The notes under the pieces were generated by a model. It ran no database searches. It was not told the DNA's origin and saw nothing but the letters and a program-made list of their open reading frames with translations. Shown here one piece after another: positions 1-64,000 of a DNA stretch of 64,000 bases. Where the stretch lies: assembly GCF_000820845.2 (NCBI RefSeq), contig NZ_CBXV010000001.1, positions 1 through 64,000 of the forward strand, written 5' to 3'. The DNA comes from Pyrinomonas methylaliphatogenes. GTDB lineage: Bacteria > Acidobacteriota > Blastocatellia > Pyrinomonadales > Pyrinomonadaceae. Position 1 is the stretch's first letter. Each line of letters opens with the position of its first letter. The translations under genes and the position numbers were made by a program.

Positions 1-1
1 A

Positions 2-340
2 GAGCGGCGGGATGTGGAGCGTGGGCAGGTGATTGCCAAGCCTGGGACGATCACGCCGCATGTGCGGTTTCGGGCCGAGACGTATGTATTGACGAAGGAG
101 GAGGGGGGTCGGCACACGCCGTTTTTCAGTGGGTATCGGCCGCAGTTTTATTTTCGGACGACGGATGTGACTGGGGTGGTGAAGTTGCCTGAGGGGGTGG
201 AGATGGTGATGCCCGGGGACAATGTGAATTTGGAGGTGGAGTTGATCACGCCAGTGGCGTTGGAGAAGGGGTTACGGTTTGCGATTCGGGAAGGTGGGCG
301 GACGGTTGGAGCTGGCACCGTCACCGAAATACTGGAATAA
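2..340 (+). CDS. tuf: Elongation factor Tu, C-terminal part
   Basis: The reading frame is open from base 2 and ends at 340, so only the last 112 or so residues are present and the gene starts before the window. The visible protein is EF-Tu domain 3, with the typical segments [50 protein letters not shown] and the end [23 protein letters not shown]-Tu delivers aminoacyl-tRNA to the ribosome as a GTP complex; domain 3 contacts tRNA and EF-Ts. It sits directly upstream of rpmG, tRNA-Trp, secE and nusG, which is a common bacterial order. Some bacteria have a second tuf copy elsewhere, and this window cannot tell. Confidence 0.97.
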
Positions 341-497
341 AGTGATGAGGGCCGTCCGTTCAGGTGGTGGGGCGCAAAGCCTATACCGAAGACGAGTCCC
401 CTTCAGTGAAGGAAGAAGCTCTTCAATTGGGAAATTGGGATCCCCTTTCGGATCGATCCTGTAGGTCGGCTGGATCTTCGATTGAGGAAGTGGAACG

Positions 498-650
498 ATG
501 CCGCGCGATAACATAGTATTGCAATGCACCGAGTGTAAGAGTCGTAACTACACGACCACGAAGAACAAAAAGACGACGACTGAACGGCTGGAGTTTCGTA
601 AGTTCTGTCGTCGGTGCAGACGTCACACGACGCATCGGGAGACGAAGTGA
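498..650 (+). CDS. rpmG: Ribosomal protein bL33
   Basis: This is a 50-residue basic protein, the normal size for bL33 of the large ribosomal subunit. It keeps both zinc-type cysteine pairs: CTEC at residues 10-13 and CRRC at 36-39. It is therefore the zinc-binding (C+) form. The conserved core NYTTTKNKK and the ending HRETK also fit. It starts at ATG 498 and lies between tuf and tRNA-Trp. Confidence 0.95.
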
Positions 651-657
651 GCGGTGC

Positions 658-733
658 AGGGGTATGGTGTTAACGGTTAGCACGTCGGTCTCCAAAACCG
701 AAAGTCCGGGTTCGAATCCTGGTACCCCTGCCA
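658..733 (+). tRNA. trnW: tRNA-Trp (anticodon CCA)
   Basis: A full 76-nt cloverleaf can be drawn. The acceptor arm AGGGGTA pairs with TACCCCT. The anticodon stem TCGGT/ACCGA encloses loop CTCCAAA, giving anticodon CCA. The T arm CCGGG/CCTGG encloses TTCGAAT. G73 and an encoded CCA end close the molecule. G73 is the known identity base of bacterial tRNA-Trp. The position between rpmG and secE is typical of this operon. Confidence 0.95.
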
Positions 734-785
734 AACATTCAAGCTCGGTTTGTGCCGGCGAGGGCTGGACAAAGGGTAGGCGGCC

Positions 786-1157
786 GTGAAGAGAGAGGAT
801 CAGGCGACAGGCATGAGCGTAGGAGATGAGTCGAGCCTCGCTCCGTCATCCTCCCGCGTCGAGTCGGGGCAGGTTGCGCGGCTGAGCGAAGATTCAGAGG
901 AACGGAAGGGGAGAGGGGCGCGTCAGGAATCGCCGGGGGCAGGGTTTTTCGACCGAACGTGGCAGTTCGTCCATGATGTGCGCGGAGAGCTGCGGCGCGT
1001 GACCTGGCCGACGGCGAACGAGGTCAAAAACATAACGATCATCACATTGATCACGGTGATCTTCTTTGCCGCCTATCTTTTCTTAGTGGACCAGCTTTTC
1101 ACGCTTTTGGTGACGCAACTGGAGCGCGCGATCAATTGGTTGCTCGGCGGCGCGTGA
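786..1157 (+). CDS. secE: Preprotein translocase subunit SecE
   Basis: SecE stabilises SecY in the inner-membrane SecYEG protein channel. The C-terminal half (about residues 55-123) carries the family hallmark: an amphipathic helix with VRGELRRVTWPT, then EVKNITIITLITVIFFAAYLFLV as the single membrane segment. The first 50 residues are a polar, serine- and glutamate-rich extension beyond the minimal SecE core. The start is uncertain: GTG 786 is listed, and ATG 813 is an alternative that removes nine residues. It is followed by nusG after 18 nt. Confidence 0.93.
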   Translation: MKREDQATGMSVGDESSLAPSSSRVESGQVARLSEDSEERKGRGARQESPGAGFFDRTWQFVHDVRGELRRVTWPTANEVKNITIITLITVIFFAAYLFLVDQLFTLLVTQLERAINWLLGGA

Positions 1158-1175
1158 AGATAGGATCGAAGCTTT

Positions 1176-1736
1176 ATGAAGCAGTGGTTCATTCTCCACA
1201 CCTACTCGGGGCACGAAAAGAAGGTGCGCGAAAGCCTAAAGGCGCGCATCCGCGATATGGGGCTTGAAGATGTTGTCCCCGAGGTCATCGTCCCGACCGA
1301 GACGGTGGTGGAGATGCGCGGCAACAAGCGGGTCGAATCTTCGCGCATGTTCTATCCCGGGTATGTGCTCGTGCAGATCGAGTGTGATGAGCGCGGCCAC
1401 ATCCCCGACAAGGTCTTCCATCTCGTTAAAGCTACGCCGAAAGTGACCGGATTCGTTGGCGGACAACATCCAACTCCGCTCACTCCCGAAGAGGTCGATC
1501 AGATCGTCCATCACGTGACGGAGGCGGCGGAGAAACCGAAGCCGAAATTTACATACTCGGTCGGCGAAACGGTGCGCATCAAATCGGGGCCGTTCGCCAG
1601 TTTCACGGGCAAGGTCGAAGAGGTCAATAAGGAGAAATCGACGCTGAAGGTGGTTGTGACCATCTTCGGACGTTCGACGCCAGTCGAATTGAATTTCCTG
1701 GATGTCGAGAAGGTGACTTTTACGGAAGATGAGTAG
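1176..1736 (+). CDS. nusG: Transcription termination/antitermination factor NusG
   Basis: This 186-residue protein has the two NusG modules. The N-terminal NGN domain begins [20 protein letters not shown], with the FYPGYVLVQ core near residues 60-70. The C-terminal KOW domain contains [43 protein letters not shown]. It binds RNA polymerase to aid elongation and links it to Rho or to ribosomes. It follows secE and precedes rplK in the canonical cluster. Length is normal for the family. Confidence 0.97.
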
Positions 1737-1767
1737 GATTTGAAGAGGTGGGCGAGGCGAGAGGTAT

Positions 1768-2196
1768 ATGGCGAAGAAGGTTACAGCGCAGATAAAGTTG
1801 CAGGTTCCGGCGGGAAAAGCGAACCCGGCGCCGCCGATCGGCCCGGCGCTCGGTCAGCACGGCGTTAACATCATGGAGTTCTGCAAGGCTTTCAACGCGC
1901 GCACGGCCAACATGGATCCGGATATGAAGATCCCGGTGGTCATCACCGTCTATTCGGATCGGTCTTTCACTTTCGAGACGAAGACTCCGCCCGTCGCCGA
2001 TCTGCTCAAAAAGGCCGCTGGGATCCAGAAAGGCTCGAGCAAACCGAATCGCGAGAAGGTGGGTAAGATCACGCGCGCGCAACTTGAGGAGATCGCGCGC
2101 TTGAAATTGCCCGATCTCAATACGACGAGTCTAGAGAGCGCCATTCGCACCGTCGAAGGGACGGCGAAGAATATGGGGCTCATCATCGAAGGTTGA
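1768..2196 (+). CDS. rplK: Ribosomal protein uL11
   Basis: This 142-residue protein matches L11 from end to end. The N-terminal domain has [32 protein letters not shown]. The C-terminal rRNA-binding domain ends [23 protein letters not shown]11 forms the GTPase-associated centre of the 50S subunit and contacts 23S rRNA and elongation factors. It is followed by rplA in the usual order. Confidence 0.97.
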
Positions 2197-2268
2197 GCGA
2201 AGAAGGCTCTGAGCCTTCTTCGCGAGGGAGGATGGCGAGGATCATCCGTTCGAACCTCGGAGGTGGAG

Positions 2269-2964
2269 ATGCCAAAACACGGGAAGAAGTATCGCGCCGC
2301 ACTGGAGAAGATCGATCGGAATAAGAAGTATAGCCTCGAAGAGGGCATCGCGAAGATCAAAGAGATATCCTTCGCTAAATTCGATGAGACGGTCGAGTTG
2401 ACGGTCTGGCTGGGGGTTGACCCGCGCAAGGCCGATCAACTCGTGCGAGGCACCGTCGTCCTGCCGCATGGACTCGGCAAAACCAAACGCGTCCTCGTCA
2501 TCACTCAGGGCGAAAAGGTCAAAGAGGCTGAAGAAGCTGGCGCCGATTTCGTCGGCGGTGAGGACGTTGTCGAGCGCATCAAAGGCGGATGGCTCGATTT
2601 CGATGCCGTGATCGCCACGCCCGATGTGATGCGCATGGTCGGGCAGTTGGGTAAGATCTTGGGCCCGCGCGGACTCATGCCGAATCCGAAGACCGGCACC
2701 GTAACGTTCGATGTAAAGACGGCGGTCCAAGAGACGAAAGCTGGCAAGGTTGAGTATCGCGTCGATAAGACCGGCGTCATCCATGTGCCGATCGGCAAAG
2801 TCTCTTTCGAGACGGATAAGCTGCATGAGAACGCGCGCGTGCTGCTCGAAGCCATCGCCCGCGCCAAACCGGCGACGGCCAAAGGGCGTTACATGAAGAG
2901 GGTTTGGCTTTCGGCGACGATGACGCCGAGCGTGACGGTGGACGAAGCGGCCTTTGCAAAGTAG
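2269..2964 (+). CDS. rplA: Ribosomal protein uL1
   Basis: L1 forms the mobile stalk of the 50S subunit that handles exit tRNA, and in other bacteria it represses its own mRNA. The 231-residue protein shows [28 protein letters not shown], then [15 protein letters not shown] and [16 protein letters not shown], all L1 signatures. I chose ATG 2269 (MPKHGKKY) because a GGAGG ribosome-binding site ends about six bases before it. The upstream in-frame GTG at 2263 overlaps that site. Confidence 0.95.
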
Positions 2965-2998
2965 TGGGCGGGCCCAATCATTCGCGAGGGATGAGAGG

Positions 2999-3532
2999 AT
3001 GAAAACGAGAAAGCAGAAGCAGCAGGAGTTGGAATCGCTGGCGCAACAATTTCGCGAGGCGACGTCCGGCGTGCTCATCGGCTTCAATAAAGTGACGGTC
3101 GAGAAGGATCAGGCTTTTCGACGGAGCCTGCGCGAAGTCGGAGCGCAGTATCGCGTCGTCAAAAACACTATCGCGCGGCTTGCGGCAACGGGGACGCCGT
3201 TTGAGCAAACGGTGGGCCATCTGAAAGGGATGACGGCGGTCGCGCTCAGCAAATCGGATCCGGTTGCTCTGTCGAAGGCCGTCTCGAAAGCCCTCAAGGA
3301 GAATCCCGAACTTTTCTCCTTCAAGGTCGGGATCGTCGAAGGGCGCGTCGTCGAGCTCAAGGATTTGGAGGCGATCGCCAATCTGCCATCGCGCGAGCAG
3401 TTGATCTCACAGCTGATGTTCTTGCTCAACTGTCAGGCGCAGCGGTTGGCGACCGTTCTGTCGGCGGTGCCGCGCAATCTCGCCATCGTCATCAAGCAGA
3501 TCGGCGAGAAGAAGGAGGCGGCTGCGTCGTAA
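2999..3532 (+). CDS. rplJ: Ribosomal protein uL10
   Basis: L10 is the base of the L7/L12 stalk. The 177-residue protein has the N-terminal rRNA-binding part (SGVLIGFNKVTVEKDQAFRR, QYRVVKNTIARLA). It ends in an amphipathic helix (SQLMFLLNCQAQRLATVLSAVPRNLAIVIKQIGEKK) that docks L7/L12 dimers. I chose ATG 2999 (MKTRKQKQ) because the longer frame from 2954 adds 15 residues that overlap the rplA end and have no family character. Confidence 0.94.
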   Translation: MKTRKQKQQELESLAQQFREATSGVLIGFNKVTVEKDQAFRRSLREVGAQYRVVKNTIARLAATGTPFEQTVGHLKGMTAVALSKSDPVALSKAVSKALKENPELFSFKVGIVEGRVVELKDLEAIANLPSREQLISQLMFLLNCQAQRLATVLSAVPRNLAIVIKQIGEKKEAAAS

Positions 3533-3704
3533 AGGAGTTGAAATCGCCTGCGGACGAGCGGAGCGGGGGCGATAGTCAGGGTCGTCCTTCATCAGCTCGG
3601 ACTTCGCGCTCGATCGGGATGCAACGAGCGAGCGCCGTCCCGTCCGTGCTCTCGAATCGAAACCGAACTCAATCCCCATTTTAAGGAGGACGAACTGTAA
3701 TCTT

Positions 3705-4100
3705 ATGGCAATTACGCGCGAGGAAGTCATCGAATATCTGAAAAATATGACGCTGCTTGAAGCGGCGCAGTTGGTGAAGGAACTGGAGGAGACCTTCGGC
3801 GTTTCGGCGGCGGCAGCGGCAGTTGCTGTCCCCGCGGCTGGTGTCGCGGCGGCGGGCGGCGCTGAAGCGGCGGCTCCGGCGGAGGAGAAGACCGAATTCG
3901 ACGTTATCTTGCAGAACGCGGGCGCGAACAAGATCAACGTCATCAAGGTCGTCCGCGAGATCACTTCGCTCGGTCTGAAGGAGGCCAAGGATTTGGTCGA
4001 ATCGGCGCCGAAGCCGATCAAAGAGGGGGTCTCGAAGGAAGAGGCCGAAGCGATTCGCAAGAAACTGACCGACGCGGGAGCGACCGTCGAGGTCAAATAA
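3705..4100 (+). CDS. rplL: Ribosomal protein bL12 (L7/L12)
   Basis: This 131-residue stalk protein recruits translational GTPases. It has the N-terminal dimerisation helices ([20 protein letters not shown]), a flexible alanine/proline hinge (about residues 30-62) and the C-terminal domain [47 protein letters not shown] strong AAGGAGG motif at 3683-3689 lies about 15 bases before the ATG. That spacing is longer than usual, so the start may rely on RNA folding. The 170-nt gap after rplJ shows no gene. Confidence 0.97.
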
Positions 4101-4167
4101 GAAGCGGTTTGAGCGCGGGGAGCGCTGCGGAGCCCTCTCCGTGCGATCTCTTCCCGCGGCAGATAGC

Positions 4168-4197
4168 TTGACAGCCGAGCCGGTGACAGCTTAAGCT
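4168..4197 (+). promoter_or_regulatory. Candidate promoter upstream of rpoB
   Basis: A perfect -35 hexamer TTGACA lies at 4168-4173. After an 18-base spacer comes TAAGCT at 4192-4197, a weak -10 match. It lies in the 342-nt rplL-rpoB gap and points toward rpoB. It suggests that rpoBC can be transcribed partly independently of the ribosomal protein genes. This is inferred from hexamer matches only. Confidence 0.4.
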
Positions 4198-4260
4198 AAA
4201 AGGGCGTTGAGGCGTTGGCGTCACTCCCGTGGCAGTTCTACATAAGAGTTTAACCGCTCG

Positions 4261-4308
4261 CCAAAGCGGTCGGGGGAGTTTCCGTCCCGACCGCGCTTTG
4301 GCCTTTTT
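4261..4308 (+). terminator. Intrinsic terminator/attenuator between rplL and rpoB
   Basis: CCAAAGCGGTCGGG at 4261-4274 pairs with CCCGACCGCGCTTTGG at 4286-4301, with a two-base bulge and a short loop. The hairpin is followed by CCTTTTTGC. This is a strong Rho-independent terminator shape in the middle of an otherwise continuous operon. By analogy with the rplL-rpoB attenuator known in E. coli, it probably lowers rpoBC output relative to ribosomal proteins. The remaining bases of this gap hold no gene I can see. Confidence 0.75.
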
Positions 4309-4442
4309 GCGCGAAAATTCCGAAAACCTCATGAACTCGCTGAACAATCCGAATAGACCGTCTCTATCGAGCGATGCCGCGCGGCGCGCAGGCATATAGA
4401 TTTTCAACCTAAAAACTTCGTCAGAAGCAGGGTCGAGCAGCG

Positions 4443-8915
<4,473 letters not shown>

Positions 8916-8994
8916 TCAGGCGCGACGTTGTGAGGCGCTTCTTTCGGAAGCGGAACCTGAAACTCCAAAACCATCCATGCATGGAGAGATGACC

Positions 8995-13158
<4,164 letters not shown>

Positions 13159-13172
13159 CGAAGCTAAGAAAA

Positions 13173-13215
13173 GGGGAGGGATCGGAGGCCCAAGCGGAAC
13201 CCACGATCCTTCCCC
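13173..13215. terminator. Hairpin between rpoC and the convergent nitrate operon
   Basis: GGGGAGGGATCG at 13173-13184 pairs with CGATCCTTCCCC at 13204-13215, with one G-T pair and a 19-base loop. It lies between the rpoC stop and the end of the oppositely oriented cobA, so it could end transcription from either side. There is no long T run, so it is only a candidate. Confidence 0.45.
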
Positions 13216-13239
13216 ACGAGCGAAGTTGCGGCATCGATC

Positions 13240-14022
13240 TCATTTCATCGCAAGATGGAGAGACGAGCCCGAATGTTCGTCCAGCGATGAATCGCCCCAA
13301 GGTGCGAGGCAGCGCCGTAGGTTCACGACCTTACCGATGATCCAAACGGCTGGCGGGTGGACTTCGACTCGGCCTTCGGCGACGCTGACAAGCTCGCTCG
13401 TGATGACCCTCTCCGCAGGCGTCGCGCCGTTTTCGATAAAAGCCACCGGTTCATCCGGCGGGCGTCCATGTTCGATCAATCTCTGCGCGATCTTCCGTCG
13501 TTCGTTGACTCCCATCAGGATGATCAGTGTCTCAACTCGAGCGACGGCGGCCAGATTCAACTCTGCGCCCTCTTGGCGGTGACCTGCGATCACGGCGAAG
13601 GAGGCCGAGATGCCGCGGTATGTGAGCGGGATTCCGGCGAGGCTAGGGAGCGAGAGGGCTGAAGATAGGCCCGGAACCACCTCCACCGCGATGCCATGCG
13701 CATTGAGAAAAGCCCACTCTTCGCCGCCTCTGCCGAAGACGAATGGATCGCCCCCTTTGAGGCGCACGACGACCTTGTTCTCCTTGGCGAGATTCAACAG
13801 AGTCGAGTTGATTCGATCTTGAAAGCGTTGTTCGCCGTGGGATTTGCCGACGTATATCAAGGTCGCCTTGGGAGGGCAGAGTTTGAGGACTTCTGCGGTC
13901 ACGAGACGGTCATAAAGCACGACATCGGCGCGCTCAAGCGCGCGCACGGCTTTGAGCGTCAACAGGTCCGGGTCGCCCGGGCCAGCCCCGATGATGTACA
14001 CCTTACCGCTCATCCTTCTCAT
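13240..14022 (-). CDS. cobA: Uroporphyrinogen-III C-methyltransferase
   Basis: This 260-residue enzyme makes precorrin-2 from uroporphyrinogen III with two S-adenosylmethionine molecules. It is the first committed step to siroheme and cobalamin. The N-terminal VYIIGAGPGDPDLLTLKAVRALERADVVLYDRLV and the later VRLKGGDPFVFGRGGEE and VPGLSSALSLPSLAGIPLTYRG are hallmark SUMT motifs. It lacks the CysG N-terminal dehydrogenase/chelatase part, so another protein must finish siroheme. It is the last gene of the nitrate operon, which makes sense because NirB needs siroheme. The start could also be the ATG nine bases downstream (MSGKVYIIG). Confidence 0.93.
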   Translation of the reverse strand: MRRMSGKVYIIGAGPGDPDLLTLKAVRALERADVVLYDRLVTAEVLKLCPPKATLIYVGKSHGEQRFQDRINSTLLNLAKENKVVVRLKGGDPFVFGRGGEEWAFLNAHGIAVEVVPGLSSALSLPSLAGIPLTYRGISASFAVIAGHRQEGAELNLAAVARVETLIILMGVNERRKIAQRLIEHGRPPDEPVAFIENGATPAERVITSELVSVAEGRVEVHPPAVWIIGKVVNLRRCLAPWGDSSLDEHSGSSLHLAMK

Positions 14023-14059
14023 CGGCGATCCGAAGCTATCGTTGCCGAACGCAACTCGA

Positions 14060-15568
14060 CTAGAAGCTGAAGATCGTCGCCGCGTTGAGATGATTGACCC
14101 TCTGTTTGCCGCTGATCAGATAGCTCGTCTCGAGGCGTCTGAACTCTATCCCCCACGAAAGCTGTGGCGAGATTTTGTAAATGAGATTGATCGCGCCGCC
14201 CACATTGCGCGTGCGCCAATCTCTAGGCGACGCGCTCCGTAGATCTCGGTCGCGCGGATCGTCAAGGCCAAACGAGGCGTAGAGGGTCGCGCGTTCGCTA
14301 AGGGCGGGCAATGTCCAGCCGAGTTGCACCCAGCCGCCGCGAGTTCCGATCGCTTTGGCGCGCGTCGAAGGCGGCATCCCTTCGCGTCGAACGATCGCAT
14401 CAGGGTTGAAACCTTGAAAGATTCCGCTCTGAAAGCCGGCGAGGTCCTCTCCGATGAACGCCTCTCCGCTTAAAGTGAGATCTCGCGACAGCGGAGTGGA
14501 CCAGTCGAGCGCCAATCCATCTGAATTGATCCTCTCTTTGGCTACGCGCGCGCGCCCGTAGTGGACGGAGATCCCGATGTTGCCGGTCCGCTTCGATCCC
14601 AGCCAGTTCTGGCCGGAGAGCGCGATGCGACCTTGAAAGAAAGGGAGGCGCGAAGCCGATCCGGTGCTCGGCTGAAGGGTGAAGGGCGCGCTTGTCCCTG
14701 ATGGGTAATCGCCCGTCGAAGGAGCAAGAAGAGCAGCCTGCCAGAGAAGAACTCCGTCGAACGAGCGATGTTCCACCCTGATTTGGGGCAAGCGCGCCCA
14801 TGGGTTCCCCGCTGCCGCCATCTGTGGAACGGCGGCGGCAGCGATGGAAGTCGGATTCGCCGGGGCAAAGACCATCCAATCTTGACCCATGATGAGCGCC
14901 GTGCGTTTCCAATCGAGCCGCGCGAACGCCAAACGCAATCGAACGAGACTGAAATTCTCGCCGATGCCGATCGCCGGAAACCCTCCGAAGAAATCGGCTT
15001 CGACCGTTCCGCTCGATCTTGCGTGAAGCATTTCCGGACCGGTGAGCCGTAGGCCCAATCGGGTCTGTCGGACGCTCGCCCCGATCCCGCCCGATCCGGT
15101 CGGCGCGGCAAACAGCGGAACGTCGGCATTGTTGCTCGCGCCGCTGTTTCCGAAGAGGTTAAAGTAGATGGCGCCGTAAGGTGTGGCGTGAAAAGGGCCG
15201 AGTTCGATCCCTTGCGTCCGTTCTGAGGCTCGGTGAGAGGCGGCAGCCTTAGACTCAGCTTGCGCGTTCGCGGCGAGACCGAGCGACGCGGCGCAAGGGG
15301 AGGAAGCTGCCCCGCTCTTCGTTTGCGGCGCGACGAGGCGTTTGAGTTCGGCCAGCTCCGCGCACAGAGATTCAATCTGGGCCTCCATGCGATGGATTCG
15401 AGCTTGCAACTCTTCTTGCGTGGGAGAAGGTGAGCTCCCATTCGTTTGCGCAGAAGCGAGTTGAGCCGAAAAGACCAGCGAGAGGAGAAGCGCGCACAGT
15501 CCCTCTCCGACCGGGGACTTGAGATATGGAACGGAATGGAAGCAAGTAGCCATCGATATTTTGAACAT
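14060..15568 (-). CDS. Outer-membrane beta-barrel porin-like protein
   Basis: The listed frame is 529 residues. I start at ATG 15568 (502 residues) because GAGGAGG lies about eight bases upstream. The N-terminus is a signal peptide (LCALLLSLVFSAQLASAQ). A short coiled-coil follows (QEELQARIHRMEAQIESLCAELAELKRLV), as in several trimeric porins. The rest is rich in alternating polar/hydrophobic strands with RLGLRLTG, FFGGFPAIGIGE and LSGEAFIGEDLAG, and it ends NAATIFSF with a terminal aromatic, a common barrel-assembly signal. I cannot name a precise family. It lies between nirD and cobA, 38 nt from the latter, so a role in nitrate or nitrite entry is inferred from position only. Confidence 0.65.
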   Translation of the reverse strand: MFKISMATCFHSVPYLKSPVGEGLCALLLSLVFSAQLASAQTNGSSPSPTQEELQARIHRMEAQIESLCAELAELKRLVAPQTKSGAASSPCAASLGLAANAQAESKAAASHRASERTQGIELGPFHATPYGAIYFNLFGNSGASNNADVPLFAAPTGSGGIGASVRQTRLGLRLTGPEMLHARSSGTVEADFFGGFPAIGIGENFSLVRLRLAFARLDWKRTALIMGQDWMVFAPANPTSIAAAAVPQMAAAGNPWARLPQIRVEHRSFDGVLLWQAALLAPSTGDYPSGTSAPFTLQPSTGSASRLPFFQGRIALSGQNWLGSKRTGNIGISVHYGRARVAKERINSDGLALDWSTPLSRDLTLSGEAFIGEDLAGFQSGIFQGFNPDAIVRREGMPPSTRAKAIGTRGGWVQLGWTLPALSERATLYASFGLDDPRDRDLRSASPRDWRTRNVGGAINLIYKISPQLSWGIEFRRLETSYLISGKQRVNHLNAATIFSF

Positions 15569-15675
15569 GGTTCGTTTCCTCCTCGCCACGAGCTTCGCGG
15601 TGTGGCGATTGAGGAGGAAATGATTTTGATCATTCTCGCGGTCGCACATCTTGAGCTTCAGCTAAACAACACGCC

Positions 15676-16083
15676 CTACGCCATCATCCCGTGTTGCGCG
15701 GTCGGTTCGGCTCCTCGAACGACCAGGGGTGAATTGGCGGCGAGAGATTCATCCGCCACGACGGCGACGAAGACCTCTCGTCCCACGACTCTCACCGGAT
15801 AGGTCGGCACGCGAACCTGCGGATCGTCGAGACACTCTCCGGTCTGCAGGTTGAAACGATGCTTCAGCAGCGGCGAGGCCACCATCCAGACTTCGCCTTT
15901 GTTCCCGACGATGCCGCGCGAAAGCACATTGGCACAGGTGAAAGGATCGAAATTCGAGATGGCGAACAGTTGATCGCCAGCGACGCGAAAGATCGCCACT
16001 TGATGTCCTTCGACCTTGGCGCAGACGCCTGAGAAGGGAAGTATGTCGTCGATTTTGCAGACCTTATGCCACAACATCTTCAT
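15676..16083 (-). CDS. nirD: Nitrite reductase (NADH) small subunit
   Basis: This 135-residue protein has the Rieske-like fold of NirD without the cluster ligands, as is normal for NirD. The core VAIFRVAGDQLFAISNFDPFTCANVLSRGIVGNKGEVWMVASPLLKHRFNLQTGECLDD closely follows the family pattern. It forms the cytoplasmic nitrite reductase with NirB, reducing nitrite to ammonium with NADH. It starts 12 nt after the nirB stop, so the pair is co-transcribed. Confidence 0.93.
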   Translation of the reverse strand: MKMLWHKVCKIDDILPFSGVCAKVEGHQVAIFRVAGDQLFAISNFDPFTCANVLSRGIVGNKGEVWMVASPLLKHRFNLQTGECLDDPQVRVPTYPVRVVGREVFVAVVADESLAANSPLVVRGAEPTAQHGMMA

Positions 16084-16095
16084 CTCCTCCTCGGA

Positions 16096-18612
16096 TCAAA
16101 AGTTGGTCAAAACCGGGAGCGACCGCGCCTTTTCGGCGAGCGTCGCCGGTCGCGGTTGCCCGCGTTCGATGACGACCACGACGTTATCATCGGGATCATC
16201 GGAATTGATGAAGTGGCGGAACTGTTTGAGCTTTTCGGGATCTTCGAGCGTCGCCTTCCATTCGCATCTGTAGGTGGCGATGTGATGTTGCATCATCGCC
16301 TCCAGTTCGGCGGCGAGTCCGAGCGCGTCGTCGACGATGACGCGGCGCAAGTACTCGATGCCGCCTTCGAGCTTCGCCAGCCATGTCGAGGTGCGCTGCA
16401 ATCGATCTGCGGTGCGGATGTAGAACATGATGAAACGATCGAGATAGCGTATAAGCGTCTCCTCGTCTAGATCGGCGGCGAGCAGTTGCGCGTGGGCCGG
16501 ACGCATCCCGCCGTTGCCGCAGACGAAAAGGTTCCAGCCCTTTTCGGTCGCCACGACGCCGAAATCTTTGTTGTTCATCTCGGCGCAATCGCGCGTGCAG
16601 CCTGAGACGGCCCCTTTGATCTTATGCGGCGCGCGCAATCCCTTGTAGCGGTTCTCCAAGCGAATGGCGAGCGAGGTCGAATCCTGCACGCCATAGCGGC
16701 ACCACGTCTGCCCGACACAGGATTTCACCGTGCGCAAGGCCTTCCCATAAGCGTGGCCCGATTCGAAGCCGGCTTCGATCAGCTCTTTCCAGATCGAAGG
16801 CAGTTGCTCGAGGCGTGCGCCGAAAAGATCGACGCGCTGTCCGCCCGTGATCTTGCAATAGAGGTTGTATTTTTTCGCGACCTGGCCCAGCACGATCAAC
16901 TTATCGGGCGTGATCTCGCCGCCCGGCACGCGCGGGACGATCGAGTAGGTGCCATCCTTCTGCATATTGGCCAGGAAACGGTCGTTCGTATCTTGCAATG
17001 GAGCGAGTTCATCCTTGAGGATGTATTCGTTGTGGATGCTGGCGAGGATGGAAGCGATTGCCGGTTTACATATCTCACAACCGTAACCGCGGCCATAATC
17101 GCGCAGAAGCTCTTCGAAGGTGCGATAGCCTTTGACGCGCACGATGTCGAAGAGTTCTTGACGGCTATAAGCGAAGTGCTCGCAAAGGTGATTGGCGACC
17201 CGTTCGCCCAATCGAGCCAGTTCGGCCTTGAGTATCTCAGTGATCGTCGGCACGCAACCGCCGCAACCGGTTCCAGCTTTGGTGCAGCGTTTGATCTCGG
17301 CGAGTTCGCGCGCGCCAGCCTTGATGGCTTCGACGATGCTCGCTTTGGGCACGTTCTCGCAATTGCAGATTCTCGCTTCGGCGGGCAGCTCGGCTCCCTT
17401 TTCGGTGCCATCTTGGGGCAAAATCAGTTGACGCGGGTTTTGCGGCAGCGGCGCGCGGCTTTGCCAGAGGGCGAGCAGCCTGTTGTATTCCGCCGCATCG
17501 CCAACGAGTATGCCGCCAAACAGTCGTTTGCCGTCACGGCTGATGACCAGCTTCTTGTAGATCCCTTCGAGCGGATCGGCGAACCAGATCTCTTCTGCCT
17601 CTGGGCTTCGTGCGTGCGCATCGCCGAAACTCGCGACCTCGACGCCTAGAAGCTTCAGCTTGGTCGAAAGATCGGCGCCGGCAAAGCGCGCGGTTCCATC
17701 GCCGGCGAGGTGAGCCGCGAGCGCTTTGGCCATCGCATAACCCGGCGCGACCAATCCGTAGATGGTGCCGTTGTGCGAAGCGCATTCGCCGATGGCGTAA
17801 ATATCGGGATCGCTGGTCCGGCAGTGATCGTCAATCGCGATCCCGCCGCGCGGCCCGATCTCGAGTCCAGCGGCGCGGGCCAATTCGTCGCGTGGGCGGA
17901 TGCCTGCCGAAAAGATGACGAGATCGGCCTCTAACATGCTGCCGTCGGCGAAGACGATTCCGGCGGCGCGTCCATCGCGCGCGATGATGCGTTGCGCCAT
18001 CGCTCCAGTGCGCACTTCGATCCCCATCGCTTCGATGATCCTTTTGAGGAACCGCCCGCCGATCTCGTCGAGTTGAAGAGGCATCAGGTGCGGGGCGACT
18101 TCGATGACGTGCGTCGCGAGCCCTAATTTGCGCAGCGCCCCTGCGGCTTCGAGACCGAGAAGGCCGCCGCCGATGATCGCGCCGCTTTGTGAGAGCTTGG
18201 CGTAAGCTTCGATTCGCTCCAAGTCTTCGATGGTGCGGTAGACGAAGCATCCTTCCAGTTCTGCGCCTTCGATCGGCGGGACGAACGGGCGCGATCCTGT
18301 AGCGAGAACGAGTTTGTCGTAGGGGATGATTTGCGACGCGGTTCTGATGGTCTTAGTTCGGCGGTCTATCTCGAGGGCGCGTTCGAAGATGACCTTCACG
18401 CCCCAAGCCGCGTAGTCTTCCGCAGAGGTTAAAGATAGGTCGGGGCGCGGCGAGTCGAAGTAGTTGCTCAGATGCACGCGATCGTATGCCAGGCGCGGCT
18501 CTTCGCTGAGCACCGTGATGGTGAAGTCATCGGTGCCAGCGAGCGTCTCGATGAACTTGTGCCCGACCATCCCGTTGCCTACCACTACGAGTTGGCGCTT
18601 CCGTTCGCTCAT
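16096..18612 (-). CDS. nirB: Nitrite reductase (NADH) large subunit
   Basis: The protein is about 838 residues from ATG 18612, chosen because GGAAGGAGGT precedes it by eight bases. It has an N-terminal FAD/NADH reductase (LVVVGNGMVGHKFIETL, then ATGSRPFVPP), a BFD-like [2Fe-2S] domain (ICNCENVP ... CTKAGTGCGGC) and the C-terminal siroheme/[4Fe-4S] nitrite reductase. The last has the cluster cysteines CVGQTWC and CTRDC. It reduces nitrite to ammonium in six one-electron steps. The downstream cobA supplies the siroheme precursor. Confidence 0.96.
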   Translation of the reverse strand: MSERKRQLVVVGNGMVGHKFIETLAGTDDFTITVLSEEPRLAYDRVHLSNYFDSPRPDLSLTSAEDYAAWGVKVIFERALEIDRRTKTIRTASQIIPYDKLVLATGSRPFVPPIEGAELEGCFVYRTIEDLERIEAYAKLSQSGAIIGGGLLGLEAAGALRKLGLATHVIEVAPHLMPLQLDEIGGRFLKRIIEAMGIEVRTGAMAQRIIARDGRAAGIVFADGSMLEADLVIFSAGIRPRDELARAAGLEIGPRGGIAIDDHCRTSDPDIYAIGECASHNGTIYGLVAPGYAMAKALAAHLAGDGTARFAGADLSTKLKLLGVEVASFGDAHARSPEAEEIWFADPLEGIYKKLVISRDGKRLFGGILVGDAAEYNRLLALWQSRAPLPQNPRQLILPQDGTEKGAELPAEARICNCENVPKASIVEAIKAGARELAEIKRCTKAGTGCGGCVPTITEILKAELARLGERVANHLCEHFAYSRQELFDIVRVKGYRTFEELLRDYGRGYGCEICKPAIASILASIHNEYILKDELAPLQDTNDRFLANMQKDGTYSIVPRVPGGEITPDKLIVLGQVAKKYNLYCKITGGQRVDLFGARLEQLPSIWKELIEAGFESGHAYGKALRTVKSCVGQTWCRYGVQDSTSLAIRLENRYKGLRAPHKIKGAVSGCTRDCAEMNNKDFGVVATEKGWNLFVCGNGGMRPAHAQLLAADLDEETLIRYLDRFIMFYIRTADRLQRTSTWLAKLEGGIEYLRRVIVDDALGLAAELEAMMQHHIATYRCEWKATLEDPEKLKQFRHFINSDDPDDNVVVVIERGQPRPATLAEKARSLPVLTNF

Positions 18613-18675
18613 CTCGCGAAACCTCCTTCCGACCGCCTCCGCAAAAGTTGCGCGCATGAACCCACCCTTAAGTTT

Positions 18676-20148
18676 TCAGCTTGCGGCATCATATGCGGCG
18701 CGCAGTTGCCCGACGCGTTCTGCAGCGGCGAGCGCGCCGCCCGTCTCGCGCAAGTGGGCCTCCAAAATCGCGTGAATCTCCGTCCGACACGAACCGCAAC
18801 CCGTGCCTGCGCGCGTCGCTTTGGCGACGGCATCAACCGTGCAGTGGCCGGATCGAATGGCGGCGACGATCTTCGCTCGCGACACGCCGTTGCAATGGCA
18901 GATGCGTTGCGTCTCGGACGCTTTAGGGATATTGGACCAGGCGAACGAAAACATGATCTCTGCCGGATTCTCCGGCAGGCGCGCTCTCCGATCGAAAGCT
19001 TGAAGCAGAGTTGGAATGGTCATCCCATCGCCGAGCAGAATGGCTCCGATCAAACGTCCGTTCCTGATGATCAGCTTCTTGTAGACGGCGCGCGATGGGT
19101 CGGAGTAGACGACCACCTCGTCATTCGGTCGCTGCGGATCCTTCGCTCCCATGACGGTCAGTTCGATCCCCGCGACTTTCAATCTGGTGGAGACTCGCGA
19201 ACCGGTGTAACGTGCTGCCGGGTTGCGGCGTGCGAGGCGTTCGGCCAAGATGCGCGCCTGGTCCCACAGGGGAGCGACGGTTCCGTAAGTTTGCCCGTTA
19301 TGCTCTGCGCATTCGCCGATGGCGTAGATGTCCGGATCATCGGGCGAAGCGAGGTCATCGCCGATGACGATGCCGCGCTCGACCGCCAATCCGGCTTTCT
19401 GAGCCAACTCGACGTTGGGGCGCGTGCCGGCACAGACGATCACCATGTCGCAATCGAGCGTCGCTCCGTCGTCGAAGACGAGGCCCGTGACGCGATCTTG
19501 GCCGAGCGTCGCGATCGTTCGCTTCCTCAGATGGATCTTGAGTCCCATTCTCTCCAACTCTCTCTTGAGGATCGCTCCGCCCGTAGCATCGAGTTGCGCC
19601 TCCATCAAATGGGACATCAAGTGGACGACGTGCGTTTCAAGACCCAGCTTCAAAAGGCCGTATGCCGCTTCCAAGCCGAGCAGCCCGCCGCCGATGATGG
19701 CCGCTCTTTGTGCATGCTTCGCTTCTTTCGCGATGCGACGGCAATCATCCAGCGTGCGAAAGACGAAGACGCCATCCTTCGAGAGGCCTTCGATCGGCGG
19801 GATGACGGGACGGCTGCCTGTGGCGATCACGAGCTTGTCATAAGCTTCCGCGCAGCCCCCTTCGCCTATGACCCGTTTCGCTTGGCGATCGATCTCAAGC
19901 GCGCGCACGCCCAAGTGGAGACGAACGCCGTTCTCGCGATACCAGTCAGGAGGATTGATGAAGATATCTTGCGCGTCATAAGTGCCCGCGAGCACGTTGG
20001 AGAGTAGAATGCGATTGTAGTTGCCATAAGGTTCATCACCGAAGACGGCGATCTCAAAGAGCGCGCCGCCTCCTTGAGCCAGCAGTTCTTCGACGAATCT
20101 GGCTCCAGCCATGCCGTTGCCGATGATGACCAGTCGTTGCTTGCTCAT
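18676..20148 (-). CDS. FAD/NAD(P)H oxidoreductase with BFD [2Fe-2S] domain, probable nitrate reductase electron-transfer subunit
   Basis: About 490 residues from ATG 20148 (MSKQRLVIIGNGMAGARFVEEL). It has two dinucleotide-binding folds (the second near AAIIGGGLLGLEAAYGLLKLG) and a C-terminal BFD-like [2Fe-2S] domain (CHCNGVSRAKIV ... TRAGTGCGSCRTEI). It resembles the first half of NirB but lacks the siroheme domain. The start overlaps the nitrate reductase stop by ATGA, so the two are translationally coupled. By analogy with NasB-type proteins it likely passes electrons from NAD(P)H to the catalytic nitrate reductase. That role is inferred from context and architecture. Confidence 0.85.
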   Translation of the reverse strand: MSKQRLVIIGNGMAGARFVEELLAQGGGALFEIAVFGDEPYGNYNRILLSNVLAGTYDAQDIFINPPDWYRENGVRLHLGVRALEIDRQAKRVIGEGGCAEAYDKLVIATGSRPVIPPIEGLSKDGVFVFRTLDDCRRIAKEAKHAQRAAIIGGGLLGLEAAYGLLKLGLETHVVHLMSHLMEAQLDATGGAILKRELERMGLKIHLRKRTIATLGQDRVTGLVFDDGATLDCDMVIVCAGTRPNVELAQKAGLAVERGIVIGDDLASPDDPDIYAIGECAEHNGQTYGTVAPLWDQARILAERLARRNPAARYTGSRVSTRLKVAGIELTVMGAKDPQRPNDEVVVYSDPSRAVYKKLIIRNGRLIGAILLGDGMTIPTLLQAFDRRARLPENPAEIMFSFAWSNIPKASETQRICHCNGVSRAKIVAAIRSGHCTVDAVAKATRAGTGCGSCRTEIHAILEAHLRETGGALAAAERVGQLRAAYDAAS

Positions 20149-22238
20149 CCTTCCTTCCCGTTCGCGCTCGACCGTTCTAGACGAGCGGCGCACACCTTAA
20201 ATTCCGGCATCTTGCTGATGGGATCGAGCGCGGCATTAGTCAAGCGGTTGATCGCGAGCGCGTTGCCCCAGTGGAACGGCACGAAGATCGTGTCTTCGCG
20301 GATATCTGCCGTCACCCGAACTTTGAACTCCGCCGCGCCGCGCCTCGTCCGCAAGATGGCTCGGTCACCTTCGGCAAGACCATAAAGCTTCGCCGTCGCC
20401 GGATGGATCTCGATCGATGGTTCTTCGACCAGTTCGCGCAGTTCGGCGATGCGGCGCGTCTGTGCGCCCGACTGGTAGTGCGCGAGCAGCCGTCCCGTCG
20501 TCAGATAGAGCGGATACTCTTCATCAATCTCCTCCGCTGGCGGTCGATATTCGATCGCGTGGAAACGGGCGCGCCCGTTCGCCGTGGGGAAAGAGTCGGC
20601 GAACATGCGTGGCGTGCCGGGATGATCCTCCGCCGGACAGGGCCAGAAGATGCCGCGATTGGCTTCGATCTTCTCGTAGGTGATCCCGGAGTAGTCAGCT
20701 AAACCTCCTGCGCTCGCGCGACGCAACTCATCGAAGACCTCACGAGGACCGGCGAACGAAAAGGATGAGGCGTGGCCCAGATGCGCGGCGAGCGCGCATA
20801 GGATCTCGATGTCGGTGAGCACGCCTTCGGGCGGCGAAAACGCGCGGCGGCGTAGGATGACGCGCCCTTCAAGATTGGTCATCGTCCCTTCTTCTTCAGC
20901 CCATTGGGCCGATGGGAGGACGACGTCCGCAAGCTGCGCCGTCTCTGAAAGGAAGAAGTCGGCGACCGCCAGAAAATCCAGAGCTTCGAAGCGTGCCATG
21001 ATATGGGCCGCGTTCGGCGCGGAGACGACCGGGTTCGATCCCATCACCAGAAGCGCGCGCACGCCATCTTCGCGCCCGAGTCCGTCGAGCATCTCGTAAG
21101 CCGATCTGCCCGGGCCAGGGAGCGCATCTTCAGCGATCCGCCAAACGGCGGCGATGTGACGGCGGGCCGCCGGATCATCAAGGCGTCGGTAGCCGGGCAG
21201 TTGATCGGCCTTTTGGCCGTGTTCGCGCCCGCCTTGCCCATTGCCCTGTCCGGTCAGGCAGCCATATCCGCTCGAAGGCTTACCGACCAGCCCCAAAGCC
21301 AGAGCGATGTTGATGTAGGCGAGCGCATTATCGACGCCGCGCGCTTGTTGTTCGGCGCCGCGCGCCGTAAGCACCATCGCCGTCTCCGCGCGGCCCAAAA
21401 GATGAGCGGCTTCGATCAATTGCGCGACGGGGACGCCCGTGATGCGTTCGACTCGTTCGGGCCAGTAGCTTGCGATCGTGCGTCGGACGAGCTCAAAGCC
21501 TTCGGTTCGCTCGCGTATATATTGCTCGTCGATCAACCCATCGCGCACGAGCAAATGAAGCAGCCCGTTGGCGAGCGCGGCGTCGGTGCCGGGCGTAAGC
21601 TGCAGATGGATGTCGGCAGCGGCGGCGGTCGGCGTGCGCCGCGGGTCGATGACGATCAGTCGCCCTCCGTTTTCGCGCTGACGCTGAAAATACTGCATGA
21701 TCGGCGGCATCGTTTCAGCCGCGTTGCTTCCGACGAGCAAGATCGTTTCCGCGTGAGCGATCTCTTCGAGCGGAAAGGGCAGACCTCGATCCACGCCGAA
21801 GGCCTTGATGCTGGCCGCCGCGGCGCTCGACATGCAGAAACGCCCGTTGTAGTCGATGCTCGCCGTGCCGAGCGCGACGCGCGCGAATTTGCCGAGCAGA
21901 TAGGCCTTCTCGTTCGTCAACGCGCCGCTCCCGAAGAGGCCGACGGCATTCGGACCATAACGCGCGCGAGCGTCGATAAAGGCGCGCGCGATGCGCGCGA
22001 GCGCATCATCCCATGTCGTCGGGACAAGCTCACCGCGCGCGTTGCGCGCCAAGGGCTGGCGCAAGCGCTCAGGATGCTCCAACGCGGCGGCACTGGTCCA
22101 GCCCTTGACGCACAAGGCCCCTTTGTTGACGGGGAAGGATTCGTCGCCTTCGACGATGATCTTCGATCCGGAACGAGACAAACGCATGCCGCATTGAAAA
22201 GCGCAATATGGACAGTGCGTGAAGACCGCGTCCGACAT
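20145..22238 (-). CDS. nasA: Assimilatory nitrate reductase catalytic subunit (molybdopterin oxidoreductase)
   Basis: I place the start at ATG 22238 (697 residues). The longer frame up to 23054 runs through the transporter gene and is not plausible; another possible ATG is at 22277. The N-terminus binds [4Fe-4S] through C9, C12, C16 and C43 (THCPYCAFQCGM ... GALCVKG). Molybdopterin-oxidoreductase segments follow: GLFGSGALTNEKAYLLGKFARVALGT, LLVGSNAAETMPP, VLTARGAEQQARG and GQGNGQGGREHGQKADQLPGYR. The C-terminal dinucleotide-binding domain has YPLYLTTGRLLAHYQSG and FVPFHWGN. It reduces nitrate to nitrite in the cytoplasm. No signal peptide is seen, as expected for the assimilatory type. Confidence 0.92.
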   Translation of the reverse strand: MSDAVFTHCPYCAFQCGMRLSRSGSKIIVEGDESFPVNKGALCVKGWTSAAALEHPERLRQPLARNARGELVPTTWDDALARIARAFIDARARYGPNAVGLFGSGALTNEKAYLLGKFARVALGTASIDYNGRFCMSSAAAASIKAFGVDRGLPFPLEEIAHAETILLVGSNAAETMPPIMQYFQRQRENGGRLIVIDPRRTPTAAAADIHLQLTPGTDAALANGLLHLLVRDGLIDEQYIRERTEGFELVRRTIASYWPERVERITGVPVAQLIEAAHLLGRAETAMVLTARGAEQQARGVDNALAYINIALALGLVGKPSSGYGCLTGQGNGQGGREHGQKADQLPGYRRLDDPAARRHIAAVWRIAEDALPGPGRSAYEMLDGLGREDGVRALLVMGSNPVVSAPNAAHIMARFEALDFLAVADFFLSETAQLADVVLPSAQWAEEEGTMTNLEGRVILRRRAFSPPEGVLTDIEILCALAAHLGHASSFSFAGPREVFDELRRASAGGLADYSGITYEKIEANRGIFWPCPAEDHPGTPRMFADSFPTANGRARFHAIEYRPPAEEIDEEYPLYLTTGRLLAHYQSGAQTRRIAELRELVEEPSIEIHPATAKLYGLAEGDRAILRTRRGAAEFKVRVTADIREDTIFVPFHWGNALAINRLTNAALDPISKMPEFKVCAARLERSSANGKEG

Positions 22239-22291
22239 CGCCCTATGAAACTCGATCCCTTGAAGCGCGACGGCCATTACGCTGATCCTTC

Positions 22292-23542
22292 TCAGAAGGT
22301 CGTCTCGATATCGCCCTCGATCCACGGAGCGACTCTCACTTTGCCTCCCTCGCCGATCCATTCCCGCCTCCATTCGCGCTGGGCCAACGAGAGCACGGCC
22401 ATGCAGCTCCCCGCGACCAGCGCGAGGATCAGGAAGCCGGGCGTGAAAGAATCCGTGAGCTGCTTTAAGTGGCCCAGAATCGTCGGCAGGAAGTACCCGC
22501 CCAATCCGCCTGCCGCGCCGACTATCCCGGTGATGATCCCTACCTCTTCGCGGAAACGTTGCGGGACGAGCTGGAAGACTGAACCGTTCCCCATCCCCAT
22601 GCACATCATCGCGACGAAGAGAAGGGTGGTCGTGACGCCGAGCGCCGGAAGCGATGCGACGCAGGCCAGCATCAAGCTCATCACGGCGTAGAGTAGGATC
22701 AACATCCGAATGCCTCCGACCCGATCGGCGAGCCAGCCGCCAACCGGGCGGAAGAAACTTCCAGCGATCACGCAAACGGTGGCAAAATCTGCGGCCCGCA
22801 CCGCGTTCAACTGATACTGCGTGTTGAAGAAGACCGTCAGATAGTTGGCCATTCCGGAAAACCCGCCGAACGTGACCATATAGAGGAGGCAGAAGACCCA
22901 TGTGTCCTTCTCCCTCAACACGCGGACGTAATCGCTCAACCTCTTCGGCTCGGGGCGATCGGGACTGTCCCTGGCGATGAGGAGGAAGATGAGAAACACG
23001 ATCGCCAACGGGATCAAGGCGAGACCGAAGACGACGTGCCAATCTCCAAACCAACGGGCCAGGCGGTTGGCGAAGAGTGTGCTGAAGATCGTGCCGCTGT
23101 TGCCCGCACCGGCGATCCCTAAAGCCAATCCTTGGTGCTCAGGCGGATACCATCGGCTGGCGAGCGGCAAAGCGGCGGCAAAGCTTGCGCCAGCGATGCC
23201 GAGCATCAGCGCGACGAAATACATGTCGTCGAGCGAATCGGCAACCCGCCATCCGATCACGAGCGGCACGGCGGTCAGCGCCATGCCGAGAAGCCCTGTC
23301 CTTTTGGGGCCGATCCGATCGGTCAGATAACCCAGGACTAGGCGCAGGAAGGATCCTCCCAACAGCGGGAGCGCGACGAGGTTCGCCTTCTGCGCCGCGT
23401 TCAGATGAAAATCTTCGGCGATCAAGACGGCCAACGGACCGATCAGCACCCAGATCATGAAGCTGATGTCGAAGTAGAGAAAAGCGCCGACCAGAGATCC
23501 CAAATGACCGCTCTTCAAAAACGACTTCCGATCCATCATCAT
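22292..23542 (-). CDS. narK: Nitrate/nitrite transporter, NarK/NNP major facilitator family
   Basis: This 416-residue protein has about 12 membrane segments. The nitrate-signature motifs of the NNP family are visible: AGAGNSGTIFS in the N-terminal half and GMGNGSVFQLVP in the C-terminal half. The MFS loop motif GYLTDRIGPKRTG follows segment 2. It is the first gene of the nitrate operon and lies just downstream of the sigma-54-type promoter. It most likely imports nitrate, with nitrite export possible. The name nasA is used for such transporters in some species; here I keep it for the reductase. Confidence 0.93.
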   Translation of the reverse strand: MMMDRKSFLKSGHLGSLVGAFLYFDISFMIWVLIGPLAVLIAEDFHLNAAQKANLVALPLLGGSFLRLVLGYLTDRIGPKRTGLLGMALTAVPLVIGWRVADSLDDMYFVALMLGIAGASFAAALPLASRWYPPEHQGLALGIAGAGNSGTIFSTLFANRLARWFGDWHVVFGLALIPLAIVFLIFLLIARDSPDRPEPKRLSDYVRVLREKDTWVFCLLYMVTFGGFSGMANYLTVFFNTQYQLNAVRAADFATVCVIAGSFFRPVGGWLADRVGGIRMLILLYAVMSLMLACVASLPALGVTTTLLFVAMMCMGMGNGSVFQLVPQRFREEVGIITGIVGAAGGLGGYFLPTILGHLKQLTDSFTPGFLILALVAGSCMAVLSLAQREWRREWIGEGGKVRVAPWIEGDIETTF

Positions 23543-23600
23543 TCGAGTCCTCGCTTCGCGAGCGCACCGTCATCTTCCACTTATCACGCGAGGACCTTTA

Positions 23601-23616
23601 AGCAATGACCATGCCA
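23601..23616 (-). promoter_or_regulatory. Sigma-54 (-24/-12) promoter of the nitrate operon
   Basis: On the minus strand the sequence reads TGGCATGGTCATTGCT. This matches the RpoN consensus (TGGCAC, five bases, TTGCA/T) at both the GG and GC positions with exact spacing. The start of transcription would fall near 23590, about 48 bases before the narK ATG. The adjacent sigma-54 activator gene and the upstream inverted repeats support it. Confidence 0.75.
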
Positions 23617-23716
23617 ATCGCCACGGGGGATCGCGTGGGCGTCTCTATATGGTTGCGAAGAATAGACTTGCCGTCTCGAAGGGCTTCGAAGCGGAGCGGG
23701 GCCGGAGACGAGAGGA

Positions 23717-23764
23717 AACTACAAAATTGTAAGCTGTGAGCATCCGGATTACATCTTTGTTGGA
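23717..23764. promoter_or_regulatory. Paired upstream activator sites for the nitrate operon
   Basis: AACTACAAAATTGTAAGC at 23717-23734 matches 15 of 18 bases of the perfect palindrome found upstream of the activator gene. GATTACATCTTTGTTGGA at 23747-23764 is a weaker copy keeping GATTACA and TTGT. The two centres are 30 bp apart, about three helical turns. They lie some 130-165 bp upstream of the inferred start site, the normal enhancer distance for a sigma-54 activator. Confidence 0.6.
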
Positions 23765-23804
23765 GGAGGCGTCGCCTCGCCTTCAAGATGGATCCGCCGC
23801 CAAC

Positions 23805-25343
<1,539 letters not shown>

Positions 25344-25370
25344 ACAATTCTGTGGGAATCGTCGCCCATA

Positions 25371-25413
25371 GATTACAAAATTGTAATCACCATCTTCCCG
25401 ACAATCTTGTCGG
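25371..25413. promoter_or_regulatory. Perfect palindrome and second inverted repeat upstream of the activator gene
   Basis: GATTACAAAATTGTAATC at 25371-25388 is a perfect inverted repeat with 8-base arms. CCGACAATCTTGTCGG at 25398-25413 is another perfect one sharing the ACAA-NN-TTGT core. They lie 28-70 bases upstream of the activator start codon, and the first overlaps a TACAAT -10-like hexamer on the minus strand. Autoregulation by the activator is the simplest reading. Confidence 0.6.
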
Positions 25414-25495
25414 AAAGCGGCATCGTCGGAACATTATTGTAGGTCGGTGGAGCGGCCCCTTCAAGGCGATTCGATTTATCGGGCGATTACTAATC

Positions 25496-26215
25496 CTAAT
25501 GGCGGACGGGGTTCGCGGAAGGCGGCAGCGCGCGAAGGCGATCGAGCAGGCGATGGAGCGCTGCGTTGATGGTGGCGCACGCCGCGCTTTGGGCGAGCAT
25601 CTGCTCCGGCGTTTGAACGAAATCGCCAGCGACGATCTCGTCGGCGCAGTTTTCGATGAGCGCCCTGATGCTCTGCGGCGTGCTTTCGAGATGGAACTGG
25701 AGGGCGATGACGCGAGCGCCGTGGATGAAGGCTTGATTTGGGCAGGCCTCGCTGCTCGCAAGGCGCATCGCGCCGGACGGGAGCTCGAACGCATCGCCGT
25801 GCCAGTGAAAGGCGATCATCCTTTGCGGGAAGGAGTCGAAGAGAGGCAAGGTCAACGCTTCACGGGTCAGTTCGATGGGAAACCAACCGATCTCTTTATG
25901 CGCGTTGCGGAAGACGCGCGCGCCCAGCACGTCGGCGATCAACTGCCCGCCCAAACATATCCCGATGATCGTCTTCCCATGCGCGATGGCGCGTTCGATC
26001 AACCTCTTCTCTTCGGTCAACCAAGGGTAGAGATCCTCTTGGTAAACGTTCATCGGTCCGCCCATCACGATGAGCCAGTCGAAATCATCGATCTGCGGTA
26101 GCGGGTCGCCCGCATAGAAGCGCGTGCAGGATGCGCGGAGGTCGTTCTTGCTGATCCAGTCTTTGATGCTCGCAGCATCTTCAAACGGGACGTGCTGCAG
26201 ATAGTGGATCTTCAT
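25496..26215 (-). CDS. Class I glutamine amidotransferase-like protein
   Basis: This 239-residue protein has the class I GATase fold. The nucleophile elbow is IIGICLGGQLIADVLG (Cys near residue 92) and the later histidine-glutamate site is LQFHLEST. The oxyanion segment LIVMGGPMNVY is also present. It is a stand-alone domain without a synthetase partner, like proteins annotated as GMP-synthase-like glutamine amidotransferases. The substrate is unknown. It is upstream of the sigma-54 activator on the same strand, separated by about 150 nt that contain the inverted repeats. Confidence 0.8.
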   Translation of the reverse strand: MKIHYLQHVPFEDAASIKDWISKNDLRASCTRFYAGDPLPQIDDFDWLIVMGGPMNVYQEDLYPWLTEEKRLIERAIAHGKTIIGICLGGQLIADVLGARVFRNAHKEIGWFPIELTREALTLPLFDSFPQRMIAFHWHGDAFELPSGAMRLASSEACPNQAFIHGARVIALQFHLESTPQSIRALIENCADEIVAGDFVQTPEQMLAQSAACATINAALHRLLDRLRALPPSANPVRH

Positions 26216-26381
26216 CGCGATTCGTGCGCCCCTTTGCTCGGTCGAAGCTGTTCGCCTTTCGTCTGACGGGCATAATCTCAGGCGCAGCCCGATGCGCCAA
26301 GCTTATGCTTCAAAGCGGGATCCGTTGTCAAGCTTCGCCGCAAAGCGCAGGCTGCCTGTCGCGGCGGTCGAGGAAACGACG

Positions 26382-26471
26382 GCTTCCGAGCTTTCGTCGT
26401 AAGGATCATCTCTCGGGCGCAATAAAGAAGCTCGCGTCAGAGCTGCTCGCTTCCGAGCTTTCGTCGTAAGG
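26382..26471. repeat. Two-copy 23-nt direct repeat, offset 67
   Basis: A 23-nt sequence beginning GCTTCCGAGCTTTCGTCG occurs at 26382-26404 and again, identical, at 26449-26471. The 44 bases between the copies are unrelated. It lies in the 270-nt gap between the amidotransferase gene and the PepSY gene, just beyond the PepSY stop. I see no gene in this gap. Confidence 0.85.
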
Positions 26472-26485
26472 GGCAGACCCCGTCC

Positions 26486-27667
26486 TCAACGTCGCCACTT
26501 GCTCGCTACGCGGTTCCACCACATCAGAAATCCGGTGATGAAGAGGAGCGGCGGGATGAGTCCGGCGAGCAACCAAAGCCAGCGCGTGAGCGCGCCGCCG
26601 ATGGTCCCGAAGTGCAGGGGGGTGATCAAGGCGACGAGCCGCGCGCCGAGCGGGGCGCGCCGCGCATCTTCGACGCGCAAAACCTCGCCGTCCTTCTGGT
26701 CCAGAAAGACGCGGCTGCGCACGAAGCGGCCCACATCTGCTGGCGGCTGTTTGATGACGACGAGCGGTTCATCGGGCGAAGCGGGTAGATTGATCTGTAC
26801 GGTGCGGTCCTGTGGCAACGCGCCGTCGGCGATGCGAACGAGTTCGTCCAGGACGAGCGGCGCGGAACCGTCTCTCGTTTGTGCCGGGAGGCGCGGAGGA
26901 GGCGATTGCTGGCTTCGCGTCAGGCGATAAACGGCTTTGTTGATCTCCTGCGGCCAGGCGTAATAGGCTCCGGTCAGCGCGATGACGAGCACGATGGGCA
27001 GGCTGTAGAACCCGCTCGCGTGATGCAGATCCCACGCGAGCGCCTTCCACGAGGCGCGCCACCGAACGCCAAGCCCGCGCTTGTGGCGCTTCCAGCCGAG
27101 ATACCAGAGCCAGATGCCCGTCGCGCAGAGCAGCGCGAGAAGCAGACCGCAGATGCCGACGATGAAGCGACCCGTTCGCCCCATGAGCAGATTCGAGTGC
27201 AAAAGGCGAATCTGCCACAGCCATGAATCGTTGCGATTGCGTTCGCCGACGACCGTGCCCGTGTAGGGATCAACGTAGACTGAAAGGCCGGCGGGCGGTC
27301 CGCCCGGACCGCCGCGGGCGCGCATCTGAACTACGATCGTTCGATCCGCGCTCGTCGGAAGGCTGAGCGATTGCGCGCGCAGTTCCGGATGTGCGCGCGC
27401 CGCGGCTTCGAGCGCGGTTTGCAAAGACGCGCGCTCGCGGCGCGGCGCAACATGCGTCAGGCGCTCGTTGAGCGCATCGTCCAATTCGGGATAGAAGACG
27501 AGCAGGCTGCCCGTGAGGCCGAAAATCAGCATGAGCAGTCCGGTGAGCATGCCGGTCCACAGGTGGATCTGAAAGAGCGCGCGCTTGAGCCGCGGCTTGC
27601 GCTTCGGCGATTTTGCCGGCTCGGAAATCGCGATGCTCTCTTCATCCGATAGGATCTCTGTGCTCAT
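26486..27667 (-). CDS. PepSY-associated transmembrane protein (iron-uptake associated)
   Basis: This 393-residue protein belongs to the PepSY/PiuB-like family of inner-membrane proteins linked to siderophore receptors. An N-terminal membrane helix (IHLWTGMLTGLLMLIFGLTGSLLVFYPEL) begins after a basic stretch. Further helices are near FIVGICGLLLALLCATGIWLWYLGW, FYSLPIVLVIALTGAYYAW and WLLAGLIPPLLFITGFLMWWN. The histidine in LHHASGFY and the WxWYLGWKRHKR loop are typical. It lies 123 nt downstream of the TonB siderophore receptor on the same strand. It may help reduce or release iron in the periplasm, but the exact activity is not established. Confidence 0.88.
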   Translation of the reverse strand: MSTEILSDEESIAISEPAKSPKRKPRLKRALFQIHLWTGMLTGLLMLIFGLTGSLLVFYPELDDALNERLTHVAPRRERASLQTALEAAARAHPELRAQSLSLPTSADRTIVVQMRARGGPGGPPAGLSVYVDPYTGTVVGERNRNDSWLWQIRLLHSNLLMGRTGRFIVGICGLLLALLCATGIWLWYLGWKRHKRGLGVRWRASWKALAWDLHHASGFYSLPIVLVIALTGAYYAWPQEINKAVYRLTRSQQSPPPRLPAQTRDGSAPLVLDELVRIADGALPQDRTVQINLPASPDEPLVVIKQPPADVGRFVRSRVFLDQKDGEVLRVEDARRAPLGARLVALITPLHFGTIGGALTRWLWLLAGLIPPLLFITGFLMWWNRVASKWRR

Positions 27668-27790
27668 AGTGTGACTCCGGAATGATGTTTAACTGAATTT
27701 AGTCGCTGGTTTCATCCCCACGCCAATGGTCGGCCCACGATCACGGACTGACCATTGATGCAGGCGTTGGTGTGCGGACTTAGGGCGACG

Positions 27791-30124
27791 CTACCAGCGA
27801 TAGCGCAGCGTGAATGAACCATTGATAGGCGCGCCCGGAAGGATGCCGTTATCGCCGTTAGATGTTTCATAGTAGCGACGATTGGTGATGTTGCGCAGAT
27901 TGATGCCGGCCTCGTAGTGCTCGCGACGCCAAAACAGCCCGGCATCGAAACGGATGAAGCCGGGCAGCGTGACGAGATTGTTGGCCGAAGTGAAGACTTT
28001 GCTTCGTCCGTAAGCGCCGAATCCGATGGCGAAGTTCTTCGGCAGCGCATAGGTCATCCAGAGATTGCCCATCGCTTGTGGGATCAGCCCGGCGCGACGG
28101 CCTTGAAGCGGAACGCCGGCAGAGACGCTCGTCGAGCGCACGATGCGTGCCGATTGCAGCGAGAATCCGCCAAACAGGTCCAATCCGCGAAGCGGCGTTC
28201 CGGCAAACGTCGTCTCGAGCCCATCGGTGCGCTGTTTGCCTATGGGCAGCAGGCGCGTCGGATTTTGCGGATCGGTCGTCTTGATGTTGTCGCGCTCCAG
28301 GCGGAAAACGGCGAGCGTCGTGTTAAGACGCCATGGCACGATCGTCGCTTTCACGCCGGCTTCATAGTTGCGCGTCGTCTCAGGCCCGATCTCGGCGTTG
28401 TTCGTCGCCAGAGAGAGGTTCTCGCCGGACGGTTGGAACGAACGCGTGAAGCTTACGTAGAGCGAAACGAGTTGCGTCGGCTGATAGACCAGCCCGACGC
28501 GCGGACTCCACTCGCGATCGATCCTTTGTAGCGTCGGTCCGCCTAGGAAATCAACCAGCTTTTGATTGAAGCGATCGAAACGGGCGCCAGCGAGCAGCTT
28601 CCACTGTCGCGCGAACGTGATCATGTCCTGCGCGTAGAGGCCGAGGACGCGCCCATCGAAATCGTTGTTCGTCGTCGGACGATTCGAGGTAATGGGTGAC
28701 GTCAGCACCGGATCGATGAGCGCGACCGAACTGGCCGTGCTATTGCGATAGATCGTGCTCGCGCGATCCTGCGCGCCGAGCTCGATGCCCACGAGGGCAA
28801 GGTGCTGCCAATCGAAGAGGCGGAACGAACCGGTCGCTTCCGTTTGATTGAAGTAATTGTCCTGCCTCGAACTGCCGCTATACTGAAAGCGCAGGACGCG
28901 CAATTGCCCATTTACGACGGAGATGCCGTTCGGTCCGGTGTTGTAGAAATCGGTCGCATATCCGATATGCCGGAAGACGTTGCGTACCGACCATGCCCCA
29001 TCGATCTTATGATCGATTTTGATGGCCTGCGAGAAAGCGCGATTGGTGATCGAATCCTTGTCCGGATAGCCATAGTAAGTGCCGACGGGCACATCCACCG
29101 GGCGCCCGCGATAAGAGGGCAGGCCGCGATCGGGCAAGCGGTGATCTTGCAAGTACTCGACTTGCATGAGAACGTCGGTGTCCGAAGTCGGACGCCACGC
29201 GAGCGACGGGGCGATGAACCCGCGACGAAGGAAGAAGTAGTGGCGAAAGCTCCCGGTCTCTTCGCCCGCGCCGATCAGGCGAAAGGCGAACTTATCGCTA
29301 ATCAACGGACGCCCGACATCGATCACGCCGCGCTTCAGGCCATAAGAGCCGAAGATCAGATCGGCGTTGCCGACCGCGCCCTCAAAGCTCGGACGCTTGG
29401 TCACACGATTGATCAACCCTCCCGAGGACCCGCGGCCATAGAGCACAGCCGCCGGACCTTTGACCACTTCGATTCGCTCGACGTTGGCCAGTTCACGATA
29501 ATAAGGCGCATCGTCGCGTATGCCGTCGATGAACTGATCGCCGAGCGCGTTAAAGCCGCGGATGAGGAATTGGTCGCGCCGCCCCTCGCCCTGCGCCACA
29601 ACGACGCTCGTCACGTTATAGAGAGCATCTTGCATGGAGCGGACAGCTTGAGATTCCATCAACTGGCGATTGACGATCTCCACCGCTTGCGGCAGATCCC
29701 GCGTTGGGATGGGAAGTTTGGCGACCGTCTCGCTCTCGACCGAGACATATTCGGAGTTGGCGACGACCGTCACCTCGCCCGCTAGCGGTCGCGGTTCGAG
29801 AGTCAAATTGACGGTTTGCGCGGCTTCGTCCGGGAGGCGCAAATTCCGCGTCGTTTCGGCCATGCCGGGCTTCGTTACGCGGAGCAGGTACTCTCCGGCG
29901 GCTGGAGCTTGCAGGCGGAACTCGCCAGCGGAATCGGTCTCCGTTTCCGCGACCCCTCTTCCTTGCTTATCGGTCAGACGGACTTGTGCTCCGACAACGG
30001 CAGCGCCGTTTTTGTCTGTAACGCTGCCGTGTAAGTCGAGCGTTTGGGCCACCGCCCAGGGCGGCAGCGCGAGAGAGAGCAACGCGAGGATGGCGCACCG
30101 AAGGGATCCGATAGAGCAGAGCAT
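27791..30124 (-). CDS. TonB-dependent siderophore receptor
   Basis: About 777 residues from ATG 30124, chosen because GGAGGT lies about eight bases ahead and a clean signal peptide follows (MLCSIGSLRCAILALLSLALPPWAVAQ). Next comes a carboxypeptidase-regulatory-like domain (DLHGSVTDKNGAAVVGAQVRLTDKQG). The plug domain follows (TRDLPQAVEIVNRQLMESQAVRSMQDALYNV, IRGFNALGDQFIDGIRDDAPYYRELANVERIEVVKGPAAVLYGRGSSGGLINRVTK), which is the ferric-siderophore subclass. The beta-barrel ends SFTLRYRW with a terminal aromatic. It imports ferric siderophores across the outer membrane with TonB energy. Confidence 0.95.
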   Translation of the reverse strand: MLCSIGSLRCAILALLSLALPPWAVAQTLDLHGSVTDKNGAAVVGAQVRLTDKQGRGVAETETDSAGEFRLQAPAAGEYLLRVTKPGMAETTRNLRLPDEAAQTVNLTLEPRPLAGEVTVVANSEYVSVESETVAKLPIPTRDLPQAVEIVNRQLMESQAVRSMQDALYNVTSVVVAQGEGRRDQFLIRGFNALGDQFIDGIRDDAPYYRELANVERIEVVKGPAAVLYGRGSSGGLINRVTKRPSFEGAVGNADLIFGSYGLKRGVIDVGRPLISDKFAFRLIGAGEETGSFRHYFFLRRGFIAPSLAWRPTSDTDVLMQVEYLQDHRLPDRGLPSYRGRPVDVPVGTYYGYPDKDSITNRAFSQAIKIDHKIDGAWSVRNVFRHIGYATDFYNTGPNGISVVNGQLRVLRFQYSGSSRQDNYFNQTEATGSFRLFDWQHLALVGIELGAQDRASTIYRNSTASSVALIDPVLTSPITSNRPTTNNDFDGRVLGLYAQDMITFARQWKLLAGARFDRFNQKLVDFLGGPTLQRIDREWSPRVGLVYQPTQLVSLYVSFTRSFQPSGENLSLATNNAEIGPETTRNYEAGVKATIVPWRLNTTLAVFRLERDNIKTTDPQNPTRLLPIGKQRTDGLETTFAGTPLRGLDLFGGFSLQSARIVRSTSVSAGVPLQGRRAGLIPQAMGNLWMTYALPKNFAIGFGAYGRSKVFTSANNLVTLPGFIRFDAGLFWRREHYEAGINLRNITNRRYYETSNGDNGILPGAPINGSFTLRYRW

Positions 30125-30185
30125 TGGACTACCTCCGTAAGATGGCATGGAGTTTGAGATCATCTCTTTTGATCTGAAAATGAAA

Positions 30186-30244
30186 TTGAAAACTATTTTC
30201 AAGAACCGGCGAATATATATAATCGAACCCTCGCCCGATGTCAA
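30186..30244 (-). promoter_or_regulatory. Promoter and Fur-like box of the siderophore receptor
   Basis: On the minus strand TTGACA (30239-30244) is followed after exactly 17 bases by TATATA (30216-30221), a strong housekeeping promoter. Just downstream, TTGAAAACTATTTTCAA at 30186-30202 is a perfect inverted repeat with 7-base arms that resembles a Fur box. A repressor here would block initiation, which fits iron control of the receptor. Confidence 0.7.
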
Positions 30245-30249
30245 CCCGG

Positions 30250-30283
30250 TAAGTCCCAAAGTTTAATAAGTCCCAAAGTTTAA
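30250..30283. repeat. 17-bp perfect tandem repeat (two units)
   Basis: TAAGTCCCAAAGTTTAA is repeated twice in immediate tandem, just upstream of the -35 of the siderophore receptor promoter. The rest of the stretch up to 30560 shows no gene I can support. Confidence 0.85.
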
Positions 30284-30580
30284 TGGGAATGGTCGGCGCG
30301 TTGATGCCGAGCGAATCGATTAGAAAGGTCGGACTCTTCAAATGTTCAGTGTGAGAGGCGAGGCAATGGATACCGACGAATCGTTGCGACTCTTCATCAG
30401 TTGCGGGGTGCGCGCATCTATTGACGCCCGAGAGCGGCGGCGGACCGCAAATCCCAAGGTTCGATGAGGGGCGTGCGCGCGGCATCGGGCACGGCAACGA
30501 TAGAGCGCAAATTCCGGGGATCGAGGAGAGGCTTCGCGACTATCCGCATAAAATATAAACAAACAGTATCTTTTTGTAAC

Positions 30581-30772
30581 ATGTTCGACATGAAACTCTC
30601 CGTTTGGGCGAGAAAGAACGGCGTCAGTTACAGGACGGCTTGGCGCTTGTGCAAAGAGGGCTACATAAAGGGCCATCAAATGCCGACCGGAACGATCATC
30701 GTCATTGAAGACGAAAAAGAGAGGAGTCTCAGGCGCTCATCACTTGCTCGTCGTGTAGTTATGTTGATGTAG
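30581..30772 (+). pseudogene. IS607 tnpA (serine resolvase) N-terminal remnant
   Basis: The frame reads MFDMKLSVWARKNGVSYRTA, then WRLCKEGYIKGHQMPTGTII and a few more residues. This is the MerR-like helix-turn-helix start of IS607 resolvases, nearly word for word in the YRTAW and KGxQxPxGTIIV segments. It should continue into a serine recombinase domain, but after EDEKER the sequence becomes unrelated and stops. About 50 of an expected 200 or so residues remain. A 14-base unit is tandemly duplicated at the break (about 30757-30785). Confidence 0.85.
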
Positions 30773-30797
30773 TTATGTTGATGAAGAGAACAGAAGG

Positions 30798-31145
30798 GTG
30801 AGAGATCAGTTTGAGTGCCGAGTTTGTCGAAAGAATCTCCATGCTGACGTGAACGCCGCCAGAAACCTCAAGGAACGTTTTCTTGCGGGATGGGCAGTTT
30901 CGCGCGGCGGTAAGGAGCAAGCCCTCAGGCGACAGGTTAACGTATCAATCGCGAACCTATCGTCTGCGCGGTATCGGAGCCTGTGGAGTAAGGGGGCGCA
31001 GCTTACTCGCCCGAAACCACTTATTTTCGGGTGGTTTTGGGTGATAGCTTCGAACCCGAGGTATGGGCAAATCCCGCCTAAGGAATATTTGTTCATGCTA
31101 AAGGATGTAGTGCCGAGCTCCGAGACAAATTCCGAAATTCGGTAA
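30798..31145 (+). pseudogene. TnpB C-terminal remnant
   Basis: The frame begins RDQFECRVCRKNLHADVNAA followed by RNLKERFLAGW. The pattern F-x-C-x2-C-x4-H-A-D-x-N-A-A-R-N is the last zinc-ribbon half and RuvC-III end of TnpB/IS605-OrfB. The first CxxC pair and all the rest of the nuclease are missing. The frame beyond about 30960 overlaps the structured right end and has no protein homology I recognise. Confidence 0.85.
30987..31042 (+). other. Double hairpin at the TnpB 3' end (omega-RNA-like)
   Basis: GAGTAAG at 30987-30993 pairs with CTTACTC at 31003-31009. CCGAAACCAC at 31012-31021 pairs with GTGGTTTTGG at 31032-31041, with one G-T pair. Two adjacent stems right after a TnpB C-terminus are what the omega-RNA scaffold of active elements looks like. 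Because the nuclease is gone, function here is doubtful. Confidence 0.45.
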
Positions 31146-31445
31146 ACAGCTTTCTTGCGAAAGCGCGCTTCCGAGACGCCACAGCGCGCGTCGAGACAAA
31201 TTCCGAATTCGGTAAACAGCTTTCTTGGGGTGTTGGGGGCTTCAGCCTCTTTCAGAGACAAGCAGCTTCCGAGATTCGGTAAACAATTAGCAGCATTGCC
31301 GCTCGATGGCCTCTCTCATCGCGACAAACTCACGCGATGGCGCTTCGCGTCTGGCGGCTACTGGCATATTGCCGCTCGATGGCCTCTCTCATCGCGACAA
31401 ACCGCTTCTGGAGCGCGGTAAACAGCCCCGCCGCTTCGAGCGGCG
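31122..31445. repeat. Cluster of short spaced direct repeats
   Basis: A 35-36-nt sequence (GAGACAAATTCCGAA...CTTTCTTG) occurs at 31122-31157 and 31193-31227. A second, unrelated 35-nt sequence (ATTGCCGCTCGATGGC...GACAAAC) occurs at 31295-31329 and 31368-31402. Partial copies of the TTCGGTAAACA core occur near 31275 and 31416. Offsets are 71 and 73 nt. No gene is supported between the IS remnant and the peptidase stop at 31456. Confidence 0.8.
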
Positions 31446-31455
31446 AGGCTGGCTA

Positions 31456-34470
<3,015 letters not shown>

Positions 34471-34784
34471 GATCGTCGCTCCGAAATCTTGGTTTCAAAC
34501 GAGCATTTCTATCGCGCACGCTCTTGCCATGAACGTTGCGTGAAAGTTTGATCTAGCTCATGACAAAGGGGATCGATTCATCCTGTCAGCCTGCGAAACG
34601 TTAGGACACTTGATGAAGCGAATTTTATACTCCTCGCGGAGGGAAAAAGTTTCAATGGCCGCGTTCTGACAGATGTGGCGCGGGAAGCGGCCTCAGTGGC
34701 GCGAACCCCTTCGGCTTTCAGCCATCGATCGTTCGATTGGGCGAGCTTGATGAGATCGCGGCTTTGGTTTCAGCCGTGAGGCGA
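34471..34784. other. 314-nt gap without a gene
   Basis: This region separates the peptidase start from the GH43 stop, both on the minus strand. It presumably contains the peptidase promoter, but I see no hexamer pair good enough to call. I see no repeats, tRNA or small gene here. Confidence 0.5.
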
Positions 34785-36410
34785 TCATTCGACTCTGAAC
34801 CAATCTACGTCGGCGTAACCGAATTCGCGCGCCGTGCCCGGTCCCGTTGCGAACAACCCTACCTTCGCGCCGATCCAGCGACCCGGCTTGGCCATGAAAG
34901 CCTCGCCGAGAGGCGAAAAGCGCGCGCCGTCCGCGCTGTAGCTGAAAATGCAACGGGCGCCTTCGGCGACCTCGACGCGCAGGTAGAAGGTCCGCTCGGT
35001 GAGTTTGATGGCGGAGGTTCGCTCCTCTGGCGCTTGCTGATCGGCTCCTCGGCAGGTGGCTTGCAGAACGTAAAGACCATCGGGGCGCTTCTCAACGGCG
35101 ATATAGGCGTAATCCGTGCCCATGACGATCAAGCCGATTCGCTCGCCGTCGGCGCGCGGCGTGAAAGTCAGTTTGGTTGTAACGGTGAAGCGTGGGGCGG
35201 GAAACTTCTGCAACAGCAGATTGGGCAGTTGCCAGAGATTTTTGCTCCCTTCAGGCGCGGGCACGTTGAACAGGCGAAGGAAACCGAGGCTCGATGGGAA
35301 AGCCCAGTTAGGTTGAGGATTGGCGTGCCACTGCCATTGCAGCCCGAGTCGCGGGGCGTCGAACTCGTCGGAGTCGGGGGGCGTCGCTATCGGGTATGTG
35401 CGCCCGACGTTCGGTTTGCGATAGATCAGAACGGGCTCGCCCGTCCCATCTCCGTCGGGATCGCTTCCGATCACCGGCCAATCATCGCGCCAGACCATCG
35501 GCTGCAAATGAACGACGCGACCATAAGCGCCCTTGTCTTGAAAGTGTATGAACCACGATTCGCCGGTCTGCGTTTCGACCCAGCCGCCTTGATGCGGGCC
35601 GTTGACCGAGGTGCGCCCTTGCGCCAAGACCGTGCGAACTTCATATGGTCCATAGACGTTGCGCGCGCGCAGGACCAGTTGCCAGCCGGTTTCGACGCCG
35701 CCCGCCGGCGCGAAGATGTAGTAGTAGCCGTTTCGCTTGTAGAATTTCGGTCCTTCGACCGTTGGATTCCGATCGTGCCCATCGAAGACGATGACGCCAT
35801 CGTCTAGGAGCTTCGTTCCATCGGGGCTCATCCGGCTGACGATGAGCACGCTCTTGATGCCGGATCGGCTCGCCGCCATCGCGCTCACAAGGTAAGCTTG
35901 CCCATCGTCGTCCCAAAGAGGGCACGGATCTATCCAGCCTTTGGCCTCTTTGATCAACAACGGTTCGGACCAGTCGCCGCGCGGATCCTTCGCCTTCGTC
36001 ATGTAGATGCCCCGATCAGGATCGGCGTAGTAGATGTAGAACTCGCCGTTGTGAAAGCGTATGGCCGGCGCCCAGACGCCGCCGCCATGTTGCGGGCGCG
36101 CGAAAAGATCGAACGGCGGTTGACGCTTGAGCGCATATCCGATGATGGTCCAGTTGACCAGATCTCTGGAGTGCAGGATCGGAAGTCCGGGGATGCAATT
36201 GAAGCTCGATGCCGTCATGTAGTAATCGTCGCCGACGCGAATGACGTCCGGATCAGAATAGTCGGCGTGAATGATCGGGTTGCGATAGGTCCCGTCGCCG
36301 TTGTCGGCCACCCAGACTTTCGAGACGCTTTGCGATTCGGAGACGAGAGGGAAAAGGAGAATGCAGGTCAGCGCCAACCGAATCGCACGAGATTCCGTGT
36401 TGAATCGCAT
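34785..36410 (-). CDS. Glycoside hydrolase family 43 protein
   Basis: About 541 residues from ATG 36410, which gives a signal peptide (MRFNTESRAIRLALTCIL, then LFPLVSESQS). The longer frame would start with TTG. The five-bladed propeller carries the GH43 acids: the aspartate in HADYSDPDVIRVGDDYYMT, the aspartate in GWIDPCPLWDDDGQAYLV and the glutamate in NPTVEGPKFYKRNGYYYIF. The last 200 residues (from about FDAPRLGLQWQWHANP) form a beta-sandwich, as in GH43 enzymes with a C-terminal accessory domain. Likely substrates are arabinan, galactan or xylan side chains. The pectin genes beyond favour side chains of pectin. Confidence 0.9.
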   Translation of the reverse strand: MRFNTESRAIRLALTCILLFPLVSESQSVSKVWVADNGDGTYRNPIIHADYSDPDVIRVGDDYYMTASSFNCIPGLPILHSRDLVNWTIIGYALKRQPPFDLFARPQHGGGVWAPAIRFHNGEFYIYYADPDRGIYMTKAKDPRGDWSEPLLIKEAKGWIDPCPLWDDDGQAYLVSAMAASRSGIKSVLIVSRMSPDGTKLLDDGVIVFDGHDRNPTVEGPKFYKRNGYYYIFAPAGGVETGWQLVLRARNVYGPYEVRTVLAQGRTSVNGPHQGGWVETQTGESWFIHFQDKGAYGRVVHLQPMVWRDDWPVIGSDPDGDGTGEPVLIYRKPNVGRTYPIATPPDSDEFDAPRLGLQWQWHANPQPNWAFPSSLGFLRLFNVPAPEGSKNLWQLPNLLLQKFPAPRFTVTTKLTFTPRADGERIGLIVMGTDYAYIAVEKRPDGLYVLQATCRGADQQAPEERTSAIKLTERTFYLRVEVAEGARCIFSYSADGARFSPLGEAFMAKPGRWIGAKVGLFATGPGTAREFGYADVDWFRVE

Positions 36411-36756
36411 CTTAAAGAAGGCGTCCTGTTGGAACTTCGTGATCGACCGCAAACCCGCTCTTCGAGAGCGGGCGGCGCGCTGGCGAAAGTTATCCGATAA
36501 AAATCGAACCGCTCGAACTCATCGCGGCGCGCCATCGCAAGCGGCGCTCAAAGGGTTCGAACGGTGGCGAACTCTCGCCGGGCGAATGGCTGATGGTCTT
36601 CGGGCCGCACGCCGGACCGGCCCGCCCTCAGATATAATGCGCAGTTTCAACATCGCGCTTTGTTGCGCTAGATGTCACTCTCGGTCCGATCCTCGAAATC
36701 GCGCTGATGAGGTCGCCCTAGATGACATCCCGGATCGATCCAGCGCCGAGCCGGAG
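36411..36756. other. 346-nt gap without a gene
   Basis: The gap lies between the altronate dehydratase stop and the GH43 start, both minus strand. A TATAAT at 36633-36638 reads on the plus strand but has no -35 partner and no downstream plus-strand gene. I see no gene or repeat. Confidence 0.5.
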
Positions 36757-38325
36757 TCACAGCGAGACGGTCTGTTCGGCCCACACCTGAAACTCGCGAT
36801 GCCCGTTCTCCTCGGCCTTTGCTCGAACCTCACCGCTCGCCACGCGCAGCATGTGATCGAAGATGCGCTGGCCCACCTGTTCGATGGTCTCCGTGCCGTC
36901 GATGATCGTCCCTGCCGAAAGGTCTATGTCGTTGCGCATCCGCTCGTAAACGGGCGTGTTCGAGGCCACCTTCACCACCGGCGCGATCGCGTTGCCGATG
37001 GTCGTCCCGCGCCCCGTCGTAAAGAGCACGATGGTCGCTCCGGCGGCCACCAGCCCGGGCGTCGATTCCTGATCGTAGCCCGGCCCCTGCATCAACCACA
37101 GCCCGCGCCCGGGCACGCGCTCGCCGTACTCGATGACGCCTTCGACGCGCGTCGTCCCGCCTTTGGCGATCGCTCCCAATGACTTGATCGTGATGTTGAG
37201 CAGCCCCCCGGCCACGTTGCCCGGCGAGGGGTTCTCGTTGAGCACCGCCCCGAACTTCGAGGCGTACTCCTTGTACCAATCGACCAGGCGATAGACGGCG
37301 CGCCCCGTCGCCGCATCGCGCGCCCGCCACGCTAGGATGTGTTCGGCGCCGCAGAACTCCGGTACTTCGGTCATCAACACGGTGCCGCCGGAGCGGACCA
37401 GCAGATCGGCTGCCTGGCCCACCGCCGGATTGGCCGAAAGCCCAGAAAATCCGTCCGACCCGCCGCATTTGACGCCGAGCACGAGTTCGCCCGCCGACAC
37501 CTCGCGCCGCTCGGCAGCGTTCGCCGCGGGCAACATCTTCTCGATCTCGCGCAGCCCGCGATCGATGGCCGCGCGTGTGCCGCCCGCTTCTTGAATGCCG
37601 ATGCGCGCCAGAGGTTTGTTGAGTTCCATGGCGCGCTCTCTCATCCAACGCTCCATGCGTGCCAGGTTGGTCTTCTCGCAACCGAGATCGATCAAGAGAA
37701 CTGCCCCAACGTTCGGGTGGGCCGCGTAGTTGGCCAGCGTCCGCAAAAGGACTTCCAGCGTCGAGCCGTCCTGACAGCCGCACCCTTTGTTATGTGGGAT
37801 CGCCACCACGCCATCGACGTTCGGAAAGCGCGCGCGCACGTCGAAAAGGTGTTCGGCCAAAGTGGCGATCTGTTGCGCTTCGTGGCTGGCGCACATCGAC
37901 GTCGGGATGACGAGCACGTGGTTGCGCGTCCCGACGCGCCCATCCGGACGGACGAAGCCGCGAAAGCGCGCTCTCTGCTCCTCCGGAAAGTAATCGGGCG
38001 GCGGATTGTGAAGGTCTTCGGGCAGATCGCGCACCACCGGCACGTCGTTCGACATGTTGGCGTGCGTCACCCACTCGCCCGCGCCGATGCCGCGGCTCGT
38101 GCCGATCGGCTGCCCGTACTGACGGACGAACTCGCCCGGCGGGATCGCGCAGAGCGCGAAGCGGTGGCCCGGCGGGATCTCATCTTCAACTACGATGACA
38201 CGCCCGTCGAACGAAAGGCGCAATCCGCGCGACGTCCGTCGCTTGACGACGGCGACGTTGTCCTCTGGGTTGACGATGACCGCGTATTCGCCGAGCGGCG
38301 CAGCGCCCGATGGTTCTCCTCTCAT
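36757..38325 (-). CDS. uxaA: Altronate dehydratase (UxaA family)
   Basis: About 522 residues from ATG 38325, preceded by GAGGGAG. UxaA converts D-altronate to 2-keto-3-deoxygluconate in galacturonate breakdown. The N-terminal SAF part (EYAVIVNPEDNVAVVKRR ... IPPGHRFALCAIPPGEFVRQYGQPIG) and the large C-terminal part (GFVRPDGRVGTRNHVLVIPTS, HNKGCGCQ, LGVKCGGSDGFSGLSANPAVG, EFCGAEHI) match altronate/galactarate dehydratases. The iron-ligand cysteines are in these motifs. It starts ten bases after the PGL-fold gene stop, so the two share a transcript. It links secreted pectinases to central metabolism. Confidence 0.93.
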   Translation of the reverse strand: MRGEPSGAAPLGEYAVIVNPEDNVAVVKRRTSRGLRLSFDGRVIVVEDEIPPGHRFALCAIPPGEFVRQYGQPIGTSRGIGAGEWVTHANMSNDVPVVRDLPEDLHNPPPDYFPEEQRARFRGFVRPDGRVGTRNHVLVIPTSMCASHEAQQIATLAEHLFDVRARFPNVDGVVAIPHNKGCGCQDGSTLEVLLRTLANYAAHPNVGAVLLIDLGCEKTNLARMERWMRERAMELNKPLARIGIQEAGGTRAAIDRGLREIEKMLPAANAAERREVSAGELVLGVKCGGSDGFSGLSANPAVGQAADLLVRSGGTVLMTEVPEFCGAEHILAWRARDAATGRAVYRLVDWYKEYASKFGAVLNENPSPGNVAGGLLNITIKSLGAIAKGGTTRVEGVIEYGERVPGRGLWLMQGPGYDQESTPGLVAAGATIVLFTTGRGTTIGNAIAPVVKVASNTPVYERMRNDIDLSAGTIIDGTETIEQVGQRIFDHMLRVASGEVRAKAEENGHREFQVWAEQTVSL

Positions 38326-38335
38326 GTGCGCTCCC

Positions 38336-39247
38336 TCATAAGACATCCGGCAAGATGAACGACGTGGCGTTCGGGTGAAGGCGTATCCAGAGACCCGGGT
38401 TCTCGTCGAGCTGCGCGGCGCGCTCTGCCGGATCGTTAGCGATCTCGGTTTCGAGCACGCGACGATAGCTGGCGCGTTTGGCCGGAGCGGTGCTCGCATC
38501 CACGATCGATTGGACCACACGCCGCGCGTTCAAAATGGCCGCCGGGCCGAGCGTCAAGATGTACTTCACGGCGCGACACTCACGCTCGTCCTCGTCGCTT
38601 GCGGGGCTTCCGCCCGCTTTGAATTTAGCGATGTGGTGCTCGAGGATGCTCTGCGAGATGGGGATTATGCCGGCCCAGTCTCCGGCACGCGCGCCCGCGC
38701 CCGGCTTGATGTAGGCGAGATGCGAGGCCGCGCCCGGCTCCGGCCCGTGGCCGAGAAAGAAGAGATCTATCCCGCCTACGGACCAGATCTTCTCCACATA
38801 ACGCTTCAGCTCTTCTTCGAAATCCTCGACGTCGGTGCGCATCGGCGTAAAACTCTTCACCTTGCGGAAGAAATCTCGCCCGAGCAGCCGTTCAAAGTCG
38901 CGCACGAAGCTGAAGGCGTTGTCCATCCTGAGCGGCGCGAGCGCATCTTGCGTGAAGACGTGTAGGCGCGCAAGCAATGGATCCAGTCTGCTCGTGCGCG
39001 CCAATTCGCCGAGTTGACGGTGAAAAGCTTGCGCGCCGCGTCCGCCGAGAAGCACGATCGCGAGATCGCCCGCCTTGGCGCGCGCCGACGCCTCAAGCTC
39101 AGCGAGCATGGCGCGCCCGACCTCTTCTTCCGAAGCGAAGACGATGTATTTGAGTTCGCAAGGCCTTGAGGGCGGATCCAAGGCGCCCGTTCCGAACCAG
39201 ACGGCCCCTCGGACGGTGCGGCGTTCGAGCTGCTGGGGACTAGGCAT
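38336..39247 (-). CDS. 6-phosphogluconolactonase/glucosamine-6-phosphate isomerase-fold protein
   Basis: This 303-residue protein has the NagB/PGL fold. Visible motifs are AIVLLGGRGAQAFHRQLGEL near the N-terminus, the acid-rich LARLHVFTQDALAPL segment and GGIDLFFLGHGPEPGAASHLAYI. The last corresponds to the GxDLxLLGxGxDGHxAS phosphate/catalytic loop. It is longer than PGL (about 230-260) and diverges in that loop, so it may act on another sugar phosphate or lactone. It precedes uxaA in the same transcript, suggesting a role in uronate or aldonate breakdown. I cannot name the substrate. Confidence 0.72.
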   Translation of the reverse strand: MPSPQQLERRTVRGAVWFGTGALDPPSRPCELKYIVFASEEEVGRAMLAELEASARAKAGDLAIVLLGGRGAQAFHRQLGELARTSRLDPLLARLHVFTQDALAPLRMDNAFSFVRDFERLLGRDFFRKVKSFTPMRTDVEDFEEELKRYVEKIWSVGGIDLFFLGHGPEPGAASHLAYIKPGAGARAGDWAGIIPISQSILEHHIAKFKAGGSPASDEDERECRAVKYILTLGPAAILNARRVVQSIVDASTAPAKRASYRRVLETEIANDPAERAAQLDENPGLWIRLHPNATSFILPDVL

Positions 39248-39269
39248 ATGCTACCATCAAAAGCGCAAA

Positions 39270-39386
39270 AGGTAAAACCAACGATCGGTCAGCTTCTATT
39301 ATTATCATAAGATTTTGTGTGAATGCAATCGCGAATTCGGTTTTATCCCGAGTTTCTTTTCGCGAGATCGGCATGTGGTTGAACCA
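39270..39386. promoter_or_regulatory. GntR/FadR-type operator candidates in the divergent promoter region
   Basis: TGGTTGAACCA at 39376-39386 is a perfect TGGT-N3-ACCA palindrome, and its flanks extend it to ATGTGGTTGAACCATAT with one mismatch. AGGTAAAACCA at 39270-39280 matches 10 of 11 positions. They lie in the 434-nt gap between the minus-strand uronate genes and the plus-strand receptor, one near each side. FadR-subfamily regulators bind such sites, and one is encoded at 47348. A TTGACA at 39423-39428 could be the -35 of the receptor promoter but lacks a good -10. Confidence 0.5.
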
Positions 39387-39681
39387 TATTGGAAAGCGAT
39401 TCTGATGTGGTTAGAAAATCTCTTGACAAGAGCCGGGCGCGCGCGACAAAATAGGCGACCGTCACGAAGGCTCGAACTGGAAGTTCCTTCGAAAGCGTTT
39501 TGTTCAATCGTTTAACTTATAGCTCTCATTCCCGACCATACGGGCTCGTCCGCGCCGCGCGATCTGTTGGGGGAGGGAGCGCTGATCGATTGAGCTTGGC
39601 GGTTCGACCTGATCGCCGATTCGATCTTCCGCTCAGCGAACGTCCTGACATCTCCGCTGGTTTAGAGGAAAGGAGGATCGC

Positions 39682-42600
39682 ATGTTCAGGAGGAGATTCT
39701 CTTCGATCTTTCTCATTGCGCTGTTGCTTGGATTCGGGTGTTTCGAGCTCAGCGCACAAGAGTTTCGCGGTTCGATTACGGGGCGCGTGACGGATCCGAA
39801 CGGTGCGCTGATACCGGGGGCGACCGTCACGTTGAAGAACACGGAGACGAACGTCGAGCTATCGACGACGACGAATGCTGATGGGGTTTACACGTTTCCC
39901 TTAGTGCAGCCTGGTCGGTACACGCTGACGGTGACGGCGCAAGGGTTCAACACGGCGGTGCGCGAAGGGATCGAGGTGCGGGTGGCCGATCGGTTGACGA
40001 TCGACGTCGAGATGCAGGTAGGAGTGGCCGCGACGGTGACGACCGTTGCGACGGAAGAGGCGTTGGAGACTGGCTCGGTTAGCACCGGACTAGTCATCCA
40101 GAATCGGCAGGTGAGCGAGCTCCCGTTGGTTGAGGGAACGGCCTATCAGCTTGCGACGCTCACGCCGGGCGTCGTCTACACGGGCAATCCGATGTTCATG
40201 GGGCCGACCTCTAACGGCAATCTGGCGGCATTTCGCGCCAATGGTGGGATCGGGCCCAATCAGGTGACGCTTGACGGTTCGCCAAATTACGCTTTCGATG
40301 GTGGCGTCGGTTTCTCTCCGCCATCAGATGCTGTGCAAGAGTTCAAGGTTCAGACCAATAGTTTCGACGCGCAGCAAGGGTACACGGCGAGCGCGACCGT
40401 CAACGTCGCGTTGAAGAGCGGGACGAACGATCTGCATGGTTCGCTCTGGTATTTTGACCGCAACCGCAGCCGCACGGCCAACAACTTCTTCTCCAATCGG
40501 TCGGGTCAGCCGCGACCTGAACGCACCTATCATCGCTTTGGCGGGGTGCTCAATGGGCCGGTCTTCTTCCCGCGTTTTGGCGAAGGTGGGCCTTTCTGGT
40601 ACGACGGGCGGAACCGGACCTTCTTTCTCTTCTCGTATGAGAGGTTGAAGGATAACGTCGCCGAGCCGCAGCTGTTTACGGTGCCGACATTGAAGATGCG
40701 GCAGGGCGATTTTTCGGAGCTGATCGTCAATCGGAACAACATCGCCGACTCGCGCAACACGGTGATCTACAATCCGTTCTCCGCGCGGCAGAGCGGCAAC
40801 ATCGTGGTGCGGTCATCTTTCGGGTGCGATGTGCCGGCCAATACGCCGGTGCCATCGAATTGCAACATCATCCCAGCGAACTTGATCAATCCGATCGCGG
40901 CGGCGCTGATTCGCTACTATCCGCTGCCGAACGTGCCGGGGACGGCCAACGGGACGCAGAACAACTATTTTTCCAATGTCATGCGCCATCAGAACTACCG
41001 CGCGTGGCTCATCCGGCTCGATCACAAGATCAGCCAGAATCAATCGCTCTTTGGCAAGTATTATCACAGTTTCAATCCAGAGGACCGCTATGACTGGGCC
41101 GGCGTGGTCAACGGTTTCCCGATCACGCGCGGGTTCGAATACCGTACCAATGACGGTGGGAATTTGGGTTATACGGCCACGCTTTCGCCGACGACCGTCT
41201 TCGATTTGCGCTTGAGCCTCAATCGATTCGTACAGGAGCGAAGGCCGGCGGCGACGTTCGATCCATCGACGCTCGGCTTTTCCTCTCAAGCGTTGGCGGC
41301 GTTTCGCGGCTACCAGTACATCCCCTTCATCATGATCCGCAATCTGGATGCGACGCGTCCCATCCGTTCCGATCTCGGATCGCAGCGGTCGGATTGGAAT
41401 GCAGGGCGACTGCGTCCGTTCTACATGGGATCGGTCCAGCCGACGGTGACCAAGCTGTTCGGCAATCACGCGACCAAGTTCGGTTACGACTTGCGCGTTT
41501 TGCGCGAGAACTTCGCCTATAACGGTTATCAAGCTGGGCGGTATTTCTTCGATGGGACCTACACGAGTCCGGCTTCCAATTCATCGAGCACATTGCGCAA
41601 CGCTTTTGGACGCGACATCGCCGCTTTCCTGCTTGGCGTGCCTTCGGCGGGGTCCGGCTCGACGGCCAGCCAGATAGACAATCCGATCGCCTATTCGGTG
41701 CAGAGCGTCTATCACGGTTTCTTCTTTCAAGACGATTGGCGCGTGACGCCGCGCCTGACGCTCAATCTCGGATTACGATATGATCTCGAAGGCGGTTTGA
41801 CCGAGCGTTACAATCGGATCGTGCGCGGGTTCGATCTGACGACGCCGAGTCCGATCGAGGCGCAGGTGGTTGCCGCGTACACGGCCCTTTACAACGCCAA
41901 TCCGAGCAACTTTCAGGTGCCGCCGGACCAGTTCCATGTGCGCGGCGGGTACACGTATGCCGATGATCAGCATCGAGCGGCGTGGAATACAGACACGAGC
42001 ACTTGGCAGCCGCGCATAGGAGTCTCCTATTTGATCAACGATAAGACCGTAGTGCGTGGCGGTTTCGGCATCTTCGTCGCGCCGCATCAGATCGAGACGC
42101 CCAATCAAGTTGGCTACGCTTGGTCTACACCGTTCGTTCCGACGAACAACAACGGTTTGAGTTTCATCGCCAACTTGACCAATCCTTTCCCGAGCGGTCT
42201 GCAGCAGACGCCGGGATCGAGCCTCGGCCTACTGACCAATGTCGGTTTGGCCGCTGGCACATCCGATTCGCCGATCTTCCCGGTCGATCGCAAGAACGCG
42301 AAGTTTGCGCGCGCCGTGGCCGGAGTGCAGCGCGAATTGCCCGGGCAGTTGATCGTCGAAGCGACCTTTGTCGCGGCATGGGGTTACGACCTTCCGGTCA
42401 GCAAAGAGCTCAACTTTGTGCCGCGGCAGTATTTGGGGAGCGATCCGACGTCGGATGCGGCAGCCAACGCATTTCTCTCACAGTCGGTCCCGAACCCATT
42501 CCGCGGTTTGGTACCCGGCAGTCCGCTCAACACGGCGACGACCATCCCGCGCTGGCAACTGTTACTCCCTTATCCGCAATTTACCGACCTTTGGATCCAG

Positions 42601-43320
42601 CAGTACAACGGGAGCAATCGTTACAAAGCGTTGCAGTTACAGGCGGCGAAGCGGTTTTCGCGCGACCTGTCGTTTAACGTAACCTACACGCGGTCGCGCT
42701 TGCGGGAGAAGGTCAGCTATTTGAATCCGTCGGACACGCAACTGGAGGATCGGATATCGCCTGACGATCGACCGAACCGTTTCACGTTAGCGGTGGTCTA
42801 TCGTTTGCCGATCGGGCGCGGGCAGCGGTTTGGGAGCGAAATGAACCGCGTGCTCGACCTGGTGATCGGCGGATGGCAGTTGAACGGGACGTATGAGTGG
42901 CAGAGCGGCGAACCTTTCCTGCTGACGCAACCGCTCTACTACGCGGATTTGAATCGGCTTCGGCAGATCAAGTCGCGGGTCGGAGAGGACGATGGGCAAG
43001 GGCACAAGTACGGAGTGGACATCCCAGCGTTCGACACGAGCGGATTTGTGCGCTTGAGTTCGTTCGGATTAAGGAACGTCCCTTCGACGTTAGACAACCT
43101 GCGGAATCAGCCGTTCTTGAATGTGAACCTGTCGCTGTCGAAGAACTTCAACTTCTCGGAGAACAAGCGGCTGCAGATTCGCGTCGAGGCGTTGAACGCA
43201 TTCAACTACGTCTATTTCTCGGCCATCAATCTCGATCCGAACAACGCGAGTTTCGGGTTGACGACCGGGCAGCGGAACTTGCCACGTGACGTTCAGCTCG
43301 GCGCGAAATTCATCTTCTGA
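39682..43320 (+). CDS. Oar-like TonB-dependent receptor with carboxypeptidase-regulatory-like domain
   Basis: This 1212-residue outer-membrane receptor follows a GGAGG ribosome-binding site and has a signal peptide (MFRRRFSSIFLIALLLGFGC, then FELSAQ). Residues 27-110 form the regulatory-like beta-sandwich (RGSITGRVTDPNGALIPGATVTLKNTETNV ... FPLVQPGRYTLTVTAQGFN). A plug follows (GLVIQNRQVSELPLVEGTAYQLATLTPGVVY ... NQVTLDGSPN). The barrel is very large and ends RDVQLGAKFIF. This type is abundant in acidobacteria and takes the role SusC has in Bacteroidetes. It heads the pectinesterase, pectate lyase and polygalacturonase genes, so it probably imports pectin oligomers. There is no SusD partner here. 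Confidence 0.9.
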   Translation: MFRRRFSSIFLIALLLGFGCFELSAQEFRGSITGRVTDPNGALIPGATVTLKNTETNVELSTTTNADGVYTFPLVQPGRYTLTVTAQGFNTAVREGIEVRVADRLTIDVEMQVGVAATVTTVATEEALETGSVSTGLVIQNRQVSELPLVEGTAYQLATLTPGVVYTGNPMFMGPTSNGNLAAFRANGGIGPNQVTLDGSPNYAFDGGVGFSPPSDAVQEFKVQTNSFDAQQGYTASATVNVALKSGTNDLHGSLWYFDRNRSRTANNFFSNRSGQPRPERTYHRFGGVLNGPVFFPRFGEGGPFWYDGRNRTFFLFSYERLKDNVAEPQLFTVPTLKMRQGDFSELIVNRNNIADSRNTVIYNPFSARQSGNIVVRSSFGCDVPANTPVPSNCNIIPANLINPIAAALIRYYPLPNVPGTANGTQNNYFSNVMRHQNYRAWLIRLDHKISQNQSLFGKYYHSFNPEDRYDWAGVVNGFPITRGFEYRTNDGGNLGYTATLSPTTVFDLRLSLNRFVQERRPAATFDPSTLGFSSQALAAFRGYQYIPFIMIRNLDATRPIRSDLGSQRSDWNAGRLRPFYMGSVQPTVTKLFGNHATKFGYDLRVLRENFAYNGYQAGRYFFDGTYTSPASNSSSTLRNAFGRDIAAFLLGVPSAGSGSTASQIDNPIAYSVQSVYHGFFFQDDWRVTPRLTLNLGLRYDLEGGLTERYNRIVRGFDLTTPSPIEAQVVAAYTALYNANPSNFQVPPDQFHVRGGYTYADDQHRAAWNTDTSTWQPRIGVSYLINDKTVVRGGFGIFVAPHQIETPNQVGYAWSTPFVPTNNNGLSFIANLTNPFPSGLQQTPGSSLGLLTNVGLAAGTSDSPIFPVDRKNAKFARAVAGVQRELPGQLIVEATFVAAWGYDLPVSKELNFVPRQYLGSDPTSDAAANAFLSQSVPNPFRGLVPGSPLNTATTIPRWQLLLPYPQFTDLWIQQYNGSNRYKALQLQAAKRFSRDLSFNVTYTRSRLREKVSYLNPSDTQLEDRISPDDRPNRFTLAVVYRLPIGRGQRFGSEMNRVLDLVIGGWQLNGTYEWQSGEPFLLTQPLYYADLNRLRQIKSRVGEDDGQGHKYGVDIPAFDTSGFVRLSSFGLRNVPSTLDNLRNQPFLNVNLSLSKNFNFSENKRLQIRVEALNAFNYVYFSAINLDPNNASFGLTTGQRNLPRDVQLGAKFIF

Positions 43321-43327
43321 GGCGACT

Positions 43328-44401
43328 GTGGGTTCAAGCGTGAGTTTGCGTGCGTGCTGTCTTCTCCTCTCACTGTTGATCGCCCTTCCGGCCCAAGCTG
43401 GTCGGAAGGGCGACGCTTTCGTTCCGAAGACTCCGTCGATCAAAATTTCGGCGCGCGCGCGTCCGAAGATTGATCCCTCCGTTGCGGAGCCTTCGGGGAA
43501 AAACCGTTTTCGCGCGCGCGACGTGATCGTCGTCGCCGCTGACGGGACGGGCGATTTTCGCCGCGTTCAAGAGGCGGTCGATCACGTCCCCGAAGGCAAC
43601 ACGCGGCGTATTCGCATTCATATCAAACCGGGCATCTACCGCGAGCAGATCAAGATCCCACAGACCAAGCCGTTCATCACCTTTGAAGGCGAGGATGCGG
43701 CGCGGACCATCCTAACCTACAACTTGAGCGCGAAGACGGCGGGCGATACGCGCCTCTCCTACAGCGTGTACATCGGCGGTAGCGATTTCCGCGCCGAAAA
43801 CATCACTTTCGAGAACTCATACGGCGTCGGTTCGCAAGCGGTGGCCGTTTACGTCAACACGGATCGCGTCATCTTTCGCCGCTGTCGGTTTCTCGGTTGG
43901 CAGGACACGCTCTTTGCGCATGGTGGGCGGCAGTATTACAAGGATTGCTACATCGAGGGGCATGTCGATTTCATCTTCGGTAACGCGGCAGCCGTGTTTG
44001 AAGATTGTCAGATTCACAGCAAAGGTCAAGGGTACATCACCGCGCAATGGCGCTTGCGCGCCGATGAGCCGAACGGATTCGTCTTTCGCCATTGCCGCTT
44101 GACGGGCGAGAACACGGGACGCGGCGTTTATCTGGGCCGACCGTGGCGCCCCTATGCGCGAGTTGTCTACTTGAACTGTTGGATGGGCGCGCACATCCGC
44201 CCCGAAGGGTGGGATAACTGGCGCGATCCGCAGCGGGAGAAGACGGCCTGGTTTGCCGAATATCATTCGACCGGTCCTGGCGCGAATCCTCAAGCGCGCG
44301 TCGCGTGGTCGCGGCAGTTGACCGACGAGGAGGCCAAGCAGTTCGAAACGCGCGCGTTCCTTCGCGGAAGCGATGGCTGGGATCCGACGAAGTGGAGGTG
44401 A
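43328..44401 (+). CDS. Pectinesterase (CE8)
   Basis: Pectinesterase removes methyl groups from pectin and so exposes it to lyases and galacturonases. From about residue 60 the right-handed beta-helix begins (VIVVAADGTGDFRRVQEAVDHVP). The catalytic aspartates are in FLGWQDTLFA and EGHVDFIFGNAAAVFEDC, and GRPWRPYARVVYLNCWMG is the conserved arginine/tryptophan segment. I prefer GTG 43328 over the listed 43286, because 43286 lies inside the receptor gene. GTG 43328 has GAGG about six bases before it and gives a signal peptide (LRACCLLLSLLIALPAQA). The start remains uncertain. Confidence 0.92.
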   Translation: MGSSVSLRACCLLLSLLIALPAQAGRKGDAFVPKTPSIKISARARPKIDPSVAEPSGKNRFRARDVIVVAADGTGDFRRVQEAVDHVPEGNTRRIRIHIKPGIYREQIKIPQTKPFITFEGEDAARTILTYNLSAKTAGDTRLSYSVYIGGSDFRAENITFENSYGVGSQAVAVYVNTDRVIFRRCRFLGWQDTLFAHGGRQYYKDCYIEGHVDFIFGNAAAVFEDCQIHSKGQGYITAQWRLRADEPNGFVFRHCRLTGENTGRGVYLGRPWRPYARVVYLNCWMGAHIRPEGWDNWRDPQREKTAWFAEYHSTGPGANPQARVAWSRQLTDEEAKQFETRAFLRGSDGWDPTKWR

Positions 44402-44525
44402 CGAAGCGCGTGTGGAGGGCTTCGCCGTGCTCGGATCCCAGCGACTCAGCGCGCGATCGGCGATTCGGGTTCGTTCGCTACATCGCGCGGACGTCGCCGC
44501 GCGAATCGTTTGCCGCGAGGTTTAG

Positions 44526-45635
44526 ATGAGAGTTCATCTCACATTGATTTTGCTGATCCTAGCCGCGCCAGTCACGGCGTTGGGCGATCAGCCGCGCATT
44601 CGTTGGGCCGAAGCGCTTAAACAGCGCGCCGAGTGGTACGCGAGCGAAGAGGCGGTGCGCGTCGCCGATAATCTTCTGCTCTATCAGCGCGAGACGGGCG
44701 GCTGGCCCAAGAACATCGACATGGCTGCGCCGTTGACGGAAGAAGAGCGCGCCGCGTTGCTCAAACAGAAGTCGCGGCGGGACGATTCGACGATCGACAA
44801 CGGCGCGACCTACACGCAACTGGAGTTCTTGGCGCGCGTCTACGCGGCGCGTCGGTTGGAACGCCATCGCGCGGCGTTCATGCGCGGCCTCGAATATCTG
44901 CTCGCCGCGCAGTACGCGAACGGCGGTTGGCCGCAATACTATCCCGATCCCAAAGGGTATCACGCGCACGTCACCTTCAACGATGGCGCGATGATCGGCG
45001 TCATGCGTTTGCTGCGCGATGTTGCGCGCCGTCACGCGCCCTATCTGTTTGTGGACGAGACGACGCGCCGTCGTGCCGAAGAGGCCGTGCGCAAAGGCAT
45101 CGAGTTGATCTTGCGGACGCAGATCGTCGTGCGCGGGGAGCGAACCGCATGGTGCGCGCAATACGATGAACGGACGCTCGCGCCCGCGTGGGCCAGACGT
45201 TTCGAGCCGCCAGCTCTTGCCAGTCGCGAGAGCGTTGGCGTCGTGCGTTTCTTGATGAGCCTTGAAAGTCCAGACGCGCGGGTGAAAGGAGCCATCGAGT
45301 CGGCGATCAAGTGGTTCGAGCGGTCGAAGATCTACGGCATCAGATGGGTCGAGCGACAGGATGGGCGAGGCCATATCGAGCGCGTCGTCATCAAAGACCC
45401 GCAGGCTGGTCCGATCTGGGCGCGTTTTTATGAGATCGAGACCAATCGCCCGATCTTCGCAGGGCGTGATGCCGTGGTCAGGTACGATGTCATGCAGATC
45501 GAAGAGGAGCGGCGGAGCGGTTACGCTTGGTATGTGACGGATCCAGCCGAGCTCATCGAAGTGGACTATCCGAGATGGCAGCGCAAGTTCTCGTCCGATC
45601 GCGAATCAAAAGCCGGTAAAACGATCGGGAATTAG
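44526..45635 (+). CDS. Pectate lyase (PL10 type)
   Basis: This 369-residue secreted lyase has a signal peptide (MRVHLTLILLILAAPVTALG) and the alpha/alpha fold signatures of PL10: NLLLYQRETGGWPKNIDM, STIDNGATYTQLEFLARVY, QYANGGWPQYYPDPKGYHAHVTFNDGAMIGVM, TAWCAQYDE, ASRESVGVVRFLMS and WARFYEIETNRPIFAGRD. It cleaves demethylated pectin by beta-elimination, directly after the pectinesterase step. It follows the pectinesterase gene after 124 nt and precedes GH28, consistent with an operon. Confidence 0.92.
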   Translation: MRVHLTLILLILAAPVTALGDQPRIRWAEALKQRAEWYASEEAVRVADNLLLYQRETGGWPKNIDMAAPLTEEERAALLKQKSRRDDSTIDNGATYTQLEFLARVYAARRLERHRAAFMRGLEYLLAAQYANGGWPQYYPDPKGYHAHVTFNDGAMIGVMRLLRDVARRHAPYLFVDETTRRRAEEAVRKGIELILRTQIVVRGERTAWCAQYDERTLAPAWARRFEPPALASRESVGVVRFLMSLESPDARVKGAIESAIKWFERSKIYGIRWVERQDGRGHIERVVIKDPQAGPIWARFYEIETNRPIFAGRDAVVRYDVMQIEEERRSGYAWYVTDPAELIEVDYPRWQRKFSSDRESKAGKTIGN

Positions 45636-45711
45636 CCATCTAAGGCCAGTTCATTCGTGTAAAGTTCATTGAACGAGCGAAAAATCTTCGGAAGGTCGAG
45701 GTGAAGTGTCG

Positions 45712-47145
45712 ATGAATCGTCGCCTGTTTCTAAGGAACTTAGCCGCAAGCGGCGTAGGAGCCTATCTTGGAAGCCGAGCGTTCGTCCGGGCGCTTGAGGT
45801 CGCAGATCTTTCCCGCGTTGATGTCGAAAAGGTTTGGGTGCGCGAAGTGCCGCAGATATTGGCGCGCATCAAACCGCCGGTCTTCCCCGATCGCGATTTC
45901 GATCTCACGCGATTCGGCGCCGTCGGCGACGGTCGGACGGACTGCACGGAGAGCTTTCGTCGGGCGATCGCTGCGTGCCATCGAGCTGGCGGCGGAAGGG
46001 TCATTGTGCCGGCGGGCACTTTTTTGACGGGAGCGATCCATTTGAGAAGCAACGTCTGCTTGCATCTCATGCCAGAGGCGACGATCCGCTTCAGTCAGGA
46101 CCCGCAAAAATATCTGCCCGTCGTCTTCACCCGTTGGGAAGGCGTCGAATTGATGAACTATTCGCCCTTCATCTACGCCTTCGAGCAAGAGAACATCGCT
46201 ATCACCGGCGAAGGGACGCTCGACGGACAGAGCGACGAGGAGCATTGGTGGCCGTGGAAAGGGGGCGCGCGCGCGAAAAGTGAAGGGCCCAATCAGATCA
46301 AGGATCGCAACGCCCTTTTCGAAATGGCCGAACGAGGCGTGCCCGTAAGCCGAAGGGTCTTCGGCGCGGGCCATTACCTGCGACCGCAATTCATCCAGCC
46401 ATACCGCTGCAAGAACGTGTTGATCGAGGGGGTGACGATCAGGAACTCGCCAATGTGGGAGATCCATCCGGTCCTTTGCGCGAACGTCACTGTGCGCGGG
46501 GTGAAGATCATCAGTCACGGGCCGAACAATGATGGTTGCGATCCCGAATCGTGTACCGATGTCTTGATCGAGAATTGCTTCTTCGATACGGGCGATGACT
46601 GCATCGCGATCAAATCGGGGAGAAACGCCGATGGGCGGCGGCTCAAAATGCCGTGCCAGAACATCATCATTCGGGGGTGCCGAATGAAAGATGGTCACGG
46701 CGGCGTCACCGTCGGAAGCGAGATTTCGGGCGGCGTGCGCAACCTGTTCGTCGAGGATTGCCGCTTGGACAGCCCGAATCTCGATCATGCTTTGCGCGTG
46801 AAAAATAACGCGATGCGCGGCGGCGTGCTCGAAAATCTTTACTTTCGCAACATCGAAGTCGGGCAGGTGGCCCACGCCGTGATCACTATAGATTTCAACT
46901 ACGAGGAAGGTGAGAAGGGGAACTTCACGCCCGTCGTGCGTAACTACGTTGTGCAGAACTTGCGCAGCGGAAGAAGCCAGTACGCGCTCGACATCCAGGG
47001 CTTCAGAAACGCGCCGATCCGTGACCTGTATCTTGAAGATTGCGACTTCGCCGGAGTGGCTAAGCCGAGCATCGTCAAGAACGTTGAGGGCGTAACTCTG
47101 CGCAATGTGCGGATCAACGGGAGATTGGTGGACCGGTTGGCGTAA
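45712..47145 (+). CDS. Polygalacturonase-like glycoside hydrolase family 28, Tat-exported
   Basis: About 477 residues from ATG 45712, which has GAGGTG eight bases ahead; an upstream GTG at 45706 is less likely. The N-terminus MNRRLFLRNLAASGVGAYLG is a twin-arginine export signal. The beta-helix starts FDLTRFGAVGDGRTDCTESFRRAI. It carries the GH28 acids in SHGPNNDGCDPESC, the aspartate pair in FFDTGDDCIAIKSG and the histidine/glycine segment MKDGHGGVTVGSE. It hydrolyses galacturonan or rhamnogalacturonan side linkages. It completes an esterase, lyase and hydrolase set with the two genes before it. Confidence 0.92.
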   Translation: MNRRLFLRNLAASGVGAYLGSRAFVRALEVADLSRVDVEKVWVREVPQILARIKPPVFPDRDFDLTRFGAVGDGRTDCTESFRRAIAACHRAGGGRVIVPAGTFLTGAIHLRSNVCLHLMPEATIRFSQDPQKYLPVVFTRWEGVELMNYSPFIYAFEQENIAITGEGTLDGQSDEEHWWPWKGGARAKSEGPNQIKDRNALFEMAERGVPVSRRVFGAGHYLRPQFIQPYRCKNVLIEGVTIRNSPMWEIHPVLCANVTVRGVKIISHGPNNDGCDPESCTDVLIENCFFDTGDDCIAIKSGRNADGRRLKMPCQNIIIRGCRMKDGHGGVTVGSEISGGVRNLFVEDCRLDSPNLDHALRVKNNAMRGGVLENLYFRNIEVGQVAHAVITIDFNYEEGEKGNFTPVVRNYVVQNLRSGRSQYALDIQGFRNAPIRDLYLEDCDFAGVAKPSIVKNVEGVTLRNVRINGRLVDRLA

Positions 47146-47225
47146 GACGTCGAACGGCCTCGTCGCCTAATCTCGGATCGAAGAGGGGATGGCAGCGCCT
47201 TTATCGGCATCATGTGGTGGAGAAT

Positions 47226-47238
47226 AAGTGGTATACTT
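47226..47238. promoter_or_regulatory. GntR operator candidate upstream of the regulator gene
   Basis: AAGTGGTATACTT contains the GGTATAC core of ExuR/UxuR sites (TTGGTATACCAA in E. coli). The right half does not complete the palindrome. It lies 110 bases before the regulator start, so autoregulation is possible. The evidence is motif resemblance only. Confidence 0.35.
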
Positions 47239-47347
47239 GATTCGATCCTGTGGCGGGTAGGGCATGGAGGCTCAGTCTCGATCATCTGGAGGTTGGTTTA
47301 AGGCGTTGCTTCTGAAGTCCAAAACGAGTCGCGGCGGATGCTAAAAG

Positions 47348-48127
47348 ATGACCGATACGAGGATCAAGGTGGCGAATGAAGGTTTTAAAGCCATCGCCCC
47401 AAAGCGACGGAGCAAGGTGGCCGAGGCGGTCGCTTCGCAGCTTCGCGAGATGATTCAACGCGGCGAGTTGCGCCCCGGCGATCGCTTGCCGCCGGAGCGC
47501 GATCTGGCGAAGCTGCTCGGCGTCAGTCGTCCCACCTTGCGCGCCGGGATTCGCTCTTTGGCCGCGGTCGGCGTATTGCAAGCGAAGCAAGGGGCCGGAA
47601 CGTTCGTCGTGAAGGCTGACGGACCGCCTGCGCTCGATAGCAGTTCGCTTCGATTGATGGCTTCTTTACATGGTTTTACGCCCGCCGAGATGTTCGAAGC
47701 GCGGCGCGCGCTTGAGATGGCGATCGCAGCGCTCGCGGCTGAACGCGCGACTAGCGACCAGCTGGCGACGATGGCCGAAGAGTTGGCAGGAATGTACGCC
47801 TCTTTGGATAATCCCGAACAGTACCTGGTCCACGACGTGCGTTTTCATCAGACCGTCGCCGAAGCCTCTGGCAATCGGATACTGGCCGCGCTCATGAACA
47901 TGGTCGCCGCGGTCCTCTACGATGTGCGCAGCAAGACGGTCAAGCGCGCGCGCGATCTGAAAGAATCCGCCGAGATGCACCGGCGCATCTATCGCGCGAT
48001 CCGCGAACGCAACCCGGAAGCGGCGCGCAACGCGATGCGCGATCATCTGTTGCGCGCACAGCGAGCACAAGAGTTAGAAGAAGAGGGACCCGACGGAGAG
48101 GTTGAAGAAGCGCCCGCGGATCATTGA
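47348..48127 (+). CDS. GntR-family transcriptional regulator, FadR/FCD subfamily
   Basis: This 259-residue protein has an N-terminal winged helix (VAEAVASQLREMIQRGELRPGDRLPPERDLAKLLGVSRPTLRAGIRSLAAVGVLQAKQGAGTFV). An all-helical FCD ligand-binding domain follows, with the metal/ligand residues in MFEARRALEMAIAALAAER, DVRFHQTVAEASGNRILAALMN and SAEMHRRIYRAIRERNPEAARNAMRDHLL. FCD regulators commonly bind uronates or other organic acids. Its place at the end of the pectin genes points to galacturonate-linked control, with TGGT-N3-ACCA sites at 39270 and 39376 as targets. The C-terminus has an acidic tail. Confidence 0.92.
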   Translation: MTDTRIKVANEGFKAIAPKRRSKVAEAVASQLREMIQRGELRPGDRLPPERDLAKLLGVSRPTLRAGIRSLAAVGVLQAKQGAGTFVVKADGPPALDSSSLRLMASLHGFTPAEMFEARRALEMAIAALAAERATSDQLATMAEELAGMYASLDNPEQYLVHDVRFHQTVAEASGNRILAALMNMVAAVLYDVRSKTVKRARDLKESAEMHRRIYRAIRERNPEAARNAMRDHLLRAQRAQELEEEGPDGEVEEAPADH

Positions 48128-48204
48128 TGAGCGCCGCGTTCCATCATCGACCATAAGCCTGGCGATAACCCTCTGGCGCCTGCGGATCATTGATGAGCGC
48201 CGCG
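48116..48204. repeat. Two-copy 23-nt direct repeat, offset 66
   Basis: A 23-nt sequence starting GCGGATCATTGATGAGCG occurs at 48116-48138, overlapping the regulator stop, and again, identical, at 48182-48204. The 43 bases between are unrelated. It lies between the regulator and the convergent hemB. Confidence 0.85.
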
Positions 48205-48304
48205 CCTTCAGGCTGTGCTTCTTGAAGCGATGGCCTTTCAAATCGCGTCTTGGGGAGATACGTTCCCGTCAAAACGTCCTGAGCCGCTTCCTCATCTTTA
48301 TGAT

Positions 48305-49330
48305 CTAACGACGGGCGAGCAAGCGAGCCGCTTCGCGCGCGCAGTAAGTGATGATGATGTCAGCCCCGGCCCGACGGATGCCTGTGAGTATTTCGAGCAA
48401 GGCGCGTTCTTCGTCTATCCAACCTTTTGCTGCCGCTGCTTTCAGCATCGCATACTCGCCTGAGACGTGGTAAGCCGCGACCGGCACGTCGAAACGTTCG
48501 CGCACGGCGCGCACTATGTCGAGGTAGGGGGTCGCCGGTTTGACCATCAGGATGTCTGCCCCTTCCGCGTAGTCGAGTTCGGCTTCGCGTAGCGCTTCGC
48601 GCGCGTTAGGTGGGTCCATCTGATAGGTTCGTCGGTCGCCGAATGCGGGCGCGCTCGCCGCCGCTTCGCGAAATGGACCATAAAATGCGGAAGCGTACTT
48701 GACGGCGTAAGACATAATGGCCGTTTCGGCGAATCCGGACTGGTCCAGCGCTTCGCGTATGGCTGCGACCTGTCCATCCATCATCGCCGAGGGGGCGACG
48801 ATATCGGCTCCGGCTGCCGCTTGGCTGACCGCCGTGCGGGCCAGCAGCTCCAACGTCTCATCGTTCATGACCGCGCCGTCGCGCACCACGCCGCAGTGGC
48901 CGTGCGAAGTGTATTCGCATAGGCAGGTGTCTGCGATGATGATCAGATCCGAAGCGATTTTGCGCGCTTCGCGGATCGCGCGCTGCACTATTCCGTCAGG
49001 ATCGTAGGCGCCGGATCCAACTTCATCCTTCGTTTCGGGCAGCCCGAAAAGAAGGATCGCGCGGATGCCCATTTCACGGGCGGAAGCGACTTCCCGCGCG
49101 AATTCGTCGAGCGATAGATTGAAGACTCCGGGCATCGACTGGACCTCGCGCCGCACGCCCGAACCGGGGCAGACGAAGAAGGGAAGCGCGAGGTCATCGA
49201 GCGATAGTTGCGTTTCGCGCACCAACGCGCGAATGGGTTCGCTGCGCCGAAGCCTTCTCGGACGAAGCCGAAGTTTCAGGGAAGACTCTTCGGAAGGCCC
49301 GTTGATGGTCCTTTCAGGCGAGCGCCGCAT
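48305..49330 (-). CDS. hemB: Delta-aminolevulinic acid dehydratase (porphobilinogen synthase)
   Basis: This 341-residue enzyme joins two 5-aminolevulinate molecules to porphobilinogen in heme and siroheme synthesis. The zinc-binding cysteines are in [14 protein letters not shown]. The active-site lysines are in [15 protein letters not shown] and [35 protein letters not shown] is also conserved. This is the zinc-type enzyme. The N-terminus begins with about 25 charged residues not typical of the core. The start is ATG 49330, with AAGGAG 11 bases before. Confidence 0.95.
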
Positions 49331-49430
49331 GAATCTTCTAGCTCCTTATTCGAGAGTCATCGCTTGAGAGAATCATACGTGTCAGCGACTGATTCGCGCA
49401 AACTCTACAGGCACATTTGGCTTTGGCGGT

Positions 49431-50111
49431 CTAGCGCGTCGCCAGGGCGAGCGCTTTGTCGCGCGCGACGAGACAGAGCGCGTCAGATTCTTTCAGGCAG
49501 AGCGGGCTTTGCAGGAAGCGTTGGTATTCGCGGCGCGCTTCTTCCCATCGGTCGAGTCGTTCGTAGGCGGTGGCGAGATGAAAAGGGATGGTCGCATCTG
49601 GTTCGCCGCGCGCTTCGGCGGCGCGGAACGCTTCGATCGCTTCTTCCCACTTTCCGGCATAAGCGAGCTCCTTGGCCAAGAGCTTGTACGTGTGCGCATC
49701 GTCTTCGAGGCGGAGCGCGGCGCGGTACTCCGCGATCGCGCGTTCGTGATCGTTATGCAGTTGGGCTTCGGCGGCGCGCGCCAGATGCGCATCGGCTGTT
49801 CGCCTGTCGAAGCGGTAGAAGATGGCGCCGATCGTCAGAAGGAGCGAAAAATAGAGGACCGGTAGAGCGCGCCACCAGCCGCGATGGAATCGCCCCGCCT
49901 GTATCGACGCGGGGCGCGCGTAGATCCTGAGGAGCAGATAGACCGGCAGCGCGACGAGCGGGATGAGAAAGACGAGGATCGGCCATATCGCGAGATGAAA
50001 GGGCGGCAGGCGACGCCGCTGCGCATCGGTGAGGACGATCGCCGACAGTAGGCTCGCGAGGGCGAAAGCCAGCGGATAGAACGCTTCAGCTAGTTCGTAA
50101 GCGGAGAACAT
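49431..50111 (-). CDS. Membrane-anchored tetratricopeptide repeat protein
   Basis: This 226-residue protein starts with three or so membrane helices (AEAFYPLAFALASLLSAIVL, LAIWPILVFLIPLVALPVYLLLRI, ALPVLYFSLLLTIGAIFYRF). About three tetratricopeptide repeats follow (AHLARAAEAQLHNDHERAIAEYRAALRL, YKLLAKELAYAGKWEEAIEAFRAA, ATIPFHLATAYERLDRWEEARREYQRFL). TPR parts bind proteins, so it is probably a membrane-bound adaptor. It begins three bases after the pyruvate kinase stop and is likely co-translated. Its partner is unknown. Confidence 0.75.
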   Translation of the reverse strand: MFSAYELAEAFYPLAFALASLLSAIVLTDAQRRRLPPFHLAIWPILVFLIPLVALPVYLLLRIYARPASIQAGRFHRGWWRALPVLYFSLLLTIGAIFYRFDRRTADAHLARAAEAQLHNDHERAIAEYRAALRLEDDAHTYKLLAKELAYAGKWEEAIEAFRAAEARGEPDATIPFHLATAYERLDRWEEARREYQRFLQSPLCLKESDALCLVARDKALALATR

Positions 50112-50114
50112 CCT

Positions 50115-51545
50115 TCAGCGGCTGCTTTCGCCGACGGTGTGAAGTTTGACTGAGCTTGAAAGGCCCAGCCCCGAAAGCCTTCCAGCCATCAACACGATGA
50201 GTTCGCCGGGCTGCACGATGCCGTTTTCGAGAAGCGCTCGTTCGCCTGCGCGCACAAGCTGTTCCGTTGTCTCGCAAGGCGCGTGAAGCACGGGTTCGAC
50301 GCCCCAGATCAGGGCGAGTTCATTCTGGACCTCTTTCGACGGCGTCAAGGCGATGATCCGCTGTTGCGGTCTGAGCGATGAGAGGCGTCGAGCCATCAAG
50401 CCGGATTCGGTGAAAACGGCGACGGCGCGCGCGCGCATCTCCTCAGCCGCGAAGATCGAAGCTTCACAAAGCGCCCGGCTGACGCGCTGCGTGCCTTTGC
50501 CGACCCAAACCTCGCGCGCGTGCGACGCCCCTTTGCGCCCCATCTCCGCCGCCTCGATGATGCGCGCCATAGTGGCAACGGCGGGCACCGGATATTGCCC
50601 CGAGGCCGTTTCGTTCGAAAGCATGAGCGCATCGGTTCCGTCCCAAACGGCGTTGGCCACATCGGAAGCCTCGGCGCGCGTCGGGCGCGGGTTGGAGACC
50701 ATCGACTGGAGCATCTGCGTCGCCGTGATGACGAACTTCCCGGCGATGTTCGCCTTTTCGATGATCTGTTTTTGATAGACGGGGACGAGTTCGACGCTCG
50801 TCTCGACGCCCAGATCGCCGCGGGCGACCATCACGCCGTCTGCCGCTTCGATGATCTCATCGAGATGGTCGATCGCTTCCGCCTTCTCGATCTTGGCGAC
50901 GAGCGGAGCGCGCCCGCCCGAGGCGCGAATCAAAGCTTGGGCTTCGCGACAGTCTTCAGCGCGCCGGACGAAAGAGAGCGCGATGTAATCGGCCTTCTGT
51001 TCGATCGCCCATTTGAGATCTTGGCGATCCTTCTCGGTCAATGACGGGATCGGCAACGATACGCCCGGAAGGTTGATCCCTTTTCGCTCGCCGAGCAGTC
51101 CGCCGTTGACGACGCGGCAGACGACGTCCGTATCGGTCGTGCGTTCGACGTAGAGTTCGATGGCCCCATCGTCGAGCAGAATGCGCGTGCCCGGGCGCAC
51201 ATCGCGGGGCATTCCAGCGTAATTGGTCGATACCTCGCGCGCGTTGCCGATGATCGGTCGCGTCGTTATCGTAAAGAGCGAGTTGGTTTCGAGCATGACG
51301 GGCTTCCCATCCTGCAGTGAGCCGGTCCTGATCTTCGGTCCGGCCAGATCGACGAGCACCGCCAGCGGGCGGCGCATCCGCTCGGCGGCGGCGCGTGCGC
51401 GTCGGATCGTTTCCGCATGCTCCTCCTGCGTGCCGTGTGACATGTTGATGCGAACGGCGTTGGCCCCTGCTGCCAGCATCGCTTCAAGCACCGCCGGTTC
51501 GCGCGATGCTGGGCCGAGTGTGACGAGTATCTTAGCTCTTCTCAC
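50115..51545 (-). CDS. pyk: Pyruvate kinase
   Basis: This 476-residue glycolytic enzyme makes ATP and pyruvate from phosphoenolpyruvate. It has the family blocks KILVTLGPASREPAVLEAMLAAGANAVRINMSHGT, LVDLAGPKIRTG, the active-site signature IEKAEAIDHLDEIIEAADGVMVARGDLGVE, and ITATQMLQSMV ... PTRAEASDVANAVWDGTDALMLSNETASGQYP. The start is GTG 51545 with GGAAGGTGAAG upstream. The C-terminal allosteric domain is present (FTESGLMARRLSSLRPQQRIIALTP). Length is normal. Confidence 0.96.
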   Translation of the reverse strand: MRRAKILVTLGPASREPAVLEAMLAAGANAVRINMSHGTQEEHAETIRRARAAAERMRRPLAVLVDLAGPKIRTGSLQDGKPVMLETNSLFTITTRPIIGNAREVSTNYAGMPRDVRPGTRILLDDGAIELYVERTTDTDVVCRVVNGGLLGERKGINLPGVSLPIPSLTEKDRQDLKWAIEQKADYIALSFVRRAEDCREAQALIRASGGRAPLVAKIEKAEAIDHLDEIIEAADGVMVARGDLGVETSVELVPVYQKQIIEKANIAGKFVITATQMLQSMVSNPRPTRAEASDVANAVWDGTDALMLSNETASGQYPVPAVATMARIIEAAEMGRKGASHAREVWVGKGTQRVSRALCEASIFAAEEMRARAVAVFTESGLMARRLSSLRPQQRIIALTPSKEVQNELALIWGVEPVLHAPCETTEQLVRAGERALLENGIVQPGELIVLMAGRLSGLGLSSSVKLHTVGESSR

Positions 51546-51575
51546 GACTTCACCTTCCGAAAAGTTGATTTCGAT

Positions 51576-53597
51576 TTAAGATGGCGCGCGCTTTCGCGCC
51601 CGACGGTCGTACTGAAATAGAGGCCGCCCGCAAGTCGCGCAAGACTCCATCAATTCGAGGCGACGCAGATACGTTATCACAGTCGCTACGAACGTCGAAT
51701 GCGACCACGTGAGCGGCGAGACCGATAGCGGATCGCCGGTCAAAGGATGCACCTGTTCGGCTAGAACGCCGGACGGAAGAGCGCGTTTGACGACCCAATG
51801 CAGCAACCAAAGAGTCGCCTCCAGCTCTTCGCGCGTGCGTGCCGTAGCGATCTTGTAGTCGGCTAACCACAGCGTGCAGATGAACCAGGGATTGCCGGGG
51901 ACGCCCTCCGCGACGCGCATGTAGCCATCACCTTCATAGCGCGCCAGACCGCCGACCTCGGTCTTCACCCAGAGGCGTTCTTCGACGGCACGCATCGTGG
52001 CTTTGACCTCCGCCGAATCCGGCGCGAATGGGCCGAAATAAAAGACGCCGAAAAGCGAAGCGTCAACCGTCGAATCGGTTTCCCATCCGCCGTCAGTGGT
52101 CGGCATGAGCGCGCGCGCGAAGCGACCCTCAGATGGGAGATAGAGCCGAGCGCGCATCGCCTCGCGGACTTCCATCGCCGCTTGCGCGTAACGCGCGGCG
52201 CGCTCCGCTTCGCCGAAAAGCGCGGCGAAGCGGGCGGCGGCGCGCAATCCGCCGTAGACGGTCGCGCACGTGAACGTGTGAATCCCTCTTCGGTCTTCCC
52301 ACAGATTCCACGATGGGAGCGGCAGCTTGGTCACAGGATCGCGGAAGCGTTCGAGAAAGTCGGCGGCGCGGACGATCAGCTTTTCGTAGAGCGCTTTGAT
52401 GAATTCGATATCGCGGAACTCATCGTAATGCTGCCACAAAGCCCACAGCACGAGCGCCGTTTCATCCTCTTGGATGGGAGCCAAGCGTTGCCGCGTATGC
52501 GGATCCCACCACGCATGCCAACTCGAGGCGAGCGATCCATCGGGCCCATATTTTTGCAGAAAGTATCCCTTGTCGGTAAGGATGCGCCCGCAAAAATCGA
52601 AGAAGGAACGGGTCAGATTGGAATATCCGGCTAGATCGAGCGCTTGAGCGACGAAAGCGCCGTCGCGCGGCCACATGTAACTGTAGTGGTCGGTCGCGCG
52701 CGTGACGACGTCGGAATCGTTAGCCGCGATGATCGCCCCGCCGTTGTCTATCTGCGTGCGCGCGATGAGCAGTGAACGTTTGAAGAGATCGACGATCTCA
52801 TCGGGCAGATCGCCAAAACTTATCTCGTTCTTGTTGACCCACGCGCGCCAATAATTCCGCGTGCGCTCGAGCATACCTTGCGGCGTGCGCGTGCGCACCA
52901 GTTCGTTCAAGCGCGCGACTTCGCGGTACGAAGTTCCGGCGGCGATCCAATAGTGCATCGTCGTCGAGCCATGTGGCGGCAGCTCGAGCGTTCGCCCGAT
53001 GGTGGAATCGACCGAGCCTTCGGTGATCGCCGATTGCGATAGAAGTCCGTCTTCGGCATCGCGCCACGTCCCTTCCGCTCCGCGAAAAGCCTTGCGTCCA
53101 GTGGCGAAACTTTCAACACCTTCGACCCCATCGGTCGAGATCAGGAAATAGCGCTGTCCTTTGTAATGGATGATCGAGAGCGTGTCCGGATCGAAATAGG
53201 CTGTGTCGCCGACCTCGGTCTCCGAGATATAGAAATCGTGGTGGAAGAAGAGTCTCACCGTGCGGGCAGAGGCCGCAAGATTTCGCACCTCGATGCGGCG
53301 CAGCAGGACGTTCTCTTGGTGATCGACCGCATCGTGCGCGATGATCTCGAGAGCGAGCGCTTCGTTACGTAGATTGACATCCGTGACGAGCGTTTCCGGT
53401 TGGTAACGCAACGTGCGCTCCCAGCCGCCGTCGCTGATCCAAGAGAACTGGCCATCGGCCCAGACGCCGAAACGAAACGGATGGCCTTCGGAATGGTTCT
53501 CTTTCCCGACGAAAGGGAAATAGATGTCACGTATCCGATAGAGTTCATCGAATGTGACCAACAACGTGCCGTTGCCTATGGGGATGTCGCGTGGCAT
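51576..53597 (-). CDS. Glycoside hydrolase family 15 (glucoamylase/trehalase-like)
   Basis: This 673-residue protein has the N-terminal beta-sandwich and C-terminal (alpha/alpha)6 barrel of GH15. Barrel motifs include ATDHYSYMWPRDGAFVAQALDLAGYSNLTRSFFDFC, the acid region APIQEDETALVLWALWQHYDEF, WNLWEDRRGIHTFTCATVYGGLRAAARFA and the closing LTWSHSTFVATVITYLRRLELM. No signal peptide is seen, so it acts in the cytoplasm on alpha-glucans or trehalose. A final CxxC-bearing tail (SCATCGRPLFQYDRRARKR) is an odd, possibly zinc-binding extension. No ribosome-binding site stands out before ATG 53597. Confidence 0.9.
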   Translation of the reverse strand: MPRDIPIGNGTLLVTFDELYRIRDIYFPFVGKENHSEGHPFRFGVWADGQFSWISDGGWERTLRYQPETLVTDVNLRNEALALEIIAHDAVDHQENVLLRRIEVRNLAASARTVRLFFHHDFYISETEVGDTAYFDPDTLSIIHYKGQRYFLISTDGVEGVESFATGRKAFRGAEGTWRDAEDGLLSQSAITEGSVDSTIGRTLELPPHGSTTMHYWIAAGTSYREVARLNELVRTRTPQGMLERTRNYWRAWVNKNEISFGDLPDEIVDLFKRSLLIARTQIDNGGAIIAANDSDVVTRATDHYSYMWPRDGAFVAQALDLAGYSNLTRSFFDFCGRILTDKGYFLQKYGPDGSLASSWHAWWDPHTRQRLAPIQEDETALVLWALWQHYDEFRDIEFIKALYEKLIVRAADFLERFRDPVTKLPLPSWNLWEDRRGIHTFTCATVYGGLRAAARFAALFGEAERAARYAQAAMEVREAMRARLYLPSEGRFARALMPTTDGGWETDSTVDASLFGVFYFGPFAPDSAEVKATMRAVEERLWVKTEVGGLARYEGDGYMRVAEGVPGNPWFICTLWLADYKIATARTREELEATLWLLHWVVKRALPSGVLAEQVHPLTGDPLSVSPLTWSHSTFVATVITYLRRLELMESCATCGRPLFQYDRRARKRAPS

Positions 53598-53647
53598 GAA
53601 TTAGCGGAAGATCGCTTGATGAAGTGATTGCCGTTTGAGCGACTGGC

Positions 53648-54229
53648 TCATTTCGAGTTCGTCAAGTACTTGACGATCGTTTGCTCGATCTGCTCTTTGT
53701 CTTTCTCCTCCCAAGCGCTGAACCGCGCGACGAGGCGCCCATCGTAACCGAATAGCACGGCTTGCGGCACGCCATAGCGGCCATCGGGCAACGGCGTCAA
53801 ATAGAGTCTGATCAACTCCGACGGCGTCCAGACGACATCGTTTTCGATCCCCGCGTTGCGCACGTACTTCTCCACCTCGCCACGATCAACATACGGGTTG
53901 TTCGCGCACATGTTGATGACGATCAGTCCGCGTTCGCGATACCTTTTGGCTAGTTCAGCGACGAATGGCGCGTGAGCTTGGCAGTGCGGACAGGTCGCGC
54001 TGAAGAAGTCGAGCAGTACGACGTGTCCGCGCAAACTCGAAAGGCGCAGCGTCGTGCCTTTCAAGGTCTCGAGTTCATAATCCGGCACGCCCGTCACGCT
54101 CCCCGAAGGATCATCGGCGCGCGGCAATTGGTCGGCTTGGTCGATCGCCGCAAGGGCGCACAGACCTAAACCGAATACGGCGATCATGCTGACGAGCGCG
54201 TAAATTATGGTTCGATAGAAGCGCAACAT
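53648..54229 (-). CDS. TlpA-like thioredoxin-fold protein, membrane anchored
   Basis: About 193 residues from ATG 54229 (MLRFYRTIIYALVSMIAVFG), which has AGGAG just ahead; ATG 54241 also works. One N-terminal membrane anchor is followed by a periplasmic thioredoxin domain with active site FSATCPHC. TLKGTTLRLSSLRGHVVLLDFFS and the cis-proline segment GVPQAVLFGYDGRLV are also visible. CPHC is more DsbA-like than the usual TlpA CxPC. Likely roles are thiol reduction in cytochrome c or extracytoplasmic protein maturation. It follows the TlpA lipoprotein gene and the two appear coupled. Confidence 0.82.
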   Translation of the reverse strand: MLRFYRTIIYALVSMIAVFGLGLCALAAIDQADQLPRADDPSGSVTGVPDYELETLKGTTLRLSSLRGHVVLLDFFSATCPHCQAHAPFVAELAKRYRERGLIVINMCANNPYVDRGEVEKYVRNAGIENDVVWTPSELIRLYLTPLPDGRYGVPQAVLFGYDGRLVARFSAWEEKDKEQIEQTIVKYLTNSK

Positions 54230-54242
54230 CTCTCCTCTCATC

Positions 54243-54821
54243 CTAAGTTGCGGCGAGCGCCTCTCGAATCGCGCGCTCGAGCTCCTGTGCGGTCGAAGGA
54301 TCATACCCGATGAACCGGCGAACCAATCGCCCATGACGATCGAAGACGAAAGTTTGCGGGATGCGCGTATCGTCGGCGAAGAACAGATCGCTCATCCCTT
54401 CATCTGGATAGCCTAGATCATACTGGATTCCGAACTCGCGGACGAAATCGGCGATTTGGAAACGATCCTCCGGTCCTCCAACGTTCAACCCGACGATGCG
54501 TAAACCTTGCGGCCCATAGCGACGCTGCAACTCGACAAGCTGCGGAACGCTCTCACGGCACGGGCCGCACCAGGTCGCGTAGAAATCGAGAACCAGAACT
54601 CGGCCCGTCTGCTCACCTAAAGTCTCGCGATTCCCATCGAGCAAGGTCCAACCATGTTGGCCCGCCTCAAGCGTTTGGCTGAGAGGCAGAGGCAGGCCTG
54701 TACGCGGCGGTGACGATCCCTGCGGCGTCGCGCCGCCTCTGTTTGCCGTGCTGCAGCCCGAAACGAGCGCCGCGAATGCCAGCAACAGCGCGAAGCCTCT
54801 TTGTCTGTGGATGTGGCTCAT
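54243..54821 (-). CDS. TlpA-family thiol-disulfide lipoprotein
   Basis: This 192-residue protein has a signal with lipobox LVSGC (Cys at residue 23), so it is membrane anchored outside the cytoplasm. The thioredoxin domain has active site FYATWCGPCRESVPQLVELQRRY, the segment VGLNVGGPEDRFQIADFVREFGIQYDLGYP and the cis-proline motif RIPQTFVFDRHGRLV. It likely keeps periplasmic thiols reduced, for example for cytochrome c assembly. It is transcribed just before a second TlpA-like gene, suggesting a redox pair. Confidence 0.88.
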   Translation of the reverse strand: MSHIHRQRGFALLLAFAALVSGCSTANRGGATPQGSSPPRTGLPLPLSQTLEAGQHGWTLLDGNRETLGEQTGRVLVLDFYATWCGPCRESVPQLVELQRRYGPQGLRIVGLNVGGPEDRFQIADFVREFGIQYDLGYPDEGMSDLFFADDTRIPQTFVFDRHGRLVRRFIGYDPSTAQELERAIREALAAT

Positions 54822-54863
54822 GATCAGCGCTTGTTTATTTATACAACAAAGAGGCGCGGAGTC

Positions 54864-54955
54864 AACGCGGCACAGATCTTCTCCTGCGACGGCGAGATGC
54901 GGCAGAAGATGCGGTCTTCAGCATTAACGCGGTACGGACCTTCTCTCGCGACGGC
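54864..54955. repeat. Two-copy degenerate direct repeat, offset 62
   Basis: AACGCGGCACAGATCTTCTC at 54864 and AACGCGGTACGGACCTTCTC at 54926, each followed by two variable bases and GCGACGGC, form a 30-nt repeat with five differences. A further partial copy (CTTCAGCGTT) lies near 54974. The 225-nt gap between the TlpA lipoprotein gene and yacG otherwise shows no gene. Confidence 0.7.
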
Positions 54956-55046
54956 CTTAGCGCTTGCGGGCGCCTTCAGCGTTTTGCGCAGGTGGGCGGC
55001 TAATTGTATTGCGAAGGGGCGTCAAGAGCCGACGATATATCGCAAA

Positions 55047-55253
55047 CTAATCGTGAGCGTCTTCACGTGTTGCAAGGTCCTCTTTAATGCTCTTTTCATC
55101 GGAGCGCTCCTCCTCCGCCGGGAGCGCGTAATCTTCGTCTATCCAGTGGCCGAAATCTATTAACTTACACCGTTCCGAGCAGAACGGCCTGAAGGGGTTA
55201 TCTTGCCATTGGGTCGGTTTGCCGCAGATCGGGCATTTGATTTGAGTGGTCAC
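55047..55253 (-). CDS. yacG: DNA gyrase inhibitor YacG
   Basis: This 68-residue zinc-ribbon protein has the YacG pattern CPICGKP ... NPFRPFCSERCKLIDFGHWIDEDYALP. The four cysteines bind zinc, and the DFGxWxDExY segment is diagnostic. In E. coli it binds GyrB and blocks DNA binding. The acidic/basic tail beyond residue 45 is variable. Size and motif match the family well. Confidence 0.93.
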   Translation of the reverse strand: MTTQIKCPICGKPTQWQDNPFRPFCSERCKLIDFGHWIDEDYALPAEEERSDEKSIKEDLATREDAHD

Positions 55254-55291
55254 GGACGGCTTTGCACCTCACCCGATTTCGCCATCGGCTC

Positions 55292-56002
55292 TTATGAGGC
55301 CGCTGTGGCGTAAGGGCGTTTAAGAATGATCTTGCGATCGACGATATCGATGATACCGGCTCGCCGCATGGCGTTCAAACGGACGGTGACGCTTTCGCGC
55401 GTCGAGCCGACGATCGAGGCGAGTTCGCGGTGCGGCAACGCGATATCGATCAAGACGCCGTCTCCGGCTGGGCGGCCATATCTTTTCGATAATTCGAAGA
55501 GGAGCTTTTCGAGTCGTTCCTGTACGGCGTCGAGCGCGAAATCGGCCATGCGCCTTTCCGCTTGCATCAGACGTTGACCAATGAGGCGGAAGGTGTAATC
55601 ATAAAGCTCTCTGGATGCCCCCATCGCTTGGCGGAAGTCCTCGACGGGGAGACGGAGCAAGCGGACATTCTCATATGCGACAGCGCACTTCTCGCGTTCA
55701 CCCGTCGTATAGAGCGCTGACTCGCCAAAGAGGGCACCGGCCCCGATGATGTCGATAACCGCTTCGCGCCCTGTACCCTCTTCAAAGTGAGAGAGTTTGA
55801 CTCGTCCGCGTGCGATCGCGAAAAGCGCATCGGCAGGGTCCCCGATGCGGTAGATGAAACGGCGGCGACGGTAATCGACGACGCTGGAAGCGGCGGCGAG
55901 ATTCAGCACGATCTCTTCGCTGAGTCCAGCGCCGAACTCGCATTGGCGAATCAATTGCGCGCGATCCGAGACGGAGAAGTTATGCCGCGTTCGACGTGCC
56001 AT
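55292..56002 (-). CDS. Crp/Fnr-family transcriptional regulator
   Basis: About 236 residues from ATG 56002 (MARRTRHNFSVSDRAQ); longer starts at 56038 and 56074 are possible. A cyclic-nucleotide-binding-like beta-roll (RRRRFIYRIGDPADALFAIARGRVKLSHF ... GAGALFGESALYTTG) leads by a long helix to a Crp-type winged helix (IDIALPHRELASIVGSTRESVTVRLNAMRRAGIIDIVDRKIILKR). Only one cysteine is present near the N-terminus, so it cannot carry an FNR iron-sulfur cluster. The beta-roll also lacks a clear cAMP phosphate-binding arginine pattern. The signal is unknown. It is divergent from the diguanylate cyclase gene. Confidence 0.88.
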   Translation of the reverse strand: MARRTRHNFSVSDRAQLIRQCEFGAGLSEEIVLNLAAASSVVDYRRRRFIYRIGDPADALFAIARGRVKLSHFEEGTGREAVIDIIGAGALFGESALYTTGEREKCAVAYENVRLLRLPVEDFRQAMGASRELYDYTFRLIGQRLMQAERRMADFALDAVQERLEKLLFELSKRYGRPAGDGVLIDIALPHRELASIVGSTRESVTVRLNAMRRAGIIDIVDRKIILKRPYATAAS

Positions 56003-56219
56003 GTTGCTCGTCTTTCTCGATCCGGGATTTGCCAGCATCGGCGTATGCAAAAGCGGTCGAAAAAATTCGCCCATGGAGGCGCGAGGCGTTATAAGGGGTG
56101 GCGAAACTCAGGCGCGTAGACTTCATGCGCGCTCGCGCAACCTCAAGATCGAAGCTGAACTCTAACATGAAGGCGCGAACTCACGCAAGAGGCCCAAAAT
56201 GGTTAGGATAGGGTAAGGT

Positions 56220-57155
56220 ATGGTCAGCAAATTCAAGGTGCTTGTCGCTGAGGATGATCGGGATAAACGTCAACTGCTCACCATCGCTTTAGAGAGAGAA
56301 GGATACGAGGTATGCGCCGTCGATGATGGGCTCGAAGCGTTGCGCGCCGTCGAAACCTTCCAGCCCGATCTCATCATCACGGACGTGATCATGCCGCAGT
56401 TGGACGGCTACGAGCTCGCCAGGCGGTTGCGGGAGAACCCACAGACCCGCTTCATCCCGATCATCATTCAGACCGCGGCGCGATGGGATGCGAACGATAT
56501 GCGGCGGGGCGCGGAAGTTGGCGCGCTCGGTTACGTGACCGATCCAACCGACCTCAGCCTGTTGCTGGCGCATGCGCGGACTCTGCTCGAATTCAAAGAG
56601 TACCTCGATAGCTGCGAGGAGGCGGCTTTCACCGACCATCTGACCGGTTTGGCGAACCGACGCCGTTTCGAACGGCAGCTAGCGCGCGAGGTCGCACGTA
56701 CACGCCGCTATGGACACCCTTTCTGCCTGCTTATGATCGACATTGACCATTTCAAAGAGATCAACGACACTTTTGGACATGTCACGGGCGATGCGGTCAT
56801 ACGTCAGGTGGCCAGGATTTTGCAATCCAGCACCCGTGGGATAGATGTCGCGGCACGCATCGGCGGTGACGAATTCGCCGTGATCTTGCCGGAGACGAGG
56901 TTCGAGGCTGGTTTGGATGTCGCTGAGAGGTTGCGGCAGGCGATCAAAAGCACGAAGATGTCGAGCGAGGTCGAGACAGTGACGGCGAGCTTCGGGATCG
57001 CTGAATTCCCAGCGTCGGCAGAGGATGAGGTCGAACTTTTCAGGCGCGCTGACGCCGCTTTATATGAAGCTAAGCGGAATGGGCGAGACTGCGTCAAGGC
57101 GGCTCCCAAGCGGGGCGAACAGAACTGGGCCGACAGGTCGAGCGTATTATGCTGA
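56220..57155 (+). CDS. Response regulator diguanylate cyclase (Rec-GGDEF)
   Basis: This 311-residue protein has an N-terminal receiver domain (KVLVAEDDRDKRQLLTIALEREGYEV, phosphate-accepting aspartate in LIITDVIMPQLDG). A GGDEF domain follows (LTGLANRRRFERQLAREVARTRRYGHPFCLLMIDIDHFKEINDTFGH, IGGDEFAVILPE). The autoinhibitory I-site RGID lies five residues before GGDEF. It therefore likely makes cyclic di-GMP when phosphorylated and is product-inhibited. No histidine kinase is nearby. It is followed by a coiled-coil membrane protein gene after 18 nt, probably co-transcribed. Confidence 0.94.
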   Translation: MVSKFKVLVAEDDRDKRQLLTIALEREGYEVCAVDDGLEALRAVETFQPDLIITDVIMPQLDGYELARRLRENPQTRFIPIIIQTAARWDANDMRRGAEVGALGYVTDPTDLSLLLAHARTLLEFKEYLDSCEEAAFTDHLTGLANRRRFERQLAREVARTRRYGHPFCLLMIDIDHFKEINDTFGHVTGDAVIRQVARILQSSTRGIDVAARIGGDEFAVILPETRFEAGLDVAERLRQAIKSTKMSSEVETVTASFGIAEFPASAEDEVELFRRADAALYEAKRNGRDCVKAAPKRGEQNWADRSSVLC

Positions 57156-57173
57156 TGGCGAAAGGAGCGCAAG

Positions 57174-58115
57174 ATGGCCGAATATCGTGAGCGGATCGAG
57201 CAGTGGCGGGAGCTCGCACGCCGTAAAGCGCGCGAGCTCGATGAAAAGTATCGCATCAAAGAGCGCGTCGAAGAGGGGGCGCGAGTCGCCCAGGAGGCCG
57301 CGCGCCGTGGCGCTGAGAGGTTGCAAACAGAAGCCGCGCGCCTCGACGATGAATACGATGTGCGCGAGCGCGCGCGCCGCGCCGCCGAGCGCGCAACGCA
57401 GACGATGCGGGACGCCAGTCGGCAATTCAGATCGGCCCGGCGAACCGCGAGCTCGCATGCCGAGCAGTTTTGGGGAAAGGCTCAAAGCTACTATGAGCGC
57501 GCTTCTCGCGCTTATGACGCGAGCGCGCGTGTGGCGCGTGCGACGACTTTGACTGCTGGCGGATTGGCTCGTCTGCGTCGCTGGGCGCGTCGCCACCCGC
57601 AGGAAGCGGTGATGGTTTCGCTCTCGCTCGTGACCGGAGTTCGCTTGGGCAACGCTTTCCCCGCGCTCGATGGCCTCTTGCTGGGCGCACATCCACACTG
57701 GTTTACGCATTCGGCTTTGCCTATCTATGCGCTCCGTAAGATCGGCGCGAAGTTTGACGATTATCTGCGCGAACGAGAGCGTTTGATCGAACTCGGCAAG
57801 CTGTCGGAAGCTGAACGACAACGTGTTGAATTCGAACGGCAGATGGTCCGTCTGGTCGGCGCGCCATTATTGGGCGCGTTCAGTTGCGCCGCGGGAGTGG
57901 CGATGTGGATACAGATCTTTCGCCCGGGACACATCGCGGGCGCTCCGATCAGTTGGCTGCTCGGCGGGAATCCGATCCTCGAAACGATCTGGCTGTTCGG
58001 AAACGGCGTCGTCTGTATACAACAGGGGGCCAAATTCTTCGTCATGGCGTTAGATCGAAAAGATGCCGAACGGTTGACCGCTGCGCTTGAGCGTTATGCG
58101 CCGCCGGTCCAATGA
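57174..58115 (+). CDS. Coiled-coil protein with C-terminal membrane segments, unknown function
   Basis: This 313-residue protein is not one I recognise. Residues 1-135 are a highly charged, heptad-rich helix (many REL, RVE, AAR repeats), like an apolipoprotein or LEA-type amphipathic helix. Residues 136-180 contain a hydrophobic segment (EAVMVSLSLVTGVRLGNAFPALDGLLLG). Residues 228-300 contain two more (LVGAPLLGAFSCAAGVAMWIQI and ISWLLGGNPILETIWLFGNGVVCI). It is likely a membrane-bound scaffold. Co-transcription with the diguanylate cyclase suggests the two act together. A degenerate repeat begins within its last codons. Confidence 0.6.
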   Translation: MAEYRERIEQWRELARRKARELDEKYRIKERVEEGARVAQEAARRGAERLQTEAARLDDEYDVRERARRAAERATQTMRDASRQFRSARRTASSHAEQFWGKAQSYYERASRAYDASARVARATTLTAGGLARLRRWARRHPQEAVMVSLSLVTGVRLGNAFPALDGLLLGAHPHWFTHSALPIYALRKIGAKFDDYLRERERLIELGKLSEAERQRVEFERQMVRLVGAPLLGAFSCAAGVAMWIQIFRPGHIAGAPISWLLGGNPILETIWLFGNGVVCIQQGAKFFVMALDRKDAERLTAALERYAPPVQ

Positions 58116-58211
58116 GGGAATCAATAAAAAAACGCCACGCAGTTGATGGTGGATCAGATTGAACTCATCTCGGTGCCAATGAAGGAATCGAATAAAAACC
58201 GCCACTCCAGT
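58109..58211. repeat. Two-copy degenerate direct repeat, offset 67
   Basis: CCAATGAGGGAATCAATAAA (from 58109) and CCAATGAAGGAATCGAATAA (from 58176), each continuing into a conserved CGCCAC...CAGT segment, form a 35-36-nt repeat. The first copy overlaps the stop of the coiled-coil gene. It lies directly upstream of the antitoxin remnant. Confidence 0.75.
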
Positions 58212-58268
58212 GCGGATCAGCGTGCGCGAGAGAGAGATTGGCGCAGATCGCTAGGGAAGAGGGGAAGC

Positions 58269-58439
58269 ATGGCAGCCCAGTTGGAAGAGTTGGTAGAACG
58301 GGAGCGCCGCCAGCGTCTGATTGAGCGTGCTAACGATGCCTATGCGCGGCTGCGCGCCGACGAAAAGGCCTGGCGGGAATGGCAGCAGGAGTTGGCCGCA
58401 TGGGATGCAACGCTGGCTGATGGATTGGAAGAAGATTGA
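58269..58439 (+). CDS. MazE-like antitoxin, N-terminally shortened
   Basis: The frame from ATG 58269 gives 56 residues: MAAQLEELVERERRQRLIER, then ANDAYARLRADEKAWREWQQ and the end ELAAWDATLADGLEED. The closing AWxxWQxELAAWDATLADGL is the toxin-binding tail of MazE-like antitoxins. Full-length relatives have about 25-30 more residues with a ribbon-helix-helix DNA-binding part, which is absent here. Longer in-frame starts up to 58143 do not restore it. The stop overlaps the start of a truncated MazF frame by one base. It may still neutralise a toxin but probably no longer binds DNA. Confidence 0.7.
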   Translation: MAAQLEELVERERRQRLIERANDAYARLRADEKAWREWQQELAAWDATLADGLEED

Positions 58440-58516
58440 TGGCTGACAGGCTATGCGGCGTGATATGGTACGTCGATTTGGATCCCACAGTTGGGCATGA
58501 GGAGCAATGGGATTAG
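58439..58516 (+). pseudogene. MazF toxin N-terminal remnant
   Basis: Starting from ATG 58439, which overlaps the antitoxin stop, the frame reads MADRLCGVIWYVDLDPTVGH, then EEQWD and a stop. The segment GVIWYVDLDPTVGHE is the first beta-strand of MazF ribonucleases (usual form GDIWWVDLDPTxGxE). Only 25 of about 110 residues remain. The break falls inside a sequence that is duplicated 58 bases downstream. Confidence 0.75.
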
Positions 58517-58582
58517 AAGCTCGCGCTGTTCTCCCGCTACTGCTGTTCTCGCGCATGAGGAGCGGTGGGATTAGAAATTCGC
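58495..58582. repeat. Two-copy repeat at the MazF break, offset 58
   Basis: GCATGAGGAGCAATGGGATT at 58495 and GCATGAGGAGCGGTGGGATT at 58553 begin a 30-nt repeat with a few differences. The first copy contains the premature stop of the MazF remnant. Apart from this, the stretch 58517-58971 (455 nt) shows no gene, RNA or promoter I can support. Confidence 0.75.
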
Positions 58583-58971
58583 CGCCCATTGATTGTCGCT
58601 TCCCTTACTTCCAACGGATTACTCGACGCAACGCTTCGGTTGCGTAAAGCGGCCCACTGTCGCTTCCTTTGCTTCCAATCCCAAATACCCTCTAACTCAG
58701 CCCTCTTTCCGGCAAAATTCAATCGCTCCGTCACCACTGGCCTTTTGTAGAACGACAGGCAACCGCGATTTCAACTAGCCTTCACTCAGAGTTGGATGAA
58801 AAACTGCTTCTGTTTTCGAGTTCGCGCCACGACAATGTCCGCTGCGCTATGGTTCGTTCAGCAAAGCAGCGCTTTGATCTGTGGCTACGCGCCGATCTTG
58901 AGATTAAATCGTCTCTCGCTTCGTTCCGCCGGCGATCGAACCTGCGGCTTTATCGCAGTGCGCGCCGCTTG

Positions 58972-59325
58972 TCAGCGAGTCGTCTGTTTGATCTTGCCTT
59001 CGAGTTCCAGCAGATTGACGAGTTGCTGGACCAGCGGGCGATAGGTTGAGTTCTCCAGATGTTCGACGAATGAGGTGTGGTAACGTCCGGCGCGTAACTG
59101 CTCTTCGATCCAGCGGCCTTCGCGGAGCAAGACCCACAGGTTATGGGTTGCGCGGTTGTGAAAACCACGCGCCCCCTGCGCTTTGAGGCCCGCGATCGAC
59201 GCGCGCTGGCAGGCGGGGCAGGCGCAATCGAGCAGGCGCTTCTTCTCCTGTGGGCTGAGTTCGCGCCCTTTCCACGATCCAAGCGGGGCGACCACGCGCT
59301 CGCCGCTACCGGGCAGTTGAATATG
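58972..59325 (-). pseudogene. C-terminal fragment of a tRNA-guanine transglycosylase-like (TGT/DpdA-type) protein
   Basis: The frame ends at 58972. Its recognisable part reads LSPQEKKRLLDCACPACQRA ... GARGFHNRATHNLWVLLREG ... GRYHTSFVEHLENSTYRPLV. The spacing C-x-C-x2-C with a later histidine in RATHNLWVLLRE is the zinc site of TGT-fold enzymes. Relatives include queuosine TGT and the DNA-modifying DpdA. The catalytic N-terminal barrel is missing. Upstream of about 59325 the frame runs antisense through the integrase remnant, so the gene was cut by a rearrangement there. Which TGT subfamily it came from cannot be decided. Confidence 0.55.
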
Positions 59326-59329
59326 GCCG

Positions 59330-59987
59330 CGCGGTTGCGCCACTTGCTGGAGATGGGCGAGCGGGAAGTTGAAGCGTTCTTGACTCATCTCGCCCTGAAA
59401 GGTTTCCGCGCCATCAGTTCGATTGACGGCCTTATGTAAGTTGAAGCGTTCTTGACGCACCTCGCCCTGAAAGAGCACCTCAGCAGCTCAACAACCAAGC
59501 GCTCTCGGCGCTGCTTCTCTTGTACCGTCACGCTTTTGACCGCGAGCTTGATGCTCTCAGCAACGTGCTTCGCGCGCGCTAGCCAACACGGCTACCCATC
59601 GTTCTGACTCGTGAGGAGGTCAAGACAGTTCTGAGCCGCCTACACGGCGACAAGTGGCCGATGGCGTCGTTGATATATGGTGCAGGGCTACTGGAATGCT
59701 TGCGACTGCGGGTTCAGGAATTGACTTTGCTCGAAACGAGATCACGGTTCGGGGTGGCAAAGGTGGAAAAGACCACATGACGATGTTGTCTGAGTCGGTC
59801 AAAGCGCCGCTCCAGGAGTATCTCCGAAAAGTCAAAGCCATTCACGAAAAAGACCTGCGCGATGGGTGTGGGCGCGTACTTTTGCCTGAGGCCTTGACCG
59901 TAAATATCCGAATGCCTCAACCGAGTGGCGATGGCAGTGGGTATTCCCATCAGCACGTTGTAAGTGAAGGGACTTGTGGGCGAAACC
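59330..59987 (+). pseudogene. Integron-type integrase (IntI-like tyrosine recombinase), frameshifted remnant
   Basis: Pieces of one IntI-like protein follow in order but in changing frames: LEMGEREVEAFLTHLALK (from 59350), a repeat of EAFLTHLAL (59443), NQALSALLLLYRHAFDREL (from about 59494), VLTREEVKTVLSRLHGDKW then PMASLIYGAGLLECLRLRVQ (from 59605), DFARNEITVRGGKGGKDHMT (from 59726), VKAPLQEYLRKVKAIHEKDL (from 59799) and DRKYPNASTEWRWQWVFPSA (from 59898). The last block is the segment typical of integron integrases. The C-terminal catalytic tyrosine part is absent. A 36-nt part is duplicated with a 72-nt offset. It reads toward the cassette, opposite to the usual integron layout. Confidence 0.8.
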
Positions 59988-60103
59988 ATCTAACATGACC
60001 GAGGGCGGTTCAGAGCATGGTGAATGCCATGAAAACAAAGGACTTGACAAACAAGGCGCCGATGCGTATTCTGCCGCCAATTTGGCGTAATCGTATGTTA
60101 GGC
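59988..60103 (+). other. attC-like recombination site 1
   Basis: ATCTAAC at 59988-59994 fits RYYYAAC and GTTAGGC at 60097-60103 fits GTTRRRY. The ends pair beyond the core (CTAACAT with ATGTTAG), and inner GGCGG/CCGCC stretches can form the second box. The site is about 116 bp. A second GTTAGGC at 60123-60129 blurs the right boundary. It directly follows the integrase remnant, so it could instead be a former attI region. Confidence 0.5.
60044..60072 (+). promoter_or_regulatory. Candidate cassette promoter
   Basis: TTGACA at 60044-60049 and TATTCT at 60067-60072 are separated by exactly 17 bases. It lies inside the first attC-like site and reads into the cassette gene at 60161, so it may serve as the cassette promoter. 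Confidence 0.5.
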
Positions 60104-60160
60104 GGAAACCAAACAAACAGTAGTTAGGCATCTAAGGCAAGAGCAAAAGGAGGTCTAGTT

Positions 60161-60589
60161 ATGGTACTGGCTCCTGACGATCCAAAACCCGCTCGAATAA
60201 CGATACGTGAGGCGTATACAAAGATTAGGCAGTGGTTGCAAGTCAACGTAGCTCAATTTGAGGAAAGTCCTCCCGAAGAGGTGAAAGCAGGCGGTATCAC
60301 AATCGTCCGAGATCTTGCTTCTCACGCCAAAGCTTGTGTTGATTTGGTAAAGAACCTACCGGAAGAAAAAGAGCTTTCAGATCTAGAAATTAGGGCAGTG
60401 CTGGCAGAGGTTATTGCAGGGAAACTCGAGTGGGCTTACCACCAATCAGATGGTTCCTACAAAATGGCAGCCTATGCACACGCGGCATTGAAGCAAGCAG
60501 GATTGCCGCCGTTTCTTTCGCAGACAGAAAAAGATAAACTTAAGACCAGCAATCTCTATTTTTACCTTTCTCCGCACTTGAGAGAGTGA
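60161..60589 (+). CDS. Integron cassette protein, unknown function
   Basis: This 142-residue protein, starting at ATG 60161, has a perfect AAGGAGGT ribosome-binding site seven bases ahead. I recognise no family. It is probably mostly helical and soluble (ARITIREAYTKIRQWLQVNVAQFEE, VKAGGITIVRDLASHAKACVDLVKNL, SDLEIRAVLAEVIAGKLEWAYHQ, YKMAAYAHAALKQAGLPPF), with no signal peptide or membrane part. Its base composition is visibly AT-richer than the host genes, a sign of transfer. It lies alone between two attC-like sites, just as a gene cassette does. Cassette genes are often accessory, including defence functions, but nothing in this sequence proves that. Confidence 0.8.
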   Translation: MVLAPDDPKPARITIREAYTKIRQWLQVNVAQFEESPPEEVKAGGITIVRDLASHAKACVDLVKNLPEEKELSDLEIRAVLAEVIAGKLEWAYHQSDGSYKMAAYAHAALKQAGLPPFLSQTEKDKLKTSNLYFYLSPHLRE

Positions 60590-60613
60590 ACGATTGAAAT
60601 GGTGGTGCAGAAT

Positions 60614-60683
60614 GCCTAACACTTGTTGTGGCTGACCTGCCTCTGCTGGCGCTCCGACGGGCGGCTGAGCATTATCGTTAGGC
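60614..60683 (+). other. attC site 2 (cassette end)
   Basis: GCCTAAC at 60614-60620 and GTTAGGC at 60677-60683 are perfect inverted core sites (RYYYAAC and GTTRRRY), 70 bp end to end, within the normal attC range. Inner arms GCTGACCTGCC and the reverse complement of GGCGGCTGAGC match at 8 of 11 positions, as expected for L boxes with extrahelical bases. It follows the cassette gene stop by 25 bases, the usual placement. Confidence 0.75.
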
Positions 60684-60724
60684 CGACGGATGTGACCGGC
60701 AACCCATGCTAACGAGATGAGGAT

Positions 60725-61876
60725 GTGAATCGATCGGTGAAACTTCGATCCGACGGTGCAGAGCTCCGTGACCGAATTATCCGATCTCTCCGAGCGCAAG
60801 GTTTCCGAGTTCGCGACGGAGCCATCCTACCTCCGAAGGAGCTGTCCAAGGAGAGAATCCGCGAGCTTCACAAGACCGCCGTTGAGCATCGGATCGAGCG
60901 GGCTCGGGACAGTCTATTTCGAGCAGAGAAGGATCTCCTGCGCTACATCGCATCGGGACACGAGGTTGTTCCTTCGCGGATTTCTCCCCGCTTGGTGGAG
61001 GTGCTGCCAGGCTCGGAGGAAGAACTTCTATTCCGCTATGCAAGTCTACATTGGAGTATTCCGGTCTCGTCGGGTTACGGACGCCGTTTGCGGTTCCTTG
61101 TCCTTGACGATCACAATGGAAAGTTGATCGGTCTGATCGGATTGGGTGATCCGGTCTTTAGTCTTCAGCCACGGGATGCATGGATCGGATGGACGTCTTC
61201 CGAACGTAAGAAGCGCTTGGCGAACGTAATGGATGCCTTCGTGTTGGGAGCGGTGCCACCCTACTCTTTTCTCTTGTGCGGAAAGCTCGTGGCGATGCTG
61301 GCCGCAAGCGACACGGTCCGCCGTGCATTCAGAAGAAAGTACGGAGGCGTACGTTCTGTCATCCGACGCAAGGTGCATGATGGCCGTCTGGCGCTGATCA
61401 CGACGACGTCGGCTCTTGGTCGGTCCTCTGTCTATAACAGGCTACGTCTCGGGGATAGACTTCTCTATCAGAGCGTGGGCTTCACCAAGGGCTTCGGTGA
61501 ATTTCACTTTTCCAACGGCCTATACGGAGCCATCACCGAGTTTGTAGAGAAACACTGTGAGCCGACGGCGAAACAAGAACGCTGGGGGGTCGGCTTCCGC
61601 AATCGCCGGGAAGTAATTCGAAAATGCCTTCGCGCGCTTGGGCTGTCAAGCGACTGGCTTTACCACGGGATCAAACGGGAAGTTTTTGTCATCCCGCTCG
61701 CGCGCAATTGCCGGGAGTTTCTTCGGGGAGAGCACTCTCGTTTGCAGTGGTATCATCATTCCGAAGCCCAGATTTTTGAATACTTCAGGGATCGGTGGAT
61801 GCTGCCGAGGGCAGGCCGTGATCAGAGATACCGCACTTTCGAGGCGGAGAGCTATCGACTATGGAGGGCGCCATGA
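60725..61876 (+). CDS. DUF4338 (Druantia DruA-like) protein
   Basis: This 383-residue protein starts with GTG 60725. It matches what I recall of the DUF4338 family, which includes DruA of the Druantia phage-defence system. Visible blocks are RFLVLDDHNGKLIGLIGLGDPVF (residues 123-145), DAWIGWTSSERKKRLANVMD (151-170), PPYSFLLCGKLVAML (178-192), ALITTTSALGRSSVYNRL (223-240), REVFVIPLARNCREFLRGE (318-336) and the end RWMLPRAGRD (357-366). The biochemical role of DUF4338 is not known to me. Its stop overlaps the NurA start by ATGA, and a HerA gene follows. It begins 42 bases after the cassette attC. Confidence 0.7.
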   Translation: MNRSVKLRSDGAELRDRIIRSLRAQGFRVRDGAILPPKELSKERIRELHKTAVEHRIERARDSLFRAEKDLLRYIASGHEVVPSRISPRLVEVLPGSEEELLFRYASLHWSIPVSSGYGRRLRFLVLDDHNGKLIGLIGLGDPVFSLQPRDAWIGWTSSERKKRLANVMDAFVLGAVPPYSFLLCGKLVAMLAASDTVRRAFRRKYGGVRSVIRRKVHDGRLALITTTSALGRSSVYNRLRLGDRLLYQSVGFTKGFGEFHFSNGLYGAITEFVEKHCEPTAKQERWGVGFRNRREVIRKCLRALGLSSDWLYHGIKREVFVIPLARNCREFLRGEHSRLQWYHHSEAQIFEYFRDRWMLPRAGRDQRYRTFEAESYRLWRAP

Positions 61877-63051
61877 CGGCAGGTGGTGAATTCCCTGACC
61901 AGACTCCGTTTGCTGATCTGCCAGCTGCCCTCGTCGAAGAGGTGCTGAACCAGACGGCGACGGTGGCGGATGGCCTGCTTGCTTCGTTTCAGAAGATCAG
62001 AGAGGATCGCAATGCGCTACGCAAGAAGCTTGAGGAGTCTGGCCTTGTTATCACGGAATCCTCCCTCGGGTATCCGCCGCTGCCGACGACATGCGCAACC
62101 GACGGTTCCTACGCGATCGACCGACTTCTCACTATTGACTTGGCCGCGGCGGCAGCGGTGGCCGTGGAAGGTCTCACGCCGCCCTCAGAGAAACGGCATT
62201 GGGAACTTCCCCATCACAAGACCTTCATAGCGGCTGAGCCGCACCTCGAAGACACAGCCACCGTTCTCCGTGCAGTCATGCTCGGGGAGGAGCTTCTTTT
62301 GTCCACCAGTGCGCCGCATGACGTTGTGATGATCGACGGAACGCTAACGCTGCCTATCATCTACTTTAATCAGGCACTCAATAAAGTACTCGATGCGAAG
62401 GAACTTCGTTGTTCCGCGGAGTTCCTCGAGCGCTGCGACAAGTACCTGACCGCCTACCTCGAGCTTTTGCGCTCGGAGCGTTCGGACAAGCATTACATCG
62501 CCCTACCAAAGTACTCGACGCGCCGTGAGATCGGCACACGGCTCGGGTGGCCGACGGGCCACGACGACCGTGGGATGCTGACGCTCTTGCTCGACCCGGG
62601 CGAGTTCACGACGCCGGTCGAGCTTGAGCACCCGCGCGACAGCGAAGGCCGGGTCACTTGGCATTTGAATACTGGGAATCTCCCAAACGAGAGCAGGAAG
62701 AAGGTCCACGATCTCGCGAACGAGATCGTGTTCGCTCTTCAGACGGTGAAGGTGTTCTACTACAAGCCGCACGATTGGCTTCCAGCGCTGCGGGTCGAGG
62801 TCGCCGCTAGCGTGGCGTCGAATAAGCATCGGCTGGCGACAGTCGTCCAGGGGCTGAAGCATCAGTGCGCAACACCGTCCATGCTCGAGCCCTACCCGAT
62901 CTACCTGGCTGACCGCACCGCGAAGGCGCTTGCGCGGGCCATCCCTGCCTTTCGCCAGGTGACCACCCAGCAGGTGTCGGAGCGTTACAACGGCGACATC
63001 GGCGAGGTCTTCTTTGCCTTACACGGCTATCGGAGTGAGAGCGGGAGATAA
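61873..63051 (+). CDS. nurA: NurA-type nuclease
   Basis: About 392 residues from ATG 61873, preceded by GGAGGGC and overlapping the upstream stop by ATGA. The NurA nuclease acids are in CATDGSYAID (D77) and DVVMIDGTLTLP (D155). A later LRSERSDKHYIALPKYSTR segment and the C-terminal CATPSMLEPYPIYLADRTAKALARAI complete the RNase-H-like NurA pattern. In archaea NurA resects DNA ends together with the HerA ATPase. Here the next gene is HerA-like, so the two should form one complex. The pairing with DUF4338 suggests a defence use, not housekeeping repair. Confidence 0.8.
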   Translation: MTAGGEFPDQTPFADLPAALVEEVLNQTATVADGLLASFQKIREDRNALRKKLEESGLVITESSLGYPPLPTTCATDGSYAIDRLLTIDLAAAAAVAVEGLTPPSEKRHWELPHHKTFIAAEPHLEDTATVLRAVMLGEELLLSTSAPHDVVMIDGTLTLPIIYFNQALNKVLDAKELRCSAEFLERCDKYLTAYLELLRSERSDKHYIALPKYSTRREIGTRLGWPTGHDDRGMLTLLLDPGEFTTPVELEHPRDSEGRVTWHLNTGNLPNESRKKVHDLANEIVFALQTVKVFYYKPHDWLPALRVEVAASVASNKHRLATVVQGLKHQCATPSMLEPYPIYLADRTAKALARAIPAFRQVTTQQVSERYNGDIGEVFFALHGYRSESGR

Positions 63052-63054
63052 GCC

Positions 63055-64000
63055 ATGACGAACTACCGCAAGAATCTCGATCAGATAGTGGACGAGACCG
63101 AACGGCTTGGCGTCGTGGGCTCGCCCTCTTCGACCGCCCAACTCGCTATTGACATCCTCGGTCCGGCTGCCACGCGTAAGCTGGTCGGAGAACTCGCGCT
63201 GTTTCGGTTCACTCAGGACACGAGCCCACACTACGCCCTCGGACAGATTACCGAAGTGCAGCTCCGCAATATCTGGCACGAGGATCCAACGATGCGCAGC
63301 CTGATCCGCCAGCGCGGGCGTGTGGACGCGGTCAGCGAGCGCCAGGACACGCACCTCGGCCAGATGGTGATCAGCGCGGTCTTTCGCCAGGGCGGACCTG
63401 CCGGATACGAGCCGAGCATTCTGGGCACCGTGCCGGCCACAGGCACGCCGATCCATCTCGTGACCGATGATGTCCTAGATGAACTCTTGCACCCCTACAG
63501 GGATCAGATCTTCTACCTCGGCCACGTCTACGGCTCAAAACCGAAGCTGCCGCTCTGGTTCAAGCACTTCGACAGCGGGCCGGATGGCGCCGGCGAGGCC
63601 TACCACCTCGGCATCTTCGGCAAGACCGGCTCGGGCAAGTCGGTGCTGGCCAAAATGATCCTGCTAGCCTACGCGCGCTACCCGAAGATGGCGCTGCTCG
63701 TGATCGACCCGCAGGGAGAATTCGCGAGGGACATGCGCAAGGGAGGGAAGAGCGGCGAATTCGCCCTTCCAGTGGGTGACGTGGTGAGGAAGCTCGGCAA
63801 GCACCCGGTGGTGCTCACGGTGCGAAATCTGATTCTCGACCGCTGGGAGCTTTTCGAGCAAATCCTGTTCGAGTCGCAATTCTTCGAGCGGTTGACCGTG
63901 CCTAGAGGCGAGAACCGTGAACTAGCCTGTGGCGTGCTGGCCGACAAGCTACAGAAAGCCGGGGTCAAGCTCGCCGATCTGCATGAACGCAAGTCCTTCG
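63055..64000 (+). CDS. herA: HerA-like ATPase, cut by the window end
   Basis: The frame from ATG 63055, with GGGAG about eight bases ahead, is open for 315 codons to the window end. An N-terminal beta-rich part (YALGQITEVQLRNIWHEDPT ... SILGTVPATGTPIHLVTDDVL) looks like the HAS-barrel of HerA. The FtsK/HerA ATPase domain follows with Walker A FGKTGSGKS (residues 188-196) and Walker B ALLVIDPQGEF (D218, E222). HerA forms a hexameric DNA pump that loads onto NurA. It starts four bases after the nurA stop. The C-terminal half is outside the window. Confidence 0.85.
   Translation, partial: MTNYRKNLDQIVDETERLGVVGSPSSTAQLAIDILGPAATRKLVGELALFRFTQDTSPHYALGQITEVQLRNIWHEDPTMRSLIRQRGRVDAVSERQDTHLGQMVISAVFRQGGPAGYEPSILGTVPATGTPIHLVTDDVLDELLHPYRDQIFYLGHVYGSKPKLPLWFKHFDSGPDGAGEAYHLGIFGKTGSGKSVLAKMILLAYARYPKMALLVIDPQGEFARDMRKGGKSGEFALPVGDVVRKLGKHPVVLTVRNLILDRWELFEQILFESQFFERLTVPRGENRELACGVLADKLQKAGVKLADLHERKSF

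Follow-up and report, generated by a model that had tools for sequence, protein, structure and literature searches.

IS607, IS1535 and ISC1926 share a TnpA with an N-terminal DNA-binding domain and a TnpB placed downstream, and elements of this family create no target duplication on insertion, which takes place over a short core that matches, and carry an inverted motif near both ends (PMC6188088, in the excerpts available). These traits are also those of the locus of Pyrinomonas methylaliphatogenes described here (contig NZ_CBXV010000001.1 of a genome that is 99.5% complete, in 16 contigs). It differs from the described family members in being a miniature, devoid of the catalytic TnpA domain and of the TnpB nuclease, and in having its core within TCT, whereas the published IS607 insertions occurred at a GG core (PMC6188088).

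Reduced elements are known from the IS605 type. The PATEs of Haloquadratum are IS605-type elements reduced to their ends, and one of them, HqIRS71, keeps part of the C-terminal transposase coding region (PMC3119063). The Pyrinomonas miniature resembles them by the absence of transposase, a palindrome near the end, the absence of target duplication, a kept TnpB C-terminal region and an origin by core deletion; unlike them, it is derived from IS607 (i.e., from a serine recombinase element) and not from IS605, and it keeps an open frame for the DNA-binding domain. It can be seen as the IS607 counterpart of the IS605-derived PATEs. With Type I prokaryotic MITEs (PMC10969869), it has in common its short length, long stretches shared with an autonomous IS and, probably, movement in trans, but it has neither their usual terminal inverted repeats nor a target duplication. 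Finally, the RNAs found at the right end of IS607 elements with TnpB (ISXfa1, PMC10711439; the RAGATH-18 type, PMC11061315) are structured and located immediately upstream of this end, as would be the predicted stems of the miniature, which differs from them by having no Rfam match and no nuclease. A further difference from the RAGATH-18 type, as far as the excerpts of PMC11061315 describe it, is that the structure overlaps the TnpB frame in L075, a full-length relative presented below. In the excerpts of the literature covered (including PMC6188088, PMC11061315, PMC9956272, PMC10711439, PMC3119063, PMC10969869, PMC4058570 and PMC3718332), we found no IS607 miniature of the same form, which does not show that none has been published. 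The miniatures reported here, derived from IS607, come from two distant genomes, and their ends, core and empty site are defined.

Composition and decay of the window copy

The window, i.e., the whole stretch of 64,000 nucleotides that was analysed (positions 1 to 64,000 of the contig), carries in 5' to 3' order a left end, a TnpA DNA-binding domain of about 48 codons, a TnpB zinc-ribbon tail, two strong hairpins and a right end (Table 1). The initial annotation had described an IS607-type element reduced to a resolvase head, a TnpB tail and hairpins, and the NF033518 and PF07282 matches together with the folds of the stems bear this out; the head does meet the tail within about 30 bases. The span proposed at that time, 30560-31060, designates the right locus with limits that are slightly short, the second copy of the element giving 30532-31106.

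Table 1. Features of the miniature element in the window
Feature	Positions	Strand	Remarks
Miniature IS607-family element, window copy	30532..31106	+	575 bp; limits from the second-copy alignment
Left end, CTTCGCGACTATCC...	30532..30589	+	terminus aligns with TCTTAGCGAC of L075, a full-length relative
TnpA N-terminal winged-helix DNA-binding domain	30590..30721	+	NF033518 positions 2-50 of 187
Deletion junction (zone)	30722..30737	+	about 1.44 kb of the parent type absent; common to both copies
TnpB C-terminal remnant	30738..31030	+	PF07282 and NF038280 matches; frameshifted in the window copy
14-bp tandem duplication, 2 x TGTAGTTATGTTGA	30754..30781	+	window copy only
Stem-loop B, at least 13 bp, omega-RNA-like	31007..31044	+	L075: same place, similar size, other sequence
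Stem-loop C at the right end	31055..31104	+	the end motif ATTTGTYYATG forms its 3' arm
Truncated or mutated right terminus	31106..31110	+	ends GGAT; C8 copy and L075 read GGATACTCT

The head is a piece of an IS607 TnpA, and its DNA-binding domain is related to that of IS607. Scored with the peptide of the second copy (on contig C8), the NF033518 match has an E-value of 6.6e-5 and stays under the 110-bit cut-off, as expected of a fragment; a sequence search for a solved structure of the head gave no match. The frame starts at an ATG at 30581 or 30590 and continues to 30772, and the head is 71% identical to that of L075 and 54-57% identical to the TnpA found on contig C4 of the same genome. The catalytic serine-recombinase domain is deleted in both copies, and because of this we class the element as an IS607 derivative and not as an autonomous member of the family.

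The open head frame could also be read as a function: it would make a TnpA limited to its DNA-binding domain, which would bind the ends and repress transposition, in the way of a KP-like repressor derivative. Indeed, the head is the DNA-binding domain and its frame is open in both copies; it is the binding part, because TnpA without residues 1-50 does not bind DNA (PMC6188088). We nevertheless judge such a repressor very unlikely. The two copies differ by 3 substitutions in the head region (1 residue among the first 47), and by 7 in all over the aligned sites, numbers that are too small for a selection test on the two kept frames, and the independent miniature described below kept only about 9 head codons. 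Moreover, multiple TnpA dimers assemble cooperatively on IS607 ends (PMC6188088), so a DNA-binding domain alone may bind poorly.

On the other side of the junction, the TnpB tail of the C8 copy matches PF07282 above the cut-off (E 1.9e-7) as well as the NCBIfam IS607_TnpB model, while that of the window copy reaches 23.8 bits for a PF07282 cut-off of 26.3. The remnant keeps the CxxC...CxxC zinc ribbon and a DVNAARN motif, in a frame that is intact in the C8 copy only, the 14-bp duplication disrupting the zinc-ribbon frame of the window copy. Compared with C8 and L075, the window copy also lacks the terminal ACTCT together with the core, and one pair of the outer 3-bp helix of stem C is broken in it (C-A) but formed in the two others. 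Since its right terminus differs, its core is unreadable; several offsets were compared by eye, none gave an equal dinucleotide at both ends, and we took this as a loss of the right end. The window copy, the worse preserved of the two, has decayed and is probably no longer mobile.

The second copy and its insertion site

A DNA search of the whole genome with the element returned one further copy (G000:C8:418305-418871), 567 bp long from TCT to TCT; an exact search with the right-end pattern likewise found two places, which are the two known copies. The C8 copy is 96% identical to the window over 30532-31106 and unrelated outside in a DNA search of the genome, with 7 substitutions over 559 aligned sites, a single indel of 14 bases and small indels that amount to four bases. 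The deletion junction is identical in both copies, and their flanks are unrelated up to the ends.

The C8 copy splits the open reading frame of a gene for which homologues were found in 5 other genomes among the 119 of the family that were searched. The insertion point was read from the 2 of these 5 homologues that match best on both sides: they read ...VQNFASDVKPD... and ...VQNFAGDVTW..., and the two C8 halves read ...VQNFASE and DVQPEK.... From this comparison, the original empty site would have been TTCAGACGTG, and AGA (TCT in the orientation of the element) is all that both C8 junctions have in common with it. The insertion is precise, with a target duplication of at most 3 bp, as in the IS607 family; its core lies within TCT and not at the GG of IS607. 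TCT also borders both ends of the L075 element and of the miniature found in the genome of L075.

Two copies at unrelated sites, alike in their ends and in their internal deletion, correspond to what defines non-autonomous elements of the MITE or PATE kind. The single junction present in two copies and the precise C8 insertion indicate that the deletion therefore preceded a transposition, for which TnpA would have acted in trans. A dead remnant, copied by segmental duplication or gene conversion without any mobility, would agree with the decay of the window copy and with a copy number of two, but not with flanks that are unrelated right up to the ends nor with a precise insertion inside a gene, and it appears to us scarcely credible. 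We hence consider it very probable that the locus is a non-autonomous miniature element of the IS607 family, which transposed after its deletion with TnpA supplied in trans. Mobilisation in trans, one of the two fates that the initial annotation had envisaged, is in this way well supported by the shared junction, the unrelated flanks, the precise insertion in a gene and the ends of a full-length relative.

Following this reading, a full IS607 element of about 2 kb, with TnpA and TnpB, would have lost about 1.44 kb internally, a length judged against the 2010-bp element of the parent type. The deletion would have spared the two ends, the DNA-binding domain of TnpA and the tail of TnpB with its omega-RNA-like 3' region. 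At least one move would have followed, TnpA presumably acting on the ends in trans, by a serine-recombinase exchange over the short matching core within TCT and without target duplication, if the mechanism is that of IS607; the window copy would have decayed since. Mobility seems to have been modest, because there are two copies in this genome and none in the 118 other genomes of the family, which were covered by a DNA search.

Full-length relatives and the possible source of the transposase

Among the 77 loci returned by a scan of species genomes with the DNA-binding domain, L075 is the nearest full-length relative: it measures 2010 bp, encodes TnpA and TnpB, ends in the same way and is carried by a Thermodesulfobacteriota MAG (contig JAUQQL010000020.1). 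Its left end reads [TCT]TAGCGAC, for [TCT]TCGCGAC in the miniature, and its right end GGGATAC[TCT], for AGGATAC[TCT] in the C8 copy. Of the 60 positions aligned at the right ends, about 49 are identical, which none of 1000 shuffles equalled; the left ends present a short similarity, the local score of which is not significant alone (180 of 1000 shuffles as good). We do not claim that L075 is active, because one stop divides its TnpB into two ORFs of the same frame and its contig has a coverage of 1.7 according to the title.

Searching the genome of L075 (G511) with the full element revealed, besides the element itself, a 552-bp copy (G511:C43:17978-18529) in which three segments of the parent (3-95, 984-1084 and 1658-2010) are joined and TCT bounds both ends. 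Its DNA-binding domain is lost after about 9 codons, and for this reason the deletion is independent of the Pyrinomonas one. Here also, the 3' breakpoint lies just upstream of the zinc ribbon, and the tail frame is open to the right end. We do not count this common breakpoint as a sign of selection, because the observation was made post hoc on two cases and a third partial copy in G511 is cut elsewhere. Since a decayed fragment without recognisable ends adjoins the miniature, the deletion in G511 looks partly like plain decay.

In the Pyrinomonas genome, we found no full-length parent, whether by DNA search with the whole element, by the right-end pattern or by TnpA and TnpB searches. The full IS607 elements that the initial annotation had proposed to look for amount to one, on C4, which belongs to another IS607 lineage and carries, intact, the single TnpA of the genome above the family cut-off. 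The C4 element and the miniature have GGGAYATTTGTCYATG in common at the right end, which none of 1000 shuffles matched, and the C4 left end has no significant similarity to that of the miniature by local score (126 of 1000 shuffles). The mover would then have been either a cognate TnpA that has been lost or the distant C4 TnpA, cross-acting. In another genus of the same family, locus L054 is a pseudogene related to the head and shows similarity at the left end, so the element lineage was present in the family before. TnpB zinc ribbons occur at 11 places in the Pyrinomonas genome, both miniatures included, and none of the TnpB has a right end similar to that of the miniature.

The C4 element itself (L016, G000:C4:335500-340500) encodes a TnpA of 184 aa and a TnpB, and it splits an ORF which we take to resemble a membrane glycosyltransferase; by eye, GTTG is common to both of its junctions. 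Closely similar TnpB genes without an IS607 TnpA, presumably of the IS1341 type, occupy at least 5 places in the same genome (G000:C6:19030-19272, C1:185745-185987, C6:263689-263931, C1:331119-331361 and C7:5-175). In a genome of the same genus (G102), the TnpB tails L027 and L034, on C19 and C7, are of a longer type that is related; they have the right end GTCTATAGAAGGGGGAACTA in common and lie near contig edges.

The 3' stems and occurrence elsewhere

The two strong stems noted at the outset are real when their folds are compared with shuffles, and the structured 3' end is well kept in the C8 copy and less well in the window copy. Folds of the last 100 nt have z-scores of -5.5 in the window copy, -7.3 in C8 and -9.7 in L075, and C8 and L075 display the same layout in these 100 nt, B followed by C around the right-end motif. 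For folds of 207 nt and 200 nt, z was -3.7 and -5.1, and none of 200 shuffles did as well. The G511 miniature, considered by itself, has a 3' region whose fold does not stand out from shuffles (z -0.9, 34 of 200). RNAalifold was applied to L075, the G511 miniature and C8, the window copy being omitted as nearly identical to C8. It predicts 32 pairs, 7 of them changed on both sides; 95.8% of cells pair, a share that falls to 33-47% on sliding the 3' partners, and none of 500 shuffles attains the score. One of the five measures, the further pair types, is not above shuffles (102 of 500). With three sequences, this covariation supports the stems without proving them.

Rfam gives no match at the gathering score in the element, the sole match in the window being a tRNA at 658-730, and one match in the element at E<=10 was taken as chance. 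A group I intron (IStron) or another known RNA was rejected, as there is no Rfam match; none was obtained either for RAGATH-18 or any other described RNA family, in a release that may not contain RAGATH-18. At E<=1, none was found in loci L002, L016, L025, L027 and L034.

The hairpins could be something else than an RNA feature: stem C would consist of two TnpA-binding motifs in inverted orientation, and stem B would terminate transcription. The motif ATTTGTYYATG, which forms the 3' arm of stem C, recurs on the bottom strand of the left end of L075 (20 of 1000 shuffles as good), and stem B is one of the terminator-like sites (2 found, 1.3 expected). On the other hand, the end of the TnpB frame of L075 (stop at 5936) includes stem B and almost the whole of stem C, stem B lacks a T-run in L075, and its pairing is kept with different letters. 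We therefore find this reading rather unlikely for the two stems, although stem C may act as DNA as well, because its motif recurs at the L075 left end.

The second fate proposed in the initial annotation was a retained guide RNA. The 3' end would still make an omega-RNA, used by a TnpB in trans, for instance for cutting the empty donor site and so favouring retention. The 7 of 32 pairs changed on both sides, a position in agreement with the right-end RNA (reRNA) of ISXfa1, about 150 nt long (PMC10711439), and the block from zinc ribbon to right end that the G511 miniature also keeps speak for it. Against it stand a covariation drawn from three independent sequences, the lack in the genome of a TnpB with a similar right end, the shuffle-like fold of the G511 3' region, the broken stem pair and lost terminus of the window copy, and a promoter-like site that is single, weak and on the opposite strand. 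We regard a retained guide RNA as improbable. We give equally little credence to a broader version, where IS607 miniatures would be double parasites that keep the ends recognised by TnpA plus a complete omega-RNA block: the TnpA of a full-length relative would move the miniature, and its TnpB, with the RNA of the miniature, would cut the emptied donor site and so keep the copy. The G511 miniature, which is cut nearly alike upstream of the zinc ribbon and resides in one genome with a full-length element, is as this version predicts. If the 3' block were a working omega-RNA, guide RNAs could travel without the nuclease gene, which would bear on how guide-RNA-dependent systems separate from their transposons. 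Most likely, the miniature is an ordinary genomic hitchhiker, mobilised in trans, that keeps the folded RNA end of its parent.

Beyond the family, a sample of the phylum gave matches of 32-36 bp near E 1e-3 in 3 of 395 other genomes, which were set aside as chance. The TnpB tail of the C8 copy has no match in the genome contig collection (84,980 species by its description) nor in phages; it matches 17 plasmid records, all below 60% identity, and two viral-contig loci, and the L075 tail has no match in viral contigs. The viral contig IMGVR_UViG_3300005573_000104 (L069, L070 and L150) bears an IS607 element whose TnpB belongs to the same clade and, about 19 kb from it, a second, tail-only match. 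Among 108 loci with a related DNA-binding domain (77 + 31), no other head-to-tail fusion closer than 1153 bp was seen; 33 of them have a zinc ribbon within 3.5 kb downstream, and many others end at a contig edge. This search misses miniatures without the DNA-binding domain, such as that of G511, because it is anchored on this domain.

In the window, the element has repeats on both sides. Upstream, a short direct repeat, AAGTCCCAAAGTTTAAT, occurs twice in tandem at 30252-30289. The stretch 31120-31424, just downstream, contains a 29-nt unit that ends in CGGTAAACA and is present four times in imperfect form, as well as an exact direct repeat of 35 nt, located at 31295-31329 and 31368-31402.

What the first reader, a model, noticed from the sequence alone, without database searches (positions are those of the whole stretch)
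60725..64000. Candidate defence operon: DUF4338 (DruA-like) - NurA - HerA
Three genes are packed with an ATGA overlap and a 3-nt gap: a DUF4338 protein, a NurA-type nuclease with both acid motifs, and a HerA-type ATPase with intact Walker motifs. DUF4338 is the DruA family of Druantia, yet the Druantia helicase DruE is not adjacent, and the partners here are an end-resection pair. I know of no named system with exactly this trio. The module sits in an island with a toxin-antitoxin wreck, an integron remnant and a TGT/DpdA-like fragment, a typical defence-island setting.
Basis: partly seen in the sequence, partly recalled or inferred. Interest (0 to 1): 0.82.

Follow-up and report, generated by a model that had tools for sequence, protein, structure and literature searches.

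The report
A recurrent DruA-NurA-HerA three-gene module
A bacterium carries a tightly packed trio of genes (a relative of a phage DNA-modifying enzyme, a DNA-chewing nuclease and its DNA-pumping motor) that turns up together in at least a dozen phyla, which suggests a widespread, still unnamed defence system against foreign DNA.

Summary
DruA (PF14236, E 1e-123), NurA and HerA lie in one operon at 60725-64854; HerA ends outside the window and no DruB-E follows. The trio is not a one-off. Of 53 loci found with the NurA sequence, 51 have DruA beside NurA-HerA (of the other two, one contig starts inside nurA and one genome lacks DruA), in at least 12 bacterial phyla and one archaeon. Seen from DruA, 19 of 29 full-length DruA genes in sampled genomes of four phyla sit beside a NurA-HerA pair, including divergent pairs and reversed order; 5 are in Druantia-like loci. 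Druantia DruA is nested among trio DruAs in the tree. AlphaFold models: NurA is a full NurA fold (Z 22); DruA is a GNAT fold. A bridging group of short DUF4338 proteins links DruA to Mu Mom, a DNA-base-modifying enzyme (profile E 2e-11). However, the window's DruA has lost most Mom active-site residues, so its chemistry is open. Best reading: a compact restriction-like defence module, HerA-NurA degrading DNA and DruA supplying modification or licensing. Defence itself is inferred; a pooled neighbour test showed no clear defence-island enrichment. I found no description in the held literature.

The parts
60725..61876 (+). druA (DUF4338, PF14236), 383 aa; GNAT-fold protein distantly related to phage Mu Mom
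   Evidence: Pfam E 1.3e-123; AF2 model pLDDT 91.9; GNAT/Mom structural matches; 27 invariant residues in 47 homologues
61873..63051 (+). nurA, RNase H-like nuclease; D81, E144, D159 conserved (numbering from the ATG at 61861)
   Evidence: PF09376 E 7.5e-6, 47/50 aligned sequences hit; AF2 model pLDDT 92.1 matches NurA structures at Z 22; D81 50/50, E144 49/50, D159 50/50
63055..64000 (+). herA, DNA-translocase ATPase; continues to 64854 outside the window (599 aa)
   Evidence: DUF87 E 1.8e-10, Walker A and B intact

Best explanation
The three genes are one functional unit, a compact module that acts on DNA and most likely defends against foreign DNA. By analogy with solved HerA-NurA complexes, HerA forms a hexameric pump on double-stranded DNA and feeds it to a NurA dimer, which destroys both strands. 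DruA is a GNAT-fold protein that shares ancestry with Mom, the phage Mu enzyme that puts a bulky group on adenine. Its likely job is to tell self from non-self: either it modifies bases in host DNA so that HerA-NurA spares it (a restriction-modification-like logic, parallel to Tdp systems, where a modification protein is paired with a HerA-like and a NurA-like protein), or it marks target DNA for the nuclease. Shown here: gene order, recurrence, folds, intact nuclease and ATPase motifs, and the DruA-to-Mom relationship through a bridging family. Inferred: complex formation, DNA as DruA's substrate, self-marking, and the anti-phage role.
For: 51 of 53 NurA-found loci carry DruA next to NurA-HerA, mostly with overlapping or abutting genes; in 21 of 23 host genomes checked the genome's only DruA is the one in the trio. 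DruA-centred survey of four phyla: 19 of 29 full-length DruA adjoin NurA/HerA, with several divergent NurA-HerA types and both orders DruA-NurA-HerA and NurA-HerA-DruA. NurA model matches NurA of the T. kodakarensis HerA-NurA complex (Z 22.1, 308 residues) and TdpB of TdpAB (Z 14.0). DruA model's best VIA-align row is Mom (8bv8, Z 9.5, 175 residues), tied with other GNATs. Short DUF4338 profile against Mom profile: probability 97%, E 2.3e-11; short against long DruA: E 4.3e-11; 8 of 25 short DUF4338 proteins hit the Pfam Mom family; the short forms themselves occur with the same NurA-HerA in L155/L156. T. kodakarensis HerA-NurA degrades both strands of dsDNA (PMC12977600). Mom-based modification coupled to endonuclease domains is predicted in jumbo phages (PMC7824862).
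Against: The five residues invariant or nearly so in Mom (H58, Y59, R111, D149, Y159) are kept in short DUF4338 proteins but mostly not in the window's type of DruA: only the last Tyr is invariant (Y237), H109 is present in 28 of 47, and the Arg and Asp positions are changed. Long DruA against Mom directly is not significant. Neighbouring genes show no clear excess of known defence genes over more distant genes. No modification, binding or phage data exist.
Confidence: 0.45

Rival explanations
1. The trio is a defence module, but DruA is not a DNA modifier. It is a GNAT-fold sensor or acyltransferase acting on a protein or nucleotide, which switches HerA-NurA on when a phage is detected.
For: Mom active-site residues are mostly lost in long DruA while a different polar set is invariant (R150, D151, K187, T227, S229, S234, S235, Y237, R239, R318). 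DruA structural matches include many protein and small-molecule GNATs at nearly the same Z. HerA pairs with other effectors in known defence systems (cited in PMC12977600). DUF4338 is described as a GNAT domain fused to DndF, with an effector role on proteins proposed (PMC10853773).
Against: The nearest characterised relatives through the bridging family are DNA-base modifiers; the recurrent partners are DNA enzymes.
Confidence: 0.3
2. The trio is a DNA-repair or DNA-processing module (double-strand-break end handling) with DruA as an accessory protein, not a defence system.
For: NurA-HerA was described as an end-resection pair in archaea (PMC5715905, PMC4351679); several hosts carry names of thermophilic groups.
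Against: Very patchy distribution: this NurA is absent from 395 of 396 Acidobacteriota genomes searched, and the tree mixes phyla, both unlike a housekeeping repair system. The T. kodakarensis complex cannot make 3' overhangs and defence is suggested instead (PMC12977600). DruA is shared with Druantia.
Confidence: 0.12
3. The module belongs to mobile elements (a transposon or integrative element) and serves the element, for example by excluding competitors or processing its own DNA, rather than the host.
For: Short DUF4338 genes are often multicopy, and two are fused to Tn5-type transposases; TniA/B/Q-like genes lie beside one divergent trio (L222, read by eye); an integrase fragment lies nearby in the window.
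Against: Most trio loci have no recurrent transposase or integrase neighbour: the flanks differ from locus to locus; no tRNA and no clear terminal repeats bracket the window's copy.
Confidence: 0.1
4. The genes lie together by chance.
For: None found.
Against: Recurrence in 51 of 53 and 19 of 29 loci across phyla.
Confidence: 0.01

Closest known systems
Druantia type I (DruA-DruB-DruC-DruD-DruE)
   Same: DruA homologue at 40-42% identity; real Druantia loci were recovered on plasmids with the window's DruA as query.
   Different: No DruB, C, D or E; a NurA nuclease and a HerA motor take their place. In the tree Druantia DruAs form one branch nested with trio DruAs.
TdpABC (phosphorothioate-linked HerA/NurA-like system of Thermus)
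   Same: A HerA-like motor with a NurA-like nuclease (TdpB Z 14 to this NurA), plus a third gene for DNA modification (the third gene is from memory).
   Different: The third protein here is a GNAT-fold DruA; NurA is closer to archaeal NurA (Z 22) than to TdpB.
HerA-SIR2 and HerA-DUF4297 anti-phage systems
   Same: HerA-type ATPase paired with an effector nuclease in a small operon.
   Different: Effector is NurA, and a third gene, DruA, is constant. PADLOC and NCBIfam HerA models match only weakly.
Archaeal/bacterial HerA-NurA (T. kodakarensis, S. solfataricus, D. radiodurans)
   Same: NurA fold, active-site acids and HerA motifs.
   Different: Constant DruA partner; patchy distribution.
Phage Mu Mom (PF25680)
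   Same: GNAT fold; bridged to DruA by short DUF4338 proteins.
   Different: Long DruA lacks most Mom key residues and has an N-terminal helical region and a C-terminal extension.
BREX-related capture (BRC) systems (GNAT, TGT, HerA/FtsK, PglZ and others)
   Same: Published precedent for a GNAT proposed as DNA modifier beside a HerA/FtsK motor (PMC12839542).
   Different: Seven-part system with PglZ and BrxC-like proteins; no further gene recurs with the trio.

Membership tests
DruA / DUF4338 (PF14236) | Full-length match to the Pfam family above its cut-off | tested here: met
   412 bits against a cut-off of 27, profile positions 2-297 of 297
Druantia type I | DruE helicase in the operon | tested here: not met
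   No DruE homologue in the 20 kb around the trio at E 1e-3
Druantia type I | DruB, DruC and DruD genes | tested here: not met
   No homologue of DruB/C/D of L061/L063; these proteins vary greatly, so remote ones could be missed
NurA | NurA fold with metal-binding acids | tested here: met
   Z 22.1 to TkNurA, 21.9 to SsoNurA; D81, E144, D159 conserved in at least 49 of 50
HerA | HerA/FtsK ATPase core with Walker A and B | tested here: met
   DUF87 E 1.8e-10; GKTGSGKS and LVVIDE
HerA-NurA complex | Physical hexamer-dimer complex degrading dsDNA | not testable with these tools
   Only gene adjacency and folds could be tested
Mom family (PF25680) | Direct sequence match to the Mom profile | tested here: not met
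   Window DruA shows no PF25680 match in a scan at E 10; hhalign to the Mom alignment not significant
Mom family (PF25680) | Conserved Mom residues H58, Y59, R111, D149, Y159 | tested here: not met
   Only the Tyr equivalent is invariant; His in 28/47; Arg and Asp positions changed
Mom family (PF25680) | Homology through intermediates and shared GNAT fold | tested here: met
   Short DUF4338 against Mom E 2.3e-11, against long DruA E 4.3e-11; fold match Z 9.5, tied with other GNATs
TdpABC | TdpC-type phosphorothioation enzyme | not tested
   No TdpC sequence was at hand; no third gene other than DruA is constant
Known PADLOC defence system | All core genes hit PADLOC models | tested here: not met
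   NurA hits no PADLOC model at E 1; DruA and HerA do, HerA only weakly
Defence-island gene | Enriched near known defence genes | tested here: inconclusive
   Pooled near and far neighbours show no clear difference; the near hits shown are mostly UvrD-like helicases

The most novel reading that the evidence does not exclude
DruA-NurA-HerA is a widespread, unnamed restriction-modification-like system in which a Mom-derived GNAT enzyme marks host DNA with a base modification and a HerA-NurA machine destroys unmarked DNA. Druantia type I arose when this DruA was recruited to a different helicase set, so DruA would be a DNA-modifying enzyme there too.
Probability: 0.28. Interest if true: 0.85.

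Novelty: new variant of a known kind. Interest (0 to 1): 0.72.

Why it matters
DruA is named after Druantia and its function is, as far as I know, undescribed. These results say its commoner partner, at least in the genomes sampled, is a NurA-HerA nuclease-motor pair, and that its family shares ancestry with a DNA-base-modifying enzyme. That turns an unexplained protein into a testable enzyme hypothesis, adds a recurrent three-gene module to the HerA-nuclease defences, and bears on the open question of what bacterial NurA-HerA pairs do.

Tried and rejected
Direct hhalign of long DruA with Mom gave nothing significant; the link was found only through short DUF4338 proteins. PDB sequence searches with DruA and NurA profiles found no true relatives, so structure models were needed. 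A scan of viral contigs with this NurA found nothing; phages hold only distant DUF4338 proteins. The idea that the downstream PRTase and SLOG-like genes belong to the module was dropped: they occur in none of the other trio loci. The TGT fragment and the 142-aa ORF at 60161-60589 were dropped for the same reason. Defence-island enrichment: inconclusive. No tRNA and no plausible flanking repeats mark an integration site. VIA-align rows for DruA are close together (Z 8-9.5), so Mom as top row alone was not taken as proof.

Full report
WHAT IS THERE. The window ends inside herA. Read in the host genome (3.79 Mb, 16 contigs; I take it to be an acidobacterium related to Pyrinomonas, which is my inference from gene content, not a tool result), the operon is druA 60725-61876, nurA 61873-63051 and herA 63055-64854. 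DruA is a full-length PF14236 match (E 1.3e-123); NurA passes the Pfam cut-off modestly (E 7.5e-6); HerA has DUF87 and intact Walker motifs. After HerA come a decayed HerA C-terminal fragment (about 40% identical), a ComF/PsyrT-like phosphoribosyltransferase and a SLOG-like protein that overlap by ATGA, then ordinary genes. No DruB-E homologue is present in these 20 kb.

RECURRENCE, SEEN FROM NurA. The same NurA type is absent from all other 395 genomes sampled in the host's phylum; the host genome itself has a second copy whose N-terminal part is missing behind a Mutator-type transposase, beside a 70%-identical HerA. In one-genome-per-species data a NurA search gave 53 loci; 51 have DruA next to NurA-HerA, usually overlapping or abutting. 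Of the two exceptions, L045 begins inside nurA and L055 (an archaeon) has no DruA in its genome. The hosts span Acidobacteriota, Pseudomonadota, Chloroflexota, Gemmatimonadota, Planctomycetota, Bacillota, Deinococcota, Thermomicrobiota, Thermodesulfobacteriota, Myxococcota, Actinomycetota, Armatimonadota and Binatota, and one Archaeoglobaceae genome (many are metagenome bins, so single assignments may be wrong). The flanks are not shared, so the three genes form a closed unit. Variants: NurA-HerA-DruA order (L048), a large ATPase-like gene inserted between DruA and NurA (L036, L041), a UvrD-like helicase upstream in five loci.

RECURRENCE, SEEN FROM DruA. PF14236 was searched in about 300-400 genomes each of four phyla, and the neighbours of full-length hits (over 200 bits, seed genomes left out) were classified. 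Chloroflexota: 9 of 13 with NurA/HerA, 2 with DruE. Bacillota: 7 of 11, 1 Druantia-like. Pseudomonadota: 2 of 3, 1 Druantia. The window's own phylum: 1 of 2, 1 Druantia. Sum: 19 of 29 with NurA/HerA, 5 Druantia-like, 4 without either, 1 at a contig end. The phylum names of the first three are those of the seed genomes' records. The NurA-HerA partners include several divergent types (for instance L158 NurA PF09376 E 1.6e-12; those of L159, L161 and L223 recognised as NurA-like by motif only). DruA has therefore been kept with, or re-joined to, different NurA-HerA pairs.

DruA TREE. In a maximum-likelihood tree of 73 rows, Druantia DruAs form a supported branch that also holds one divergent trio (L159) and groups with one of two trio clades (98/99). 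With short DUF4338 proteins as outgroup, trio DruAs are paraphyletic to Druantia. Long branches and the long distance to the outgroup make the root uncertain.

FOLDS. NurA model (pLDDT 92.1): Z 22.1 to NurA of the T. kodakarensis HerA-NurA complex, 21.9 to S. solfataricus NurA, 14.0 to TdpB; D81, E144 and D159 are conserved (their role as the metal-binding acids is inferred from spacing and position). DruA model (pLDDT 91.9): GNAT fold over residues 82-345; the first row is phage Mu Mom (Z 9.5, 175 residues, 3.9 A), tied with ordinary GNATs.

DruA AND Mom. A class of short DUF4338 proteins (about 300 aa) aligns with an 11-member Mom alignment at 97% probability, E 2.3e-11, and with long DruA at E 4.3e-11; 8 of 25 also hit the Pfam Mom family. 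The structural alignment ends at DruA 336 / Mom 232, the same register as the weak direct hhalign match of long DruA to Mom. Residues invariant or nearly so in Mom (H58, Y59, R111, D149, Y159), which agree with functional residues I recall from published Mom mutagenesis (from memory; that paper is not held), are kept in short DUF4338 proteins (H 25/25, Y 23/25, R 25/25, D or E 22/25, Y 24/25), but in long DruA only the last Tyr is invariant. Short DUF4338 proteins with the same NurA-HerA exist (L155, L156; Q at the Asp position). So common ancestry with a DNA modifier is well supported, and identical chemistry is not.

MECHANISM. The T. kodakarensis HerA-NurA complex pumps dsDNA into NurA and cuts both strands, and its authors now favour a defence role (PMC12977600). 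A Mom-related GNAT as third, constant gene suggests a modification component, as in Tdp systems (from memory) and as predicted for Mom-endonuclease fusions in jumbo phages (PMC7824862) and GNAT-HerA/FtsK combinations in BRC systems (PMC12839542). The rival that DruA is a GNAT sensor or effector (PMC10853773 proposes effector roles for DUF4338 GNATs in DndF) is not excluded.

NOVELTY. PADLOC has DruA and HerA models but none that hits this NurA. Searches of the held literature found no paper describing the trio; the library lacks most subscription journals, so prior mention cannot be excluded. HerA plus nuclease is a known kind of defence; the constant DruA, the breadth of occurrence and the Mom link are what is new.

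LIMITS. All evidence is sequence and predicted structure. The neighbour test for defence islands was inconclusive. Gene calls in fetched loci are ORFs, not annotations. The DruA-centred counts use short flanks for some loci.

Noticed in passing
L002:9353-10425 (host contig C1, 65353-66425, just beyond the window): A ComF-like phosphoribosyltransferase (PADLOC PsyrT E 3e-22) overlaps by ATGA with a SLOG-like protein: a small PsyrTA/ShosTA-like toxin-antitoxin candidate without the helicase part of PsyrT.
   Followed up: partly
L006:7823-12538 (host contig C2, about 435.8-440.5 kb): Second NurA-HerA pair in the same genome: NurA lacks its N-terminal part behind a Mutator-type transposase, HerA is intact and 70% identical, followed by a NotI-type endonuclease (PF12183) and a D12 adenine methyltransferase.
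   Followed up: partly
L006:3802-5232: An IscB-like protein (RRXRR plus HNH domains) lies upstream of that second locus.
   Followed up: no
L128, L129, L143 and similar loci: Short DUF4338 (Mom-like) domains are multicopy in some genomes, and two of 25 are fused to Tn5-type transposases (a third carries another transposase-like C-terminus): possible transposons carrying their own DNA modifier.
   Followed up: partly
L222:3622-11742: A divergent DruA-NurA-HerA trio (Pseudomonadota search) lies directly beside genes that look like TniA, TniB and TniQ, as if carried by a Tn5053/Tn402-like element (read by eye).
   Followed up: no
L036 and L041, between DruA and NurA; L064:8036-10072: A roughly 1050-aa sacsin/HSP90-like ATPase (by eye) is inserted in two trio loci, and a HATPase_c_3 protein follows a DruA-less NurA-HerA pair on a Rhizobium plasmid.
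   Followed up: no
window 59366-59473 and L002:10414-10509, 12829-12927, 13359-13526: Short direct repeats of 30-36 nt spaced 65-72 nt, of several different sequences, some palindromic: possible attC-like or CRISPR-like remnants around the island.
   Followed up: no
window 58972-59478 and 59654-59998: C-terminal TGT-like fragment (E 4e-4) and integron-integrase fragment (E 5e-15): debris of other mobile or defence genes.
   Followed up: partly
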